Below, in pieces: positions 1 to 64,000 of a DNA stretch of 64,000 nt (its first letter is position 1; every line of letters begins with the position of its first letter). Under the pieces are notes generated by a model that saw nothing but the letters and a program-made list of their open reading frames with translations, did not search any database and was not told where the DNA came from. Both the position numbers and the translations under genes were made by a program. This stretch comes from Phycisphaerales bacterium. GTDB lineage: Bacteria > Planctomycetota > Phycisphaerae > Phycisphaerales > SM1A02. Location of the stretch: positions 1-64,000 of the forward strand of contig JASMLR010000009.1 of NCBI GenBank assembly GCA_030748575.1, given 5' to 3'.

Positions 1-333
1 GCGGGCGACGACACCTATGAACTGGTGCAGACGGTACTGGCTGGCGGAATCGGTGAACAGGGCGGCTTCGGAGTGACAGTGGCACTGGCCGGCGAGAATC
101 TGCTTGTTGGTGCGCCGGATTACGCCTCGCCGGACGGCGGTACCGTTCACTCCTTCGTGCGTACCTGTCTGGGAGACCTGGATGGCGATCACACTGCGGC
201 GGTCACCGACATGATCAGCATCATCGGGCACTGGAATGGGACCGGCATCATGGTTCAGGATCTGGATCAGGACTTCAACGTAGGCATCGGCGATCTGCTG
301 CTTGCCATGGCCGACTGGGGCGTATGCCCGTAG
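1..333 (+). CDS. C-terminus of secreted FG-GAP/dockerin-type protein (5' partial)
   Basis: The frame is open from the first base of the window, so the gene starts upstream. The visible part begins with an integrin-alpha/FG-GAP-like segment (GENLLVGAPDY). It ends with a dockerin-like calcium-binding pair: GDLDGDHTAAVTD and DLDQDFNVGIGDLLLAMADW, closing on GVCP just before the stop. The same module closes the subtilase at the other end of the window and is typical of secreted Phycisphaerae proteins. A role in extracellular attachment or complex formation is inferred. Enzymatic function cannot be told from this fragment. Confidence 0.75.
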   Translation, partial: AGDDTYELVQTVLAGGIGEQGGFGVTVALAGENLLVGAPDYASPDGGTVHSFVRTCLGDLDGDHTAAVTDMISIIGHWNGTGIMVQDLDQDFNVGIGDLLLAMADWGVCP

Positions 334-361
334 CAGCCATCGCTCGTGTGTGGCGCGTCCA

Positions 362-574
362 GTACTCGAACGTCATCGTTGATGAATCACAATAGAAACC
401 CCCTCCTGCCCCATTGGTTGCACTGTTGTCGCGAACTTCACACTGCACCACGCTTCCATTGCACGAAGACCACGCAGCACCACCGCCCCATGGTGCAGTG
501 TTCGCTGAGAGTTCACAATTCACAAGCGACACCACATTGCTTGATGACCACCCAGCACACACCACCACCCTGCT
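362..574 (-). pseudogene. Remnant of a parallel beta-helix (PMP-like) repeat protein
   Basis: One minus-strand frame translates to about 70 residues with a clear pattern of short repeats: VSLVNCELSANTAPWGGGA, then VVQCEVRDNSATNGAGGGF. Alternating Cys/Asn beta-strands followed by GGG is characteristic of right-handed beta-helix or polymorphic outer-membrane repeats common in secreted planctomycete proteins. The flanking residues of the same frame are arginine-rich and show no repeat, no signal peptide and no domain. I read this as a decayed fragment, not a working gene. A chance match is less likely because two consecutive repeats keep the same spacing. Confidence 0.5.
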
Positions 575-1010
575 GCGCGGCGGCAAGGCCAGGCCCCGAT
601 CCACTCCCCCCAAAAAAACCGCCTCTCTGGGCCCGAAACCGCGGATCACGAGAAAAACTGCTCGAAACGCACCAGACCAGCAAACACCGCGGCAAAGTCG
701 CCGTAGATGGGGGTGAAGTGAGTCACTGACCCCCTCACTTCGGGGCCCAAAAGGACCCCACACAACTCCGACTCTCCTCTCCTCTCTCTCCACCACCGGC
801 CCCGCCCACTCGGCGGGGCCGATGGTATTGAGGCGACGGCCAACGGCAGCCGAGCACCATTCTTGGATTCCGGCAACTTCGCAGCACGCGATCGATGGCC
901 CCGCCCACAGGGGGTGATCGTGGCGGGCCCGCCGGGCCGTCCCGACGCTTCAAGACCGCCAAGCCACACGCGGCGACCACGTTCCCTGACAAACGAGGAT
1001 CGACCGTTCA

Positions 1011-1043
1011 CGCCAGGCATGCCGCCATCCGGCATGCCTGGCG
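1011..1043. repeat. Perfect 14-bp inverted repeat (hairpin)
   Basis: Arms CGCCAGGCATGCCG (1011-1024) and CGGCATGCCTGGCG (1030-1043) are exact reverse complements around a 5-nt loop. No T-run follows on the plus strand, so a classical intrinsic terminator is not supported. It could be a structural element or a palindromic protein site. It lies just upstream of the CRP-like site and the palindrome chain. Confidence 0.7.
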
Positions 1044-1066
1044 AGCGTGGTTGAACACATACGAAC

Positions 1067-1084
1067 ATGTGAATCTATTCACAT
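1067..1084. promoter_or_regulatory. Candidate CRP/FNR-type operator
   Basis: The sequence ATGTGAAT-CT-ATTCACAT is a perfect 8+8 bp palindrome. It contains TGTGA-N6-TCACA, the core recognised by proteobacterial CRP. The nearest downstream gene is dut, whose start is about 380 bp away. Whether this organism has a regulator of that specificity cannot be told from the window. The match is seen directly; the function is inferred. Confidence 0.45.
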
Positions 1085-1102
1085 AGTGAAACACGACCTC
1101 TT

Positions 1103-1153
1103 TGGCGTAGATACGCCAGAAACTGGCGCGTTGCCAGTATTCTGGCCGAATAC
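1103..1153. repeat. Chain of four interleaved inverted repeats
   Basis: Four palindromes overlap end to end: TGGCGTA/TACGCCA (1103-1118), CGCCAG/CTGGCG (1114-1128), GCCAG/CTGGC (1133-1146) and GTATTC/GAATAC (1137-1153). Arms are shared between neighbours, so the hairpins of the first pair are mutually exclusive, as are those of the last pair. This could be an RNA switch-like structure or a cluster of operators. No known family was recognised. Confidence 0.6.
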
Positions 1154-1463
1154 GGGTGCAGGATGGTGCGTTCAGCTCGTCCGCGCCGGACCCGCACATC
1201 CCGCACATGGAGCTCAGAGACATCTCGAAACCCCGATCACATGCCGAGAGCAATCGCGCAGCACATGAGGCCAAACCGCGCCCGCGGATTGCTGGCGCCA
1301 TCCGCGCCGCCGATTCCGTGATTCACTCCGTAGACCGCGTGCTGCGGCCGGACTGTGAGCCGCCGTTCGTCACGACGTGTGGCGGCCTCTCGCGGCTTCG
1401 CTCCACCACCAACTGAGATCGCCACCGCACCCTGACAGGCGTAGCCCGCTACCGTAGCGGCCC

Positions 1464-1931
1464 ATGGCACCCACCCTTCGCGTTCAAACCCTGTCCGACC
1501 TAGCCCACGTGCCGGCCTATCAATCTGACGGTGCTGCCGGGCTCGACCTGCACGCGGCCATCGCCGAGCCGGTCTCTCTCGCACCAGGGGCCATTGAACT
1601 GATCCCGATCGGCATTGCCATTGCCCTTCCACCCGGCCACGAGGGCCAGGTGCGGCCGCGGTCGGGCCTGGCTTCACGCTTCGGCGTCACGCTTCCCAAC
1701 GCTCCGGGAACCATCGATGAGGACTATCGGGGCGAGGTGAAGGTGCCGCTCATCAACCTCGGCCGAGATGCATTCACGATCGAACCGGGCATGCGAATTG
1801 CGCAGATGGTCGTGTCGCCGGTCACCCACTGCGTCATCGAGGCCGTGGACGCACTCGACGCCACACAACGAGGTCGGGGCGGGTTCGGATCAACCGGTGT
1901 TCACAGCGGCGCCGCAACGCCTACGACCTGA
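1464..1931 (+). CDS. dut: dUTP diphosphatase
   Basis: Trimeric dUTPase (155 aa, usual length) that hydrolyses dUTP to dUMP and PPi. It limits uracil in DNA and supplies dTMP synthesis in the cytoplasm. All five motifs are visible in order: SDGAAGLDLHA (21-31), PRSGLASRFGV (64-74), NAPGTIDEDYRGEV (79-92) with the catalytic Asp region, GMRIAQMV (109-116) and the C-terminal lid RGRGGFGST (136-144). The start is the ATG directly before the conserved strand. The gene's 3' end overlaps the convergent BshB1-like gene by 31 bp, so the two transcripts are antisense at their tails. Confidence 0.95.
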   Translation: MAPTLRVQTLSDLAHVPAYQSDGAAGLDLHAAIAEPVSLAPGAIELIPIGIAIALPPGHEGQVRPRSGLASRFGVTLPNAPGTIDEDYRGEVKVPLINLGRDAFTIEPGMRIAQMVVSPVTHCVIEAVDALDATQRGRGGFGSTGVHSGAATPTT

Positions 1932-2608
1932 TCGAGCCCCTGCAGGCCGATCGGCTCACGCGCAAAGAAAGGCTCCGCAGCCTCGGCTCCGATGCGGCTC
2001 CCGAAGTAGGCGCCTGCGTGCTCAACCCATTCAACCACCCTCCGGTTCGCCTCGGGCTTCACGAACTGGCTGTCGTAGGCGACGATGGCAGCACGCTTCC
2101 GGTCCTGATACCCGCTGATGTCCAGGAGGAAGGACGGCGACGGGACGATGCGCAGATGCGTGCAGTAGTAGTGAAAGAGCCACGTGGGATACACCGGCTC
2201 GCCCGGGAGATCCGTCTTCGTGAGCTTCGCATCGAAGCGTGCATCCTCAACGATCCGCGTAGTCGCGATGTGGTCCGGATGGGCGTCCTCCGGATAGGGA
2301 ACAAACAGCACGTCCGCCTGATGCTCACGAATGATGCCGGCAACAGCATGCCTCGCTTCCAGCGTGTGCTGCACGCGCCGGTTCGGAAGCCCCACCTGAA
2401 CCCGCCGCACACCCAGCAGGTCGGCCGCCGCCGCCGCCTCGGCAGCCCGCGTCTCCGGGTCGCCCATGGGGGTTGGTTCGCCGTCGGTCATGTCGACCAA
2501 CACCACATCGTGTCCCTGATCGACAAACCTGGCAATCGACCCCCCCATGCCAAGTTCCTGATCGTCCGGATGCGGGCCAAAGACGAGCATGCGTGCCATG
2601 GCCCTCAT
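1901..2608 (-). CDS. PIG-L family deacetylase, BshB1-like
   Basis: Zinc-dependent LmbE/PIG-L N-deacetylase, 235 aa. Metal-binding motifs are HPDDQE (13-18) and AHPDH (109-113). The C-terminal GSRIGAEAAEPF resembles the G-x5-AE-F ending of BshB1, which removes acetyl from GlcNAc-malate in bacillithiol synthesis. LmbE relatives act on other GlcNAc conjugates, and no bshA or bshC is seen nearby, so the substrate is an inference. Three Met codons lie close together at the N-terminus (residues 1, 4 and 7); the true start may be one of the inner ones. It overlaps dut convergently at its end. Confidence 0.8.
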   Translation of the reverse strand: MRAMARMLVFGPHPDDQELGMGGSIARFVDQGHDVVLVDMTDGEPTPMGDPETRAAEAAAAADLLGVRRVQVGLPNRRVQHTLEARHAVAGIIREHQADVLFVPYPEDAHPDHIATTRIVEDARFDAKLTKTDLPGEPVYPTWLFHYYCTHLRIVPSPSFLLDISGYQDRKRAAIVAYDSQFVKPEANRRVVEWVEHAGAYFGSRIGAEAAEPFFAREPIGLQGLDQVVGVAAPL

Positions 2609-2623
2609 GGTACCCCGTCATGT

Positions 2624-2715
2624 CGCCCTCACGGTGAGCCGCGACCGCCCGCAGCCAGATGATGCGCTCACGCGCCGCGTGTGAACGGCGCAGCCGCCCT
2701 CACGGTGAACCGCGA
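2624..2715. repeat. Imperfect 21-bp direct repeat pair
   Basis: CGCCCTCACGGTGAGCCGCG (2624-2643) recurs as CGCCCTCACGGTGAACCGCG (2695-2714), 71 bp apart, with one mismatch. The second copy covers the stop codon of the upstream hypothetical gene; the first lies between that gene and the BshB1-like start. It could be a small segmental duplication or paired regulator sites. Confidence 0.5.
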
Positions 2716-3932
2716 ACCATTGCTGCGGCCAGCGCCTCGATCTCGTCGCAGACGCGCCGCCACCGTCTGGTGCTCCGCGAACTCGCCAGGTGGTGGCGGC
2801 ACTCCATGAGGGCCAACAGCCGACCTGCCGACACCCGGTCGATGTTCGCGGGAAGCCTCCAGGTCAGCCGCTCGGCGGGATCCTGCGGCCAGGCAATCAG
2901 CGCCAAGGCCTCCGGCAGTTGAGATGGTGGCCCCAGGCTCCGCGCCAGCTCCGCAACGCGCCGGTGCAGGGCCGCACCGTCCTCGCCGCGCTCGATCTGC
3001 CGCGCCGCGTCCACGAACCGGGCCCGCGCCGCCGCATCCTGAAAGGCCGCGCCGGCGGCGGCGGCAAAGTTGCGTCTGGCCGACGCTGCCCCATGGAGAT
3101 TCTCCATGGCGGCCCGCATGCCTGGATGCAGCATGGGATCTTCACAGTCCAGCAGCCATCCTGACTGTGACTCCAACCGGATCAACGCCTCCACGAGCCG
3201 ATCATTCAACACGCGAACCGCACCTCGAGCCTGCACCGGCGTGGTCCACTCCGGCACCTCCATCGCGTTGATGGCCGACTGCACGGCCGACATGACGCTG
3301 CCGATGCTCTCCGGCGACGCTTCCGAGCCGATCATGGCGTCGAACGCCGCCGTAATGGCCCGCTCGACCGCGCGGGGCGCTCCAGCCGCCTGAAGCGACC
3401 GCACCAACTCCGAGGCGATCCGCGCTCGCGGGCCGGGCCCGTGCAGGGCGGCGCGTTCCGCCAGGCCCGCGCTGGCCTGGAGGCGATCCTGCGGGGGCGT
3501 CGCCATCACCGCAGCCAGCACGGAAGAAGCCTCGTCCGGCCCGGCGGCGTCGATCCATGCGTCGATGCGATCGAGCGACCGCGCCCAACACGCCACAACG
3601 ACCAGGCCGCAGGCGTCCTCGGTCTTTGCGCACCAATCGAGTACGTCGATCAGCATGGTCCGAACCGTGCGTTTCTGCGCCGCGGTGGGATTCCCCGATC
3701 CGTCCCGCCGACCCCATCGCGCAGCCTCCCCCGCGATCCGCCGCCTGAGCGCGGCGATCCAGGGTTGATCGAGCGAGGCTTGATCGCGCTGCGTCACCAC
3801 ACGACGGTACCGCAGCCGCCCCGCGTTTGCTGTTCGGGGTCCGCTCTCTTGAGACCCGATTTCTCGAGACCCGATTTCTCGAGACCCGCGCTCACGACAC
3901 CCGCTGCCGCTGCATCTGCCGCTGACGTCCAC
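2700..3932 (-). CDS. Hypothetical protein, alpha-helical
   Basis: Not recognised. The product is up to 410 aa, rich in Ala and Arg, and predicted helical throughout, with no signal peptide, membrane segment or catalytic motif. The longest frame begins at a GTG inside the end of truA. Its first 40 residues come from a 15-bp tandem repeat (GSREI units), so translation may instead begin at GTG codons near 3800 or 3797. The conserved-looking part starts about residue 50 (SLDQPWIAALRRRIAGEA). It follows truA in the same direction, consistent with cotranscription. The long open frame and normal codon use support it as a real gene. Confidence 0.6.
   Translation of the reverse strand: MDVSGRCSGSGCRERGSREIGSREIGSQESGPRTANAGRLRYRRVVTQRDQASLDQPWIAALRRRIAGEAARWGRRDGSGNPTAAQKRTVRTMLIDVLDWCAKTEDACGLVVVACWARSLDRIDAWIDAAGPDEASSVLAAVMATPPQDRLQASAGLAERAALHGPGPRARIASELVRSLQAAGAPRAVERAITAAFDAMIGSEASPESIGSVMSAVQSAINAMEVPEWTTPVQARGAVRVLNDRLVEALIRLESQSGWLLDCEDPMLHPGMRAAMENLHGAASARRNFAAAAGAAFQDAAARARFVDAARQIERGEDGAALHRRVAELARSLGPPSQLPEALALIAWPQDPAERLTWRLPANIDRVSAGRLLALMECRHHLASSRSTRRWRRVCDEIEALAAAMVRGSP
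3850..3888. repeat. 15-bp tandem repeat, 2.6 copies
   Basis: The unit CGAGACCCGATTTCT is repeated at 3850-3864 (one mismatch), 3865-3879 and in part at 3880-3888. It lies just beyond the truA stop and in the N-terminal extension of the hypothetical gene, where each unit would encode five residues. This suggests slippage in a linker region. Confidence 0.7.
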
Positions 3933-4713
3933 ATCCTGGAGGCCCGTACCGGATCCAGAGCAGGGCGAGCCCCTCTGGCGGCATCGTCACGCCGGCAGCC
4001 GCGCGATCACGGGCCGACATCGATGCCTCGATCGACTCGACGCTCCGCCGCCCCGCGCCGACCTCCACAAGCGTGCCGGCGATGATCCGCACCATGTTCC
4101 AGAGGAATCCCTCGCCGGACACCGTGATGGCCAGTTCACGACCTCCCGTGAGCTCGACGTCACACGCATGCACTTCCCGCACGGTCGACTCACGACCGTG
4201 ATTGAGCCGCGTGAAACTCGCGAAGTCGTGGCGGCCGACCAGATGCGATGCTGCTGCGTTCATGGCGTCAAGATCCTGCTGCCACGGAACCCACGCAACA
4301 TATCGACGATCAAACAAAGGACGCTCGTGCGCTTCACGGCGATCAAACGCAACCCGATATCGATAGGCCTTCGCCTCGACATCACCAATGACGTTGAAGG
4401 CGTCCGGTACCACTTCCGCTTCCGTGACTCGAATGTCACCCGGAAGCCTTGATGAAATGGCCGGCGCAAGTCTGTCGACGTCAATCTCACTTGCGGTGTC
4501 AAATGCGGCCGTCTGCCCCAGTGCATGCACGCCCGAGTCGGTGCGAGACGCGCCGTGTACGGAAACTTCCTCGCGTACCACATGCCGCACCGCCTGCTCC
4601 AAGACTCCCTGCGCGGTGCGAAGGGGCGGTTCGCCCGGGGGATGCTGCTTCTGCCAGCCCTTGAAGTCGGTGCCGTCGTAGGCCACCGTGAGTTTGATAC
4701 GGCGCGTGGCCAC
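3892..4713 (-). CDS. truA: tRNA pseudouridine(38-40) synthase TruA
   Basis: Converts uridines 38-40 of the tRNA anticodon arm to pseudouridine. The 273-aa product is typical of the family. The catalytic aspartate is D59 in GASRTDSGVHA; the second-half signature FLWNMVRIIAGTLVEVGAG is also present. The start is GTG (4713), two bases after the stop of the upstream P-loop gene, so the two are likely cotranscribed. The last 15 residues are a low-complexity Gln/Arg tail not needed for the fold, overlapping the start of the next frame. Confidence 0.95.
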   Translation of the reverse strand: MATRRIKLTVAYDGTDFKGWQKQHPPGEPPLRTAQGVLEQAVRHVVREEVSVHGASRTDSGVHALGQTAAFDTASEIDVDRLAPAISSRLPGDIRVTEAEVVPDAFNVIGDVEAKAYRYRVAFDRREAHERPLFDRRYVAWVPWQQDLDAMNAAASHLVGRHDFASFTRLNHGRESTVREVHACDVELTGGRELAITVSGEGFLWNMVRIIAGTLVEVGAGRRSVESIEASMSARDRAAAGVTMPPEGLALLWIRYGPPGCGRQRQMQRQRVS

Positions 4714-4715
4714 GG

Positions 4716-5846
4716 TCAGTGGCCGAACAGGTTTCCGGGCGCAAACATCCGCTCGGATTCAAAGTACTCCAGGGCCGCATCGACATCAGGGAAGATCTTG
4801 GTCGCCGTTTCGGTGATGAACGGCGAGGGCGGCTTGGCCGGCTTCCACACCACATAGACCTCCTTGGTGTGCTCCCAGGCGTGCTGGAGTTCCCGCTCAA
4901 CGCCACTGGAAAGGCCGGGAATCCCCCCTGGCAATTCAGGAACCAGCGACACGATCATGTCACTCTGGTCGATCAGTTTGAAGTCTCGCATGTAGATCTG
5001 GCCGTCCACATCGCCTGCGATGTCCAGCACTTCCCGCACGCTGACCTTCAACTCCCGCCCCTCCCGACCGCCGTACGCATGCGGGGTGACGTCGATCCAA
5101 TCCTGCCCGGTCTTCGCTGCCTCAATGGCCCGGTCGAGCAGAAGTTTCTCGTCAACATCGGCAGGATCGAAGGTGATGAAGTGCTCCGCGAGCGCATCTC
5201 GGAACCGGCCGATTTCTTCAAGCACATCGGGCATGTCCATGACGTGACTCATGGGGAATGACGGATACACACGCTTCATTTCCGGTCGCGTCACCAGACG
5301 CAGGCACGTCTCATACGTGTCCTTCTGGCGGCCACGACTCAGAATGTAGAACTGGTCGGCACATCCCATCGCACTTGCGAGCAGTTCGGTGGCGAGAATC
5401 TCTTCCTCCCGCCACACCATGCAGTCCTTCAGCGTCGCGTCGATGTCGTGCTCGTCATGGAGACGATCGTGCACGACCTCGATGTTGTCGAGCAGACATA
5501 TGAACATGTCGGGCTTCAGCTTTTCCATCTGATCAAAATCAAAGGCGCTGAAGAGACCGTGCCGCCACCGGAACGTCGCGTGGGTGTTGACGATCAGATC
5601 GGGGCAATCGACCACGGGGGTGGTTTCGGCAATGATGTCCTTGAACGCCGCCCGACGCAGCGAGGACAACCTGCTGAGCGGAAGATCCAGAATGCGACCC
5701 GGACGAATGTCCGGCGCTTCCTGATACATCATGTTTCCAACGTGAAACAACTCGATCCGCTGGCCCCGCGTTCCGGCGAGGGCCCGAACGGCCTCGAGAT
5801 ACTGCTTCTTGTCAATTCCAATCTGGCCGGTGATCACTGCTCTCAT
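4716..5846 (-). CDS. Nucleotide-kinase-like and deoxyribosyltransferase-like two-domain protein
   Basis: No precise family name can be given. The N-terminal part (MRAVITGQIGIDKKQYLEA) looks like a nucleoside-monophosphate-kinase P-loop with a non-standard Walker A (GQIGIDKK in place of GxxxxGK[ST]). A conserved DNIEVVHDRL segment follows. The C-terminal part (DFKLIDQSDMIVSLVPE, then SSGVERELQHAWEH) resembles nucleoside 2-deoxyribosyltransferase-like proteins, with the D-x-ADM-V and E-x2-A pattern. The ATG at 5846 is preferred over 5870 because the strand-P-loop starts at once. A role in nucleotide sensing or salvage is inferred. It lies immediately upstream of truA. Confidence 0.65.
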   Translation of the reverse strand: MRAVITGQIGIDKKQYLEAVRALAGTRGQRIELFHVGNMMYQEAPDIRPGRILDLPLSRLSSLRRAAFKDIIAETTPVVDCPDLIVNTHATFRWRHGLFSAFDFDQMEKLKPDMFICLLDNIEVVHDRLHDEHDIDATLKDCMVWREEEILATELLASAMGCADQFYILSRGRQKDTYETCLRLVTRPEMKRVYPSFPMSHVMDMPDVLEEIGRFRDALAEHFITFDPADVDEKLLLDRAIEAAKTGQDWIDVTPHAYGGREGRELKVSVREVLDIAGDVDGQIYMRDFKLIDQSDMIVSLVPELPGGIPGLSSGVERELQHAWEHTKEVYVVWKPAKPPSPFITETATKIFPDVDAALEYFESERMFAPGNLFGH

Positions 5847-5871
5847 GGGGGCAGGATACCACCGGAGCACA

Positions 5872-6543
5872 TCAACCCGCGTTGGAACCCGGGGTTCCCC
5901 GATAGGTCTTCAGCCACGCGGCGTGGGCTCGAGGAGGCTCGGCGCGGCGTCCCCGTGAGCGTGCGAACACCACAGCCAGGGCGGAAACCACAACGGCCAG
6001 CACAATAGCGGCGATGATCCACTGCAGAGCCCCGAAGGTGTTCCTCGATGCAATCCCGTATCCCACCAACATGCCGGCAAAGAACTGCATCGGGGCGGTC
6101 ACAACAACACACGACCAGGTTGCGACGATGAACCGCCACGGTCGAAGATGCATGAGGCCGGCCACCGTGATTGCCGGCGTTCGGCTGCCTGGAATGAACC
6201 TGGCAGCCACCACAACCCAGATGCCCCGCTGGTCGATCTGGTGCTTTGCCTGAAGCAAGCGCTTGGGGTGCAGAAACTTTCTGATGATTCTCCGGTGCAG
6301 CAATCGCGTCCCGAACGCGGTGCACCACATGAACCACAGCATGTCAGCGGTAGCCACGCCAATGATCGCTGCAATGAGGGTTGGCACCCAGACCGTCGGC
6401 CCGAGCATCTGCTCACCAATCAGAACCCCGGCAGGAATGATGATGATGTCTTCACCGATGGGAATGCCGATGCCACTGGCCAGCAACAACCCCAATACGA
6501 CCCAAGGCAGGTACTCGGCGTATTGGGTGATGAATTCGGTCAT
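5872..6543 (-). CDS. DedA family membrane protein (second of tandem pair)
   Basis: A 223-aa polytopic inner-membrane protein of the DedA/VTT family. Members are linked to undecaprenyl-phosphate or phospholipid translocation and membrane homeostasis. The signatures are GIGIPIGEDIIIIPAG near the N-terminus and RFIPGSRTPAITVAGLMH in the middle, with the paired Arg residues. Hydrophobic segments lie at the N-terminus, around 45-70 and in the C-terminal third. The start ATG overlaps the stop of the upstream DedA gene by 4 bp (ATGA), which fixes the start and shows translational coupling. Confidence 0.88.
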   Translation of the reverse strand: MTEFITQYAEYLPWVVLGLLLASGIGIPIGEDIIIIPAGVLIGEQMLGPTVWVPTLIAAIIGVATADMLWFMWCTAFGTRLLHRRIIRKFLHPKRLLQAKHQIDQRGIWVVVAARFIPGSRTPAITVAGLMHLRPWRFIVATWSCVVVTAPMQFFAGMLVGYGIASRNTFGALQWIIAAIVLAVVVSALAVVFARSRGRRAEPPRAHAAWLKTYRGTPGSNAG

Positions 6544-7322
6544 GTCGGGGCTCGGTGGATGGGTGCCTTGCACGCTTCTCGAAGCCAACGCATCCGAGCC
6601 CTCGGTCGATGTCGTCGGCCACTCTTGTGTCGTCGAATCCACCACGCTACCACGACGAGAAGCAAAATGCCTCCCCCGATGAGCAATGCGTCCCGAAGAT
6701 GTTGCTCGTGCACCGACGCTCCAAGTCCCTTGGCGATCAGCCAGCCCAAGAAAAGTTGCCACGCAACGCTCTTCGCTGCCCCGACACACTCGCCCAGCAT
6801 GAATCGCCCGACGGGCATGTGCGCCAGCCCGGCCGCCGTGATCACGGGCGTGCGGGCGGCGGGAAGAATCCGGCCCATGATGATGACCCACGCCCCCCAG
6901 CGGTCCAGCAGGTACTTGATCTCCAACACCCGCCTCGGGTGAAACATCCTGCGGAAGAAGCGAACGCCCAGCAACCGGTGGGCAAACCGCCGCACCAGCA
7001 ACATCCAGATGAGGTCCGCAAGCACGACGCCGGCCCACGCCGCCGCGATCGTGCCCCAGAGAGGCAACACGCCCCGCTCGATCAGGAACCCGGCGGGGAC
7101 AATCAGAATCTCCTCGCTGATGGGAATGCCGACCCCAGCGAGCATGATCACCCCGAAGAGCAGCCATGGGCCATCTTCGCTCAGCGAGTCCTCGACCTTC
7201 TGCTCGACGCGGCCCTTGATCGAGTGCGGATCCTTGATCAGCGATGGCTGCTCACCTGCACCCGCCGGCGCCGCCAGCACCAGCAGTGCCAGCAGCGGCC
7301 ACATCCAGAAGCGTGCCGTCAT
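6540..7322 (-). CDS. DedA family membrane protein (first of tandem pair)
   Basis: A 260-aa DedA/VTT-domain protein. It has an N-terminal hydrophobic or signal-like segment (WPLLALLVLAAPAGAG), a short polar loop, then the DedA core: GVGIPISEEILIVPAG and RILPAARTPVITAAGLAHM. It is longer than its downstream partner because of the N-terminal leader and an Arg-rich C-terminal tail. The pair probably arose by duplication but the sequences have diverged strongly outside the motifs. Substrate is unknown; lipid carrier recycling is the likely class of function. Confidence 0.88.
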   Translation of the reverse strand: MTARFWMWPLLALLVLAAPAGAGEQPSLIKDPHSIKGRVEQKVEDSLSEDGPWLLFGVIMLAGVGIPISEEILIVPAGFLIERGVLPLWGTIAAAWAGVVLADLIWMLLVRRFAHRLLGVRFFRRMFHPRRVLEIKYLLDRWGAWVIIMGRILPAARTPVITAAGLAHMPVGRFMLGECVGAAKSVAWQLFLGWLIAKGLGASVHEQHLRDALLIGGGILLLVVVAWWIRRHKSGRRHRPRARMRWLREACKAPIHRAPT

Positions 7323-7347
7323 GCCCGGAGCGTAGCGGTTCGTGCCG

Positions 7348-8769
7348 TCACAGGCTCACGGAGGCCCCGGGTGTGATGGCCTCGGGCAGCGGCACGTCCG
7401 CCAAATCGGCGGCGGACAAGGCCGTCAGCGGTGAGATTTCGATCGTCGCATCGAGCCGCCCATCCTCATCCCTCGGCACCCGAACGCCGGCGGACTCAAG
7501 CCAGGATCCATACAGCGCAGACTGGATCTGCCGGCTGCTCTCGGCTGAGTCAACGCCCGTGGCATTCTTGATGGGCGCAAACTGCGAAGCGCGATCCACC
7601 TTGAGAATCGCCGGCCGCGTCGCCGTCGCCATAGCGTCAAAGACGAATCGCTCGAGTTTGACCGCATTCGGGCCTTCGGGCGTGACGGTCCTGGAGGTCG
7701 CCGGGTCGTAGAAGGCAACCTTCTTGTCGGCGCGGTGCCAGGGAAGCGAGGCCTCGCCGGCATCCGCAATGCGCCGGGCGAACTCGCAACTGATGACGTG
7801 CATGGCGACATTCCCCGCGCCAAGCCGCAGATGCCCCCCTGAGTCCGTAGCCGTCGTCTGGGACTCGGTCATGTCGGAATACTCGACCACCCCGGGGGCC
7901 CCGCCTCGGATCGCAAACACACCGACCTTCTCGTCCGGCCCGGCCTTCGAAACCATCTTGCTCGAGAACTCTCCGGACGACTCGTCGCTGCGGGCATGCA
8001 GACCGAGAAACACCGGGTCCAGCACCGGCGCCAGGGGATTGTCCACCTGGTGATAGCTGATGGCATCAATGCCCCGGCCTTCCATCTGGTCGAGCGCCCC
8101 GCTGTTGAGCAGCGCCGCGTAGCACCCACCGTGGCCGTCCGGACTCATGGCCAGGCTCGTGGAGTCGCTCAAGAGAACCCGACCCTCGGCCGCATCAAAT
8201 GCCGGCATCATCCCCTGCGGGAACATCATGATCTGCCTTCGGTCCAGCCCGAAGCAGCGGTTGTCCAGAAAGAAGCCACGCGTTTCCGCATCATTGGCTT
8301 CGCTGGTCATGATGTACCAGCGAATGGGGCGGCCCCACCGGCCCTGCGCAGCAAGAATCTGCTCCGCAAAGAGCCTGAAGAGCGGCTTGCCGGTCACGGG
8401 GCTGGCCGGGAACGTCCCCTTCGGTCCGTTCCATCCCAGCCGTGTGCCCTGCCCGCCGGCAACCGTGAACACGGCAACGCGGCCTTCGGCCAGCATTGCT
8501 TCTCCGGCGGATTGCAGTGCCGCCTGATCGACAAGCCTGACCGTGTCAGTTGCTGAGCCGGCATCCGTCGTCACGCACGTCGCCGGGGCGAGATCGCCCT
8601 CGGGAGGCGTCGGCCGGGACCGGACGAATCGCTGTACGAGCGAGGGAATGGCGTCCAGGTCGACGCGGCGAAGATCCTCAAGCAGCGATGGCGCGGCAAC
8701 GAGGGCTTGTGCCAGTTCTGGTTGGCCGCACTGCTGCAGGCGGCCGCACATCGACTCGATCTCGCTCAT
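7348..8769 (-). CDS. UDP-N-acetylglucosamine/UDP-sugar pyrophosphorylase (UAP/AGX type)
   Basis: Forms UDP-sugar from UTP and a sugar 1-phosphate. The fold and motifs follow the eukaryote-like UAP family and not bacterial GlmU: AGGQGTRLG (about 104-112) with KGTFP following, SPDGHGG for uridine binding, HQVDNPLAPVLDP, VGVFAIRGGAPGVVEYS, then NAVKLERFVFDA and FAPIKNATG. About 473 aa, near family length. The ATG at 8769 avoids overlap with phoU and sits 5 bp after its stop. With glmM at 10807 it can complete UDP-GlcNAc synthesis. GlcNAc-1-P is the likely substrate, but other hexose-1-phosphates are possible. Confidence 0.85.
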   Translation of the reverse strand: MSEIESMCGRLQQCGQPELAQALVAAPSLLEDLRRVDLDAIPSLVQRFVRSRPTPPEGDLAPATCVTTDAGSATDTVRLVDQAALQSAGEAMLAEGRVAVFTVAGGQGTRLGWNGPKGTFPASPVTGKPLFRLFAEQILAAQGRWGRPIRWYIMTSEANDAETRGFFLDNRCFGLDRRQIMMFPQGMMPAFDAAEGRVLLSDSTSLAMSPDGHGGCYAALLNSGALDQMEGRGIDAISYHQVDNPLAPVLDPVFLGLHARSDESSGEFSSKMVSKAGPDEKVGVFAIRGGAPGVVEYSDMTESQTTATDSGGHLRLGAGNVAMHVISCEFARRIADAGEASLPWHRADKKVAFYDPATSRTVTPEGPNAVKLERFVFDAMATATRPAILKVDRASQFAPIKNATGVDSAESSRQIQSALYGSWLESAGVRVPRDEDGRLDATIEISPLTALSAADLADVPLPEAITPGASVSL

Positions 8770-8774
8770 GCCGA

Positions 8775-9452
8775 TCAGGCGTCCTCGGGGAGCGCTGGCT
8801 TGGTCCATCCGGTTGGTAGGTGCCGGACGATCTTGCCCGTTTCCAGATAAATGACCTGCTCACAGATATTGGTGCAGTGGTCCGCCATTCGCTCGACGGC
8901 CCGTACGACCGCCAGCAACTGCATCGCTGCGCCGACGGACACCGCGCCCTTCGCCAGGGCCGTCTGCGCCCGCTCGACCAGTTCTTCCTTGAAGGCGTCC
9001 ACGGTGTCGTCAAAGGCCAGTACCCGTTGAGCGAGGTCCGTGTCCCTCGCTTCGATCGACTGAACGGAGTCTCTGACCATCCCAACGACACTGTTGGCCA
9101 TGACCCGCAGCGTGTCGGCAACCTCGGTGTCCTTCCGCTGCTCATTCGCCTGCGCAATGTTGACCGCGCAGTCGGCAATACGCTCGAGTTCGTTGTTGAT
9201 CTTCACAATGGTCAGAATCGAACGCTGGTCAAACTCGCCCTCGGGACGTTGCCCCATCAGCGCAATGCACCCTCGCTCGATCTGAACGTCGATGTGGTCG
9301 ACGGTGGCATCGGCTCGAATCACACCGGCCGCGACCTCGACATCATTCTCAAAGTACGACTCCACGGCCGTCAGCGTCAGGTCGGTCACGCGGCGGCCCT
9401 GCGCCAGCAGGTCGCCGAGGACGGATTCGAGGCTCTTGTGAAAATCTTCCAT
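8775..9452 (-). CDS. phoU: PhoU-domain protein
   Basis: A 225-aa cytoplasmic helical protein made of two PhoU three-helix repeats; PhoU proteins link phosphate transport and the PhoR/PhoB kinase. The recurring E/D-x3-D pattern is visible in both halves: INNELERIADCAVNIA and VRAVERMADHCTNICE, the metal-binding signature of the family. The start (MEDFHKS) is chosen because that is where family members begin; longer frames run into the pdxJ promoter. No pst or phoR gene is in the window. It is divergent from pdxJ (79-bp gap) and followed after 5 bp by the pyrophosphorylase gene. Confidence 0.88.
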   Translation of the reverse strand: MEDFHKSLESVLGDLLAQGRRVTDLTLTAVESYFENDVEVAAGVIRADATVDHIDVQIERGCIALMGQRPEGEFDQRSILTIVKINNELERIADCAVNIAQANEQRKDTEVADTLRVMANSVVGMVRDSVQSIEARDTDLAQRVLAFDDTVDAFKEELVERAQTALAKGAVSVGAAMQLLAVVRAVERMADHCTNICEQVIYLETGKIVRHLPTGWTKPALPEDA

Positions 9453-9531
9453 GCCGCGTTCGTGTGCGTGGCGGAGTATAGATCGACCGCGCAGGCCGTG
9501 TCCGATTTCCAGCGGTACCATCTGGGCCCCT

Positions 9532-10272
9532 ATGCCGATTCTGAGTGTCAATATCGACCACGTCGCGACTGTTCGGCAGGCGCGGCGAACGGTGAAGCCC
9601 GACCCGATCGAGGCGGCCGAGGCGGCATGCCGTGGCGGCGCCCGAGGCATCACCGTCCATCTGCGGGAGGACCGCAGGCACATTCAGGATGGCGACGTCC
9701 AGCGGCTCGCCCCGGCCCTCACGGTGCCGCTCAACTTTGAAATGGCGGCGACCGACGAGATGGTCGAGTTTGCCCTGAGCATCAGGCCCCACTCCGCCAT
9801 GCTGGTACCCGAGGGGAGAGCCGAGATTACCACCGAGGGGGGACTCGACGTCCAGGCGGATCAGCCGCGGCTTCAGGAGGTGGTCCGTAGGCTTGGCACC
9901 GCCGGCATTCCCGCGAGTGCCTTCATCGATGCCAAGCCCAATCAGATTGCGGCGGCCGCGGCCTGCGGGTTTGAGGTCTGCGAGGTCCATACCGGCCCCT
10001 GGGCCCACGCGGCCCGCGCCGATGGCCTGAACAGCCCCCAGGCATCCGCCGAACTCGATCGGGTTCGCCAGGCGGGGGCAACGATCATCGCGGCCGGCAT
10101 GCGGTTCAACGCGGGCCATGCCCTGGACTATCCCAACGTGCAGCCCATTGCAGCCCTGAACGGCCTGTGCGAATTGCACATTGGCCACTCCATCGTCGCC
10201 CGGTCCATCCTGACCGGCATGCAGGCGGCCGTCCGGGAGATGGTCGACCTGATTGAAGGCGCCCACGCATGA
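9532..10272 (+). CDS. pdxJ: Pyridoxine 5'-phosphate synthase
   Basis: Condenses 1-deoxyxylulose 5-phosphate with 3-amino-2-oxopropyl phosphate in the DXP-dependent vitamin B6 pathway. The product is a 246-aa TIM barrel, the usual size. N-terminal VNIDHVATVRQAR and the active-site stretch GITVHLREDRRHI (39-51; His43, Arg45, His50) are conserved, as is the late AGHALDYPNVQ region. The ATG at 9532 begins right at the first strand. Its end overlaps the Nudix gene by 4 bp (ATGA), implying coupled translation. Confidence 0.95.
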   Translation: MPILSVNIDHVATVRQARRTVKPDPIEAAEAACRGGARGITVHLREDRRHIQDGDVQRLAPALTVPLNFEMAATDEMVEFALSIRPHSAMLVPEGRAEITTEGGLDVQADQPRLQEVVRRLGTAGIPASAFIDAKPNQIAAAAACGFEVCEVHTGPWAHAARADGLNSPQASAELDRVRQAGATIIAAGMRFNAGHALDYPNVQPIAALNGLCELHIGHSIVARSILTGMQAAVREMVDLIEGAHA

Positions 10273-10793
10273 GCACCAATCTGGCGGACGGATCCCTCCC
10301 CTATCGCATTGCCGTGCTGTGCTATCTCAGGGATGCAGATGGGCGGCTGCTCATGCTGCACCGCTGCAAGCCGCCGAACGCGGGCATGTACTCGCCTCCG
10401 GGAGGCAAGTTGGAGCCCACCACGGGCGAGAGTCCCCACTGCTGCGCCGTTCGAGAGACCGAAGAAGAGACGGGCGTCGCGTTGGGCTACGACGAAATCC
10501 GCCTCATGGGCATGGTGTCAGAGACGGCCTATGAGGGTGAGTGCCACTGGCTCTTGTTCCTCTTTGAGGTCACGCGGCCGATCGACCACAGCGAGATCGC
10601 GGCCTACGAGATGGATGAGGGCGTCCTGGAGTGGCTCGATCAGGACGCGATCGATGAACTCCCCCAGCCCAGAACAGACCGGGACTTCATCTGGCCACTC
10701 GTCGCTGACCACGTCGGGGGGTACTTCGCGTGCCACATCGATTGCCGCACCGAGCCATTTACCGTGACGGTTCAGGAGTCCTGGAAGGCCTGA
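10269..10793 (+). CDS. Nudix hydrolase
   Basis: A 174-aa Nudix protein, probably a nucleotide (oxo-dGTP-like) or related pyrophosphatase. The Nudix box is visible: GGKLEPTTGESPHCC followed by AVRETEEETGV, with the metal-binding RE-x2-EE. It carries two extra residues (TT) between the first Gly and the conserved Glu compared with the G-x5-E-x7-RE consensus. Start overlaps pdxJ by 4 bp. Substrate cannot be told; coupling to pdxJ may be only genomic packing. Confidence 0.88.
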   Translation: MSTNLADGSLPYRIAVLCYLRDADGRLLMLHRCKPPNAGMYSPPGGKLEPTTGESPHCCAVRETEEETGVALGYDEIRLMGMVSETAYEGECHWLLFLFEVTRPIDHSEIAAYEMDEGVLEWLDQDAIDELPQPRTDRDFIWPLVADHVGGYFACHIDCRTEPFTVTVQESWKA

Positions 10794-10806
10794 GGGCCCG
10801 TGCGAC

Positions 10807-12168
10807 TCAGAGCCCTGCAGCAGCTCGAACCCGCTCGACCAGGGTGGCCGCGGCCGCGGCGTCGCCAGCCTCAACGATGATCCTCGCGATCGGCTCGGTG
10901 TTGCTCGGGCGAACGTGAGCCCAACCCTCCGGCAGGTCGATCCGCACGCCGTCGCAGTCATCGATCTCTGCCTCAGGGAATCCAGCCCTGAGTCGCTCCA
11001 GCGCCGGGGCGAGATCCTCCTTCGCAGCCAGCGGCAACTTCTCCTTGACGATGACGTACCGAGGAATCTCCGCGACCAGCGCCGAGAGTGTCTTGCCCTC
11101 TCGCCGCATGAGGTCCAGAATCAGCGCCATCCCTGACAGGCTGTCCCGCACCCAGGTGATGTCTGGAAGAATCACCCCGCCATTGCCCTCGCCGCCGACC
11201 GCAGCACCGCACGCGCGCATGGTTGCGGCGACGTTGGCCTCTCCAACCGCGCTTCGGCGCACCGACCCACCGAACCGAGCGGCGACATCGTCAATCATCC
11301 GGCTCGTGGACAGGTTGGCCACCACCGCCGCGTCTGGAGCATCCATCAGAATGCGCCACGCGGCGAGCACGAGCGTGTACTCCTCCCCGACATAGGCGCC
11401 GGTCTCATCGATGACCGCCAGGCGGTCGGCATCCGGATCCTGCGCAAACCCGATGTCGGCTCCGCAGCGCCGCACCTCATCGGCAAGACCCGTCAGATTC
11501 TCAGCAAGTGGTTCGGGCACATGCCAGAAGTCGCCATTGGGTTCGCTGCCCAGATGCGTCGTCGCGCACCCCAGGTGACCAAGAAGCGCGCGGCCACCTG
11601 CCGCCCCGGCCCCATTGACGGAATCCAGAACAACCCGAAAGCCCCGCTCCCGAATGGGCATCGGATCAATGCTGCCCAGCACTCTGGCCACGTGCGTGTC
11701 GGTCGCCCTGGGCTCCTGCGTCACCGTGCCGGCGTCCTCCGCCGTTTCCACGTCCGCGCCACTCTTGAACACGTCAATGATGTCACCGGCGAGGTCGGGC
11801 GGCGGCGCCGTTCCGAACGCATCCAGAAGCTTGAGTCCATTCCACTCGGACGGATTATGCGAAGCGGTCAGTACCACGCCACCTGCGGCCTTCGCTGCGC
11901 CGATCATGACGCCAACGGTCGGCGTGGCAACGACGCCCAGATCCATGACGTCGCACCCGGCGCCGGCCAGGCCGGCAGCAGCAGCCCCGGCGAAGTCACG
12001 GCCGGATGGACGGCTGTCCCGGCCAAGGCACACGCGAGGCCGCTCCCCTTGCGCAGCCAGCCGGGCACCCCAGCACGCGGCAAATCTCCGGACCACCTGG
12101 TCCGTCATCGTTTCACCAACGATGCCCCGCGCTCCGGACACGCCCAACATCAGTGGCGCCTTGCTCAC
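10807..12168 (-). CDS. glmM: Phosphoglucosamine mutase / phosphohexomutase
   Basis: Alpha-D-phosphohexomutase converting hexose(amine) 6-phosphate to 1-phosphate; most likely GlmM (glucosamine-6-P to glucosamine-1-P). Motifs: the phosphoserine loop TASHNP (Ser103), metal loop DPDADR (about 244-249), sugar loop GGEGNGG, and phosphate loop RPSNTEP near the end. Length (453 aa) fits. The GTG start at 12168 overlaps the stop of the PTPS gene as GTGA; an upstream ATG at 12201 would overlap by 37 bp. It ends the pilus/PTPS operon. Phosphomannomutase activity cannot be excluded. Confidence 0.88.
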   Translation of the reverse strand: MSKAPLMLGVSGARGIVGETMTDQVVRRFAACWGARLAAQGERPRVCLGRDSRPSGRDFAGAAAAGLAGAGCDVMDLGVVATPTVGVMIGAAKAAGGVVLTASHNPSEWNGLKLLDAFGTAPPPDLAGDIIDVFKSGADVETAEDAGTVTQEPRATDTHVARVLGSIDPMPIRERGFRVVLDSVNGAGAAGGRALLGHLGCATTHLGSEPNGDFWHVPEPLAENLTGLADEVRRCGADIGFAQDPDADRLAVIDETGAYVGEEYTLVLAAWRILMDAPDAAVVANLSTSRMIDDVAARFGGSVRRSAVGEANVAATMRACGAAVGGEGNGGVILPDITWVRDSLSGMALILDLMRREGKTLSALVAEIPRYVIVKEKLPLAAKEDLAPALERLRAGFPEAEIDDCDGVRIDLPEGWAHVRPSNTEPIARIIVEAGDAAAAATLVERVRAAAGL

Positions 12169-12539
12169 GGCTTCACCTCCATGGCAAATGACGCCTCGCA
12201 CCCCGGGGCCTCGGTCACCGAGACGGTGAGTGACGCGATGGTCCCCGGAAGATCAACCACCAGCGATTCAGCGATGAACCTCGCGACCGCTTCTGCGGTC
12301 GGGTTCATGGTGTCGAAAGGCGGCACATCATTCAGTGTGGTGTTGTGAAACGGCCGGATCACATCATCGAGCAGTCGCTCCAACGCGTGAAAGTCCACCA
12401 GCAGGCCGTCTGCGTCCAGTTCGGGCCCGCCCACGAGCACTCGGACCCGCCAGTCGTGCCCGTGCAGCGTCTCCGCAACACCCCCCATGGTGATGGCGTG
12501 CGCCGCAGAGAATGTTCGCTCGGTCCGAATGGCATACAT
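12165..12539 (-). CDS. 6-pyruvoyltetrahydropterin synthase homologue, PTPS-III-like
   Basis: A 124-aa T-fold enzyme of the QueD/PTPS family. Zinc ligands are present: the His in FSAAHAI and both in LHGHDW. In QueD the catalytic cysteine lies four residues before HGH (C-x3-HGH). Here that position is Ala, and the next residue is Glu (A-E-T-L-HGH, i.e. E-x2-HGH). This is the signature of PTPS-III proteins, which make 6-hydroxymethyl-dihydropterin and replace FolB in folate synthesis. A folate rather than queuosine role is therefore inferred. It lies between the pilin genes and glmM, with a 26-bp gap upstream. Confidence 0.82.
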   Translation of the reverse strand: MYAIRTERTFSAAHAITMGGVAETLHGHDWRVRVLVGGPELDADGLLVDFHALERLLDDVIRPFHNTTLNDVPPFDTMNPTAEAVARFIAESLVVDLPGTIASLTVSVTEAPGCEASFAMEVKP

Positions 12540-12565
12540 GGACCGCGAAGGATACCGACTGGCTG

Positions 12566-13132
12566 TCAGTCGCCCCAGGCAACACGCCGAGGCATGGCCG
12601 ACCCGACGAACCTCATTTCAGGAACGTCCTCGAGGTCCAGTTCCGTCGTCGTCACATCCTGTCCGTCCACCACCAGATCGACCGTCGCATGGGTCAGCCA
12701 GCGGCCGTCACGAAACTGCAGGCGAAACGGCGCAATCGGATCCCCCACGCCGCCGGCGAGTTGGGTGGCCCCCTCGATCAGGGGCCAACTGTCCGGCCCC
12801 TGCTCCCACCGAAGCGTTGCGGTGGGCTCGTCCCAGCGAAGCGTCGTCCATGTGCCGTCGGCCGCCTGAACACTCAGCGTGTCGGACTCGACGACGGCAT
12901 CGGTGGGCGTGGCCGGGAGGGGCCCGAAGTCGACGCCTCCGCGGATCATCATCTGGACACGCTCGATCACAAGCCGCCCCGACACATTGGTCGAGACCCG
13001 CTCGGCCGACCGACGGTAGGTCTCAAAGCTCGCTCGCAGCGCCAGCATGGTGGCGATCATGAGCACAACGGTGATGGCCAACGCCACGAGCACTTCGACC
13101 AGCGAGAATCCTCGACGCCTGCACCGCTTCAC
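12566..13132 (-). CDS. Prepilin-type minor pilin (PilW/GspJ-like)
   Basis: A 188-aa type IV prepilin-like protein. The N-terminus carries the prepilin peptidase site and hydrophobic helix: RRRGFSLVEVLVALAITVVL, cleaved after Gly, with Glu at +5. The C-terminal globular part has a repeated beta pattern and no Cys. Start is the GTG overlapping the stop of the upstream gene as GTGA; longer frames would read through that gene. It is fifth in the pilus operon and probably a minor (pseudo)pilin at the fibre tip. Confidence 0.8.
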   Translation of the reverse strand: MKRCRRRGFSLVEVLVALAITVVLMIATMLALRASFETYRRSAERVSTNVSGRLVIERVQMMIRGGVDFGPLPATPTDAVVESDTLSVQAADGTWTTLRWDEPTATLRWEQGPDSWPLIEGATQLAGGVGDPIAPFRLQFRDGRWLTHATVDLVVDGQDVTTTELDLEDVPEMRFVGSAMPRRVAWGD

Positions 13133-15477
13133 CACGAACCCCCTTCGTACCACGTCGGCGCTTCCGGTGACGCAAGCAGCGGCCACGGAATGCCATCCGG
13201 CAGTTTGGCGTCAGGGTCATATTGGAGCGTGATCTTGCCGAACCCGCCGAAGCCAGGATCGTCGATGTCGACGCCCTCCTGATCGCCATCCTCGGTTCCG
13301 AAGTAGCCGAGCGTCGTGTTGAACGCATCCGGAGTGCCGCCGTAGAACAGCGGCCCTTCGCCCTCTTCCGGCCGGAACGTCGTCATGAGCGTGCCGTGTA
13401 CCGCGGCTGAGCCGCGAATGTCGATGAGCCCCGTCACGACCGTCCCATTGAGCTTCACCGTCGTGCTCGTATCACTGTCAAAGTTTCCGACGTCCACTGA
13501 CCAACCAGGAAGAAGCAGGCTGGTTCGCGCCAACTGCTCAAGCGTCGCTTCCGGCATGGCCAGCAGAAGCGTCTGCAAGGCGCCCGCGTCGACCTCGGCG
13601 AGGAGGTCAGGATCGTCCGGATCGACGAAGAACCGCGTGGCGCCGGTCAACTGCACCTTGTTTCGCCAGTGCGTGTATTCGAGCGGTCGATCACCACCCA
13701 ATGTCCCCAGAAAGGTGCACCCCTCGAACCGAAGGTTGTTGGAGACCACGCTCGTGTCGGCGTACTCCGTGCCGCCGGAGGTGGCGGTCAGATCGGGAAA
13801 CCGCAGCTCTGGCGAGCCTTCCTGCATCTCCCGGGCACCGGCGTAGTTCCAATTGACGTCTGTGCAGTCCTCGGTCGTCTCAATCCAAGTCACGCCGACG
13901 AACCAGCAGTCCACGAACAAGGCGTTCGTGCCCATTGGAATCTTCATGTCGCCGAACACCATGTTGCGGTAGACGGGGCGATCGAAGAGGTCGTAGGCAC
14001 CGTCGGATCCCCAAGGCACGCCCTCCGGCGAGGTAGTTTCGCCCAACCAGCCTCCATTGGAAGCGACTTGAGTTGCAAAGGAACTTCCCGCATCCGCCTG
14101 CGTCTCGTACCACGTCGTCGAATTGAGGAACATGTCGCTGCTCAGCCCCAGAAGCCAGGGCTCACCGACGGAGAACGAGGCCGGCGCGTTGGCGCTGCCC
14201 GGCCGTACCACGGCCTCGACCCGTGACTGCCACGACGCGCCGCGAGCGGTTTCCCACGAGGCCGCGTCCGTTGCAAAGTTGAGATGCCCGCGGACCTTCG
14301 CGTAGCGATCGCGGGCATCAAGAATGCCATCGTTCCACCCCATGGCCGTGTCCATGCCGTCAATGACGCCATCGCCGTTGCGGTCCGCGTTGGCGGTGTC
14401 CAGCAGAGCGGCGAGGTCATCGTCCCCGTCGAACTCGTCTGCCATCACGCCCCACCCCGCGGACTGGGCAAGCGCGGGGTCAAACACCACCATGTCATCG
14501 GTGTCAGCGTCAAACACGCCGAGGAAGAGATCGAAGTCATCGACATACTGGTCTTCATCGTGATCCTGGAGGCTCGGGTGGGCCGCCAGGGATGCCCCCT
14601 CCAGGGGATGATCGGGCCGGAGCCTCCCGTCGCCATCGACGTCGTCCGTGGCGACCAGGCCGTGGTAGGTGTCCAGAAGCGGGTCGAGCGTTGCGGCGTC
14701 CAGATCGTAGAAGTCGCTTCGAAGTACGAGGGGGTCACCGTTGGTCGGATCGAGTTCGCCGGCGACGGTTCCGTACAGCGCGCCGATCGGCCCGTCCACG
14801 AGCACATTTTTCCCAATCATGATGCGGCTCTGCCCGAGCAGCGCATACTCGATGCGTTTCTCAAGCATGAAGTCCATCTGGACCAGCCGCTGCACATCGT
14901 CGTCGACACCCCTGCTGGTGACACGAACGCCGCTTCCATCCGCCAGCATTTCGTACTTGAGTTGGAACCACGCCCCCTCCGGTGTCCCATCGAGTGGAAT
15001 CCCCTGAGACGTCACGACGCCGGCAGGCTCGTCAAGCAAGGCTTCCACAACCGACCCATCGACGGTGACGTCCGGGTGCTGATCGTGCGTGACATGGGCG
15101 TCGTAGATGGCGTGCATCAGGCCGGTCCCACTCGGGGCTGGCACGGCGTATCCATCGGGATCCGCCACCGTGATGGTGCCGTCCGCCCCAACCCACGTGC
15201 CTCGCCACAACCGGTCACCGAGCCCCCCGTCCAGATCTCCGGCCTCGACAACGTAGCGGCTCGCCTCTCGACGCAACCGCCACATGGCGGTCTTCAACCC
15301 GCTCTCGGCCGCGCTCAGACTTCGCGACACACGAATGGCAGAGTCGGCGCTTCGCACATTGCCCTCGGACACAATCGCCATGACCGCCGTCAGAGAGGCG
15401 ACGATGGCCAGGAAGATCATGGCCATCACCGAAGACACGCCGCGGCGCCGGGTACAAGATGGGACGCGTCGTTTCAT
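13129..15477 (-). CDS. Large PilX-like exported protein of pilus operon
   Basis: A 782-aa protein. The N-terminus follows the PilX plan: basic residues, a helix (GVSSVMAMIFLAIVASLTAV), then RVSRSLSAAESGLKTAMW, the alignment AAE motif. The remaining ~700 residues are an unrecognised passenger rich in Asp and Gly. It includes Ca-binding-like segments (DVDGDGRLRPDH, DRNGDGVIDGMD) and beta-helix-like stretches near the C-terminus (DCWFVGVTWIETTED). PilX or GspK proteins are usually 180-350 aa, so the passenger is exceptional. ATG overlaps the upstream prepilin stop by 4 bp (ATGA). Confidence 0.75.
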   Translation of the reverse strand: MKRRVPSCTRRRGVSSVMAMIFLAIVASLTAVMAIVSEGNVRSADSAIRVSRSLSAAESGLKTAMWRLRREASRYVVEAGDLDGGLGDRLWRGTWVGADGTITVADPDGYAVPAPSGTGLMHAIYDAHVTHDQHPDVTVDGSVVEALLDEPAGVVTSQGIPLDGTPEGAWFQLKYEMLADGSGVRVTSRGVDDDVQRLVQMDFMLEKRIEYALLGQSRIMIGKNVLVDGPIGALYGTVAGELDPTNGDPLVLRSDFYDLDAATLDPLLDTYHGLVATDDVDGDGRLRPDHPLEGASLAAHPSLQDHDEDQYVDDFDLFLGVFDADTDDMVVFDPALAQSAGWGVMADEFDGDDDLAALLDTANADRNGDGVIDGMDTAMGWNDGILDARDRYAKVRGHLNFATDAASWETARGASWQSRVEAVVRPGSANAPASFSVGEPWLLGLSSDMFLNSTTWYETQADAGSSFATQVASNGGWLGETTSPEGVPWGSDGAYDLFDRPVYRNMVFGDMKIPMGTNALFVDCWFVGVTWIETTEDCTDVNWNYAGAREMQEGSPELRFPDLTATSGGTEYADTSVVSNNLRFEGCTFLGTLGGDRPLEYTHWRNKVQLTGATRFFVDPDDPDLLAEVDAGALQTLLLAMPEATLEQLARTSLLLPGWSVDVGNFDSDTSTTVKLNGTVVTGLIDIRGSAAVHGTLMTTFRPEEGEGPLFYGGTPDAFNTTLGYFGTEDGDQEGVDIDDPGFGGFGKITLQYDPDAKLPDGIPWPLLASPEAPTWYEGGSW

Positions 15478-16013
15478 TGGACATGCACCCACGTCACGGT
15501 GGTCACGAGATCGCCTGGATCTCCGGCGTTGTCCTGCCAATAGACATCGACTGAAACCCGGACGGCTTCGGACGTCCCGTCGGCAACCGGCGTGGACAAG
15601 TCCGTCGGATCGACCGACTGCACGTCGACGACCTGCCGCCAGCCCTGCATGCCGGGGATGACGCTTCCGGACGCGTCGATCGGGCCGTCCCCGGCCCACC
15701 CGGACACGTCGAGCCCGTCAAAGTCATCCATGTCGTCCCAGTCGGCCACCGACACTTCGCCCGCTTCAGCCCCCCAGAATGCACCGCCCGTCACCGGGTC
15801 ATCGACGGCCAGCACCATGCTTCGTTCACGAATCTCCCCGCCAAGCCTCGCTGCCTGCGCGGCCCGCTCACCCCAGTCGTTCTGCTGCACGAAGGCCTCA
15901 TGTGCAGCGAGCATGGCCAGCATGCCGGTCGCCACGATGACGATCGCCAGCCCCGTCTCCACAAGCGTGAAGCCGCGACGCCCCGCCGACCTGACCGACC
16001 CTGTGTAGCTCAT
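15474..16013 (-). CDS. Prepilin-type protein (PilV/GspI-like)
   Basis: A 179-aa minor pilin candidate with the prepilin site GRRGFTLVETGLAIVIVATG (cleavage after Gly, Glu at +5) and a single hydrophobic helix. The head domain is acidic (VSVADWDDMDDFDGLDVSG) and shows no Cys pair. It overlaps the GspF gene by 4 bp upstream and the PilX-like gene by 4 bp downstream, so the start is well fixed and translation is coupled along the operon. Confidence 0.82.
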   Translation of the reverse strand: MSYTGSVRSAGRRGFTLVETGLAIVIVATGMLAMLAAHEAFVQQNDWGERAAQAARLGGEIRERSMVLAVDDPVTGGAFWGAEAGEVSVADWDDMDDFDGLDVSGWAGDGPIDASGSVIPGMQGWRQVVDVQSVDPTDLSTPVADGTSEAVRVSVDVYWQDNAGDPGDLVTTVTWVHVQ

Positions 16014-17236
16014 CCGGACACCAGAGAACTCATCTTGAAGATCGGGAGGATGATCGCCATCGCAATGAAGCCGACGATGGAGCCCATGATCACAATCAGG
16101 AGCGGCTCGATCATGCTCGTCATCGCCTTGATGGCGTCTCGCAGCACGCGGTGATAGAACTCCGCGACCTCTTCGAGCACCTCGCCCAGCCGGCCTGACT
16201 CTTCCCCTGCCGCCACCATCTGCACAACCGATCCTGGAAGAAGGTTTGACTTCTCCAACTCATCATTGAGCTTGCGACCATCTCGAACGGCCGCCTGCAC
16301 GCGTCGCCACAGGTCTCGATACAACCGATTCCCCGAGATGTCCGCCGTGACGCCGACCGCATCAAGCACCGGGACACCCGCATTGAGCAGTTCCCCCATC
16401 GTCTGCAGCGATCGGCTGACATACAGCGCTCGAAACATGCGTCTGAACAGCGGCGCGACGAGTTTGAGCCTGTCAAACACCAGTTGGCCAGGGCCGGTGC
16501 GGAGTGCCACGAGCACGCCGATGATCACCGCAACCACCGCGGCAACGAGCACCTGCCAGTTGCCGACCATCCACGCCGAGAGCCCCATGAGCATTTTGGT
16601 CGGCCCCGGCAGGACCTCCTCCTTGCCCGCAAAGACGCCCGCAAAGCGAGGTAGCACGAACGTCAACAGAAAGACCGTTACGCCAGTCGCCATCGTGGCG
16701 ATGATGCCCGGGTAGATGCTCGCCCCGATGACCATCTTTCTGGTCTCGAGTTGCTGCGTGATGAAGGAGGCGATGCGGTCGAGCATCTTTGCGAATGATC
16801 CGGACATCTCCGATGCCTTGACCATGTTCACGTACAACGCATTGAAGAGCCGCGGATACTTGGCAATGGCCTCGGAGAACGATCGGCCAGCCTCCACATC
16901 GGCGCGAATCTGCAGGATGATTCGCCGGAACTTGGCATTGCCGGTCTGCTCGGCGATCCCGTCCAGGGCCTGTCGGAGGTTGATGCCTGCGCGGACCATG
17001 ACGGCAAGCTGCACGGTGAAGTCGAGTACTTCCTTCTGCGTGGGGCCTGTACCGGCGCTGAGAATCTCAACGATGCGTTTCCAGTTGAACTGCCGATCCG
17101 CGAGCGGAACCAGTTTGAGTACATGGTGCCCCTGGCGACGAAGCAACATGGCCGCCGCACCTGCAGTCTCGGCTGACATGCGGCCGGACTCGGTGCGTCC
17201 TCCGGAAGTTCGTACTTCCCAGTGGTAGTTGGGCAT
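16010..17236 (-). CDS. Type II secretion / type IV pilus inner-membrane platform protein (PilC/GspF)
   Basis: A 408-aa polytopic platform protein that connects the cytoplasmic ATPase to pilin assembly. Two T2SSF repeats are visible, about residues 72-195 (FTVQLAVMVRAGINLRQAL) and 275-400 (SRSLQTMGELLNAGVPVLDA). Membrane segments lie near 170-190, 220-240 and 375-395. The N-terminal cytoplasmic part is shorter than in canonical PilC. It follows the PilT-like ATPase gene after 10 bp and overlaps the PilV-like gene by 4 bp. Confidence 0.92.
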   Translation of the reverse strand: MPNYHWEVRTSGGRTESGRMSAETAGAAAMLLRRQGHHVLKLVPLADRQFNWKRIVEILSAGTGPTQKEVLDFTVQLAVMVRAGINLRQALDGIAEQTGNAKFRRIILQIRADVEAGRSFSEAIAKYPRLFNALYVNMVKASEMSGSFAKMLDRIASFITQQLETRKMVIGASIYPGIIATMATGVTVFLLTFVLPRFAGVFAGKEEVLPGPTKMLMGLSAWMVGNWQVLVAAVVAVIIGVLVALRTGPGQLVFDRLKLVAPLFRRMFRALYVSRSLQTMGELLNAGVPVLDAVGVTADISGNRLYRDLWRRVQAAVRDGRKLNDELEKSNLLPGSVVQMVAAGEESGRLGEVLEEVAEFYHRVLRDAIKAMTSMIEPLLIVIMGSIVGFIAMAIILPIFKMSSLVSG

Positions 17237-17246
17237 GCGAAGTCAA

Positions 17247-18302
17247 TCAGGCCGCGATGGCCTGCTCCATGGCGTCCGGGTACACAGCGCGAGCGACCGC
17301 GTCATCGCGTGTAATGAGCCCGTTGAAGTACAACTGCGCGATGGATGAATCGAGCGTGGTCATGCCGAGACCGCGGCTCGTCTCGATGACGTTCGGAATC
17401 TCGAACGTGCGGTTCTCTCGGATGAGGTTTCGGACCGCCGGGGTGCACAGAAGAATCTCCACCGCAGGAACCATGCCTTCGCCGTCCGCTCGGGCGAAGA
17501 GTGACTGGGAGAGCACTGCCTGCAAGGTGTCTCCCAACATCGACCGAATCTGGTTCTGCTGATTGGCCGGGTACATGTCAATGATCCGTTCCACGGTCTG
17601 GCCAGCGCTGACCGTGTGGAGGGTGGACAGAACCAGATGCCCTGTCTCGGCCGCGGTCATGGCCAATGCGGTCGTCTCCAGATCTCGCATTTCGCCAACC
17701 AGAATGATGTCCGGATCCTGCCGTAGCGCATGTTTGAGCCCGGACGCAAACGTGGGAAGGTCCGCGCCGAGTTCACGCTGCTCGATCAGGCACTGCCTGG
17801 ACTCAAAGGTGTATTCGATCGGATCCTCAAGCGTGATGATGTGCTTCCGTTCCCTCGCATTGATGGCCTGGATGATGGCGGCAAGCGTGGTGGATTTACC
17901 TGACCCGGTGTCACCGGTCACGAGCACCAGGCCCCGCGGAAGCATGGCGAATCGCTGCACGACCTCTGGCAGATTCAGCGCATCCAGCGGCGGCACCGAC
18001 GAGCGAATCGCCCGCATGGCCATGGCCAGGCCGGTCCGCTGCCGGTGCACATTGACTCGGAACCGTCCCAACGCCTCCACGGCGTGGGAGAGGTCGAGAT
18101 CGTGCTCGGCAGCGAGCTGCTTCCGCTGCGACTCGGATGTGATCTCAGTCACGAATCGGTCGATGTCGTCCCCGCACAGCACGGGCAGGTCCAGGGCCCG
18201 CATGACCGTATCGACCCGCACCATCGGAACATGCCCGGGCACCAGATGCACATCGCTGGCGCCTCGATCTGCGGCAGCATGAAGGATGGCGTCGAGTTGC
18301 AT
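17247..18302 (-). CDS. PilT-like type IV pilus ATPase
   Basis: A hexameric secretion ATPase, 351 aa from the chosen ATG. MQLDAILHAAADRGASDVHL matches the PilT N-terminus closely, so 18302 is preferred over 18314 or 18365. Motifs: Walker A GDTGSGKST (130-138), Asp box ITLEDPIEY, Walker B ILVGEMRD (Glu204) and His box HLVLSTLHT. The size and N-domain resemble PilT/PilU retraction ATPases, not PilB or GspE, which carry an extra N-terminal domain and zinc site. No PilB is seen here; either this enzyme drives assembly, or the extension ATPase is elsewhere. Confidence 0.9.
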   Translation of the reverse strand: MQLDAILHAAADRGASDVHLVPGHVPMVRVDTVMRALDLPVLCGDDIDRFVTEITSESQRKQLAAEHDLDLSHAVEALGRFRVNVHRQRTGLAMAMRAIRSSVPPLDALNLPEVVQRFAMLPRGLVLVTGDTGSGKSTTLAAIIQAINARERKHIITLEDPIEYTFESRQCLIEQRELGADLPTFASGLKHALRQDPDIILVGEMRDLETTALAMTAAETGHLVLSTLHTVSAGQTVERIIDMYPANQQNQIRSMLGDTLQAVLSQSLFARADGEGMVPAVEILLCTPAVRNLIRENRTFEIPNVIETSRGLGMTTLDSSIAQLYFNGLITRDDAVARAVYPDAMEQAIAA

Positions 18303-18469
18303 TCGGGACTCCATAAACGGGGTGCAGCGGGTACCGCATCGTGAATCGACCGACCATCCGGGCAACCTGAGGCGATTCCGGGGGGACGGGGCTGCGAGTG
18401 GCGGGCCGTTCCGGCTGGGCGGGTTGCACCGCGGGCGACGCGGCCATCGGGCCCTGATACTGTGCCCAC

Positions 18470-18904
18470 ATGCGCACGCGACTCATTGCCACAGCTGCGA
18501 CCGCCCTGCTGGCGGGCTGCGTTTCCCCGCCCTCAGTGCAGGTTCTGGACACAGGCCGGATCACCGAGCAGACCGCCGATGCCACGGCCGGAACGGTCCA
18601 GGTACACATCACCAACCCGAATGATCGCGCCATCAAGTTGGTCGAATACAACTACACCGTGCGGGCCCCTGGCCGCGGCGCCTGGAATGGCCGCCACGCC
18701 GCCGGACTGGTCCTGTCCCCTGGATTCGACCGCGTTGCCGATCTGCCGGTTGTCCTCCCGGCCGGCACCGGGGCCGGCGCCACCCTCTCCATCGGGGGCA
18801 CCCTCAGGTATCTCGACACGAGCGTGTTCGCTGAGACGATGGCCGAATGGGGCTACCGCCCGACCGCTTCGTTTTCCGGGTCCGCCACCGTTCAGGCCGA
18901 GTGA
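18470..18904 (+). CDS. Putative lipoprotein with LEA14/WHy-like domain
   Basis: A 144-aa protein with a signal peptide ending in lipobox LLAGC (Cys17), so probably lipid-anchored. The mature part has a beta pattern with VQVHITNPNDRAIKLVEYNY, similar to the LEA type-2 / WHy domain (strand, N-P-N, strand). The family match is by eye only. It is divergent from the pilT operon with a 167-bp gap that must hold both promoters. Function is unknown; WHy domains are linked to stress tolerance in other bacteria. Confidence 0.65.
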   Translation: MRTRLIATAATALLAGCVSPPSVQVLDTGRITEQTADATAGTVQVHITNPNDRAIKLVEYNYTVRAPGRGAWNGRHAAGLVLSPGFDRVADLPVVLPAGTGAGATLSIGGTLRYLDTSVFAETMAEWGYRPTASFSGSATVQAE

Positions 18905-19030
18905 CGAATCGGGCCTGAACGCCCCTCGACATCCCCATTCGGGTCGCTAGAATCCGCGCGGCGCCGGCGGAGGCCGGCAGGTACCCGCGGGTGGCTCCTG
19001 ACCACTCGCACATCCATGGTCTGACCCATC

Positions 19031-19264
19031 ATGCCTGAATACCCAACACACGCCGCGGCGATCCGCCCCAGTTGGATCGACACCCTCCTCACCATCCTCC
19101 AGTCCGTCGGGCCGCCCATCGAGGACGAAGAGAACGAGGGCTACTTCGACGGCACAAGCGAGTACTTCGACGCCGACGATGCCGACGACGAAGATGATGA
19201 AGATCTCGATCCGGATGAAGATGACCGAGTGGTGGTCGATGACGACGAGGACGATCTCGGCTGA
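19031..19264 (+). CDS. Small acidic hypothetical protein
   Basis: A 77-aa product with a short hydrophobic-amphipathic N-terminal half (PSWIDTLLTILQSVGPPIED). Its tail is made almost wholly of Asp and Glu. Such a tail could bind cations or basic proteins. It lies tail to tail with lpxA with no gap. No family was recognised; the open frame, its ATG and a 126-bp leader make a real gene plausible but not certain. Confidence 0.5.
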   Translation: MPEYPTHAAAIRPSWIDTLLTILQSVGPPIEDEENEGYFDGTSEYFDADDADDEDDEDLDPDEDDRVVVDDDEDDLG

Positions 19265-20104
19265 TCAGTTCGCTTTTCCGCTCTGAGCGGCCGTCCACTT
19301 GTCATCCTTGCGGGACGCTTCAAGCGCCCGGCCGTGCGTCCCCAGAGAAGACGCCTCGATTGAATCGCAGAGGTGCCCGATCGCCTCGCTGTCAGCAAAC
19401 TCCGACCGCAACTCCGCAATGGCGTCTGCCACCACCGAGTCCCCGCGGTACATGCGGCGATACGCCTCTTTCATCGCATCAACGTCGCTCCGGGCATAGT
19501 TGCTTCGCAGCATGCCGATCGCGTTGACTGCTCGTACCTCGGCCGGATGCCCCTCCACAATCATGAACGGAGGAACATCTCTGGAGATCCTCGCGAGTCC
19601 GCCCACAAACGACAGTCTTCCGATGGTCGCGAAGTGATGCACTCCGACGCCGCCTCCGATCGACGCTCCATCGTCAACCTTGACATGCCCCGCAAGCATC
19701 ACCTGATTCGCGATGACGGCATGGTTGCCAATGACGCAGTCGTGCGCGACGTGAGAACCCACCATCAGGAGATTGCCCGAGCCGATCGTGGTCGTACCCC
19801 CCCCGTTGCCCGTCCCCCGGTGGACCGTGACGTGCTCGCGAATGTCATTGTCGTCGCCAATGTGCAGGTCGGTCGGCTCGCCTGCGTACTTTCGGTCCTG
19901 CGGATCGCCGCCGATGACACAATGCGCGCGGAGGTGGTTTCGCTTCCCGATCGAGGTCCGACGAACCACGGTCACGTGGCTATCCAGCACCGACCCGGCG
20001 CCGAGACGCACATCCGGCCCGACGACGCAGTAGGGCCCGACACAGACGTCGTCAGCCAACTCCGCTGAAGGATCGATGATCGCCGTCGAATGTACCGAAG
20101 TCAT
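19265..20104 (-). CDS. lpxA: UDP-N-acetylglucosamine acyltransferase LpxA
   Basis: First step of lipid A synthesis: transfers a 3-hydroxyacyl chain from ACP to UDP-GlcNAc. Left-handed beta-helix hexapeptides fill the first ~190 residues, followed by a helical C-terminus. The catalytic His121 lies in GSHVAHDC, and the GGDPQDRKYAGE segment is the LpxA hallmark. 279 aa. The ATG at 20104 is chosen because MTSVHSTAIIDPSAE is the family start; longer frames overlap the lpxC-fabZ gene. Last gene of the bamA-to-lpxA operon, 16 bp behind lpxC-fabZ. Confidence 0.95.
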   Translation of the reverse strand: MTSVHSTAIIDPSAELADDVCVGPYCVVGPDVRLGAGSVLDSHVTVVRRTSIGKRNHLRAHCVIGGDPQDRKYAGEPTDLHIGDDNDIREHVTVHRGTGNGGGTTTIGSGNLLMVGSHVAHDCVIGNHAVIANQVMLAGHVKVDDGASIGGGVGVHHFATIGRLSFVGGLARISRDVPPFMIVEGHPAEVRAVNAIGMLRSNYARSDVDAMKEAYRRMYRGDSVVADAIAELRSEFADSEAIGHLCDSIEASSLGTHGRALEASRKDDKWTAAQSGKAN

Positions 20105-20120
20105 TGTCTTCCGCCGCTCC

Positions 20121-21482
20121 TCATCCGTGGGCCTGATCCGCATCGACCATCATGAACCGAATCTGCGCTTCAGCGACATCCCGATCGCCCACGAAAGCCC
20201 TGCATCGGATGGCTGCCGTTCGCGTGCTTGCTCGAATCGTCTCCGCCTCAAGCATCAGTTGATCACCGGGCGTCACCGGGTGCCGCAGTTTCACGCGGTC
20301 AAGACTCAACAACACCGCGATCTTGCCATGATGCTCAAGCGTCTGGCTCAGCAGCAGTCCGCCGAGCTGCGCCATGGCCTCGACAATCAACACGCCCGGC
20401 ATGATGGGTGTACCGGGATAGTGCCCGGTAAAGAACGGCTCGTTGATCGTCACATTCTTGACACCGACAGCCCGCTGGTTGCCCTCGACCTCGACCACGC
20501 GATCGACGAGCAACATCGGATACCTGTGCGGCATGATCTGCTGAATCGCGCGGATGTCCATCGTCCGCCCGGACTCCAGCCGCCCTGCGCGTTCTCTCCG
20601 CTCGATCTGCTCGCAGATCGCTCGGCACATCTTGCGGTTCAATGCGTGCCCTGATTTCGTGCCGACGAAGTAACCGGAGACCGGTGCGCCGACAAGCATC
20701 AGATCGCCGATCAGATCCAGCACCTTGTGCCGGACCGGCTCATTGTCATATCGCCACGCGTTGTCAACGGGCCCCTCGTCGCCGACTACCAGCACGTCGG
20801 ACGGCGACAAGTGGGTACACAGCCCCTGCTCCTGCAGCGCCCGGGCCTCCTCTTCGAGGCTGTAGGTGCGAGACCGGGCCACCTCGGACAGATACCCCGA
20901 GGTCTCAAGCGTGAAGGCGAACGACTGCCGGGGAATCCGCGAAGATGCATCCCCATAGTCGAGCTCATACATGACTCGGAACTCATCGCCCCCGGATGGG
21001 AAGACGGCCAGCATCTTGTCGTCCTCTCGAAGGACGATCGGCTCCTCGATTCGGATCACGTTTCGAGGCTGGTCCTGCGTCTCAATGCCTGCGCTTTCAA
21101 TGGCCTCGATGAACTCGGAGGCGCTCCCGTCGCCCAGGGGAACCTCTGGCCCGTCAATCTGGAGGAGCGCATTGTCAATGCCCATACCTCGAAGCGCCGA
21201 CATGCAGTGTTCAATGGTCTCCACGACCGCCTCGCCCAGACCAATGACCGTACGGCGGTCACGATCTAGGGCGTATTCGATATGCACCGGGATCCGCACG
21301 GGGGGCTCCAGGTCGACACGTTCAAACACGAGGCCGTGATCGGGTGGTGCGGGGCACAGACGCAACTCCGCATCCTGGCCGAGCATGAGCCCCTTGCCCC
21401 GGACCGACACCTCCTGAGCCAGCGTCCTTTGACAGGCGGGCTCACGCTCGGGTTCAACAGACTGCGTTGACGGCTCGTCCAT
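20121..21482 (-). CDS. lpxC/fabZ: Bifunctional LpxC deacetylase / FabZ dehydratase fusion
   Basis: Two enzymes in one 453-aa chain. LpxC (about 1-300) removes acetyl from UDP-3-acyl-GlcNAc; zinc ligands are His92 (TIEHCMSAL), His252 and Asp256 (RHKVLDLIGDL), with His279 (SGHALN). FabZ (about 310-453) dehydrates 3-hydroxyacyl-ACP; its His354 (GHYPGTPIMPGV) and Glu368 (VEAMAQ) are present. This fusion is known in Bacteroidetes and planctomycete genomes. It joins supply of the acyl donor to lipid A commitment. The start is ATG 21482; the frame can extend two codons to a TTG. Confidence 0.95.
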   Translation of the reverse strand: MDEPSTQSVEPEREPACQRTLAQEVSVRGKGLMLGQDAELRLCPAPPDHGLVFERVDLEPPVRIPVHIEYALDRDRRTVIGLGEAVVETIEHCMSALRGMGIDNALLQIDGPEVPLGDGSASEFIEAIESAGIETQDQPRNVIRIEEPIVLREDDKMLAVFPSGGDEFRVMYELDYGDASSRIPRQSFAFTLETSGYLSEVARSRTYSLEEEARALQEQGLCTHLSPSDVLVVGDEGPVDNAWRYDNEPVRHKVLDLIGDLMLVGAPVSGYFVGTKSGHALNRKMCRAICEQIERRERAGRLESGRTMDIRAIQQIMPHRYPMLLVDRVVEVEGNQRAVGVKNVTINEPFFTGHYPGTPIMPGVLIVEAMAQLGGLLLSQTLEHHGKIAVLLSLDRVKLRHPVTPGDQLMLEAETIRASTRTAAIRCRAFVGDRDVAEAQIRFMMVDADQAHG

Positions 21483-21508
21483 GGGCAAGACCGGTGGCCA
21501 CGAAGGCG

Positions 21509-22534
21509 TCAGGACGATTCCCGCCGCTTGATCGACGCCACCAGTTCGGGCAGTTTACGGAGGGCCGCAACCTCCCGCAAAGTCTGGCGTGCCGGGCGGG
21601 CCGGTGTCCCCGCCCAGTCCTCATCAGCGGGGATATCCCGCATCACACCACTGGTCGCGGCGATTCTCGATCTGGCGCCAATCTCCACATGCTCAGCAAC
21701 CCCCACCTGCGCCCCCAGAACCGCGCCATCCCCCACACGCACCGACCCTGCCAGCCCCGCCTGGCCTGCGATGACCACACCTCGACCGATGCGGACGTTG
21801 TGGGCAACCTGAACCAGATTGTCGATCTTGGATCCGTCCCCGATGGTGGTCGGACCGAACTTGCCCCGGTCAACACAACTGGATGCTCCAATCTCGACGT
21901 CATCACCGATCTCGACCGTTCCGAGGTGTGGAACCCGTCGCGGAAGACCGGTCTCGGGATCGGGACGGAACCCAAAGCCTTCCGATCCCACCATCGCGCC
22001 GCAGTGCAGCGCGGTTCTGTCTCCGATCGTGCACCCCTCACCCAGTACGGCGCCGGCGTACAAACGCGAGCCGGCCCCGATGACGGCGCCCCGGCCCACA
22101 ACAGCCCCACAGTCGATGACCGCGCCGTCTCCAACCACCGCCCCGGCTGCAACAACGGCAGCCGCGCCGATGTGAACACCCTCGCCAATGGTGGCGGTGT
22201 CGTCGACATGAGCGCGTGCGTGCACGCCGGCCTCGGGGGCAGGTCGAAGGTCCGCCGCGACAGACTCCAGCAGGAGCATCATCCCGACTTCCGCGTCGTC
22301 CACGACGACCAGCGATCGCGCGTCAGGATCGTGCCCGGGAACGTCGATCCCCCGCGTCACCAGCGCCACCATGGCCTGGCTGGAGGCCCAGCGCTCGGCC
22401 CACTTCGCGTGGGCAATGAAGGTGAGATCCGACGCAGTGGCGTCAGCCAGACCGGCGAATCCGGTCACGCAGTGCGCCTCCTGCCCGACGAGTTCCCCAC
22501 CCAGGCGGCCCGCGATGTCTGCTGCGGTCAGCAT
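21509..22534 (-). CDS. lpxD: UDP-3-O-acylglucosamine N-acyltransferase LpxD
   Basis: Third step of lipid A synthesis. 341 aa: a uridine-binding N-terminal domain (1-100, [10 protein letters not shown]) then hexapeptide beta-helix repeats and a C-terminal helix. The catalytic His245 lies in [13 protein letters not shown], and the substrate motif [11 protein letters not shown] is intact. It sits 26 bp ahead of lpxC-fabZ and 19 bp after the ompH-like gene. A second lpxD-like gene is at 26291; this copy keeps all the motifs and is the better candidate for the canonical enzyme. Confidence 0.95.
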
Positions 22535-22553
22535 GTCAAGTCGACGGCCGGCA

Positions 22554-23159
22554 TCACCGGCCGCGTGCAGCCTGCCACTGCGCGTTCATGTACGCGATGA
22601 GTGGGTCGGTGATGTCCAGGGTCGTGCTCGCGTACAGCACGCGGCGAGACGAGATATCACCCAGAACATCGGCGCTGTCCTCCGCAATCGGGATGGCCGA
22701 GTCGTCCATGAGCACGATGCCATATCCCTCCTGCTCGGAGAGTTCTCGGGTCGCCGCCCGCACGTGGTTGTAGATCCGGAGAATGGCCCGCTGTTTCGTT
22801 CGGGCCTCACGCATGTCCGCAAGGCTCATGAAGGCCCGAAGATCGATCGACGCCTTCTTGAGCGCGTGCTCGGCGGCCGCATACTGCTCGGTGCCGACCC
22901 GGAAATCCTCAATGTCAGCAGCCAGGCCATCCAGTTCGGTCCGCTTCGCCTCCAGTTCCACCTGGAAGGCCTCGCCTGCGGCCTGCGATCTGGCCATCTC
23001 CGCCTTCCACTCGTCCAGCGCCTCCAGAACACGAGGAAGGTCAATGGTGCCAACAACGGTCGGCGTCACAGCGGCGCGGCTGGCGCCTGCCTGCCAGGCA
23101 AGAAGTGGCGTCACACAGAGCGCGACGAGCACAATCAATCGAATCATGAGTCGGTGCAT
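22554..23159 (-). CDS. OmpH/Skp family periplasmic chaperone (copy 2)
   Basis: A 201-aa exported protein with a signal peptide ([19 protein letters not shown]). Then comes the Skp-like short strand [14 protein letters not shown], a long coiled-coil helical arm (about 45-140), and a closing [11 protein letters not shown] strand. OmpH/Skp proteins hold unfolded outer-membrane proteins on the way to BamA. The domain order matches although identity to the neighbouring copy is low. It lies 23 bp behind the first copy and 19 bp ahead of lpxD. Confidence 0.82.
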
Positions 23160-23182
23160 GGCGTCAATCCTCTCCCGGCTTC

Positions 23183-23812
23183 TCAGCGGGTTTCATCCTT
23201 GTAGTCGGCGTTCATTCGAATGATGACATCCCGCGTTCGGTCGATCCTCGCGGATGCGAAGGCGATTCGCCTCTGCGCGATCTGCTGTCGAACCTGCACG
23301 GCCATCGGCCCGGCTTCCGGGGCCGGGTTCGTCTCGATCTGCCGAGTGCCGTCATGCACCAGCACCAGATCGATTCCATCGGCCGTTGCCAGATCTGCGA
23401 CGGCGTCCATGATGTCGCGGTAGAGCTTCTCAAGCGCCAGTGCCCGCTCGACGTCCAGTTCCTGCTTCATCAACTCCTGCCACGCCATGAACTGAACCAC
23501 GTCCGCGTCAACCTGCTCTTCCTTGGTGAGCCGTGCGATCGGGTCCGTGATCGCCATCAACTCCTCCTGCAGGGTGCGAAGCGAAGCCTGCCGCGATTCC
23601 GCCTCGCTCGCCACGGCCTGAGCCTTGGCCCTCAGGCCGGCCTCTGCGTCCGCTCGCTCCGCCAGACCCTCCATCACACCCGAGAGGTTGACGACAGCCA
23701 CCGGGCTGACCGCTGTCTGCTGAGCGGCGGAGCCCGGAAGGACACTCACCAACCCGGCCATGATTGCCGCTGTACACAGAACTGGCAGGGACACTCGTGT
23801 GTGAATCGCCAT
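23183..23812 (-). CDS. OmpH/Skp family periplasmic chaperone (copy 1)
   Basis: A 209-aa exported protein. It has a signal peptide (MAIHTRVSLPVLCTAAIMAG), the strand VAVVNLSGVMEGLAE, a long coiled-coil arm (about 55-150) and the terminal strand DGIDLVLVHDGTRQIE. This is the OmpH/Skp plan. The start is ATG 23812; longer frames run into bamA. Placement directly after bamA (28-bp gap) is the classical arrangement. Two copies may form hetero- or homotrimers. Confidence 0.85.
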   Translation of the reverse strand: MAIHTRVSLPVLCTAAIMAGLVSVLPGSAAQQTAVSPVAVVNLSGVMEGLAERADAEAGLRAKAQAVASEAESRQASLRTLQEELMAITDPIARLTKEEQVDADVVQFMAWQELMKQELDVERALALEKLYRDIMDAVADLATADGIDLVLVHDGTRQIETNPAPEAGPMAVQVRQQIAQRRIAFASARIDRTRDVIIRMNADYKDETR

Positions 23813-23840
23813 AGAGATCCTCCGCTTCGGATACTTCCGC

Positions 23841-26198
23841 TCAGAACGGTAGGTCAGCCGAGAAACTGAACAGTTGGGTTTGGTCCCCATCCTGTTTGAG
23901 CATCGGGAACGCAAAGTCGAACGCAAGGGGTGTCGGGCCGAGTTGTGGAATATACACCCGCAGCCCGATGCCGACGGACAGACGATACTGGTCGAACCCC
24001 ACATCGTCGTTGACCGTCCCTGAGTCTATGAACACGACCCCATCCAGCATTTCACCGACCAGCGGTCGTTGATACTGGGTGCCCAGGAACACCATGAAAT
24101 CGCCGCCCACCGGGACGTCGGTGACGTTTCCGGCCGCGTCGATGCCCTTGGGCGACACCTGCCTGAACTGGAACCCTCGCAGGGTTCGCCCGCCCAGATA
24201 GAACCGCTCATACGTGGGGGCACTGCCGCCAAAGAGCCTGCCGACCTGCCCATCCACCCGGAGCGTCGAGACTCTGCCGAGAAAGTCGCGATCGAGCGCG
24301 AAATAGGTCGTGTAGTCGATGGAAACACGATTGAAGTTTCGCTCTCCACCGATCATGCCCCAGTTGCCGATCGTCAACTGCGTCCGGCTGCCACGCGTCG
24401 GCCGGGTCATCCGATCGATCGTGGTCCGGGTCAGGGTGAGCCCAAGGCTGACCAGCGTCTCCGGACCGGCATCTTCCAGCACGTCCACCGGCTCAAACGG
24501 GTTGAGATCGGTGAGTTCCACGCTTGCGGCGTCGAGGCGAAGCGATCCGTACCAGACGTCACCCAGCCGTCTCGCGAGGGACACGCCCGCCGAGGTCCGT
24601 TCTTCCGTGTAGTTCGCGTAGGCCCGGCGGAAGTACCCCGCCGAACCCCCGAGCGCATAGGGGGTCCCGAAGATCTGCGGCTCCGTCAGGCTGACGTCGT
24701 ACGCGAAGATCTCGGTGCCGGGCTGGAAGTTCAACGCAAATCGCTGCCCGGCGCCCCGAAAGGCCCGGCCGCGAACGAACTCACCAAACGTCTCCGGTAC
24801 ATCGAAGAGATCGAAGTTGTTCTGGGTGAGTGAGATGTTGCCCAGAACGCCGGAGTCGGACCCGAACCCCACGCCGAAGTTGATCGACCCGGTGTTCTTC
24901 TCCTTGATCTCCACCAGTACGTCCCGCGTCGATTCGTCGCCGCCCTCGGGCTGCTGGACCGACACCTTGGCATCGCCGAACAGCCCGGTCCCCATGATCC
25001 GCTCCTTGGTGGCCTCAATCTCCCTGGCGTCGAAGCGGCGTCCGGGTATCAAGCCCACCTGGGTTCGGATGATCTTGTCCTTGGTCAGAATGTTTCCGGT
25101 GATATTGACGAGTCCGACGTTGGCCACATGGCCTTCGTTGACTTCCACCAGCAACGACAGTTCGGTCGTCGTACCGCGACGAATCGGGGCGATGAACACC
25201 CTCGCATCGAGATACCCCAGGACCCCGTAGGAATCCGCGATCGACTTGCGGGAGCGATCAACCAAATCCTGCCTGAAGACATCACCGACCTTGATGTTCA
25301 TGATCGCCGCGAGTTGCTTGCCGGAGAACACCTCCAGCGGGGCGCCTCCCGGCGCCGTCACTTTGATCTCTTCAACCGTGTACTGGCGACCCTCTTCGAT
25401 CAGGAACACAATCTTGGCTTCCCGCTGGCTCGGGCTGACCTCGATTTCCTTGTCTACTCGAACGTCGATCCAGCCACGACCGTGATAGAACTTGTGCAGC
25501 GATGCGATATCCGCAGCCAACTGCTCCTGATCGACCGCACCACGCCGAAGAAACGGGAACCAGGTCGTCGTCTCAATCTCGGCCCCGAGTTCACGATCGC
25601 TGAAGGACGTCGCGCCGACAAACTCAATGGCTCGAATCCGCACCCGCGGCCCTTCGATCACTTCAAAGATGAGAATGTCGCGTTCTTCGAGCTCCGCGTC
25701 GTCAATCGTCACCTCGGCGAGGTAGTAGCCCTTGGCGTGATACGCCTCTTCCATCTCGCGGATGCCCCGCTGAATCAGGAAGTCGTCTCGAGGTGATCCA
25801 CGGTGCAATCCTGTCGGTCCCAGCAGAACGCCGTCGGCGAGCACCCGATTGCCAACGACCGATACGGCAGCAAGGAGGCGTTCCTCGCGGAAGAAGTAGG
25901 ACAGGTCCACGGTCCCATCGACCGCCAACTCCGCGACGATGTCGATGCTGGCAAAGTCTCCCAACCTGGTCAGTCTCGAGATATCGCCCTGCGCGGTCTC
26001 CGGGTCGTACGGCTGGCCAACCCGAGACCGGATGTTGTTCAGAACCTTCTGCTCCTGAACCCGGGTGAGGCCCTCGACCTGAATCGAGCCAATGGGCCTG
26101 TCGAGCAGCGAGTCGGCATCCGGCGCGGCACCATGCGCGGCCGCCGCGACGACCAGCGCCCCAACAAGACCCGACAGAATGGCTTTGATGCGGCCCAT
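23841..26198 (-). CDS. bamA: Outer-membrane protein assembly factor BamA
   Basis: Omp85 protein that inserts beta-barrels into the outer membrane. 785 aa: signal peptide (GLVGALVVAAAAHGAA), a run of POTRA domains up to about residue 440 (IGSIQVEGLTRVQEQKVLNN, VRIRAIEFVGATSFSDREL, VGLVNITGNILTKDKIIRT), then the 16-strand barrel. The barrel has the VRGRAFRGAGQRF and lid-loop-like RFYLGGRTLRGF signatures and ends in Phe, as the beta-signal requires. The ATG at 26198 gives a proper signal peptide. First gene of the outer-membrane operon, and strong evidence of a true outer membrane. Confidence 0.95.
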   Translation of the reverse strand: MGRIKAILSGLVGALVVAAAAHGAAPDADSLLDRPIGSIQVEGLTRVQEQKVLNNIRSRVGQPYDPETAQGDISRLTRLGDFASIDIVAELAVDGTVDLSYFFREERLLAAVSVVGNRVLADGVLLGPTGLHRGSPRDDFLIQRGIREMEEAYHAKGYYLAEVTIDDAELEERDILIFEVIEGPRVRIRAIEFVGATSFSDRELGAEIETTTWFPFLRRGAVDQEQLAADIASLHKFYHGRGWIDVRVDKEIEVSPSQREAKIVFLIEEGRQYTVEEIKVTAPGGAPLEVFSGKQLAAIMNIKVGDVFRQDLVDRSRKSIADSYGVLGYLDARVFIAPIRRGTTTELSLLVEVNEGHVANVGLVNITGNILTKDKIIRTQVGLIPGRRFDAREIEATKERIMGTGLFGDAKVSVQQPEGGDESTRDVLVEIKEKNTGSINFGVGFGSDSGVLGNISLTQNNFDLFDVPETFGEFVRGRAFRGAGQRFALNFQPGTEIFAYDVSLTEPQIFGTPYALGGSAGYFRRAYANYTEERTSAGVSLARRLGDVWYGSLRLDAASVELTDLNPFEPVDVLEDAGPETLVSLGLTLTRTTIDRMTRPTRGSRTQLTIGNWGMIGGERNFNRVSIDYTTYFALDRDFLGRVSTLRVDGQVGRLFGGSAPTYERFYLGGRTLRGFQFRQVSPKGIDAAGNVTDVPVGGDFMVFLGTQYQRPLVGEMLDGVVFIDSGTVNDDVGFDQYRLSVGIGLRVYIPQLGPTPLAFDFAFPMLKQDGDQTQLFSFSADLPF

Positions 26199-26290
26199 GC
26201 GGGGCTCGGAGGATACCTGCCCACCACGCGGGGTGCCGCCGGACCGGGCGGGCGGTACCCTGCGCCGCCCGACCGGCAAGGAGCGGCACA

Positions 26291-27337
26291 ATGGCGATGA
26301 CCCTCGGAGAACTCGCGGATCACCTTGGCGCCAGCCTCGACGGAGATCCGACGCACAACATCACGCGGTGTGCCGGTATTGAATCGGCGACCAGCGATGA
26401 ATTGACGTTTCTGGCCAATGCCAGATATCGCAGCCATCTGGACACGACCAAGGCTGGTGCCGTGCTGATCAAGCCCGGCATCGAGCGTCCGGAGGGGCTG
26501 GCGACACTCACGTGCGACGATCCGTACTTCGCGTTTCGAAACGCCGTGATTGCACTGCAGGGAACCCGCGTGCATCCCGAGCCGCTCGACGGCGACGACG
26601 CCGGCCGAAGCAGCCGAGCGGCCATTCACGACACGGCCACAATCGGAGAAGGCACTCGGGTGCACCCGTTTGCGGTGGTGGAGCGGGGCGCGACCATTGG
26701 CCGGAACTGCCATCTGTACCCGGGCGTCTGGGTGGGGCCGGAGGCCACGATTGGCGACGACTGCATTCTGTTCCCGAATTCCGTCGTGCATGACTCCTGT
26801 GTGCTTGGCGATCGCGTCACGCTTCACTCAGGCACCGTCGTCGGCAATGATGGCTTTGGCTACGCCACCCACGCAGGCGAACACCACAAGATTCCCCAGC
26901 ACGGCATCGTCGTCATCGAAGACGATGTTGAATTGGGCGGAAACTGCGTCGTCGAGCGAGCCGCGATGGGCGAAACACGCATCGGCCGTGGCACCAAGTT
27001 TGCGGATCTCATCTCCATCGGGCACGGCACGACCATCGGGCCGCACTGCCTGCTTGTGTCGCTGGTGGGCGTCGCGGGGTCTGTCAAGATGGGTCACCAT
27101 GTGGTGCTGGGCGGGCAGGTTGGTGTCGCCGGCCATCTTGAGGTGGGCGACTGTGTGCAAGCGCTTGCCCAGTCGGGCATCGTCACAGACATCGAGTCGG
27201 GCACCGCCATCGGCGGCGCCCCTGCGATTTCCGCCGACACAGCCAAGCGGAATGCCCTTGCAGGCACCAATCTGGCGGACCTCTTCAGACGGGTGAAGAA
27301 GCTCGAGCGTGCGGCCTCGAAGTCTGCCGGCGAGTGA
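26291..27337 (+). CDS. Second LpxD-like N-acyltransferase
   Basis: A 348-aa LpxD paralogue: N-terminal domain (SATSDELTFLANARYRSHL), beta-helix hexapeptides, and VVGNDGFGY in the substrate loop. The catalytic histidine is kept (His245, ISIGHGTTIG), but the adjacent D-N of canonical LpxD is replaced by A-D and the VDRG motif by VERA. It is divergent from bamA across a 92-bp gap and faces gcvT downstream. It may acylate at a different chain length, act on another UDP-sugar or be a regulated variant. It is not merely a recent duplicate; identity to the first copy is low outside the repeats. Confidence 0.85.
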   Translation: MAMTLGELADHLGASLDGDPTHNITRCAGIESATSDELTFLANARYRSHLDTTKAGAVLIKPGIERPEGLATLTCDDPYFAFRNAVIALQGTRVHPEPLDGDDAGRSSRAAIHDTATIGEGTRVHPFAVVERGATIGRNCHLYPGVWVGPEATIGDDCILFPNSVVHDSCVLGDRVTLHSGTVVGNDGFGYATHAGEHHKIPQHGIVVIEDDVELGGNCVVERAAMGETRIGRGTKFADLISIGHGTTIGPHCLLVSLVGVAGSVKMGHHVVLGGQVGVAGHLEVGDCVQALAQSGIVTDIESGTAIGGAPAISADTAKRNALAGTNLADLFRRVKKLERAASKSAGE

Positions 27338-27356
27338 TCTCAGATACGATGCCGGA

Positions 27357-28481
27357 ATGGCCACCATGACTCCGCTGCGGCAAACGCCCTTTCACTCCTT
27401 TCACGCCGATCACGGCGCCAAGCTCGTCGACTACACGGGCTGGGATATGCCACTGCACTACGGCTCGATCATTGAAGAGCATCATCAGGTCCGCCGGAGC
27501 GGAGGCATGTTCGACGTCTCCCACATGGGCAGGCTTCGGTTCTCCGGGCGAGACGCCCAGCAGTTTCTCGACCGCGTCTGCACTCGGCAGATTGGGGGAA
27601 TGCAGGAGGGGCAGGTTCGATACGGACTCATCTGCAACGAGCGTGGAGGATGCAAGGACGATGTTCTCGTCTACTGCATCGGCACGTCCGAGTACCTCAT
27701 GGTCTGCAACGCCGCGAATCGCGAGAAGCTCCTCGCCCACTTTGAAGCGGTTCGCGATGACATGGTGTTCAAGCTTCGCGACGAGACCGAGTCCACGGCG
27801 ATGGTCGCCGTCCAGGGCCCCAGAGTCATGGACCTGATCGGCCAGTTCTCCAAGGAGATTCCGTCGCTCAAACGCTATCGATTCACGCAGAAGTCGATTC
27901 TGATCGCGAAGTTCCTCGTGTCGCGAACCGGCTATACGGGGGAGGACGGCGTGGAGGTGATTCTCCCGAAAATGGTCGCCGGCCAGATGGTCAAAATGCT
28001 CCTTGGCAACGTCGATGCCGACGACACAACGGTCCGGCCGTGCGGACTGGGAGCCCGCGACTCGCTCCGCCTGGAGGCGGGCATGGCGTTGTATGGCCAT
28101 GAGATCACCGAGGACATCGATCCGCTGACCGCCGGCCTGAACTTTGCCGTCAAGCTCGACAAGGGCGCGGCGGATGACACGCCCCGATTCATCGGCCAGG
28201 ACGCCCTTCAGGCCATCGCCGCCGATGGCGGACCACCCAGACTGCTGACCGGCGTGCTGCTGGAGGGCCGCCGCGCCGCCCGACAAGGCATGGCGGTACG
28301 CCGCAACGGCGTGGACATCGGCGCCGTCACCAGCGGCTGCTTCAGCCCGACGCTCAACCGATCCATCGCCATGGCGATCATCGACCGAGATGCCGTCGAA
28401 CCAGGCACTTCGATTTCCGTTGACCTCGGTCGAGCCGAGGCGGAAGGCGAAACGTCCGCACTTCCATTCCTGAAACGGTAG
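27357..28481 (+). CDS. gcvT: Glycine cleavage system aminomethyltransferase (T protein)
   Basis: Takes the aminomethyl group from the H-protein lipoyl arm to tetrahydrofolate, releasing ammonia. 374 aa, family length. The motifs are LVDYTGWDMPLHYGSI at the N-terminus, GMFDVSHMG, the folate-site GGCKDDVLVY, RTGYTGEDG and CGLGARDSLRLEAGM. The start ATG at 27357 avoids overlap with the LpxD-like gene and matches the family. No gcvH or gcvP is in the window. It ends 3 bp before the convergent sigma factor gene. Confidence 0.95.
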   Translation: MATMTPLRQTPFHSFHADHGAKLVDYTGWDMPLHYGSIIEEHHQVRRSGGMFDVSHMGRLRFSGRDAQQFLDRVCTRQIGGMQEGQVRYGLICNERGGCKDDVLVYCIGTSEYLMVCNAANREKLLAHFEAVRDDMVFKLRDETESTAMVAVQGPRVMDLIGQFSKEIPSLKRYRFTQKSILIAKFLVSRTGYTGEDGVEVILPKMVAGQMVKMLLGNVDADDTTVRPCGLGARDSLRLEAGMALYGHEITEDIDPLTAGLNFAVKLDKGAADDTPRFIGQDALQAIAADGGPPRLLTGVLLEGRRAARQGMAVRRNGVDIGAVTSGCFSPTLNRSIAMAIIDRDAVEPGTSISVDLGRAEAEGETSALPFLKR

Positions 28482-28484
28482 CTG

Positions 28485-29321
28485 TCAGGCGACGCGACGC
28501 TGTTTGAGCTTGTGCTGGATGCGCCGCAGCGTGTCCATCTCGATCTGCCGCACCCGCTCTCGCGTCAACCCGATCACCACCCCGATCTGCTTGAGTGTCA
28601 GCGGCGCCTGGCCTTCCAGGCCGTATCGAAGCCGCAGCACCCGGGCGCCGCGTTCTTCCAGAGTCTCGAGAATCGACAGCACGGCCTTCAACTCCTCAGA
28701 GCGTCCAAAGACGGACTCCGGGTCCTCGTTGCGACCGTCGGGAATGACACTGGCGAAGTCCAGGGCCTCGCCGTCTTCCATGGTCGGCGCGTGCGATGCC
28801 GAGCGGTGGGCCTGCATCGCCTTGAGAACGATCTCTGCCTTGCGTTGCGGGAGATCCATGAGGTCGGCCATCTCTTCGGTGGTCGGCTGGCGACCCTGCT
28901 CATCTTCGAAGACCCGACTGGTCCGCCGCCAGCGTGTGATGAGTTCGACCATGTACGCCGGCACGTGAATGGGATGGCGAGCGTTGATCAGCGTTCGCTT
29001 GATGGACTGCTTGATCCACCACGATGCATAGGTCGAGAACCGCGCCCCTTGCGCAGGGTCGAACCCCTCCACGGCACGAATGAGGCCGATGTTGCCTTCC
29101 TCGATCAGGTCGCCGATGGGAAGGCCCCGTCTGGTGTAGTTCTTGCTGATGGCTACGACCAGTCGCAGATTGGCGCGAATCATGTGATCCTTGGCCGCCA
29201 GATCGTTGTCGTTGATGATTCGCCAGCCCAGTTCCCGCTCCTGCTGTGCTGTCAGCAGTGGAACTTGATTGATATCGCGGAGGTAAACCTCCAGGTTTCG
29301 ATCGGATGCGTACCGTGCCAT
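28485..29321 (-). CDS. Sigma-70 family RNA polymerase sigma factor
   Basis: A 278-aa sigma factor with regions 1.2 ([16 protein letters not shown]), 2 ([32 protein letters not shown]), 3 and 4.2 ([19 protein letters not shown]). It lacks the long N-terminal part of RpoD, so it is probably a group 2/RpoS-like or short primary-like factor. Start ATG at 29321 is where the family-like sequence begins; longer frames are antisense to the next gene's leader. Specificity is unknown. Between its start and the UVR-motif gene lies an inverted repeat that could serve either gene. Confidence 0.92.
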
Positions 29322-29633
29322 AGTGAGCCTGTTCCTGCGAAACCGGGTGCCGCCGCCCCCACATGAGTGCGGCTCGATCGGTGCCTCCAAGCACCCAGCC
29401 AACCTCCCGAGCCCCTGAGTGGGCCTCGAGCGGTACACACCCGCTATCGACGTCCGATAGCAACGTGTGACCGTTCCTCGAAATCCGGAGAAACCGAGGA
29501 CTGGCAGTACAATCGAACCATCAAACAGGCCTCTTGACCGCAATAATGGCCTGTCAAGAAGTCGGTTGTCATCTTTGAATCGCCTGTCCCGCACGGCCGG
29601 AATAATCCGAACTTCAGGAGTCCCTTCCCTCCC
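29322..29633. other. Divergent intergenic region between the sigma factor and UVR-motif genes
   Basis: 312 bp with no gene-like frame. It must hold both promoters. The notable element is the 12+12-bp inverted repeat at 29436-29469. A TACAAT hexamer at 29508-29513 has no convincing -35 partner, so no promoter is called. Confidence 0.5.
29436..29469. repeat. Interrupted inverted repeat, possible operator
   Basis: Arms CACAC...GCTATCG (29436-29440, 29443-29449) and CGATAGC...GTGTG (29455-29461, 29465-29469) pair perfectly around a 5-nt centre (ACGTC), with small internal spacers of 2 and 3 nt. The palindrome lies 115 bp upstream of the sigma factor start and 165 bp upstream of the UVR-motif gene. 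It could be a regulator site or an RNA stem-loop. Confidence 0.55.
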
Positions 29634-30314
29634 ATGCACCTCGATCTGACTGCGTTCCTGCAGGCGTGGCAACACGACCCCTCGGGGATGGATGTCCGGA
29701 CCATCGACACCGAGGGCGGCCGGACGGTCCTCCAGGTGCGGGTGTCGCTCGGGGTACTCCAGATGGAGTTGGACGGCCGGCCCGACGGCGGCCACCCCAC
29801 GGCCCTCGCGGACATCTCGGAGACGACCGGCGAACTCTCCCCCGAGCAGATCCTGCGGCTTCGCGAGGAGATCGCCCAGTTCGATGCCCGCATTCAGGCC
29901 CTGCTCATGCTCGGCGACCCGGCTCGGGCCGCTCAGGATGGCGATCACATTCGCCAGATCGGACTGCTTCTGGCTGATCGCACGCATGACGACGCCCTGG
30001 CCGTGCAGCATCTCCGGCGTGGCATCACGCTTCGGGCCCGCGCCGCGGCCGAAGCAGCGTTGACCGGAAAGCGGACCGACCTGGCTCGACTGGCGATCGA
30101 TGATGCCCTGCGAGAGCTTCGCGCATTGATCCCAGCCGAAGCGTGCGCCACCGCCAACGACATTCAGTTGCTGGAAGGCATGCTCGAACTGCTCATCCCC
30201 CGGCTCCCGGCATCGCAGCGTGTTGAACTGGAGTCGCGGCTGCAGGACGCGCTACGCGCCGAGAACTACGAACTGGCTGCCATTCTCCGCGACGAACTCC
30301 GCCTCATGCGTTGA
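29634..30314 (+). CDS. UVR-motif protein
   Basis: A 226-aa cytoplasmic protein. The C-terminus carries a UvrB/UvrC-type helical hairpin ([20 protein letters not shown]), which mediates protein contacts in UvrB, ClpC and McsA. The rest is helical, with a short beta part at the N-terminus ([18 protein letters not shown]) and no catalytic motif. It is divergent from the sigma factor gene and ends directly against the stop of the convergent exported-protein gene. A role as adaptor in repair or proteolysis is an inference from the motif. Confidence 0.7.
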
Positions 30315-32381
30315 CTACGGCGGGGACGTGCCAAGCTCCGGGTCAATCTTCCGCAGCCGGGCCAGCCTCGCATCAAGCCTGGCCGCATCGGCGCCGGCTC
30401 GGCGGAGGACTTCAATAAGCCGCAGGTTGGCCAGACGCCAGCGGGCAGGATCCTCCTCCCGAGGCAACGACGCAATGCGCCGGTACCCCGCGGCCACGTC
30501 AGCGAGCACCGCTCGGTTCTCCGAACCGCGGAGGCACTCGCAGCGGCCAAGCACCGCTTCCAGTACCGACGGATCCTCGTCCAGAACGGCGTCGTACCAC
30601 GCGACGGCGTGCGCGGCCGCGCCGCCCCGAGCCAACAGGCCGGCAACAGCCAGATGCTCGGCCATCGAACCGGCCGGCGGCGGAATGTCGACTGCCCTGA
30701 TGAGCATCGAAGCCTCAGCCGCCGGGAGCGATCGGGCGTGCAGCAGCAGATCCCGCGTGAAGGCGGCTCCCCCCTCGCGGGCCAACACGGCGACCCCGCT
30801 GTAGTCCCCGCCCGCGAGCGCCACGCGGCACAGGAGTCGCCGCCGATCGTCCTGGACCAGCCACGCGAGCGCTGGATCGCGTTCCAGCAGTTCGGTGGCC
30901 GCCACAACGCCGCGGGCGTCCAGTTCGTGCTCGACCAGAACCGCCGCCAACGCGGCCGTGACCGGCCTGGCCATCGCTGCCCGCGGCGCATCCCGCGTCT
31001 GGGTCGCTGCGGCCAGGGCGGCCGCTCGGGCTTCGCGAAGGATCGCTGCGTCTGACGGATCCCAGACGCCAAGCCGCGAGCGACGCGCCGCGATGATGAC
31101 GCCGACGTGCGACATGGCCTCGAGATGTGCCGCGCCCCCAGGGGCCACGCCCAGGAGTCGTTCCAGCGCCTCTGCCTCACGCCCCGCCCTCGCTTCAAGC
31201 GTGGCAAGCGTTCTGGCCCACGCCGCGGCGTGTCCGCCCAGCTTCGACGCGTGCTCAAGTACCTCCACGGCGGCAGAAGACTCAGACCGCTCTGCGAGCG
31301 CGGCGGCAAGGCGGGCAGCCTGATCCCAATGGTGTCCAGACGCTGCGGCGCCCCGTTCGGCCGCCGCCCGCCACGCTGCCATGGCTTCCGCCGGCCGGCC
31401 GGCTCGCTCCAGCGCTTCCCCGAGCGCCGCCTGGGCGGCGGCGGCATCGCGCCCCTCGAGCGGCCGCCCGAGCCGCCGCTGCAGCCAGCCGACCGCCGCG
31501 GCGGGGGTCCGTGACTGGCGGGACGCAGCGATGACGGCGGCCACATCCAGATCCTCAATGACAGCCCCGTCCAGGTCGGCGGCGCCGCCAACACGGGAGG
31601 CCAGATCAAGGGCAAGCGTGAAGGCCGCTTCCGAGGGCATTCCGGTCCGCTCCAGCGCCTGCCGCGCCGGACCGACCATACGCAGCGCTTCGGCGGTGCT
31701 GCTCGCACCAGCCATGCTCGACTCTGCGACCATCGCGACCTCCCACGGCGCGCTCGCCGCCTCAACGGCCTTGCGCCACCCATCCCCACCGGCATATCGC
31801 GCCAGCACGGCTCGGGCGGCCGCTTGCTCAATCGGCGGCGCGGTGGGATCCTCGGCCACCGCAGCGGCCTCCGCTGCCGCGTCCGCGTCGCCCCGCGCCC
31901 ACCGAAGATGCGCCGCCATCCGGCGCGACCTGGCGTCCCGGCCAGGCTGAAGATGCGCCGCCGCCTCCGCTGCCAGATCCGGGTCATCGGGCTGCAACAG
32001 GAACCCGGCAGCGCAGGCCACCCCGCGGGCATGCCGCCACCGCTCCGCATCAAGACCCACCCGAATGCCAAGGCCCGCGCACGCGCGGAGGTCGGCATCC
32101 ACGGCCGAAGACACCACAATCGCTTCATCCACCACCGCCATGGCGGACGCCCGCCGCGGCGGGTCCGGCAGCCCGAGCAGGGCCATGTCCACCACCAGAT
32201 CGTCCGTCCACGCTTCCCCGAGCACGTACTCGAGCAGCGTCAGGCCCGCCGTGACCCGCTGCCGCGGCCCCTCGGCCGAGTCCCAGTCGCTGCGAAGGGC
32301 CGCCGGATCAGCCGCCCCCGGATGAGCCCCCCCCGGATCAGCCACCGCCAGACAGGTCGCCATGCATACCACCCCGATCAC
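30315..32381 (-). CDS. Large exported helical-repeat protein of ExbB/ExbD operon
   Basis: A 688-aa protein with a short signal-like N-terminus (GVVCMATCLAVA) and then a long Ala/Arg-rich helical array. The array is probably TPR-like, though individual repeats are too divergent to count by eye. Start is the GTG overlapping the upstream exbD stop as GTGA; an ATG at 32411 would overlap by 34 bp. It is the last gene of the six-gene operon. A periplasmic scaffold or partner for the VWA/ExbD complex is inferred from position. It was not recognised as a known family. Confidence 0.65.
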   Translation of the reverse strand: MIGVVCMATCLAVADPGGAHPGAADPAALRSDWDSAEGPRQRVTAGLTLLEYVLGEAWTDDLVVDMALLGLPDPPRRASAMAVVDEAIVVSSAVDADLRACAGLGIRVGLDAERWRHARGVACAAGFLLQPDDPDLAAEAAAHLQPGRDARSRRMAAHLRWARGDADAAAEAAAVAEDPTAPPIEQAAARAVLARYAGGDGWRKAVEAASAPWEVAMVAESSMAGASSTAEALRMVGPARQALERTGMPSEAAFTLALDLASRVGGAADLDGAVIEDLDVAAVIAASRQSRTPAAAVGWLQRRLGRPLEGRDAAAAQAALGEALERAGRPAEAMAAWRAAAERGAAASGHHWDQAARLAAALAERSESSAAVEVLEHASKLGGHAAAWARTLATLEARAGREAEALERLLGVAPGGAAHLEAMSHVGVIIAARRSRLGVWDPSDAAILREARAAALAAATQTRDAPRAAMARPVTAALAAVLVEHELDARGVVAATELLERDPALAWLVQDDRRRLLCRVALAGGDYSGVAVLAREGGAAFTRDLLLHARSLPAAEASMLIRAVDIPPPAGSMAEHLAVAGLLARGGAAAHAVAWYDAVLDEDPSVLEAVLGRCECLRGSENRAVLADVAAGYRRIASLPREEDPARWRLANLRLIEVLRRAGADAARLDARLARLRKIDPELGTSPP

Positions 32382-32836
32382 AGCGAGGACTCCAGGGTGA
32401 CGTTGGTGCATCCGCCCGCCACCACGGCATTGAAGGTGTCAATGACCTGAGACCACGGTGTTTCAGGGCCCGGCACAATGATGATGGGGTGGTCGGCCAG
32501 AAACAGATCACCCCGAGGCACCACGGCGCCTGCAAGGAAGACTCGAAGCTCATCGGGCGTCTGAAGATCGCTCCACGGCCCCTCAACCGTGACCTGCGGC
32601 GGCCCGCCCTCGGGACCTGGAAGCACCTGCACCCGAAGCGGCGCCTCCTGCAGGTCCAGCGGGCTCGCGGCGGCCGCGGCGGCAGGCAGGTCGAGCCTGA
32701 AGACCTCCTCAGCCGGGCTGAAATCCGTGGCGACCATGAAGTAGACGAGCAGAAGAAAGACCACATCGATCATCGGCGCCATATGCAGGCCGATGCCTCC
32801 GCCACGTCTGCGTGTCGCCCTGGCGTGCGGTCTCAT
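32378..32836 (-). CDS. ExbD/TolR-family proton-channel subunit (second)
   Basis: A 152-aa protein with one N-terminal membrane helix (MIDVVFLLLVYFMVATDF) carrying the conserved proton-conducting Asp, preceded by the family's Met-Ala-Pro. The periplasmic domain follows (LDLPAAAAAA, then an alpha/beta part). Overlaps of 4 bp on both sides tie it to the first ExbD and to the exported protein. Two non-identical ExbD subunits next to one ExbB suggest a heterodimeric ExbD stalk. Confidence 0.88.
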   Translation of the reverse strand: MRPHARATRRRGGGIGLHMAPMIDVVFLLLVYFMVATDFSPAEEVFRLDLPAAAAAASPLDLQEAPLRVQVLPGPEGGPPQVTVEGPWSDLQTPDELRVFLAGAVVPRGDLFLADHPIIIVPGPETPWSQVIDTFNAVVAGGCTNVTLESSL

Positions 32837-33291
32837 GAGCCTCGCTCCCGGGTGGCGGCCAGTTGCGTCTGCACCGGTCCGGCAAGGCCGGCGGCGGCGC
32901 CGGCGTCACGGGTCACATCGAGGACCGGCGCTACCACCTGCCAGGCCGCGGTCTGATCGGCGCGAATCTGAACGGTCATCTCGGGCGTGGCGGCGAGCAT
33001 GGTCGTCAAGGCCGCCCGAAGGGCCGCTCGCCCCGAGCCCCCCGCCGGATAGGCGGTGCCCGCGAGCATGTACTGCGTCGACCCGCCAGCCCCCACCACG
33101 CTGACGACGGCCCGCGGGCCCGGTGGCGGAATCATGGTGGCAGGCGGTGTCGGCGCCGGGAGGTCGAGCTTCGGCCTGTCCTCGTCGACAATTCTCGACA
33201 CAAGCACAAAGAACACGATGAGCAGAAACACGACGTCGATGAGCGGCGTCATGTCTGCTCGAACCGAACTTCGGTCGCGACGTCGACTCAC
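32833..33291 (-). CDS. ExbD/TolR-family proton-channel subunit (first)
   Basis: A 152-aa protein whose N-terminal helix MTPLIDVVFLLIVFFVLVS contains the functional Asp after PLI. A proline-rich linker (PAPTPPATMIPPPGP) and a small periplasmic domain (TPEMTVQIRADQTAAW) follow. The start is a GTG overlapping the exbB stop as GTGA. The segment VQIRADQTAAWQVVAPVLD resembles the ExbD C-terminal helix-strand pattern. It probably forms the rotating or flexing core inside an ExbB pentamer. Confidence 0.9.
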   Translation of the reverse strand: MSRRRDRSSVRADMTPLIDVVFLLIVFFVLVSRIVDEDRPKLDLPAPTPPATMIPPPGPRAVVSVVGAGGSTQYMLAGTAYPAGGSGRAALRAALTTMLAATPEMTVQIRADQTAAWQVVAPVLDVTRDAGAAAGLAGPVQTQLAATRERGS

Positions 33292-34022
33292 GACGACTCC
33301 GCATTCCGTCGCGGGCGGAACCGCCCAAGCAACGCCTCGGCGGCGAGGGTCGCTTCCGCGGTCGTGGCGTCGATGCGTCCACGGAGTACCGCGCAGGCTG
33401 CGAGGGACGGAATGGCCACGACAAGACCCCAGAACGTCGTGGTCAGCGCCGTGCCGATGCCTCCGGCAAGCATGACGGGGTCGGCCGCGCCCCCCGAGGC
33501 AACGATGGCCGAGAAGGCCAGAATCATGCCGTACACCGTCCCGAACAGTCCGATCATGGGGCTGACCTGTCCGATGATGTTGAGGATCTCGATGCGGCGA
33601 AGTCGCGCAACGGTTCGCTCCTCGGACGCCTGCTCAAGGGCTCGAACGACCGCGGTCCATCCATGCGGCGCCTGCTTCATGGCATCGGACATGATGCCCC
33701 CGATAAAGCTCTCGCTCGCTGTCGCTCTCCCCAGAGCCTCTCGGAAGCGGTTCGCGTCGATGTCTCCCTGCATGGCCTCAACGAACCCATCGGGCATGAT
33801 GGAGCCGCGACGATTGTCCATCGCCATGGCGATCGCCAGCCCGATCGCAGTGGCCGACATGCACAGAAGCAGCCACGTAACGCCCGTACCCAGCACTTCG
33901 ATGTGCCCGTCACCATCACGTGAGACGAAGAACGCCGAGGCGAAACTTCGGACAGACGGTGATGCCGCTGCCGGCGAGGCGGCAAGCAGCAGGAATCCTG
34001 CGGTGATGCGATGCACGTTCAT
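33288..34022 (-). CDS. MotA/TolQ/ExbB-family proton-channel protein
   Basis: A 244-aa protein with a cleavable-looking signal (ITAGFLLLAASPAAA), a first membrane helix near 48-68 (WLLLCMSATAIGLAIAMAM), a cytoplasmic loop, and the two C-terminal helices of ExbB. The hallmark stretches are NIIGQVSPMIGLFGTVYGMI and ALTTTFWGLVVAIPSLAAC. It overlaps the VWA gene by 4 bp and the ExbD gene by 4 bp. Together they form a proton-driven motor. The signal peptide is a known feature of ExbB-type (as opposed to TolQ) proteins. Confidence 0.9.
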   Translation of the reverse strand: MNVHRITAGFLLLAASPAAASPSVRSFASAFFVSRDGDGHIEVLGTGVTWLLLCMSATAIGLAIAMAMDNRRGSIMPDGFVEAMQGDIDANRFREALGRATASESFIGGIMSDAMKQAPHGWTAVVRALEQASEERTVARLRRIEILNIIGQVSPMIGLFGTVYGMILAFSAIVASGGAADPVMLAGGIGTALTTTFWGLVVAIPSLAACAVLRGRIDATTAEATLAAEALLGRFRPRRNAESS

Positions 34023-34993
34023 TGATCGAGATCCTCCAGACCGACCATGGTCACGGTTCCGTCTCCGTGCGCTTCGTCGATGGCCTGCATGAGAACGGTC
34101 GGCGCGTCCGACCCTTCCGATGACAGTTTGATGCAGTTGACCTGAATTGGCCGCGAACCACGCTTCCCGGCTGGATTGAGCCGATCGAGCGCGGCCAGGG
34201 TGGCCGCCCGGTCCACCGCCCACCGGCCCCGTCCGTCGAGCCCCTCGCTCAGGAGCAGCACCAGTTCCGGGCGAAGGGCCGCGGCGGTCTGAAAGCCGGC
34301 AACGGGATCGGAGCCCTTGCTGAACGGCCGAGCGGTGAGCGTGCGAAGTCGCTGCATGAGTTTCGACGTGTCGCCGGGCGAGGCCGACATGAGGCCCGTC
34401 TCGGGAAGCGCGCGAACGTCCTCGCCGGAGAAGCACACCACCGCAAACCGCTGCGTCGGCTGCATCGAGGCCAGCGTCCGCTCGACTTCGTCAAGCACAA
34501 ACGGCAGCCACGCAACCATGCTTCCGCTGGCGTCGATGAGAAACACGACGGTCCGCGCCGACGCCATCGATTCGCCAGCGAAGCGGGCCGCGGGCGGCGT
34601 GAAGGTCGCTGCCCGCGGCGGTCCGGGCACGTGAGGACGTGGCGGCGCCAACTCAGCGAGCGCCGGAACCGGAAGTGGTGCCGGTGCCTGGGCAACATCC
34701 GGGGCAGCCCGAAGCGGCATCACCGGCGTCATGGCGACAACTTCCGACGTGACCACCGGCGACGGCAGCCGATCATCGAGCCGAATGATGGACCAGGTCA
34801 TGATCAGTCCGATACCGATCAAGCCGGCGTGCAGCATGATGCTGACGCCCCATGGGCCCAGTTTCCTGGCAGCCGCGTGCAGGCGGCCCTTCCATGTTGT
34901 TCCCGTTCCGATCAAGGTCGCATGGCTCCCGCCGGGGAGCATACGAGACGCCGGGCCGGACCTCCGCGGCTGCTCCCAAAGGGCCTGAACCAC
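34019..34993 (-). CDS. TonB-like anchored VWA protein
   Basis: Up to 324 aa. A membrane helix near 50-70 (GVSIMLHAGLIGIGLIMTW) contains Ser-x3-His, the spacing of Ser16/His20 in the TonB anchor that couples to ExbB/ExbD. A Pro/Ala-rich linker (about 75-140) follows, as in TonB. Then, in place of a TonB C-domain, comes a VWA domain with MIDAS DASGS, a later GSD and a terminal LLSEG, which deviate from the usual T and D. Start is GTG 34993 directly after the doxX stop; ATG 34942 is an alternative. I infer a force-transducing surface or periplasmic binding protein. Confidence 0.72.
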   Translation of the reverse strand: MVQALWEQPRRSGPASRMLPGGSHATLIGTGTTWKGRLHAAARKLGPWGVSIMLHAGLIGIGLIMTWSIIRLDDRLPSPVVTSEVVAMTPVMPLRAAPDVAQAPAPLPVPALAELAPPRPHVPGPPRAATFTPPAARFAGESMASARTVVFLIDASGSMVAWLPFVLDEVERTLASMQPTQRFAVVCFSGEDVRALPETGLMSASPGDTSKLMQRLRTLTARPFSKGSDPVAGFQTAAALRPELVLLLSEGLDGRGRWAVDRAATLAALDRLNPAGKRGSRPIQVNCIKLSSEGSDAPTVLMQAIDEAHGDGTVTMVGLEDLDQ

Positions 34994-35761
34994 TCACACC
35001 TCGTCGTACGGCTCGGGGGAGGGCTGCGGCGAGCCAGCCCCCGAGGGCCAGATGATCCGGTCGATCGACAGGCCTCCGGGGCCCTTGATGAGCAGCCCCA
35101 CGGCCAGGACGAAGAACGCAGCCTGCGCAAACATCACCCGGACCGCGGCCTCGTCTTCGACCCACCACTCAAACGGATTGGTGCCGAACAACCCGGCGTC
35201 AACGACAGACGCAAACCAGAAGGATGCTCCAAGCATGACCGCCATGGTGAGCGCGAAGAACCGCGTCAGCAGGCCGATCAGGACGAGCGGCCCGCCCAGA
35301 AGCGACGCCACCGCAGCAGCCCACGCCAGTGGCTCGGCAAAGTCCCCCACACCGGCCTCCCGGAGGCTGAGGGCCCACCGCTCGGCGGCGGCCCGCTCGA
35401 CCGGGCCCGTACTGGCGAATGGGCCGATCGGCTGGAGCGGCGATGCTGCCGCCGACTCGTCGGGGGCCGCCGATGCCTCGGCAGGGGGCGTGGCTTCAGG
35501 GGATCTGGCTTCGGAAGATGCGGCTTCCGGAGACGTGGCTGCACGCTCGGCCGGCGCGGCCGCGGGTGCAGCAACCGGAGCGGACCGAAGTGCCACCTCG
35601 ATCGGGGCCACCGGAACGCCCTCGAGCGAGCGAATCTCCTCAGCCGTAAACGCAACATCCTGGAAGCAGGCATGCCACCCGGAAAAGAAGAAGGCCGTCC
35701 CGAGAACCAGTCGTGTCAGCAGCCTGAGAATCCCGGTCCCTGCGGTGGATGTACTCGACAT
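34994..35761 (-). CDS. DoxX-family membrane protein with Pro/Ala-rich insert
   Basis: A 255-aa membrane protein. It has an N-terminal helix (LTRLVLGTAFFFSGW), a long Ala/Pro/Glu-rich insert (about 60-120) not usual in DoxX, then three helices (AWAAAVASLLGGPLVLIGLL, FALTMAVMLGASFWF, FFVLAVGLLIKG) with the DoxX-type ending. ATG 35761 is chosen; the longer frame upstream is antisense to the tRNA-Leu and cannot be coding. First gene of the six-gene ExbB/ExbD operon; the VWA gene follows without a gap. Function of DoxX proteins is poorly defined (redox/quinone or thiosulfate related in some). Confidence 0.75.
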   Translation of the reverse strand: MSSTSTAGTGILRLLTRLVLGTAFFFSGWHACFQDVAFTAEEIRSLEGVPVAPIEVALRSAPVAAPAAAPAERAATSPEAASSEARSPEATPPAEASAAPDESAAASPLQPIGPFASTGPVERAAAERWALSLREAGVGDFAEPLAWAAAVASLLGGPLVLIGLLTRFFALTMAVMLGASFWFASVVDAGLFGTNPFEWWVEDEAAVRVMFAQAAFFVLAVGLLIKGPGGLSIDRIIWPSGAGSPQPSPEPYDEV

Positions 35762-35883
35762 GTGCGAACTCCCGATGTGTGTGGCGGGCCGCGAAACCAG
35801 CAAACGAAACCAGCACGCGAAACCAGTAAACAGGGGCCCCACGCCTCCCACCGACCGCCTCCGGGGTGTACTCTCAATCAAAC

Positions 35884-35965
35884 GCGGGCGTGGCGGAATT
35901 GGCAGACGCGCTGGTTTTAGGTACCAGTGGGGCAACCCGTGGAGGTTCGAGTCCTCCCGTCCGCA
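35884..35965 (+). tRNA. tRNA-Leu (anticodon UAG)
   Basis: Full cloverleaf by eye. Acceptor stem GCGGGCG/CGTCCGC (one G-U pair) with discriminator A at 35965. The D arm contains GGCGGAATTGGCAGAC. Anticodon arm: stem CTGGT/ACCAG at 35911-35927, loop TTTAGGT, anticodon TAG at 35918-35920. The long class II variable arm and the T arm GGAGG-TTCGAGT-CCTCC follow. CCA is not encoded. It stands alone, 13 bp ahead of the DAHP synthase start. Confidence 0.95.
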
Positions 35966-35978
35966 TGGTACCCACCTC

Positions 35979-37358
35979 ATGACGAGCGAGGACTCCTCAA
36001 GAATGACAGAGTGGACGAGCGACTCATGGCGGGCCCGACCCGCTCGTCACCAGCCCGAGTATCCGGACGAAGCGGCGCTCTCGGAGGCGACCATGGAGTT
36101 GGCCGCCATGCCGCCGCTGGTCACCAGTTGGGAGATCGAAGCGCTCAAGCAGCAGCTTGCGGACGCGGCAGCCGGGCGGAGGTTCCTGCTGCAGGGTGGA
36201 GACTGCGCCGAGTCGTTCGCCGAATGCACATCCAGTGTCATCATCAACAAGCTCAAGATTCTGCTGCAGATGTCACTGGTCCTCGTGCACGGAACGCACC
36301 GGCGGGTCATCCGGGTGGGCCGCTTTGCCGGTCAGTATGCCAAGCCTCGCAGCGAGCCCCTTGAGACCCGCGATGGCCAGCAGTTGCCCAGCTACTACGG
36401 CGATATCGTCAACCGACCCGCTTTCGACGATCGCAGCCGCCGCCCGGACCCATGGCGGATGCTCCGCGGATACGAGCGGTCGGCGCTCACCCTGAACTTC
36501 ATTCGCAGCCTGATCGACGGCGGCTTCGCCGACCTGCACCACCCCGAGTATTGGGAACTCGACTTCGTCGAGCACTCGCCACGGTCCGCGGAGTTTCACG
36601 GCATCGTCGAGTCGATCGGCGAGTCGCTCCGATTCATGGAGACGCTGAGCGGCATCTCCGTCTCCGACATCTCGCGAGTCGATTTCTACACGAGCCACGA
36701 GGGCCTTCTGCTGCCGTATGAGTCGGCGCTCACCCGCCGCGTCCCACGACGGGACGGGTGGTACAACCTCTCGACGCACTTCCCCTGGATCGGCATGCGA
36801 ACGGCCGGGCTGGACGATGCGCACGTCGAGTTCTTCCGGGGCATTCGCAACCCAATCGCCATCAAGATCGGCCCGGCGCTGGCGCCAAAGGACATACCGG
36901 ACTTCGTCGGGCGGCTGGTGGACACGCTCCATCCCGATGACGAACCCGGGCGACTCACGTTCATCCACCGATACGGCGCTGAACGGATTGCCGAACATCT
37001 GCCTTCGCTCATCGAAGCGGTCCGGGCGACGGGGCGGACCGTCCTGTTTGTCTGCGACCCGATGCATGGCAATACACGGAAGACCGATGCCGGCATCAAG
37101 ACCCGCCGATTCGACGACATTCTGAAGGAACTCGAATCAGCAATCGACATTCATGCCAGTTGCCAGTCGACGCTCGGCGGCGTGCACTTTGAACTCACTG
37201 GAGAGAACGTCACTGAGTGCACTGGCGGTGCCCGCGGACTCACCGATGACGATCTGCGTGACGGCTACCGCTCACTGGTCGATCCGAGACTCAATTACGA
37301 GCAGGCACTCGAGATGGCGATGTTGATCGCGCGGCGGCTCGCGCCGGCGAAGGACTGA
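35979..37358 (+). CDS. 3-deoxy-7-phosphoheptulonate synthase, class II (AroA-II type)
   Basis: First step of the shikimate pathway: phosphoenolpyruvate plus erythrose 4-phosphate to DAHP. 459 aa, the class II (plant/mycobacterial-type) length. The motifs are WRARPARHQPEYPD at the start, FLLQGGDCAESF with the metal-binding Cys, FAGQYAKPRSEP, KIGPALAPKDIP, VLFVCDPMHGNT and HFELTGENVTECTGG. The start ATG at 35979 is 13 bp after the tRNA; ATG 36003 also fits. It ends 6 bp before the convergent TM2 gene. Sensitivity to aromatic amino acids cannot be read from the sequence. Confidence 0.95.
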   Translation: MTSEDSSRMTEWTSDSWRARPARHQPEYPDEAALSEATMELAAMPPLVTSWEIEALKQQLADAAAGRRFLLQGGDCAESFAECTSSVIINKLKILLQMSLVLVHGTHRRVIRVGRFAGQYAKPRSEPLETRDGQQLPSYYGDIVNRPAFDDRSRRPDPWRMLRGYERSALTLNFIRSLIDGGFADLHHPEYWELDFVEHSPRSAEFHGIVESIGESLRFMETLSGISVSDISRVDFYTSHEGLLLPYESALTRRVPRRDGWYNLSTHFPWIGMRTAGLDDAHVEFFRGIRNPIAIKIGPALAPKDIPDFVGRLVDTLHPDDEPGRLTFIHRYGAERIAEHLPSLIEAVRATGRTVLFVCDPMHGNTRKTDAGIKTRRFDDILKELESAIDIHASCQSTLGGVHFELTGENVTECTGGARGLTDDDLRDGYRSLVDPRLNYEQALEMAMLIARRLAPAKD

Positions 37359-37364
37359 CCTTCT

Positions 37365-37643
37365 TCAGAACCAGGTCTTCTCGCCGAGCATGTAGGTCGC
37401 GTAGAAGTCTTCATCCGACTTCGTCAGGTACATGATGCCCTCGATCAGGCCGATGACGCTCATGACCCCAGCGCCAATGCCGCAGGTCAGAATCGAGACA
37501 AGCAGCATGACCAAGCCCGCGCCGGTGTACCCAAGCACGAACTTGTGAATGCCCAGCGCCCCGAGCACGATGCCCAGCACGCCAGCAAGAACCTTCTTGC
37601 CGTTCACATCCTGCTGATTGAATCCTGTTCCGTCGATGGTCAT
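37365..37643 (-). CDS. TM2-domain protein
   Basis: A 92-aa small membrane protein. It has an N-terminal polar stretch, then two helices joined by a short turn: KVLAGVLGIVLGALGIHKF and GAGLVMLLVSILTCGIGAG. The TM2 pattern is clear in KFVLGYTGAG, and GLIEGIMYLTKSDEDF closes the domain with the acidic turn. TM2 proteins are common and of unknown role. The gene is convergent with the DAHP synthase. Confidence 0.88.
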   Translation of the reverse strand: MTIDGTGFNQQDVNGKKVLAGVLGIVLGALGIHKFVLGYTGAGLVMLLVSILTCGIGAGVMSVIGLIEGIMYLTKSDEDFYATYMLGEKTWF

Positions 37644-38169
37644 CGTCCGATCATCCTTATGTCCCGGCCCCAGAGGCTCATGTCATCGCTCCGAAGATCG
37701 CGAGCGGCCCAGCGAAGAACAGGGCTGAACCCACCGTCGTCTCACTCGCTCCCCCTTCTGCAACTGAACGGCGTGCACCGAGACGAACGATGCCTCAACC
37801 ACACGATACAGCACCGCGGCCTGAGGGGGCCTGACTCGTCGTGGCGGCCGCTCAGGGGCCGTATGGCCAGCCTGAGCCCCACGCCAACTGCGAATCCGGC
37901 GATGACTGCCCCCCAGTTACGCCGCTGTCACCGGGACGGGCCTCTGGCTCGGTGGTGGCGGCGGTAACGATGACGCCCCCCGCCACGTGCTGAAAAGCCG
38001 ACCGCGGCGTCGGTCCCTGGCGAAGCCAGGCCCCTCCGCCCATGCCCGCAACCAGCGAAGCGTCCGGTACGCCGATCGCGATGCCCGCTTGCCCTGACTC
38101 AACCGCCATCCGGGAACGCCTCCCTCGCTCGCTCGCAGCCCTTGCCCGTGAGCGCTACAATCCGCCCCC
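37644..38169. other. Intergenic region with no recognised gene
   Basis: 526 bp between divergent TM2 and ketosynthase genes. Frames here are short and biased; an 85-residue minus frame (37852-38109) has no domain, signal or start support. A bulged hairpin lies at 37851-37876. Promoters for both neighbours must be here but no clear -10/-35 set was seen. Confidence 0.5.
37851..37876. repeat. Bulged hairpin
   Basis: CTCAGG-GGCC-GTAT-GGCC-AG-CCTGAG folds into a 10-bp stem with a two-base bulge and a four-base loop. It sits between divergent genes, so it is not an obvious terminator. Confidence 0.5.
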
Positions 38170-39444
38170 ATGACGCCGTCCACCATGAAGCAAGTCGCCA
38201 TCACCGGCATCGGTCCGGTCACGGCATTGGGCATCGGCATCGAGCCGCTCTGGGACGCCTTGACGGAAGGCCGCACCGGCATTCGCCCAACCGAGGCATT
38301 TGACGGAAGCGGGTGGGGGTGCCCGTTCGCCGGCGAACTTCCAGCGGACGAGTTCTCCATTCGCAAACTTGTCCCCAAGCACTATCGCAAGGCGACCAAG
38401 GTGATGTGCCGCGACATCGAGCTCGCGGTTGCGGCAGCACTCGCGGCGACCGCGGACGCTCACATCGTCACAGCCGGAGGCGGCGAAGGCGACATCACCA
38501 TCTCGCCGGCTCGCATGGGATGCCACATCGGCGCAGGCCTCATCTGCGCTGACGTCAATGAACTTGGCGCGGCCCTGGTGACCAGCCGCGACACGGACGG
38601 CGCGTTTGACCTGCACCATTGGGGGCGAGCGGGCATGGAGAACCTCACGCCGCTGTGGCTGCTGAAGTACCTGCCGAACATGCTCGCCTGCCACGTCACG
38701 ATCGTGCATGACTGCCGCGGGCCCAGCAACACCATCACGTGCTGGGAGTCGAGTGCCCCACTCTCCCTGGCGGAGTCCATGCGGGTCATTCAACGAGGCG
38801 CCGCAGACGCATGCCTGACCGGCGGCGTCGAGAGCCGGCTCAACGTGCTGGCGACCTGGCGGCAGCAGTGCGCCGGCCGACTCACGTCCGCAACATCCGA
38901 TGAAGACCCCGCGAGCCTGGTCCGCCCGTTCGACCCGACGGCCAGCGGCACCGTCCTTGGGGAAGGCGGCGGCATACTCGTACTCGAGTCGAGAGACCAC
39001 GCGGCTGCCCGCGGCGGCGACATCAAGGCGATCGTCTCGGGCCTGGGGTGCACCCAGAGCATCTGTGACGATGTCCTGACTCATGCTTGCCCTGAGGCGA
39101 TCGGTGATGCCATCACGCAGGCCCTGCATCAGGCGGGCCTCAACGCCGCCGATCTGGACGCCGTCGTGCCCATGGGACTCGGCATCCCGGGCATTGATAG
39201 CGCCGAACTTGGCGGCCTGACCCAGGCACTCGGACATGCAGACCTGCCGCGGGTGCTTCTCACGCCCACCACGGGCAACTGCTGCGCCGGGCAGGGTGCC
39301 GTGCAACTGGCCGCCGCTGCCCACTGCATCGACCAGCAGGCCCTGCCCTCCGGTTCCGCAGACCTGAATCATGTACTCGTGCTGACAGCCAGTCAGGGCG
39401 GTCAGAACACAGCGACCATTCTGTCGCGGGAGGCGGGCGCATGA
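38170..39444 (+). CDS. Ketosynthase-fold protein lacking the catalytic triad (CLF-like)
   Basis: 424 aa with the thiolase/KAS fold (VAITGIGPVTALGIGIEPLW, NMLACHVTIVHDCRGPSNTI, GGVESRL, GTVLGEGGGILVLES). The active-site Cys segment is altered: TITCWESSAPLS stands where FabF has TACASST, with the Cys shifted. The His-containing HGTGT and K-x4-H motifs are replaced by MGLGIPG and TPTTGNCCAGQGA. It overlaps the next, fully catalytic KAS gene by 4 bp. The pair resembles ketosynthase plus chain-length factor in type II polyketide or aryl-polyene systems. A non-catalytic partner subunit is inferred. Confidence 0.82.
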   Translation: MTPSTMKQVAITGIGPVTALGIGIEPLWDALTEGRTGIRPTEAFDGSGWGCPFAGELPADEFSIRKLVPKHYRKATKVMCRDIELAVAAALAATADAHIVTAGGGEGDITISPARMGCHIGAGLICADVNELGAALVTSRDTDGAFDLHHWGRAGMENLTPLWLLKYLPNMLACHVTIVHDCRGPSNTITCWESSAPLSLAESMRVIQRGAADACLTGGVESRLNVLATWRQQCAGRLTSATSDEDPASLVRPFDPTASGTVLGEGGGILVLESRDHAAARGGDIKAIVSGLGCTQSICDDVLTHACPEAIGDAITQALHQAGLNAADLDAVVPMGLGIPGIDSAELGGLTQALGHADLPRVLLTPTTGNCCAGQGAVQLAAAAHCIDQQALPSGSADLNHVLVLTASQGGQNTATILSREAGA

Positions 39445-40751
39445 GCCGCAAACGCGTCGTCGTCACGGGCTCCGGGTGGATCACCCCCATGGGGCACGAC
39501 ATTGAGTCGGTCTGGAAGCGTCTGGTCGCGGGCGAGACGGCCGTAGCGCCGATCGACCGGTTCGACGCCTCTACGTTCCCGACAAGTTTCGCCAATCAGG
39601 TTCGGGACTACGACTGGACCACGTACGTCGACCAGGCCGCTCGCCACGGCTCGCCGGGCATGCACACGGCCTTTGCGTTGGGCGCAGCGAGGCAGGCGTG
39701 GGAGTCTGCCGGGTTGGGAGACGCGGCCGGCCTGGACAGGCGGCGATGCGGCCTGTATCTGGGATCTGGCGAAGGCGTTCTGGACTTTGATTCGTACCAG
39801 CGAACCAGCCTCTCGGCGTGGACGGGCGAGGCCATCGACGATGGCGCATGGCTCGAAGCAGCCAAGGAACACATCGCCTGCGGCTACGAGGTGGCGCAGG
39901 AACCCAACGAGCCCATCGCGCACATCGCGCGGGAGTTCGGTCTGCGAGGCCCCGCCTTCAACTGCCTGACGGCGTGCGCTGCAAGCACGCAGGCCATCGG
40001 CGAAGCGTGCGACATCCTGCAGCGGGGCGACGCCGACGTCATGGTCAGCGGCGGCACTCACACCATGCTGCATGTCCTGGGCATTACCGGGTTCAATCGA
40101 CTGACCGCTCTGTCGACACGGAGCGACGACTACCAGCACGCTTCACGCCCCTTTACGCGGTCGCGTGACGGCTTCGTGATGGGCGAGGGATCCGGTGTGA
40201 TCGTGCTCGAGACGCTCGCGCACGCCGAGGCCCGGGGCGCGACGATCCTCGCGGAGATCACCGGATACGGTTCGAGTGCCGACGCGTATCGCATCACCGA
40301 CATCCACCCCGAGGGACAGGGCCCCGCAGCCGCGATGCACGCCGCGCTCTCGCAGGCGGGCATCGACCCGTCCGCCACCGACGCGGACGGCCGACCGGGC
40401 GTCCACTACATCTCCGCGCACGGCACGGGAACGCAGGAGAACGATTCCATTGAGACGCGGGCCGTCAAACGGGTGTTCGGCGACCATGCGGCGGCCATTC
40501 CGATGACGAGCATCAAGTCGATGATGGGGCACCTCATCTGCGCCGCGGGCGCCGTGGAACTCATCACGTGCCTGCTCATCATGCGGGACGGCGTGATTCC
40601 CCCGACCATTAACCTGACCGACCCTGATCCGGATCTGGATCTGGACTACGTTCCAAACACCGCTCGGCACGCCTCCGTGGAGGTCTGCCTCAGCAACTCC
40701 TTCGGGTTCGGTGGGCAGAACGACACGCTGGTGGCCCGAAGGTCGACCTGA
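39441..40751 (+). CDS. Beta-ketoacyl-ACP synthase (FabF-like)
   Basis: 436 aa decarboxylating ketosynthase. All catalytic residues are present: Cys179 (CLTACAAST), His327 (SAHGTGT), Lys359 and His364 (SIKSMMGHLICAAG). The ending SNSFGFGGQNDTL is typical. It elongates acyl-ACP with malonyl-ACP. Coupled by a 4-bp overlap to the triad-less paralogue upstream, so a heterodimer is likely. No ACP, malonyltransferase or reductase gene lies nearby, so whether it serves fatty acid or a specialised product is open. Confidence 0.9.
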   Translation: MSRKRVVVTGSGWITPMGHDIESVWKRLVAGETAVAPIDRFDASTFPTSFANQVRDYDWTTYVDQAARHGSPGMHTAFALGAARQAWESAGLGDAAGLDRRRCGLYLGSGEGVLDFDSYQRTSLSAWTGEAIDDGAWLEAAKEHIACGYEVAQEPNEPIAHIAREFGLRGPAFNCLTACAASTQAIGEACDILQRGDADVMVSGGTHTMLHVLGITGFNRLTALSTRSDDYQHASRPFTRSRDGFVMGEGSGVIVLETLAHAEARGATILAEITGYGSSADAYRITDIHPEGQGPAAAMHAALSQAGIDPSATDADGRPGVHYISAHGTGTQENDSIETRAVKRVFGDHAAAIPMTSIKSMMGHLICAAGAVELITCLLIMRDGVIPPTINLTDPDPDLDLDYVPNTARHASVEVCLSNSFGFGGQNDTLVARRST

Positions 40752-40852
40752 GCCGGTCGCTCGATCCGCCCAAAAACAGGCCCGGATCCCCCGAAGGAGC
40801 GGTAGACTGGGGTCTCTCGTGCCCACGTGGGGGCCGCGGGGAGTACCTCACA

Positions 40853-43800
40853 ATGCACCGATCCACCTACCTCTCACTCCTGACGCTGCTCACTGCAGCG
40901 AGTGTGGCGTGGGCCGGACGGATCGGCACCCAGCGAACGACCCCTACCGCGCCAGCGGGCATCGCCGCCCGCATGGCCAGGCCGGCGCCGGACCGCGCGC
41001 TGCCCCCGAGCGACCCGCAACTTGAAGAACGACTGGTTGGCAGTGATCTGGCGGATCGCTTTGGCTTCAGCCTCGACCTGTTCGGGGATCGACTGCTGGT
41101 GGGCATTCCGGGCCAGAGCACGGCGTCGCCTGAGCACGGCGGCGTGGACGGGTTCCGGCCCGCAACGGTTGGAGGGTGGACGCCGGATGCCCTGAACGCA
41201 AGCGTCTCACCGGCGGAGGGCGACCGGCTGGGATACGCCATCGACGTCGATGGCGATCTGCAAGACGCCTATACGGCAGTCGTGGGCGCCCCCGGCACAG
41301 ACTGGTTCGTCGACGACTCCACCGGCGCGGTCTATCTGTGGGAGGACACCTCCGGCGCCTGGTCGCTGAAGCACCGTCTGGATCCTTTCGACCTGGACGG
41401 TGATCAACCCGCTCAGGCCGCGGACATCTTTGCCGCCGCGGAAGTCGATCCCATTGGGGGTGAGTTCGGCCGCTCGGTCGCCATTGACGGCGACCTGATC
41501 GCCGTGGGCATGCCCTACGCGTCGGCAGCCCCCTCTCTGGGCGCGCCCCTGCTTCAGGAAGCGGGCGCGGTCGTGGTGTACCGGCGGGAGTCCGGGCAGT
41601 GGGAGTTGGACGCAGTCATCGCTCGCGCTGACACCAGGGCCTGCGCAGATGACATTCACCAGCTCGACTACTTCGGCGCCTCCGTGGCGTTGCATGGGGA
41701 TCATCTTGTCGTCGGAACACCGCTCGCGGACGACCCCAGGATGACCGAGACGGGCGCCTGCTACGTCGACTCTGCGCCGACAGACGGCATCTGGGATATC
41801 CAGCTCGATACGTCCGAGGATGCGTGCAACACCCTGGCTTTGGGCGGCGACGCAGTCTGGCTTCCCGGGCAGACCGTGACCAATCCGCTGATTGACACGA
41901 CGACGCTGGACAGCCTGGACGGCGCCTGCTGCTACTACACCAGCGAGTATCAGTGCCAATGGATGGATCCGGCAAGCCCGGTCCCGCCGACCTTGATGTC
42001 GCAGCAGGACTGCGAGTTGGTGTACGACGGCGTCTGGATTCAAGGTCAGGATCCGGCGGACATCGACTGCCCGATCGAAGACAACACGCACCTCACCGAC
42101 AACGTCGGGGTCGTCGATGTGTTCAGGCGAGACGCTGCCTCTGATTCGTGGATTCACCTCACGACGCTTCGGCCCCCACAGGACGCCAGCCTCGCCTTCG
42201 ACTACGCCACACCGGAGAGTTGGTTTGGCCACTCCGTCGCCATGAGTGGCTCCACGATTGCCGTCGGCCAACCCGGTTGGAGTCGACCGCTGGAGGCCGA
42301 TCCCTGGGAAGCCGGTGGCCGAGGCATGGCATGGGCCTTCGAGCGGTTCGATGCGCAGGACACGGCGTGGAGCGTCGTCACGGCCCTGGATCCCAACATT
42401 GCCAATCCGCCCCTGTGCACCCTGGTGGCGCCGCTCAGCGACGGCGCGCGATACGGCTGGTCGATCGACGTCACCGCGTGTCACATCGCCGTCGGGGCGC
42501 CTGGCGGGGACTACAGCATCGCGTCCGAGGAAGGTGGCGTGTACATCTGGGATCACCTGGATCACGGGCAATGGAGCCACCCCACCACCATCAATCCGGG
42601 CGTCCCTGCCTGCGATGACTACAACGACTTCAATCCACCGCTGAGCCCGGTCCACTTCGTCCAGTCCGCGGTGGGAACCCCGGGCGATCAGTGGGGACGG
42701 GACGTTGCTGTCCGTGACCGCGTCCTCATGATGGGTGGATGGTTGTACGACACCATTGAGGCCGATGTCGGCGCAGCCGAACGGTGGATGCTGGACTGCC
42801 CGTGCCAAGCGCCGAGCGGACCCGACGACGACTGCGACGAAGATGGGTGCAGTGACGTCTGGCAGATTTCAGTGGACCCCACGCTGGACCGTGGCGGCTC
42901 GTGCAGCGTTCTGGACTCCAACGGCTATCCCGCTCCGGACGGGCTGCTTGATGTCTGCCAGATGGGCAAGCACCCGGCGGCCATCACGCTTTCGGCAGCG
43001 GAACGCGGCCTTGCGACCGGCCACACCCACGCCTACACGATCAATTCGATCGACGCGCCGGCGACGGAGGAGACGTGGAACGAAGCCCGAAACGACCCCA
43101 TAATCCGCCACACCGCTGGCGTGGAACTTGCCAGCCTGTCACGGTTTCTTGAGGCCTACTTTGTAGACATTCGCCTCGACTGGGACTTCGCCGTCGACGG
43201 ATCGCTCTGGCTGGGCGGCTACGACGATCCGCCCTGGACGTGGGTCGACGGCGAGGCCTGGTTCTGGGATGCGTGGCTCCCTGGGGAGCCCGGTCTGGGC
43301 GCTGACCTGCAACTTCTGGCGTCCGAAGACGACGTGACGTGGACCTGGTCGGCAGGCACCCTGGCCACAGGCGGGCACCTGATCGAGTTCGACTCAGACT
43401 GCAACAGCAATGACCTGCTCGATGCGTGGGACATCCGGGCCGCGCTCATTGAAGATGGCGTCATTCTGGACTGCGATGACGACTGCCGCATCGACAGTTG
43501 TCAGATCGAAGACGGCACCCGCGCTGACTGCAACGGCAATGGCATCCCGGATCGCTGCGACCTCTCAACCGGCCAGAGTCAGGACTGCAATGGCAATGAT
43601 GTGCCCGACACCTGCGATGTGACGTCCGGCTTCAGCGACGACTGCAACGCGAACGACATCCCCGACGAATGCGACACCCCGGCGGACCTACAGATCTGCG
43701 ACGCGATTGTGATCAACGAGGTCCTCGTCGCTCCGGCCAGCGACGCCAATGGCGACGGCGTGTTCAGTGCCACGGAAGATCAGTGTGTCGAGATCGTCAA

Positions 43801-44920
43801 CAACTCCGCGGTCGACATCAATCTGCTCAACTGGGCCGTCCTGCTCGACGGAACGACTCCGTGGCACGAGTTCTCCAGTTCCATCACCATTGAGGCGCAC
43901 TGCGCCATTCTGATTTTCGGCGGAGGCAGTCCGGACGACGCCATCTTCCCGGACGGCATTCAAGTGCTGACCGCGACCAACGGTCAGTTCGTGCAACTTC
44001 CCGTGCCCGACACCGGAGCCACAAACACGCTCTCACTCCGGGACGACTTTGGTGACGAGCAGGACAACGTCACCTGGGGACCCGATGCCTCGGCCGGCGG
44101 CGCAAGCATGGCAAGGTGCCCGGACGTCTTCGGTGACGCCGTGCTCATACCGCACGACGATTGCACATCACACCTGATGTCGCTTGGCCTTCATGTCGAC
44201 CTGACACAGTTCCCTTGCAGTGAGATCGACACCGACGGCGACGGTGTTCCGGACGCTGATGACAACTGCCCGAACACCCAGAATGCCGATCAGGACGATT
44301 GTGATGCTGATGGCATCGGGGACGCATGCGACACCGTCACCGATTGCGACTTCAACGGCGTCGATGACCTGTGCCAGATTCTCGGCAATCCGGCGCTCGA
44401 CTGTGACGCCAATGGCATCATTGACGTCTGCGACGTCATCGGCGATGGCACCGCGGATTGCAACGACAACGGCATACTCGACACTTGTGAACTCGATGGC
44501 GCCCCGTCGATCGACTGCGACGACAATGGGATCATCGACACATGCGACATCGTCGATGGCACGCATGTTGACTGCAACGGCAACAGCATTCCCGACTCGT
44601 GTGACATCCTGAACGGAGTTCCGGACTGCAACACCAATGGTGTCCCAGACGCCTGCGACATCCTGGACGGGACCAGCCTTGACCTCAACGGCGACGGCGT
44701 TCCCGACGAATGTGAGTTCCTCGACCCGTGCGACCTCGACAACGACGGAACTCCAGAGGACCTCGTCAGTGGCACGCTGATGATCATCAGCTACTTCGGC
44801 TGCCCATCCGCGCCCGAGTGCCCAGTCGGCTACACGGGCCAAGGTGACTACGACGAAGACGGGGACGTCGACGTCGACGACATGCTCGGATTCACTCAGA
44901 ATCCGGATTGCACCGAATAG
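40853..44920 (+). CDS. Large secreted mosaic protein with FG-GAP, C-type-lectin-like and LTD-like domains
   Basis: 1355 aa with signal peptide (YLSLLTLLTAASVAWAG). Domains by eye: FG-GAP/beta-propeller-type repeats (about 55-640, e.g. FGRSVAIDGDLIAVGMPYA and FGASVALHGDHLVVGTPLA), and a C-type-lectin-like part (about 730-840, SLWLGGYDDPPW, WFWDAWLPGEP). Next come Asp/Cys-rich repeats (DCNGNGIPDRCDL), a lamin-tail-like domain (about 950-1040, IVINEVLVAP and CVEIVNNSAVDINLLNWAV) and a second Asp/Cys-rich block with a TSP3-like DTDGDGVPDADDNC. The C-terminus ends with a dockerin-like EDGDVDVDDML. Likely an extracellular adhesin; carbohydrate and Ca2+ binding are inferred. No anchor is seen. Confidence 0.85.
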   Translation: MHRSTYLSLLTLLTAASVAWAGRIGTQRTTPTAPAGIAARMARPAPDRALPPSDPQLEERLVGSDLADRFGFSLDLFGDRLLVGIPGQSTASPEHGGVDGFRPATVGGWTPDALNASVSPAEGDRLGYAIDVDGDLQDAYTAVVGAPGTDWFVDDSTGAVYLWEDTSGAWSLKHRLDPFDLDGDQPAQAADIFAAAEVDPIGGEFGRSVAIDGDLIAVGMPYASAAPSLGAPLLQEAGAVVVYRRESGQWELDAVIARADTRACADDIHQLDYFGASVALHGDHLVVGTPLADDPRMTETGACYVDSAPTDGIWDIQLDTSEDACNTLALGGDAVWLPGQTVTNPLIDTTTLDSLDGACCYYTSEYQCQWMDPASPVPPTLMSQQDCELVYDGVWIQGQDPADIDCPIEDNTHLTDNVGVVDVFRRDAASDSWIHLTTLRPPQDASLAFDYATPESWFGHSVAMSGSTIAVGQPGWSRPLEADPWEAGGRGMAWAFERFDAQDTAWSVVTALDPNIANPPLCTLVAPLSDGARYGWSIDVTACHIAVGAPGGDYSIASEEGGVYIWDHLDHGQWSHPTTINPGVPACDDYNDFNPPLSPVHFVQSAVGTPGDQWGRDVAVRDRVLMMGGWLYDTIEADVGAAERWMLDCPCQAPSGPDDDCDEDGCSDVWQISVDPTLDRGGSCSVLDSNGYPAPDGLLDVCQMGKHPAAITLSAAERGLATGHTHAYTINSIDAPATEETWNEARNDPIIRHTAGVELASLSRFLEAYFVDIRLDWDFAVDGSLWLGGYDDPPWTWVDGEAWFWDAWLPGEPGLGADLQLLASEDDVTWTWSAGTLATGGHLIEFDSDCNSNDLLDAWDIRAALIEDGVILDCDDDCRIDSCQIEDGTRADCNGNGIPDRCDLSTGQSQDCNGNDVPDTCDVTSGFSDDCNANDIPDECDTPADLQICDAIVINEVLVAPASDANGDGVFSATEDQCVEIVNNSAVDINLLNWAVLLDGTTPWHEFSSSITIEAHCAILIFGGGSPDDAIFPDGIQVLTATNGQFVQLPVPDTGATNTLSLRDDFGDEQDNVTWGPDASAGGASMARCPDVFGDAVLIPHDDCTSHLMSLGLHVDLTQFPCSEIDTDGDGVPDADDNCPNTQNADQDDCDADGIGDACDTVTDCDFNGVDDLCQILGNPALDCDANGIIDVCDVIGDGTADCNDNGILDTCELDGAPSIDCDDNGIIDTCDIVDGTHVDCNGNSIPDSCDILNGVPDCNTNGVPDACDILDGTSLDLNGDGVPDECEFLDPCDLDNDGTPEDLVSGTLMIISYFGCPSAPECPVGYTGQGDYDEDGDVDVDDMLGFTQNPDCTE

Positions 44921-44928
44921 CGCGGCCG

Positions 44929-45933
44929 CTACGCCGCCAGCGCTGCAGCGATATCGACGATCAGCACTTCCAGCATGCGGTCGGGCTTGCCGATGCCCTG
45001 CCGCAGCCGCTGCTGGCTCCGAAGGGCGTCGCCGAGCAGGCGGGCCAGCGTTTCGGGAGTAACCCGCTGCGCCACGGTGAGCGTGGCATCGCCAGCCGGG
45101 CCCCACAACTTGAGATCCTTGCGGATCTGTTGGGGCGACATCCCTGAACCACGCATCCTCGCTGCCGCGTGCAGACGCCGCAGCATGTCCGTGACCGCCC
45201 ACGCCACCAGCACATCACTCTGCCGAGAAACTCCAAGGAGTTCATGAAGCGTCGCCAGACCTCGGGCGGCGCCGCCGCCGAGCACGGCGTCCTGAATGAC
45301 CCACGCCTTCTCCTCACGGCTCAGTGGAACCGCCTCATCCACAAGCGTGGTGTCGATCGTGCCGCCCTCGCCGCACATCGCTGCAAGTTTGGCCAGTTCG
45401 GCATCGAGCCTCGCCAGATGGCATCCCACGCGGCGAACCAGTCGGTCCGCGGCCCCGCGGTCAATCTCCGCGCCGTGCGCCTTGCCAACTCGGCCCTGCA
45501 CCCATCGCAGGGTGTCGGCGGGTCCAAGCGACTTGATCCGGTGCACCGTGCCCACCCGCTCAATCGCCGCGTCGATCTTGCCCTTACGCCAGATGTCGGC
45601 GCGAAGCAGCAGCGTGGCATCTTCGCACGGCGCCGACACATACTTCTCAAAGAGGGGACGCGCCTTGTTGGATCCATCGACTTTGGCGGCGAGCAAGCGG
45701 TCAGCCTTGTCCACCACGACCACTTTGTGCTGCTGCAACAAGCCGAACGTCCGAAGCTCGTCCAGAATCTCGGCGGGTGATGCCGAGTCGCCGTCAAAGT
45801 CGAACCGTTCCACCTCGCCGTGGGCCTCTTCCAGGGCGGCCATCACCTGCCGCGTGTAATACGGCACCAGGAACGCGTCGTCACCGACGAGCGTAATCAC
45901 ACGCATGGAGGCGTCGAACTTCGGTGCGGCCAT
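44929..45933 (-). CDS. holA: DNA polymerase III delta subunit (HolA)
   Basis: Clamp-loader delta subunit, 334 aa, which opens the beta sliding clamp. The pattern fits the family: VITLVGDDAFLVPYYTRQVM (degenerate first strand and loop), LRTFGLLQQHKVVVVDKADR, then the helical C-terminal domains with LDAELAKLAAM. ATG 45933 is used; the longer frame is antisense to the FHA-kinase leader. As expected for delta, no functional Walker A is present. It is divergent from the FHA-histidine kinase gene and convergent (8 bp) with the mosaic secreted protein. Confidence 0.85.
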   Translation of the reverse strand: MAAPKFDASMRVITLVGDDAFLVPYYTRQVMAALEEAHGEVERFDFDGDSASPAEILDELRTFGLLQQHKVVVVDKADRLLAAKVDGSNKARPLFEKYVSAPCEDATLLLRADIWRKGKIDAAIERVGTVHRIKSLGPADTLRWVQGRVGKAHGAEIDRGAADRLVRRVGCHLARLDAELAKLAAMCGEGGTIDTTLVDEAVPLSREEKAWVIQDAVLGGGAARGLATLHELLGVSRQSDVLVAWAVTDMLRRLHAAARMRGSGMSPQQIRKDLKLWGPAGDATLTVAQRVTPETLARLLGDALRSQQRLRQGIGKPDRMLEVLIVDIAAALAA

Positions 45934-45990
45934 GGCTGAGCGAGAGCCTAGCAGGCCGCGGCGATCGATTTGGACGTACGCTCTACCCCC

Positions 45991-47370
45991 ATGCTGGTAC
46001 TGGAGGTCATCGAGGGTCCGGACCGAGGGCGGTGTTTCCCTTTGCCGCCGGGCGAGCCCCAACTGCTCGGCCGTTCGTCCGAGGCGGTCCCGCTCACCGA
46101 CCCGGCTGTCAGCCGACGCCACGCCGAACTCACGCCCGAGGGGGATCGGTGGATGCTCCGGGATCTTGCATCCTCAAACGGCACGTTTCTCAATGGCATC
46201 GTGGCCACCGGGAGGACGCTGATCGGCGAGGGCGACACGATCGGAATCGGCCGCACCCGCATGCGGGTCGCCAGTCGCGCTGCGTTTCTGGCTGGTCCCG
46301 CCCGCGACATCCCTGCCGACCGCAGCGGGCCGCCTGCCCCGGTCCTCCCGGACACCGACGCTGGCCGCGCGGCAGCCCTGTCACTGCTCTGGTCGATCGC
46401 GGCAGATCCGCCAGCGAGCGACGCCGCGTTGCAGCAACGCATCGCCGCAGCACTCGGCGGCACGGTCGGCGGCGATTCGGCCCTGCATGTACCCACGCGG
46501 AACGGGGGCTTGACGATCGAGTGTGCGGCCCAGCCCCCGGAGTGGGCCTCCCCGCTCAGCCACCTGGCGGTCTGGCTCAGCGAAACCGTGTCCGACGCGG
46601 CGCTCGCCGCCGACCGCCAGCGGCTGGCCGCCATGGGCGACACCGTGGCCGTCGTCAGCCATGCCGTCAAGAACATCCTGCAGGGCCTGCAGGGCGGGGC
46701 CGGGGCCATCGAACTGGCCCTCAACCGAGGTGATCTGGATCTGGCCCGCGAAGGATGGCCCATTCTCGCCCGCAACATGGACCGCATCCACGACCTCACC
46801 TTCAACATGCTCGCGTGGTCCCGCACGCAGCATCTGGATCTGGAGCCCGGGAGCCTGCAGGAACTCCTGGCGGATGTCCGCGCCCTTCAGGCCCCCATCT
46901 TTGAGCAGCGGCGGGTGCGGCTGGATACCGCGTGCGAGCCCATACCGGACGTGCCTTTCGACGCTGCAGCGATGCATCAGGCCGTCCTCAATCTGGTGGT
47001 CAACGCGCTGGAGGCGGCGCCGCCGCGGACCGGGACCGTCCGAATGACGGCAACGCTGGACGGCGCCGAAGCCGTGATCGGCGTCGAAGACAACGGGCCG
47101 GGCGTGCCCGAGGACGCCATCGAAAGCATTTTCGAGCCCTTCGCGTCAAGCCGGGGCCAGCGGGGGACCGGCCTGGGGCTGGCCGTGACCCGTCGAATCG
47201 CCGACGCGCACAACGGCCGCGTCGTCCTCACGGTGGGTCCCGACCAGACGACCCGATTTGAGATCCGGCTCCCGGCGGCAACCCGCCACGCCGATCCGGG
47301 CGACACCGACATGGCGCCACCGCTGGTCACCGACCCCGACGAGTTCGGTCCCGACGAGTCGGAACACTGA
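45991..47370 (+). CDS. FHA-domain histidine kinase
   Basis: 459 aa, cytoplasmic, with no membrane segment. FHA domain at about 1-95 (GR at 27-28, SRRHAE 41-46, SSNGTFLNG 61-69) that binds phosphothreonine. A GAF-like linker (about 125-205) follows, then an NtrB-type kinase: His224 in VSHAVKNILQG, N box NLVVNALEAA, G1 VEDNGPGVP, G2 RGTGLGLAV. No receiver domain. The FHA part suggests input from a Ser/Thr kinase, linking two phosphorylation systems. ATG 45991 is preferred over an upstream TTG. Its response regulator is not in the window. Confidence 0.9.
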   Translation: MLVLEVIEGPDRGRCFPLPPGEPQLLGRSSEAVPLTDPAVSRRHAELTPEGDRWMLRDLASSNGTFLNGIVATGRTLIGEGDTIGIGRTRMRVASRAAFLAGPARDIPADRSGPPAPVLPDTDAGRAAALSLLWSIAADPPASDAALQQRIAAALGGTVGGDSALHVPTRNGGLTIECAAQPPEWASPLSHLAVWLSETVSDAALAADRQRLAAMGDTVAVVSHAVKNILQGLQGGAGAIELALNRGDLDLAREGWPILARNMDRIHDLTFNMLAWSRTQHLDLEPGSLQELLADVRALQAPIFEQRRVRLDTACEPIPDVPFDAAAMHQAVLNLVVNALEAAPPRTGTVRMTATLDGAEAVIGVEDNGPGVPEDAIESIFEPFASSRGQRGTGLGLAVTRRIADAHNGRVVLTVGPDQTTRFEIRLPAATRHADPGDTDMAPPLVTDPDEFGPDESEH

Positions 47371-47478
47371 GCACGCCCCAAACCCGCCCGCCAACCCGAC
47401 GTATCATGCCCGCTCTTCCCGGGCGAAGCGGTCCACATCGGTCCACCATCGCCCCCGACACAGGATGCACGAACCGAG

Positions 47479-48117
47479 ATGCACACCGCGGCACCGCACC
47501 CGCTCTCAATGATGCCCCCCGCCATGGCGGCGGGCTCCTATCAACGAACTCGAGAAATGACGCTGGACGAGTTGCTGCTCGAGAACCGTGTCATCTTCCT
47601 CGTGGGCGAGATCAATCATGCCTCAGCAGCCCGCGTCATGATGCAGATGCTGTACCTGGAGGATCAAAAGAAGGGTCAGCCGATCAACTTCTACATCAAC
47701 AGCCCGGGCGGGGCAGTCGACGACACACTCGCGCTCTACGACACGATGCGGTTCATCTCCAGCGATGTCGCCACCTACTGCATCGGCCGGGCGTACAGCG
47801 GCGGGGCCGTGCTGCTGGCCGCGGGCGAAGACGGCATGCGGCACATCCTTCCTCACGCCAAGGTGATGATCCACCAGCCCTATGGAGGGGTGACCGGCCA
47901 GACGACCGACGTCAAGATTCAGGCCGAGGAGATCATCAAATCGAAGGAAACGCTCAATCGGATCCTCGCCGAGCACACGGGCCAGTCCTATGAGACGGTC
48001 TCGGCCGACTCCGAGCGAGACAAGTACTTCAGGGCCGATGAGGCGAAGGCCTACGGCTTGGTCGATGAAGTGTGCGAATTGCCTGAACCCAAGAAGAAGA
48101 CGAAGAAGGACGCCTGA
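47479..48117 (+). CDS. clpP: ATP-dependent Clp protease proteolytic subunit (ClpP1)
   Basis: 212 aa serine protease ring subunit. Catalytic triad: Ser107 (GRAYSGGAVLLAAG; the usual GQAASMGA is modified), His132 (MIHQPYGG) and Asp181 (SERDKYF). A ~26-residue N-terminal extension precedes MTLDELLLENRVIFL; translation might start at an inner Met. It lies 3 bp ahead of a second clpP; in other bacteria such pairs form mixed tetradecamers. The C-terminal tail is lysine-rich (KKKTKKDA). Confidence 0.92.
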   Translation: MHTAAPHPLSMMPPAMAAGSYQRTREMTLDELLLENRVIFLVGEINHASAARVMMQMLYLEDQKKGQPINFYINSPGGAVDDTLALYDTMRFISSDVATYCIGRAYSGGAVLLAAGEDGMRHILPHAKVMIHQPYGGVTGQTTDVKIQAEEIIKSKETLNRILAEHTGQSYETVSADSERDKYFRADEAKAYGLVDEVCELPEPKKKTKKDA

Positions 48118-48120
48118 GCC

Positions 48121-48726
48121 ATGTCACAGTTGATCCCCATCGTCATCGAGAAAGAAGGCCGCGGTGAGCGGGCCTACGACATCTATTCGCGGCTCCTCAA
48201 GGACCGCATCATCTTCCTGGCCGGCCCGGTCACCGACGAGTCGACGAATCTGATCGTGGCGCAGATGCTTTTCCTCGCCAACGAGGACCCCGACGCCGAC
48301 ATCAACCTGTACGTCAGCTCGCCAGGCGGCAGTGTCACGGCCGGTCTGGGCGTCATCGACACGATGAACTTCGTGCCCTGCGACGTCGCGACCTTCGTCA
48401 TTGGCCAGGCCGCTTCGATGGGTTCGCTCATCGCCTGCTCCGGCGCCAAAGAGAAACGGTGCACGCTCCCGCACGCCAAGAACCTCATGCACCAGCCGCT
48501 GCTGGCTGGCGTGCTGGAAGGTCAAGCGACGGACCTTGAGATCGAGGCCCGTGAAATGGTCCGGCTTCGCGATGTGCTGTATGGCATCTACGCCGACGCC
48601 ACCGGCCGCACCATGGAGCAGATCGCCGACGATTGCGAGCGAAACTGCTGGCTCGATGCGGAAGGCATGGCCGAGTACGGGCTGGTTGATCGCATCATCG
48701 AGCGGCTGCCGACCGGAGACGAGTAG
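48121..48726 (+). CDS. clpP: ATP-dependent Clp protease proteolytic subunit (ClpP2), Asp-to-Asn triad
   Basis: 201 aa. Ser99 (GQAASMGSL) and His124 (MHQPLLAG) are conserved. The third triad residue is altered: the segment aligned with E. coli T-E-R-D171-R-F reads C-E-R-N-C-W, so Asn175 stands in for Asp. The N-terminal axial loop is canonical ([19 protein letters not shown]). Activity alone may be low, with dependence on ClpP1. It follows ClpP1 after 3 bp; its stop shares one base with the GTG of the next gene. Confidence 0.92.
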
Positions 48727-49337
48727 TGCGTCCGGCGGGTGTGCTGACGCTCGCGGCGGTGGTGATGCTGTCGACTGGATGCGATTCGCGTTCCCGCCGG
48801 GCAAGTGCCAGGCTTCGCACCGAGAATGCTGCGCTCCAGCAGCAACTCGAGGCGATGTCGGCGAGGACTCGCGAACTCGAGATCGGGCTCCGGGCTGCGG
48901 AAGCCTCCGCAGGCGAAATGCCCGGGACCCGAGTGGCCGCGCCCAGGGTAACCGCCATCGCGGTGTCGCCCATGAGTGGATTCGAGCCCGGCGCGTCGCC
49001 CGACTCGACGGTGCTGGAGGTTCATGTCACGGCCATGGACGGACGCCAGCGGCCCGTGCAGTTGGTCGGCCCCCTGCGGGCGCAGGTTCTGCGCCCGATC
49101 CCCGATCAGCCCCCGAGCGTGCTTGCCGAAGTCGTGCTTGACCCGGAAACCGTGCGTGATGCCTGGCGGGGCAGCCTGTTCGGAGCGACCTATCTGATCC
49201 CCATTGATCTGGAAACAAATGCGCTCCCGACGTCCACGCCTCTGCTCGTCCACGTCTTTCACGAGGACCTGACCACCGGCACCCGCCTTGAGGCCACCGG
49301 CGGCGTTGCCCACCAGCCCTCCACCAGCCAACCATGA
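48726..49337 (+). CDS. Lipoprotein with coiled coil
   Basis: 203 aa, GTG start sharing one base with the clpP2 stop. Signal peptide with lipobox LSTGC (Cys19), then a coiled coil (about 30-62, RLRTENAALQQQLEAMSART) and a beta-rich C-terminal domain (TVLEVHVTAMDGRQRPVQLV) with no recognised family. The periplasmic-side location and coupling to a peptidoglycan amidase two genes downstream suggest an envelope role. Confidence 0.72.
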   Translation: MRPAGVLTLAAVVMLSTGCDSRSRRASARLRTENAALQQQLEAMSARTRELEIGLRAAEASAGEMPGTRVAAPRVTAIAVSPMSGFEPGASPDSTVLEVHVTAMDGRQRPVQLVGPLRAQVLRPIPDQPPSVLAEVVLDPETVRDAWRGSLFGATYLIPIDLETNALPTSTPLLVHVFHEDLTTGTRLEATGGVAHQPSTSQP

Positions 49338-49555
49338 AGGATCGCACGGATACACTTCCATCCATGCGATGGATCCTCCTGCTGCTTCTGGCTGCCCCTC
49401 TGTGTGGGTGTTACCGGCCACTCTTTGACGAGAAGTTGCCCCGGCACCAGTACGAGCAGTACGACACCGCCCGCGAAGGATCCACGCCGACGGAAGAGTA
49501 CGACCTCTTTGGAAACCCACAACCGACCCTGCGAGCCCGCCTGAGCGACCGATGA
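49334..49555 (+). CDS. Small lipoprotein
   Basis: 73 aa. Hydrophobic signal (MRWILLLLLAAPLCGC) with a lipobox ending at Cys26; the mature part is short and rich in Tyr, Arg and Glu. Overlaps of 4 bp on both sides show translational coupling between the coiled-coil lipoprotein and the amidase gene. The inner Met at residue 11 is an alternative start. Function unknown. Confidence 0.7.
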   Translation: MKDRTDTLPSMRWILLLLLAAPLCGCYRPLFDEKLPRHQYEQYDTAREGSTPTEEYDLFGNPQPTLRARLSDR

Positions 49556-50361
49556 AGCACACGAATCGCGCGGATCATGCTCATCGTGCGGCAGATCGGG
49601 GCACCGAACCGGATTCGATGCCCTCCGCCATTCAAGTGGGCTGGGGGGGGCTGGCCGATAGACCGACAGAGGGACATGGACGGCCCCCTGCCATGACAAC
49701 GCACCAGCACACACCATCATCAGGTGGCCCCAGCCGCCGCACGCAGTTTGTCCTCGCCGCATTCGCGGTGGGTATGACCGTGGTTATGGGGCTGCTCGCT
49801 CTGGATACGCCCCGGCCTGCCGGCGGCTTCCCGCTGACCAAGATCACGACATTTGACGACCGGCCCGAGTCGGCCGAAGACCTGCTTTTCTCAGCCGGAG
49901 AAACGCTGGACCGCGACCGCTGGAGTGGCATCGTGATCCACCACCTCGGGGAGCCCTTCGGCACGCCCGAGTCCATTCACCGCCAGCACCTCTCGTGGGG
50001 CTATCAGGGCCTCGGCTACCACTTTCTTGTGGGCAATGGCAACGGGCTGGCCAATGGCGAGATTCACGTGGGTTATCGATGGATCGAGCAGTTGCCCGGC
50101 GCGCACGTCGTGGGTGACGCCGGAAAGATTCACAATGAACGGTCCATCGGCATCTGCCTGATCGGCAATGGTGACCGGCAGCCCTACTCCGACCGCCAGA
50201 TCAGGCATCTGGTGCGGCTGGTCCAACGCCTCCAGCAGGAGTGTGGGATTCCGGCGAACGCAGTTCAACTGCACGCCGACCTCGCCTCCACGCTCACGTC
50301 CCCCGGACGACTCTTCCCGGAGGCCGATTTCCGGGCCCAATTGCTCGACGCGCCGCATTGA
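49552..50361 (+). CDS. PGRP/amidase_2-type N-acetylmuramoyl-L-alanine amidase-like protein
   Basis: 269 aa. A membrane anchor (about 65-84, FVLAAFAVGMTVVMGLLAL) precedes a peptidoglycan-recognition/amidase domain: GIVIHHLG (His130), GLGYHFLVGNGNGL, PGAHV (His185), SIGICLIGN and LHADLAST (His241). The three histidines are positioned as zinc ligands, although the last is usually followed by D-P-G and here by S-P-G. It likely cuts or binds the stem peptide of peptidoglycan. The first 47 residues are low complexity, so ATG 49693 is a possible true start. Coupled to two lipoproteins and two clpP genes. Confidence 0.8.
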   Translation: MKHTNRADHAHRAADRGTEPDSMPSAIQVGWGGLADRPTEGHGRPPAMTTHQHTPSSGGPSRRTQFVLAAFAVGMTVVMGLLALDTPRPAGGFPLTKITTFDDRPESAEDLLFSAGETLDRDRWSGIVIHHLGEPFGTPESIHRQHLSWGYQGLGYHFLVGNGNGLANGEIHVGYRWIEQLPGAHVVGDAGKIHNERSIGICLIGNGDRQPYSDRQIRHLVRLVQRLQQECGIPANAVQLHADLASTLTSPGRLFPEADFRAQLLDAPH

Positions 50362-50433
50362 GGCACTGAGCCCTCCCGGCTATCCTCCACCCCCTCCACC
50401 CCGATCTCACCGAGGGCTGGGGCGAACGATCCG

Positions 50434-51303
50434 ATGGCGCACCCACGAAAAATCGCCGGCTTCAACGTGCTCGCTGGAATTGGCGAAGGCGCCCGGTCCA
50501 CCATCTATGCGGTTCAGGACCCGAAATCCAAGCAGGTGTGGGCCCTCAAGTACGTTGAGATTCGGGACGCGAAGGACGACCGCTTCATCGAGCAGGCCCA
50601 GCGTGAATATGCCATCGGGACCAAGCTGGACCACGTCGGCATTCGCAAGATCCAGAAGATCGTCAAGCAACGCAAGCGATTCAAATTGCACAGTGTGGCG
50701 CTCATCATGGAGTTGATTGACGCCAACACGCTGGACCAGCAGTTGCCCCGCTCCTACGGCAAAGCCTGCCAGGTGTTTTTTCAGGTCGCCGATGCACTGG
50801 CGCATATGCATGAAAAGGGCTTCGTGCACGCAGACATGAAGCCAACGAACGTCCTCATTACGGAGCACGATGCGGTCAAGGTCATCGATCTCGGTCAGGC
50901 CTGCCCGATCGGCACCATCAAGAAGCGTATTCAGGGAACGCCCGGATACATGGCCCCCGAGCAGGCGTGCCGCGAGGCCATCGACGAGCGAACCGACATC
51001 TTCAATCTCGGCGCCATGATGTACTGGGTGCTGGTCCGAGAGGTCATCCCCACGGCCATGCCACCGGCTGGTGGGGATCCGACACTGCTCTCGACCCTTG
51101 ACGTCTCGGAGATTCCCGAGCCGCAGCCTCCACATGAGGCCAATCCGATGATCCCGGAGTCGCTCTCCGAACTCATTCTGGAGTGCGTGGCGAAGGACCG
51201 GGCCGACCGCCCGGCCACCATGAACGAAGTCGTGCATCGCCTGCGAGCGCTCGCCATGACGCCGGATCGCTCGCGGACCTCCGGATCCTCCCATGCAGAA
51301 TGA
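50434..51303 (+). CDS. Serine/threonine protein kinase (soluble)
   Basis: 289 aa with no membrane segment. Hanks-type kinase motifs: G-loop GIGEGARSTIY (15-25), Lys39 (ALKYVEI), catalytic loop HADMKPTNV with Asp134 (HRD reads HAD), metal Asp152 in DLG (not DFG), GTPGYMAPEQ (168-177) and RTDIFNLG. HAD/DLG variants suggest an RD-negative, possibly constitutively active or slow kinase. It overlaps the BFD-type iron-sulfur gene by 11 bp, so the pair is cotranslated. An FHA partner is encoded 3 kb upstream. Targets unknown. Confidence 0.92.
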   Translation: MAHPRKIAGFNVLAGIGEGARSTIYAVQDPKSKQVWALKYVEIRDAKDDRFIEQAQREYAIGTKLDHVGIRKIQKIVKQRKRFKLHSVALIMELIDANTLDQQLPRSYGKACQVFFQVADALAHMHEKGFVHADMKPTNVLITEHDAVKVIDLGQACPIGTIKKRIQGTPGYMAPEQACREAIDERTDIFNLGAMMYWVLVREVIPTAMPPAGGDPTLLSTLDVSEIPEPQPPHEANPMIPESLSELILECVAKDRADRPATMNEVVHRLRALAMTPDRSRTSGSSHAE

Positions 51304-51562
51304 CGACGAGGTCTGTCTCTGCTTCCACGTTTCACAACGCAAGTTGATCGCCTATCTCCGCCGAACGAAGCCCCGTGTCGCCTCCCAACTGGCCCAGTGC
51401 CTGGATGCGGGAACGGGCTGCGGCTGGTGCCGCCCCTTCCTGAACAAGCTGCATCAGCAGTGGCAGCAGGGCGAGCCCATGGGCCTCACGGTGGGCCGGG
51501 CGTCCTATGCGGAAGGCCGGGATCGTCACCGAGCGAAGTCCGAGGACCGCGATCAAGGATGA
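51293..51562 (+). CDS. BFD-like [2Fe-2S]-binding protein
   Basis: 89 aa. Four cysteines in the pattern C-x-C-x32-C-x2-C (Cys8, Cys10, Cys43, Cys46; CLCFHV and GCGWCRPFL) match the bacterioferritin-associated-ferredoxin-like domain. The helical spacer SQRKLIAYLRRTKPRVASQL fits. The C-terminal ~25 residues are polar and overlap the convergent LigD-like gene by 77 bp. BFD domains move electrons to iron stores or sense iron; linkage to a kinase through an 11-bp overlap is unusual. Confidence 0.85.
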   Translation: MQNDDEVCLCFHVSQRKLIAYLRRTKPRVASQLAQCLDAGTGCGWCRPFLNKLHQQWQQGEPMGLTVGRASYAEGRDRHRAKSEDRDQG

Positions 51563-51890
51563 TCAGCGACCGCGGCCCCCGCTGCCAGCGATCGCATCCA
51601 CCCGCCGCCCACTGAACCTCGGCCACACCCCCGGCGGTCACCCGCAGCGTCCCCGCTGCCACCCTACGAGCGATCCCCCGGCCGCCACTGACCTCCCCCA
51701 CGTCCACCCGGAGCCAGCGAGGATGGTGGTCCGGCCTGCGAATCGCCGCAATGCGGTCCCCGGCAGCCGCACCGTCGGGCCGCCGCTCGCACCGCAGGCT
51801 CCACAGGGGCGAGCCGCCGCCCGAATCCCGAGCGACCAGCACATCCCAGTGCACCGACCCGGACGGGAGGGTGTGCGCGAGGACGACCAT
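51486..51890 (-). CDS. LigD 3'-phosphoesterase-like domain protein
   Basis: 134 aa from ATG 51890 (GTG 51896 is possible; ATG 52001 would overlap the divergent gene). MVVLAHTLPSGSVHWDVLVA and SPLWSLRCERRPDG, then a basic H-x3-L segment and VDVGEVSGGRGIARRV match the stand-alone DNA-ligase-D N-terminal-like proteins of planctomycetes (HWD, W-L, VSGGRG). Such domains trim 3' ends in NHEJ, but no ku or ligase is nearby. The catalytic histidines are only partly traceable. Its last 25 residues overlap the BFD gene tail to tail. Confidence 0.62.
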   Translation of the reverse strand: MVVLAHTLPSGSVHWDVLVARDSGGGSPLWSLRCERRPDGAAAGDRIAAIRRPDHHPRWLRVDVGEVSGGRGIARRVAAGTLRVTAGGVAEVQWAAGGCDRWQRGPRSLIILDRGPRTSLGDDPGLPHRTPGPP

Positions 51891-51999
51891 CGGCACAGGC
51901 CGCAGGCCCGGCGAAACCGGCCAGGCCAGAGCCGGGTTGTCCACGGGTGCTCCACCAAGTTCGCAGGAATTCACGAGTTGGGCCGCTCCCATTCGTATC

Positions 52000-52677
52000 A
52001 TGCCCTGCGTGAATGTACCTCATCGAATCACCGTCGTCCTCGCGGGCCTGCTCCTGGGCAGCACCCTCGTGGCCTGCACCACCACCGTTCCAAGCCAGGC
52101 CCTCCGTCGAAAGGGAGAGAAGGCCATGTCGATCAACGACTGGCCGTCGGCCATCGACTGGTACGGGCAACTCGTTGCGCGTGACCAGACCGACTGGCGG
52201 TCTCAGGCCGCGCTCGGCCAGGCCGCGCTGGAGTCGGGCGACCTGACGCTCGCCAGACGATCCCTCGAGATCGCCTCGGCGCTTCAGCCAGCCAACGCCC
52301 GCATCGCAGCGGACCTCGCCGACACGCTGGAGCAGCAGGAAGCATGGAACGATCTCTTCGCCTACCTGCACGATCGAGCCACCACGACTTCGACGGCGGC
52401 GGACTGGCTGCGGCTGGCGCGTGCCGCTGTTGAAGCAGACGATCCGGATACGGCAAGGCAGTCCATTCGAACCGCATTGGCGGTCGACGCAGGCGAAGAC
52501 GTCGTCCCGTACCTGCAAGCGGCACGCCTCTCGCTCCGGCTTGGAGAACGGTCCGAGGCCATTCGCGCCCTGTCGCTTGCGTGGGATCTCGATCCCACCG
52601 ACCCCGACGTCCGAGCCGCGCTGCTGGATCTCGGAGTCGTTCCGGGGCCGACCCTGCACCTGACGACCGGCGGATGA
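52000..52677 (+). CDS. TPR-containing lipoprotein
   Basis: 225 aa with signal peptide ending in lipobox STLVAC (Cys26). The mature part is a TPR-like helical array, e.g. KAMSINDWPSAIDWYGQLVA and AALGQAALESGDLTLARRSL, with about four repeats. The start could be the GTG three codons later. It overlaps the ArsR-methyltransferase gene by 4 bp (ATGA). A scaffold for envelope complexes is inferred from type only. Confidence 0.75.
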   Translation: MPCVNVPHRITVVLAGLLLGSTLVACTTTVPSQALRRKGEKAMSINDWPSAIDWYGQLVARDQTDWRSQAALGQAALESGDLTLARRSLEIASALQPANARIAADLADTLEQQEAWNDLFAYLHDRATTTSTAADWLRLARAAVEADDPDTARQSIRTALAVDAGEDVVPYLQAARLSLRLGERSEAIRALSLAWDLDPTDPDVRAALLDLGVVPGPTLHLTTGG

Positions 52678-53645
52678 GTTCAACCACCCCCGGCCCGACG
52701 GCGACGCTGCTCGAGCAACTCGGCGGCCTTCATGATGCATCACGGCTCCGACTGATGGTGCTCCTGGACGCGCACGAACTGGCCGTCGGGGAACTCGCGG
52801 CGGCCATTCAGGCGCCGCAGTCCACAGTGTCGCGGCATCTCAAGAGGCTCATCGACGCCGGGTGGATCCAGCGGCGGAGCGTGGGCCCGCAGTCCCTCTA
52901 CCGCGTTTCCTCGGATGACCTGGATGACCGGGCGCGAAGCCTCTGGTCCGTCGCGGCGGCGGGACTCCGGGGCGAGCCCACCCACGCGGAGGACCTCCGC
53001 CGAGTCGACGAGATACTCTCGCAGCGCAAGACCGACACGCGGGCGTTTTTCGGAGCCACCGGAGCCGACTGGGCCGAGGTCCGTGAGCAGCTCTTTGGAA
53101 CCACGCTCACGCACGCCTGCATTCCCGCCATGCTCGATCCGGACTGGGTCGTGGCCGATCTGGGATGCGGAACGGGTCAGCTCGCCGCGGCCATCGGCCC
53201 GTGGGTCGGCCGAATTGAAGCCGTCGATCGCGAGCCGGCGATGCTCGAAGCCGCCAGACGACGGCTGGCCGATCTGGACAACGTCAGGTTTCACGAGGCC
53301 GACATGCACGCGGCGGCCCTGCCCGCAGGCTCGGTCGATCTGGCCGTCATGTCGCTGGTCCTGCACCACGTCGAGGCCCCTGCAGACGCCATCAACGCTG
53401 CCGCAACCATGCTGCGACCCGGCGGCAGACTGCTCATCGTCGACATGGTGCAACACGACCGAACGGAGTACCGCGACACCATGGGCCATGTGCATCTGGG
53501 GTTCACGCGAGATGAGATCGCCGCGTGGTGCGATCAGGCAGGCGTGACGCTCCAACGCTTTGAGGTGCTCCGGCCCGACCCGGACGCAAAGGGGCCCGGG
53601 CTGTTTGCCGCCACCGCTCGTGCCGAGACGGCCCCGCCTGCGTAA
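52674..53645 (+). CDS. ArsR-type regulator fused to SAM-dependent methyltransferase
   Basis: 323 aa with two domains. The first is a winged helix of the ArsR type (about 10-85, AIQAPQSTVSRHLKRLIDA as recognition helix; no metal-site Cys is seen). The second is a class I methyltransferase (about 150-310) with motif I VVADLGCGTGQLA (159-171), AVDREPAML for motif II and MSLVLHHVEAPADA. Fused proteins of this sort are found near methionine-cycle genes in other phyla and may sense SAM or SAH. No such gene is next to it here. The ATG start overlaps the upstream stop by 4 bp. Confidence 0.85.
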   Translation: MSSTTPGPTATLLEQLGGLHDASRLRLMVLLDAHELAVGELAAAIQAPQSTVSRHLKRLIDAGWIQRRSVGPQSLYRVSSDDLDDRARSLWSVAAAGLRGEPTHAEDLRRVDEILSQRKTDTRAFFGATGADWAEVREQLFGTTLTHACIPAMLDPDWVVADLGCGTGQLAAAIGPWVGRIEAVDREPAMLEAARRRLADLDNVRFHEADMHAAALPAGSVDLAVMSLVLHHVEAPADAINAAATMLRPGGRLLIVDMVQHDRTEYRDTMGHVHLGFTRDEIAAWCDQAGVTLQRFEVLRPDPDAKGPGLFAATARAETAPPA

Positions 53646-53664
53646 GCCTCAACGGGCGAGGTGT

Positions 53665-55470
53665 TCACTCGCTGCCGACCTCGCCGTCGAGACGCAGAGG
53701 CGGCGCCCAGACGTCGTCAAGCATTCCGACGAAGCTCTCGTCGGCACCGCCCGCGCGCATGGCCGCAAGCCCCGCGAGAATCAGGCTCGGTCGGTCGAGT
53801 TGGTGTCCGATGTAGGCAAGCAGGAAGCCGTACCGGTCGAGATCGATGCCATCCTGAATCCGCTCATTCAAGACGGAGATGGCGCGGTCGAGATCTTCCT
53901 GGGCCGGCAGGAGATCCTCCGCGTACTGAACATCGATCATCTCCGGCTGGAATGCCAGAAGCGTCTGCAGGGTGAGCGCCGACGACAGGTAGAGGCTTGC
54001 GCCCAGTTGGGCGTGCCCGAGACCCGCCGTGGCAAGCGGATGACCCGGGGCGAACCGCAGACTGCGGCCAAACCGGCGTTCGGCCTTGAGGTAGTCGCCC
54101 ATGGTGAGCCGCTGCTGGGCAGACGACACCACATCGTCAAACCGACTTCCATCCCGAGCCGCCAGAGATTCCACACGCTGCCCGTGCCGCAGCACCAGAC
54201 CGTAATCCTCACGGCTCAGCACCGGGCCGACATCTAGGGGCCCGGTGCCCGGTGCCGGCGGCGTCGGGGCGGCAGTGGACCCAGCGTCACCAGTGTCCTC
54301 CAACTCGGATTCGTCGCCCAGACCGATGTCCTCGAGCTGTGTGCCCGGAGGAAGATCCGATGCGCCGGTGTCAAAGCCTGTGATGATGCCCCCACGCATC
54401 CTGCGGTACTCACGATCCAACGCGTCGAGGCGCTCGGACGCCGACATCGACCCGGGCGCCAGTGAACCGAATCGGTCGGCCATGCTGGTGTAGATCGCAG
54501 TGAGATCCGGGGCCACCGGAACGTGAACGCTTTGGCTGGCGACCCTCGTGTCACGCACCTGCGTCGAGGGAACGACCAGATCTTTGAATTCAGTTTCCCA
54601 CGTTTGCCCGATGCGGGGCGTGGCACGCCCGGTCATCTTGTCATCCCGCACCTGCGCGAGGTCGTATGACGTCAGGCCGCGGTCGATCGCCCCGGGAATG
54701 GCAGGAAGCACCGCAAGCCCCTGAAGACCTGAACCCATGTACCGGATCGGCTGGCCGTCCGGCATGTTGGCCCTGCCGAGTTCGCGGGATCCGCGTCCGG
54801 ACATGGAGTCATCAACGCTCTGCCGCATGGCCGTTCCGAGGCGGTCCGCGGACAGGGCGGTCCGGTGGGCGGCAAGCCCGCCGGGTGCCCGTGGACCGAC
54901 GTCGGGCTCATAGACGGGCTCGGTTGTGCCTGGCAATTCAGCCGGGCCGGCGCGGCGGTCGTCCTCCTGGATTCCCCGTCCGTCTCGCCCACGCTCACCC
55001 CGGCCGATCTCATTGGTCAGCGCGCCGACGTGCCGGGCTCCGGAACTCGACTTCCACTGATCGTAGAAGTACGGGTTGTAGTAGTCCCCATCGCTTCCAG
55101 CCCCCATGGCGGCCACACCCGAACCGCCGGTCATCAGTTCGGTGTCGAGGCTGCCGAGGTTCTGCCAGTACCACGGGTTGTTGTACAGACTCTCGGTCCG
55201 AAGACGAGAAGCCGGATCGCCGAGGTTGTTGGCCCGGAACTGGGCATTGGTCGTCAGGTCAAAGGAGTGCTCAAACCGCCGGCCGCCGGCCGCGTTGCCC
55301 CGAAACTCGAACTCGTGCGGCAAATGCCGCCGCTGCCCCACACCCCGAACGGCCGTCACGCCCCTCGCCCCATCGACGGGACGAATCACCGGGGTCCCGA
55401 GGCGGTCCTGCGCTGACGCAGGCAAGGCAAGAACCAGTGGCACTGACGCGGCAATACATGCGATTCTCAT
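53665..55470 (-). CDS. Exported hypothetical protein with TPR-like C-terminus
   Basis: 601 aa with signal peptide (CIAASVPLVLALPASAQ). The first ~370 residues are low in secondary structure, rich in Gly, Arg and Asp (RANNLGDPASRLRTES, YYNPYFYDQWKSSS), and probably disordered. The last ~170 residues are helical (QQRLTMGDYLKAERRFGRSL, HPLATAGLGHAQLGASLYL), TPR-like, and end in an acidic tail. It lies tail to tail with the ArsR-methyltransferase gene, with a 19-bp gap. Not recognised as a known family; a periplasmic or surface scaffold is a guess. Confidence 0.68.
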   Translation of the reverse strand: MRIACIAASVPLVLALPASAQDRLGTPVIRPVDGARGVTAVRGVGQRRHLPHEFEFRGNAAGGRRFEHSFDLTTNAQFRANNLGDPASRLRTESLYNNPWYWQNLGSLDTELMTGGSGVAAMGAGSDGDYYNPYFYDQWKSSSGARHVGALTNEIGRGERGRDGRGIQEDDRRAGPAELPGTTEPVYEPDVGPRAPGGLAAHRTALSADRLGTAMRQSVDDSMSGRGSRELGRANMPDGQPIRYMGSGLQGLAVLPAIPGAIDRGLTSYDLAQVRDDKMTGRATPRIGQTWETEFKDLVVPSTQVRDTRVASQSVHVPVAPDLTAIYTSMADRFGSLAPGSMSASERLDALDREYRRMRGGIITGFDTGASDLPPGTQLEDIGLGDESELEDTGDAGSTAAPTPPAPGTGPLDVGPVLSREDYGLVLRHGQRVESLAARDGSRFDDVVSSAQQRLTMGDYLKAERRFGRSLRFAPGHPLATAGLGHAQLGASLYLSSALTLQTLLAFQPEMIDVQYAEDLLPAQEDLDRAISVLNERIQDGIDLDRYGFLLAYIGHQLDRPSLILAGLAAMRAGGADESFVGMLDDVWAPPLRLDGEVGSE

Positions 55471-55590
55471 GTCGGAGCCAATGATAGTCCGCCCCGGGAT
55501 GGATCGCCCCCGGACTACCCCCGAACCACTCCCCCCGGCCGCCTACGGACCACCCGCCCCTGGATCGAACATCCAACACGAGCAGATACC

Positions 55591-57177
55591 ATGCATGCCA
55601 TGACCGCCCGACATCGTTGTATCACCACGCCCATCTATTACGTCAATGACCGACCGCACATCGGTCACGTCTACACAACGACCATCTGCGACGTCTGGGC
55701 GAGGTTCATGCGCGGGCTCGGTGATGACGTCTTCTTCCTCACCGGAACGGACGAACATGGTCAGAAGGTCGAACAATCCGCCGCGGAGAAAGGCGTCACA
55801 CCGCAGGCGCTTGCAGACGAGAACTCGGCGGAATTCCGCCGGATCATGGGGCTGTTCGACCTGACCAACGATGCCTTCATCCGAACCACGGACCCGAGGC
55901 ACGAAACGCAGGTTCAGGCCCTCGTCAAGCGGCTCATGGACTCGGGCGACGTGTATCTGGGCACGTTCGAAGGGTGGTATGACGCTGGTCAGGAGGAGTA
56001 TTACACCGAGACCAAGGCCCGCGAAGTCGAGTACACCTCCCCCATCTCCGGCAAGCCGCTTGAGCGAGCGACCGAGGAGAACTACTACTTCAGGCTGAGC
56101 GCATTCCAGGACCGGCTCGAAGCGCTCTTCGCGGAACAGCCCGGCCTTGTGCAGCCCGAAGCACGCCGAAACGAAGTCCTGGGTCGACTTCGAGAAGGCC
56201 TGCAGGATGTCCCCATAAGCCGCACGAACTTCGCATGGGGCATCGAGGTACCAGATGCCCCTGACCACGTGATCTACGTGTGGATCGACGCCCTCTTCAA
56301 CTACATCACGGCATTGGGCCTGGGCGATCAGGCATCGGACTGGTACGCCCAGCGACATCAGTACTGGCCCGCCACGGTGCAGGTGATCGGCAAGGAGATT
56401 CTCTGGTTCCACGCCGTGATCTGGCCGGCGCTGCTGATGGCGCTCGGTCTGCCGCTCCCGGGCTGCGTCTACGCCCACTCGTTCTGGATCAGCGAGGGGC
56501 AGAAGATGTCCAAGTCGCTGGGCAACTTCATCGATCTGGAGATGCTGGACCGATACGTCGAGACCTTCGGCCGCGACGCACTGCGGTACTTCCTTGCGAC
56601 GCAGGGACCGCTCGGCGCAACCGATGCGGACTTCTCCAGGGCCCAGTTCCACGAAACCTATACGGCCGATCTGGTCAATACCCTCGGGAACTGCACCAGC
56701 CGGACCTCGGCCATGATCGGGAAGTACTGCGATGGCGTCTGCCCGGCCGACACCGGCGCCTGCGCCGGAGGCGGCGTCGAGTGGCCGGAGTTCACCGCAG
56801 CCCGTGTCGAGGCCGCGACCGCCGCGATGGAGCGATTCGATCTCGCTGGATCGATTGCCGCCGCTATGTCGATCGTCCGGCAGGTGGATGTGTTCATCAA
56901 CGAGACGGCGCCATTCAAACTCGCCAAAGACCCAGCCAACGCGGAGACCGTCGGGAACATTCTGTACCGCTGCGCCGAGGCGCTTCGCATCGCCGCATGT
57001 CTGCTTGAAGCCGTCCTGCCACAGTCTGTTGGCAACCTCCGAGAGGCGTGGTCCCTCGGCGACGCCGGCAACCAGCTTGGTCAGGCATGCCGCTGGGGGC
57101 AGCTCCAGCCCGGTACCAGCATTGCGAAGGTGGCCCTCTTCCCTCGCGTCGAAGCGGAAGCCGTGCCCGCCGGCTGA
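55591..57177 (+). CDS. metG: Methionyl-tRNA synthetase
   Basis: 528 aa class I synthetase. HIGH motif PHIGH (22-26, ATPIYYVND before), KMSKS at 305-309 (SEGQKMSKSLGNF), and an anticodon-binding helical domain after 400. The knuckle region reads WYDAGQEEYYTE where zinc-containing forms have Cys pairs, so the insertion is zinc-free. There is no C-terminal EMAP/tRNA-binding extension. The start ATG at 55591 or the inner ATG at 55600 is equally plausible. It is divergent from the exported protein gene (120-bp gap) and ends 156 bp before psd. Confidence 0.95.
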   Translation: MHAMTARHRCITTPIYYVNDRPHIGHVYTTTICDVWARFMRGLGDDVFFLTGTDEHGQKVEQSAAEKGVTPQALADENSAEFRRIMGLFDLTNDAFIRTTDPRHETQVQALVKRLMDSGDVYLGTFEGWYDAGQEEYYTETKAREVEYTSPISGKPLERATEENYYFRLSAFQDRLEALFAEQPGLVQPEARRNEVLGRLREGLQDVPISRTNFAWGIEVPDAPDHVIYVWIDALFNYITALGLGDQASDWYAQRHQYWPATVQVIGKEILWFHAVIWPALLMALGLPLPGCVYAHSFWISEGQKMSKSLGNFIDLEMLDRYVETFGRDALRYFLATQGPLGATDADFSRAQFHETYTADLVNTLGNCTSRTSAMIGKYCDGVCPADTGACAGGGVEWPEFTAARVEAATAAMERFDLAGSIAAAMSIVRQVDVFINETAPFKLAKDPANAETVGNILYRCAEALRIAACLLEAVLPQSVGNLREAWSLGDAGNQLGQACRWGQLQPGTSIAKVALFPRVEAEAVPAG

Positions 57178-57333
57178 GCAGCGGTCGTCGCCCCCGTCTC
57201 CCCCCTCGGCCCTCCAGCACCGCACCGCGCGGGTGCCGCGCAGGTGATGCCCGAGGGCCTCTGGATTCACTGATGGATTCGCTGAGCCAGCAGCCGGCCG
57301 AAAGGCGTCAGGTGTGGACCCGCGGCGACTGTG

Positions 57334-58035
57334 TCATGATTCGCCGCCCGCTGCTTCACTCGACCGCATCGGAACGCTCGCAAGCACCGTCCGCACGCCC
57401 GCCACGCGGTCCCCCACCCGAACCTGAATGGCCGCGTCAGCCTGCTCAGGGAGAATGAGTTCGGTCGTACTTCCGAACTTGATCATGCCGAACCGCTCCC
57501 CCCGCGTGAATCGATCGCCCTGTTTCACCGGACAGATGATGCGTCTGGCGATCGCGCCCGAGACCTGCCGCACGCCGAACGCCAGGCCATCGGCCCGCAC
57601 GGCTCGGGTCAACATCGATTCGTTGACCTGCGCCGACGCCGCCGTTCTCGCGTCCAGAAACTTGCCGGGCGTGTAAATCGTCTCGAGTACCTCCGCGTCG
57701 CACGGCATGCGATTGACGTGCACGTTCAGGACGCTCAGGAAGATCCGGACGACGACCGCGGGGCCCTCGACGGCTTCATGGTGCTCAACCCGTTCAATTG
57801 CAGAAACGCGGCCATCGGCGGGGCTCAGAAGATCGCCGGGCTTCACACCGACCGGCGGATGCCGGCGTGGATCCCGAAAGAACCACGCGATGCAGAACCA
57901 GGCCAACGCGGCGAGCCCCGTGACGGCCCACGCCACCCAGACAACGGGCACGAGCCACCACACCACCGCTGCCCCCGCCAACGCGATGACACCGCCTCCG
58001 CCCCACTCTCGCAGGCCTGCCGGCGCGAGTCGCAT
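57334..58035 (-). CDS. psd: Phosphatidylserine decarboxylase (short, PSD-II-like)
   Basis: 233 aa. Makes phosphatidylethanolamine from phosphatidylserine. N-terminal helices (VIALAGAAVVWWLVPVVWVA), then FRDPRR and LLSPADGRV. NVHVNRMP and the self-cleaving site FGSTTEL (Ser189 becomes the pyruvoyl group) follow. This is the short single-domain form known from archaea and many bacteria. The HTH-membrane gene lies 4 bp upstream, so both are likely in one transcript. No pssA is seen nearby. Confidence 0.9.
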   Translation of the reverse strand: MRLAPAGLREWGGGGVIALAGAAVVWWLVPVVWVAWAVTGLAALAWFCIAWFFRDPRRHPPVGVKPGDLLSPADGRVSAIERVEHHEAVEGPAVVVRIFLSVLNVHVNRMPCDAEVLETIYTPGKFLDARTAASAQVNESMLTRAVRADGLAFGVRQVSGAIARRIICPVKQGDRFTRGERFGMIKFGSTTELILPEQADAAIQVRVGDRVAGVRTVLASVPMRSSEAAGGES

Positions 58036-58039
58036 GTGT

Positions 58040-59011
58040 TCAGCCGGACTTGCCGCCGAGAACCCAGCCGATCACGCCCAGCAGGAGCGTGCCGCCCGCC
58101 AGGCCGCCGACCCAGATCCACATCTGCTCGGCAATCAAGGCCGCGATGCCCGAAGCGCCGCCCATCGTCTCAACCACAACCATGGCAAAGACGGCGATCA
58201 GCGCCACAAGACCACCCACCATCAACCCCGCACTGAGGCCGGACCAGGTGGGATCCCAGCTCTGCGCAGCCACCATGGCCGGCGCCGCAGCGGGTGCCAC
58301 AGACGGTCCGCCGCCGCCGACCGCAGCCACGGGCGCCGCGTCACCTTCGTCATCGGTCGCCGCCTCGAAGAGGCCGGACGCGGCGGGGAATTCCATCTCC
58401 TCATCATCGCTCGAGTAGACCTCCTCAAGCAGTTCCGCGCCCAGGGACGTGTCGTCGGACTCTCGGGTCAGGTCCAGCAGTCCGCTGCCGGAGCCGACGG
58501 ACTCGAGCGTCAGGTCATCATCAAGGCCTTCGCCCAGCGCCGTCCCGCCGGCGTCGATGGCCGCGCCGTCAAAGGCGGACACGGATGCCGATGCATCACT
58601 GCCCTCCGCCGGCGACTCCAGTTCCGCTGACAGGTCAAGGTCGTCGCTGGCGATGCCGCCCGCGGACAACATGGACGATGCGCCAAGGCCGATCGCACTC
58701 CCGGAGTCTTCCTGACCGGCCGGGGCGGGCATGTCCGCACTCTGGCTCTCAGCAAGACCAATGGCACCGCTGTCGGACTCGCCGAGCCCGAAACTGTCAC
58801 CGAGATCCAGCGACGAAGAGGCCAGATCAAGGTCGAGTTCCCCTGAGTCGTCGTTCCCGGCGAGCAGTTCAATCTGCTCCACCTTGAACACCAGACTTTC
58901 GCCGTCACGAAACTCCTGGATCTGACCCGACGCAACCATGGCTTCAACTTCTGCTTCGCTCTTGCCGAGCTTCTCGCAGACCTCACCGAGGGTGTAGAAC
59001 ATCTTGGCCAT
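58040..59011 (-). CDS. HTH-anchored membrane protein with long acidic linker
   Basis: 323 aa. The N-terminal ~50 residues resemble a MerR/excisionase-like winged helix (MFYTLGEVCEKLGKSEAEVE, GQIQEFRDGESLVFKVEQIE). A Ser/Asp/Gly-rich acidic linker (about 58-245) follows, then two membrane helices (about 258-282 and 292-318). Proteins of this plan are common in planctomycetes. The DNA- or protein-binding head tethered to the membrane could sense or position something; function unknown. The ATG at 59011 starts the conserved head. It is followed by psd after 4 bp and lies 104 bp downstream of the subtilase stop, in the same direction. Confidence 0.75.
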   Translation of the reverse strand: MAKMFYTLGEVCEKLGKSEAEVEAMVASGQIQEFRDGESLVFKVEQIELLAGNDDSGELDLDLASSSLDLGDSFGLGESDSGAIGLAESQSADMPAPAGQEDSGSAIGLGASSMLSAGGIASDDLDLSAELESPAEGSDASASVSAFDGAAIDAGGTALGEGLDDDLTLESVGSGSGLLDLTRESDDTSLGAELLEEVYSSDDEEMEFPAASGLFEAATDDEGDAAPVAAVGGGGPSVAPAAAPAMVAAQSWDPTWSGLSAGLMVGGLVALIAVFAMVVVETMGGASGIAALIAEQMWIWVGGLAGGTLLLGVIGWVLGGKSG

Positions 59012-59115
59012 GGATCGGGTGCTCCTCGCCTGCAAGACGATGACTGGGGGCCCTTGGGAGGCCCTTCGAACGGAGAAAGGTATCCGACCGGGACGCGCCC
59101 GGCAACCAATGTGGC

Positions 59116-62100
59116 CTACCGGCACTCACCTCCAAGCAGGTCAATGAGGTCCAGTTCCGTGACGACACCGTCCTGATCCAGATCCCAGCGGCGATCGGCC
59201 TGGCCCAGCCGCCGCACGGCCTGCAGCAGGTCGCTGACGGCCGCTGTCGGCGTCTCAGAGGCATCTGTGGGCGGAACCACCAGCGTGATCGCGTGCTCCG
59301 TCCAGCAGACGCTGCTGCCACGCTCCAGCGGGTCGATGACCACCATCTCAGCAAACTCGCCTTCGATGCCGGCCGCGACAAGCAGGGCGTACTGACCAGG
59401 CGGCAGGGCGCCCTCGTCGGTCAGGCGGATGACGAGCCGGCCGTCCAGCTGCGCCACCTCACCGATGATCAGAAGATCGCGATCCCGAATGGGCACCTCT
59501 CCGGCGACCTCCAGATCGAGCACCGCCCACGGTCGCTGCAGATACCCGCCTGCGGTGACCACCAGACCGGTTCCATCGGCCGGGCGGAGCACGTCCTCGT
59601 TGATCAGGACTGCCGGCTGCAGCGGCGTCAGGGGCGTCATGGCCGCGTCATCTGGTCCGTCCTGCGACTGACCGCCGGATCGCGGCGCGCCAAGGCCTCC
59701 GCCGCCCCAGTTGGCGATGATGAAGAGCAGATCGTCTGCGCCGACGATGCCGTCCCCGTTGAGGTCGGCATCGCAGGGTCCGGGTGGGCACGGGCCCCAC
59801 TCAGCAATGACGATCAGCAGGTCGTCGGTGCCGACCATGCCGTCGCCGTTCAAATCGCCCGGCACGCCCGCAGACGGGGCCACCGCGACGATCTGTACAT
59901 CGTCAATATTCCAGCCCGAGAACTGCCAGGAACTGTCAGTAGAGCCCATGACCCAGGCAATCTGCACATCGGGCTGCCCATCAGCGATGGCCGAGAGGTC
60001 GATGACCTGCTCGCTCCAACCGCTGTCCGTCACGGCTGCCCCGTTCTCCCAGACGGTCTGCCACGAGCCGCCCCCGACGCTCACTCGAACATACGCGTGG
60101 TCGTAACTTGGCTGCTCGACGTTCAGATACCGCATGAAGTGCAGTTCCACGTCGGTCAATTGGGAACAGTCCAGCGACTCCGTCGTCAGGAATCGCTCGG
60201 GCAGGCCGTTCTCATAGTCTCCGTCGAGGTTGTACCCCAGCACATTCGGGCCCGTGGCGCCGCTCGTCGGGTCCGGGTTGCCGTACTGACCGCCGCCGCC
60301 CGTTGGCTGGCCGAATGCCCAAAGACCTTCGCGGTCCCAGCCGGGGTCGGTGTCCAGCGGGAAGTCGTAGACGACCTGAGGACCGTCCGCGACGGTGATG
60401 GAAACCGTCGCCATGGCCGATGGGCCACCGGTGGGCGGCGCGCCGCCATCGTCGACGTGGAACATGAAGTCGTCATATCCCTCCCAGATCCCCGGCGGCT
60501 CGTATCGAAGGGCCGGCAGGCCGGCGTCGCTGAGTGTGTAGGGAAGGTCACCGCTCTCAATCACGTCACCGGTCTGCATGTCGCGGAGCGGATGGCTCGG
60601 AAGCGTGTCGATGATGAAGGCAAGAGCGCCCGGCGGATCCGGCAGGCCGTCATCACTTCCGGTCAGCGTGATGTCGAGCATGCTGCCCGGCAACACCGAA
60701 TGTACCTGCCCATGCGCCGAAGGTGGCTGTGGACCACAGCCCAGCGTCGACTCGGACAGATCCGTGGGCTGGAAGTCGGGATCCTGTCCATCGCCAGCAG
60801 ACAGCCCGATGACGGCATCGCCTGCGTCAATCCCCAACCAAGTGCAGTGAATCGACCCACTGGTCCTGAAGACGACCTGGAACGAGTTGCTGTTGCTGGA
60901 GGAGTACTCGGGAACGTTCTGCCACGTCACCGCCACACCATCGCTGAGGTCCTTCCACGAAATGGTGCCCCCGGCCGACGGGTTGAGATCGTCCCAGAGC
61001 ATGCTCACGCCAGCGAATCCGAAGTGGGCCGCAATGGACTCGGTGTAGCTCGTGTTGGCCGCGCCGAACGTCACCATGCCGTTGCTGCCGATCCAGAGCG
61101 AATCCCAGGACTCGCCGTACAGAGTGACGGGCTGAGCCGGGGAGATCTGGATGGCATCGTCGTCGCCGAGCGACACAGACGTACCGCCGGCCGGGTCCAC
61201 AGGGAAGGCTGTCATCGGTTCGGCGCAGGCGGTGTATTGATCGACCGATGCAGTGGGATCAAAACGAACTCCGAGACCGTCCAGATCGATGCCGCTGGTG
61301 AACTGCTCGGTGAAGAAATCGGGAATGTCGGGGGTCGTGAAGGACCAGCACTCGTTGCTCCCGAATGGTGGGAGTTCGGTCTGATTCCCTGCCAGATCCG
61401 CGATCGAGAGCCGCACGTAGTACGTCGTCTGATCCGAAAGCCCGGTGATGGAGATCGAGTGCACAGCCTGAGGACTTGCTGAGACAGTCGATTCCGTCGT
61501 GTCGTCACAGGCCGTCCCCCAGTACACCTGCACCGCGACCGGTTCAGTAAAGGACGCCTCCACTTGCGCGCTTCTCGGCCCGACATCGCTGAAGATGAGA
61601 TCCACGACATCTGGTGGAATGCCGTCGACCGGAGCCGTCGACAACACCTCGACATTGGTGTTGCCGTCGGCGTCCTGCGCATCGAGATACTTCGCCTCCA
61701 CCCAACCGCCATGCGACACCAGAATCGTGCCCACCGCATCGACCGTCGAGTGTGGCATGGAGCCGGTGAAGGTCGATGCCGCCGGATCCTCCTCGACGAG
61801 CGTGAGCCACTCGCCAGCAGGCTCGTCACTGGAAGTCACGAGCACATCCACGGTGTCCACGACGCCGTCGTCTGTGTTGAGATCGCAGTCGACCACCGTC
61901 ACCGTCAGTTCGCCTTCCAGCGGATAGGCCGCCCGGTCGAGTCCGACGATGCCCGTACTTGAGCATGCGACAAGATCGGGGGTCGCCATCACGCCAAACG
62001 CCTGCGGTCCAACCGGCACGGAGTAGCCGAGTACCTGCACACGCCACACGCCTGCCTGCGGCCCCTCAACGGTGACCTGCTCGATGTTGTTGAGGTGGTC

Positions 62101-63990
62101 CGCGGCCACGGCGGTCGCCGGGGCGCCGGGATCGTCGGGGTTGATCGCCCACGGGAATCGCTGCGAACCGTCGGGTGCGATGACCACGAGGTCGAGATCG
62201 TTCACCAACGATGGAATCACCAGCGGCGTCGCTGGTTCGTCATCCCAGGCGAGTGTCACCTGAAGCTTCGCGTCGGCCTCGTCGACAATGACAAGAAACT
62301 CAACAGCCTCGCCACTAGAGACCTCAGATTCCAGGAGCGAGCCGGTGCGAAGGTGATCCACCGCATCCTGCGCCCGAATGCTTCCATACCCGTACTGACA
62401 GTCCGGGCCGGCATTGCCAAGGTCGGCCGCCGTATGGGCAAGCAGCGCCTTGAGCGTAGCGTTCATGAGATCCGGCTCGCCCGGATACTGCGACCGCCAG
62501 TCCTGAATCAGAAGCGCACCGACACCGCACGCGGTCGGGCTGGCCATCGACGTGCCACACTTGGACGAGTACCCGCCGCCGCTGGAGCAGCTCGTGACCC
62601 CTCCGTCGCCGTCGCTCTGGCAGCCGGCCGTGGAAATGTCGGGCTTGAGTCGGCCATCGTCGGCCGGTCCCCAACTGGTGAAGGACGTCACCGATTCGTC
62701 GTTGCTGTTGAGGGCGCCCACGGTGATGTGATTCTTGGCGCAGGCGGGCGGCGCCGTGGTGTGGTAGTTGGAGCCACAGTTGGACGTGCCCCGTTCGTTT
62801 CCGTTGGCCCACATGATGCGGATGTCTCCGCCGAGTTCACCCCGGACCACGGAGTCGATCACGCTGCTTGTCACGCCGTAGTCGCCGGTCCACTCACATG
62901 GGAAACCGTTCCAGGCCGTGTTGGTCCCAATCGAGTTGTTGGCGATGACCGCGCCATGGTTGTTGATGGCGTCGCCGTAGTCTTCCTCGAGATCACCGGG
63001 ATCCGTGTACAGAAAGCCTTCCTGAAGGCCCCCCTCCTGCTCGAATCCGTAGGACTGGATGGTCACGGCAGGCGCCATGCCGGCGTACTGGCCGCCACTG
63101 GCCGTCCCATCGCCGCCAATCGTCCCCGAGACGTGTGTTGCGTGGTCACTTGTGCCGCTGCTGTCCCGGACGGTCAACCGCCCGCCGAAGTCGGCGTGGC
63201 CGGCGAAGGCCTCGCCGCCGTCATACACCATGACAACGACGCCCTCGCCGTCGAGGCCATAGGGCGGGTCCTGCAGGATGTCGACGTCGGTGGTTTGCCG
63301 GTTCTGGTCGTTGAGTTCGGAGAGCCGGGGGAGCGCCGGCTCGATCCAAAGCACTCGGTCATCGTCGGCCAGCGTCTGCATCGCCGACATCGGTGTGCCG
63401 ATGGTCAGCCCGTGGACGGACTTCAACGAGGAGAGCACGATGCCCCCTGTGAGGACCGGCACATCGGTCGCCAGTGCATCGAGATCGACGTCCCGGTGCG
63501 CCAGCACATTGACGACAACGCGGGGATCTCCAGCCTGATCAAGTTCGCGAAGCAGCGACTCAAGATCGAATGGGCGGCCCTGCTGGAGGGCCTGACTCGC
63601 GGACCGATCCATCGTCCACTCTGGGACACCGCCCGCCGCAAGGAACGGGTGCATCTTCCATGATGGGTCCAGGGCACCAACCCATGAAACGGCAGCCTCA
63701 ACCTCCTCGGACGCGGCTGCGTGAGGGGTGATCGACGCGGTCCAGGCGGTTCCACCGAGACTGCGAAGGAGCGTCATGCCGTGCGGGGCAAGGTCCTCAG
63801 GGCGGTGATGGCCATCGAGAATCACAACGACATGACCGCCTTCGGTCTGCCATGCGAGTTCGCCCAAGGCCCGGGCACTGGCTTCATCCGAAAGTGGCGA
63901 TACGCGAATCTCGCCAGCCTGAAGCGGGAGCGTGTGTTCCACCTGCGCCATGGCGGCACCAGCCACCAGAATCAGACCTGCCGTCACCAT
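59116..63990 (-). CDS. Large secreted subtilisin-like serine protease with dockerin-type repeats
   Basis: 1624 aa (possibly longer; upstream sequence lies outside the window). Signal peptide core VTAGLILVAGAAMA. Subtilase S8 domain with Asp257 (VVMVYDGGEAFAG), His283 (SDHATHVSGT) and Ser481 (CGTSMASPT). Beta-sandwich modules, including a jelly-roll/P-like part (VTVEGPQAGVWRVQVLGY), FN3-like and other Ig-like stretches follow up to about 1300. Then come two dockerin-like pairs (GDLNGDGMVGTDDLL, DADLNGDGIVGADDLL) and a last EF-hand-like DLDQDGVVTELDLI. Secreted protease, perhaps in extracellular matrix turnover. The protein has no visible membrane anchor. Confidence 0.9.
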   Translation of the reverse strand: MVTAGLILVAGAAMAQVEHTLPLQAGEIRVSPLSDEASARALGELAWQTEGGHVVVILDGHHRPEDLAPHGMTLLRSLGGTAWTASITPHAAASEEVEAAVSWVGALDPSWKMHPFLAAGGVPEWTMDRSASQALQQGRPFDLESLLRELDQAGDPRVVVNVLAHRDVDLDALATDVPVLTGGIVLSSLKSVHGLTIGTPMSAMQTLADDDRVLWIEPALPRLSELNDQNRQTTDVDILQDPPYGLDGEGVVVMVYDGGEAFAGHADFGGRLTVRDSSGTSDHATHVSGTIGGDGTASGGQYAGMAPAVTIQSYGFEQEGGLQEGFLYTDPGDLEEDYGDAINNHGAVIANNSIGTNTAWNGFPCEWTGDYGVTSSVIDSVVRGELGGDIRIMWANGNERGTSNCGSNYHTTAPPACAKNHITVGALNSNDESVTSFTSWGPADDGRLKPDISTAGCQSDGDGGVTSCSSGGGYSSKCGTSMASPTACGVGALLIQDWRSQYPGEPDLMNATLKALLAHTAADLGNAGPDCQYGYGSIRAQDAVDHLRTGSLLESEVSSGEAVEFLVIVDEADAKLQVTLAWDDEPATPLVIPSLVNDLDLVVIAPDGSQRFPWAINPDDPGAPATAVAADHLNNIEQVTVEGPQAGVWRVQVLGYSVPVGPQAFGVMATPDLVACSSTGIVGLDRAAYPLEGELTVTVVDCDLNTDDGVVDTVDVLVTSSDEPAGEWLTLVEEDPAASTFTGSMPHSTVDAVGTILVSHGGWVEAKYLDAQDADGNTNVEVLSTAPVDGIPPDVVDLIFSDVGPRSAQVEASFTEPVAVQVYWGTACDDTTESTVSASPQAVHSISITGLSDQTTYYVRLSIADLAGNQTELPPFGSNECWSFTTPDIPDFFTEQFTSGIDLDGLGVRFDPTASVDQYTACAEPMTAFPVDPAGGTSVSLGDDDAIQISPAQPVTLYGESWDSLWIGSNGMVTFGAANTSYTESIAAHFGFAGVSMLWDDLNPSAGGTISWKDLSDGVAVTWQNVPEYSSSNSNSFQVVFRTSGSIHCTWLGIDAGDAVIGLSAGDGQDPDFQPTDLSESTLGCGPQPPSAHGQVHSVLPGSMLDITLTGSDDGLPDPPGALAFIIDTLPSHPLRDMQTGDVIESGDLPYTLSDAGLPALRYEPPGIWEGYDDFMFHVDDGGAPPTGGPSAMATVSITVADGPQVVYDFPLDTDPGWDREGLWAFGQPTGGGGQYGNPDPTSGATGPNVLGYNLDGDYENGLPERFLTTESLDCSQLTDVELHFMRYLNVEQPSYDHAYVRVSVGGGSWQTVWENGAAVTDSGWSEQVIDLSAIADGQPDVQIAWVMGSTDSSWQFSGWNIDDVQIVAVAPSAGVPGDLNGDGMVGTDDLLIVIAEWGPCPPGPCDADLNGDGIVGADDLLFIIANWGGGGLGAPRSGGQSQDGPDDAAMTPLTPLQPAVLINEDVLRPADGTGLVVTAGGYLQRPWAVLDLEVAGEVPIRDRDLLIIGEVAQLDGRLVIRLTDEGALPPGQYALLVAAGIEGEFAEMVVIDPLERGSSVCWTEHAITLVVPPTDASETPTAAVSDLLQAVRRLGQADRRWDLDQDGVVTELDLIDLLGGECR

Positions 63991-64000
63991 TGCATGCTCC

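Follow-up and report, generated by a model that had tools for sequence, protein, structure and literature searches.

A Phycisphaerales operon joining ExbB and two ExbD proteins to an anchored VWA protein: a probable proton-driven force transducer of the vWA type

A six-gene operon in a 64,000-nt stretch of DNA from a Phycisphaerales bacterium (positions 1 to 64,000 of contig JASMLR010000009.1; hereafter the window) belongs to the vWA force transducer family predicted by Williams-Jones et al. 2025 (PMC12204202, Fig. 4a,b), and it probably encodes a pmf-driven force transducer of that type (a probability of about 0.72). As that paper describes the family, its members occur in the PVC group and combine a TM helix bearing Ser/His in an SHLS-type anchor, a Pro-rich linker and a vWA C-terminal domain; the gene set comprises a tolQ-like gene, a heterologous tolR-like pair and a TPR gene. 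The same transducer proposal is made there, with AF3 models, and gliding is also suggested. The window operon shares the TM His/Ser, the linker, the vWA domain and the synteny of one tolQ-like, two tolR-like and TPR-type genes, so the original prediction that no named system has this set fails. Set against the published description, the window operon has DoxX upstream (the main text of PMC12204202 mentions neither DoxX nor Phycisphaer-), puts vwa ahead of the motor, ends with the TPR-type gene, and keeps only the Ser-His half of SHLS, and many of its relatives carry an additional exported gene between vwa and exbB. The DoxX linkage, the extra exported gene, the missing half of SHLS, a putative D-box-like linker segment and an unconserved MIDAS loop 3 are what the present analysis adds to the family.

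All six frames are open; along the minus strand run doxX, vwa, exbB, exbD-a, exbD-b and the solenoid gene. Reading frames, strand and order directly from the sequence bears out the operon as it had been proposed. The first gene, doxX (34994..35761), encodes a DoxX-family membrane protein of 255 aa with a Pro/Ala-rich insert; its TGA stop is followed at 0 nt, with no overlap, by the GTG start of vwa (34019..34993), which encodes the anchored VWA protein of 324 aa. The 4-nt overlaps that had been claimed are present at vwa/exbB (ATGA), exbB/exbD-a (GTGA) and exbD-a/exbD-b (ATGA). The exbB gene (33288..34022; 244 aa from ATG) encodes a MotA/TolQ/ExbB proton channel, and exbD-a (32833..33291) and exbD-b (32378..32836) each encode 152 aa. 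Pfam matches exceed the curated cut-offs for DoxX (1.3e-7), MotA_ExbB (8.2e-25) and ExbD in both exbD products (8.5e-16 and 1.5e-11, respectively). The last gene (30315..32411) encodes an exported alpha-solenoid of 698 aa; its overlap with exbD-b is 34 nt if translation starts at the ATG (32411) and 4 nt if it starts at an in-frame GTG (32381). Its AlphaFold2 model consists entirely of helices (mean pLDDT 92.4), Foldseek returns generic TPR-type matches only, and Pfam gives no match up to E 0.1; orthologues at three relative loci (L060, L050 and L048) reach the Pfam TPR cut-offs. The proposed flanks of the motor genes, doxX before and a large exported repeat protein after, are thus confirmed, the latter as a TPR-type solenoid.

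The VWA protein was predicted to run from a membrane helix through a proline-rich linker to a VWA domain, a layout that the AlphaFold2 model and Foldseek reproduce. The anchor (residues 47-68, 34790..34855) carries PW-x2-S-x3-H, with Ser51-x3-His55 in the sequence GPWGVSIMLHAGLIGIGLIMTW, and forms a confident helix (block pLDDT 90-98). Among family and order relatives, His is present in 61/61 anchors, Ser in 58/61 and Trp48 in 52/61; these are alignment counts with three truncated rows set aside (n=61), used in place of a fixed-window count (49/64) that misses shifted helices. Within the family and order, homologues keep the Ser-x3-His helix that the original prediction had likened to TonB. 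Of 129 family ORFs whose N-terminal helix is hydrophobic, 120 carry the motif (112/119 with duplicates removed), against 8/468 control ORFs, a pool that contains non-coding ORFs and in which five of the eight are second-paralogue VWA proteins; on these counts of sequences, Ser-x3-His in the family exceeds chance. The likeness to TonB extends to the Ser/His motif and not to homology beyond it. Only two of the four SHLS residues are kept, Leu persisting in 5/61 anchors and the last Ser in 0/61 (Gly62 and Thr66 in the window protein), and a profile of the VWA anchor searched against PDB sequences finds no TonB up to E 10; both observations count against the transducer reading. The complete SHLS is not taken as defining, since PMC12204202 reports it in "many" members rather than in all. 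TonB anchors from the same family and order have the His in 8/8 cases and Ser-x3-His in only 1/8 (nine frames cut from 20 loci, one wrong-frame sequence dropped), a further point against. The window anchor helix contains no Asp. The TPH-vWA family (PMC12204202, Fig. 4c,d), in which the vWA helix lies in the pore with a proton-binding Asp and no exbD or tolR is nearby, was rejected as an assignment in view of this helix and the two adjacent exbD genes.

Between anchor and domain lies a Pro-rich linker of ~75 residues, modeled at low confidence (block pLDDT 48-69). Its Pro-flanked residues 79-90 (P-VVTSEVVAMT-P; 34724..34759) may constitute a D-box-like segment when set beside the D-box peptide of E. 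coli TonB (PMC10907165). Counting from the anchor His, the flanking prolines occupy +24 and +35 in all 7 genus sequences examined. The published family is described with a motor box, a predicted strand, in the linker; model confidence over residues 79-90 is low and no strand is seen, the likeness residing in spacing and pattern. The C-terminal domain (residues 146-324, 34022..34558) has a VWA fold in the AlphaFold2 model and matches VWA structures in Foldseek (best E 3.3e-9), while Pfam VWA_2 (3.5e-5) is under its cut-off and no Pfam match to the TonB C-terminal domain is found in the window VWA protein. The original prediction of a MIDAS adhesive domain is not supported. MIDAS motif 1, DASGS (residues 154-158, 34520..34534), is aligned with Asp in 64/64 sequences and its two serines in 62/64 and 59/64, giving a complete DxSxS in 58/64, and the loop-2 Ser/Thr is present in 59/64. 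The loop-3 Asp, in contrast, is found in only 21/64 and is Glu in the window protein, and adhesion and surface exposure are unsupported.

The motor residues are intact. A profile of 42 family ExbB members finds TolQ as its best match among PDB sequences (5.8e-17), ahead of ExbB (2.3e-14). The equivalents of Thr148 and Thr181 are present in 46/46 ExbB sequences, as is the TM1 Ser that aligns with the TM1 Ser of TolQ/ExbB, and the TM3 Pro is present in 45/46. In exbD-a, Asp19 aligns to E. coli ExbD Asp25 in an alignment to PDB ExbD and is Asp in 45/45; in exbD-b, the Asp of the same motif (Asp24) is kept in 48/49. Judged by stop codon, the exbD order is a-b in 43/47 clusters, a-b-b in two and b alone in two. 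A tree of both ExbD types does not cleanly separate first from second genes, in part because ORF starts are mis-extended. Two departures from the known motors count against a transducer. TolQ and ExbB have a Trp at +4 from the TM1 Ser that the family does not conserve, although a different Trp, at -6 from the Ser, is present in 41/46; and where the GIAEAL motif of ExbB/TolQ has its acidic residue, 44/46 have Thr. The Zorya defence system (ZorA with a long tail, ZorB and defence genes) was rejected as an identity for the operon, with weak ZorA matches of the ExbB protein (0.0035 and 0.041) and none among the other five proteins.

Gene-neighbourhood analysis shows that co-localization is frequent near the window genome. 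Counting only loci at which the contig has room, exbB and two exbD genes lie downstream of vwa at 41/52 loci of family and order relatives; this set was taken at VWA matches, so genomes with none (4 of the 61 searched) are absent from it, and a genome with only a weak match (G013, 2e-4) was also left out. Among the matches listed in a genome collection, the figure is 38/46; that scan yielded at least 59 loci, of which two titled as Firmicutes were dropped, leaving 57, with three titled only "uncultured bacterium" and eight identical to loci of the relative set. The refuting condition set for the original prediction, that homologues occur mostly apart from exbB/exbD, does not hold within the family and order, but outside the order exbB is adjacent at only 10/20 loci (18 genomes), a figure that counts against the transducer reading and that is not an unbiased rate because these were hand-picked as the best long matches of a phylum survey. 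In that survey 178/246 genomes match at E <= 1e-10, many via the VWA domain alone. The four genomes with no VWA match and the weak match of G013 are another point against; G013 (96% complete) and G025 (94%) nevertheless have ExbB and ExbD genes. So are five loci of family f2 at which vwa adjoins a TPR gene and the motor is absent from the site, four of them with DxSxA. Family f4 counts in favour of a transducer: vwa and the motor are separated in 5/6 of its genomes, and a motor trio is found elsewhere, with ExbB scores at orthologue level (348-360 bits).

We propose that an ExbB pentamer would surround an ExbD-a/ExbD-b heterodimer, with protons passing the two ExbD aspartates. The N-terminal helix of the VWA protein would dock through Ser51/His55 on the outside of ExbB; SHLS docking is known from cryo-EM (reviewed in PMC12905483), and docking on the motor through the His is a feature proposed for the family of PMC12204202. 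Linker residues 79-90 might then be picked up by the ExbD periplasmic domains in the manner of the TonB D-box, and the Pro-rich linker would relay motor motion to the VWA domain. There the domain would grip a partner in the periplasm or outer membrane, most likely the exported TPR-type solenoid of the operon or its cargo. Conjectural in this scheme are the complex, with its stoichiometry, as well as the force, the identity of the partner and any part played by DoxX.

The operon resembles the Ton system in the anchor Ser/His, the ExbB Thr pair, the ExbD Asp and the position of the D-box-like segment, and the anchor motif would be accounted for if the VWA protein had taken over from TonB and served TonB-dependent receptors. 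The operon differs, however, in lacking a TonB C-terminal domain and in having two different ExbD proteins, and matches to Plug and to TonB_C are both found in 0/9 genus genomes, including the window genome itself for TonB_C. Where TonB_C does occur (27 genomes at E <= 0.001), 26 of the genomes also match VWA (E <= 0.001), the exception being G025. With neither TonB C-terminal domain nor receptor plug in the genus, the operon is not a Ton system, and the absence of receptors brings this reading close to refuted. A Tol-Pal-like function is possible, if doubtful: the motor would pull the VWA protein so that the outer membrane is held or constricted as the cell divides, and the solenoid would be a periplasmic partner replacing TolB. 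TolQ heads the PDB matches of the ExbB profile, OmpA-family domains occur in 61/61 genomes, and a VWA match in 8/9 genomes of a genus whose genomes are small and have no TonB_C or Plug match fits a housekeeping role. In contrast to Tol-Pal, though, vWA takes the place of the TolA C-terminal domain, the operon has no OmpA/Pal or TolB family match, and the two OmpA-domain genes of the window genome lie on another contig (C77), where no MotA_ExbB gene is found.

The subunit make-up also recalls the Myxococcus Agl-Glt machinery, with one TolQ-like and two TolR-like proteins (AglR, AglQ and AglS) and exported TPR proteins (PMC3169522), and a VWA domain adjoins the motor here; PMC12204202 likewise suggests gliding. 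A gliding or surface-adhesion motor of this sort is nevertheless improbable. As these papers describe it, the Agl-Glt VWA adhesin CglB is a separate outer-membrane lipoprotein, whereas the window VWA protein is a predicted inner-membrane anchored transducer whose VWA domain is tethered through the linker; the MIDAS loop-3 Asp is poorly conserved, and the operon has no barrel-family match. DoxX proteins form a membrane family that is redox-linked in other settings. Their frequent partnership with vwa, together with the well-kept DxSxS, would suit a VWA protein that transfers no force and gates ExbB/ExbD proton flow, either as a regulator sensing a metal or ligand or as an assembly factor. The combination of TonB-like anchor, D-box-like segment and long Pro-rich linker is instead the layout of a mechanical coupler, making this reading unlikely.

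If the force-transducer reading holds, it would widen the range of loads pulled by ExbB/ExbD motors. Because 8/9 genomes of the genus encode the VWA protein with no TonB C-terminal domain or plug found, we suggest, tentatively, that in the order the vWA-tipped motor with two ExbD kinds and DoxX may be the main trans-envelope force system, doing the housekeeping work done elsewhere by Ton/Tol. If true, the motor would rank as a third standard class of envelope transducer, driven by protons and acting on outer-membrane partners of its own. Since Ton parts are not detectable in the genus, a part for the motor in TonB-dependent uptake is unlikely there, and the conserved set (Ser/His, D-box-like segment, fixed ExbD order, solenoid and DoxX) provides point mutants and partners for testing.

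Counted by a distance rule that misses frames overlapping vwa by >200 nt (loci L061, L062 and L161), doxX lies upstream of vwa at 0/20 of the loci picked outside the order, at 27/46 genome-collection loci with upstream room among the matches listed, and at 31/50 loci of family and order relatives with such room.

The operon runs along the minus strand of the window from 35761 to 30315 as six co-directional genes, which encode DoxX, a VWA protein, ExbB, two ExbD proteins (exbD-a and exbD-b), and a 698-residue exported protein. doxX and vwa abut directly (0 nt gap), and the last gene overlaps exbD-b by 34 nt if read from ATG or by 4 nt from GTG. The 4-nt overlaps at the vwa/exbB, exbB/exbD-a, and exbD-a/exbD-b junctions are as the original prediction described them, and the operon, with its ExbB/ExbD-type motor and TonB-like VWA transducer, is real and recurrent. 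Pfam matches above cut-off comprise DoxX, MotA_ExbB, and two ExbD; a VWA_2 match falls below it. This set of genes had been thought to lack a named counterpart, but both family and gene set were already in print: a 2025 publication (PMC12204202) describes the family, with its function given as unknown, and the operon adds a new member to it. DoxX, Phycisphaer-, and MIDAS do not appear in the main text of that paper, and full-text literature searches, judged by title or abstract start, yielded no second description of the system. The plus strand carries a tRNA-Leu gene (35884-35965) a short way upstream of doxX, arranged back to back with the operon.

Recurrence was assessed at 57 loci in 55 genomes of the family and order, and at a further set of at least 57 loci from a genome collection, eight being common to both. 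Where the contig leaves room, exbB and two exbD genes lie downstream of vwa at 41 of 52 relative loci, answering, within the family and order, the concern that homologues might occur mostly without a motor; a TPR gene follows vwa at 43 of 52, and DoxX precedes vwa at 31 of 50. The corresponding counts among the collection matches listed, again with room, are 38/46, 37/46, and 27/46. In family f4, five of six genomes have vwa at one site and the motor trio at another. At five loci of family f2 (L065, L070, L074, L079, L083), vwa adjoins a TPR gene with no motor there, and four of the five carry DxSxA, not DxSxS; four f2 genomes possess a second, more distant vwa-exbB-exbD-exbD-TPR cluster elsewhere. 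An extra exported gene of ~350 residues separates vwa from exbB in many relatives: a profile based on 16 such genes detects it at 27 loci, and the neighbourhood count places it at 23 of the 52 relative loci where the contig leaves room. The profile has no match in the window operon or the other genus loci. Two tandem anchored VWA genes precede a single motor at L072, L073, L081, L082, L085, and L086. Outside the order, exbB is adjacent at 10 of 20 hand-picked best matches, with two exbD genes as well at 8 and DoxX at none. Four of 61 relatives lack a VWA match, and genome G013 has a weak one only. Because G013 and G025 are nearly complete (96% and 94%) and contain ExbB and ExbD genes without a strong VWA match, not every member of the family has the system.

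The AlphaFold2 model of the VWA protein (57-row alignment, mean pLDDT 86.3) consists of a long N-terminal helix, a low-confidence linker, and a VWA domain that retrieves VWA structures in Foldseek (best E 3.3e-9). Among the matches listed from the genome collection, the nearest named ones are Phycisphaerae and Phycisphaerales genome bins. Alignment of 64 homologues, from the 57 relative loci and the window, left 61 after three rows in which truncation removes the anchor were set aside. His55 is invariant (61/61), Ser51 is conserved in 58 and replaced by Ala in three, and Trp48 is kept in 52. The Ser-to-Ala change, with His retained, occurs in both VWA copies of L073 and one of L082. Ser-x3-His lies within or near the N-terminal helix in 120 of 129 family ORFs (112/119 without duplicate proteins), the predicted motif being retained in homologues; it appears in 8 of 468 control ORFs with a comparable helix, a set that includes non-coding ORFs, and five of those eight are second-paralogue VWA proteins. 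VWA proteins with such a stretch near the N-terminus also occur in large genomes of family f32 (L195, L197, L201, L202, L203, L204), with no exbB or exbD in the stretches examined around them.

The motif of TonB and TolA is described as Ser-3X-His-6X-Leu-3X-Ser, its Ser and His touching TM1 of ExbB/TolQ in a network with conserved TM1 Ser and Trp and TM3 Pro, in PMC12905483. The VWA anchor retains Ser and His, but the Leu position is Leu in just 5/61 sequences and the last Ser position is never Ser (0/61; Thr in 26). A profile of the anchor retrieved no TonB from PDB sequences, and the eight TonB anchors recovered from 20 loci of the same family and order all have His, with Ser-x3-His in only one. 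The likeness to TonB is therefore one of motif and layout; that part of the predicted TonB anchor stands, and sequence homology beyond the motif is not supported. On the motor side, operon-family ExbB keeps the TM1 Ser (46/46), which aligns with its TolQ and ExbB counterparts, as well as the TM3 Pro (45/46) and equivalents of Thr148 and Thr181 (both 46/46). Its Trp, in contrast, sits six residues before the TM1 Ser rather than four after, and the GIAEAL motif has Thr in place of its acidic residue in 44/46. The proton-carrying Asp, at Asp25 when exbD-a is aligned to E. coli ExbD, is present in 45/45 exbD-a and 48/49 exbD-b products.

In TonB, the helix is followed by a strand with Pro on either side, the D-box (QPISVTMVTPAD, residues 43-54), and this is captured by two ExbD domains (PMC10907165); for the vWA family, PMC12204202 predicts a "motor box". 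In the window linker, P-VVTSEVVAMT-P spans positions +24 to +35 relative to the anchor His, with Pro at both positions in 7/7 genus sequences examined. Counted from the E. coli TonB anchor His (His20), the first D-box Pro likewise falls at +24, with the second flank three residues closer. Across family and order, conservation in the first part of the linker is highest within alignment columns 78-94 (for example Pro93 45/61, Leu94 34/61), without being uniform there; the AlphaFold2 model has low confidence and no strand here. Pattern and spacing suggest a D-box-like segment. Force would pass via the anchor and this segment to the VWA domain, which would grip a periplasmic partner, a mechanism supported by analogy and conservation.

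The adhesive MIDAS originally proposed for that domain finds no support in the residues. DxSxS is complete in 58/64 homologues and the loop-2 Ser/Thr is present in 59/64; loop 3, however, has Asp at its motif position in just 21/64, with Glu there in 16 (the window protein among them) and the remaining sequences including Thr, Arg, Asn, and Ser, so classical metal binding is uncertain.

The product of the last operon gene, without a Pfam match itself, is modeled as an alpha-solenoid (mean pLDDT 92.4) with fold matches of generic TPR type; its orthologues exceed Pfam TPR cut-offs, and an AxA-D signal-peptide end can be read in its sequence.

TonB_C and Plug have no match in this genome, nor in any of the nine genomes of the genus (83-97% complete). 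At E <= 0.001, TonB_C is matched in 27 of 61 genomes (25 over cut-off) and the VWA protein in 57; OmpA domains are found in all 61, here in two genes, both on a contig other than the operon's. The genome has three MotA_ExbB matches. One locus, L108, covers 8492-13933 of contig C66; there an open frame of 462 residues for a second ExbB-type protein precedes two genes resembling membrane-anchored partners, with an 810-residue VWA protein lacking the Ser-x3-His anchor on the opposite strand. A lone ExbB/TolQ-type gene (244 aa) at L107 (contig C11, 8779-9513) has no ExbD beside it by profile search, and the next gene is TraB-like by eye. Elsewhere in the window, the 1355-residue protein encoded at 40853-44920 looks secreted and contains repeated DCNGNGIPDxCD-type stretches reminiscent of calcium-binding repeats in planctomycete proteins.
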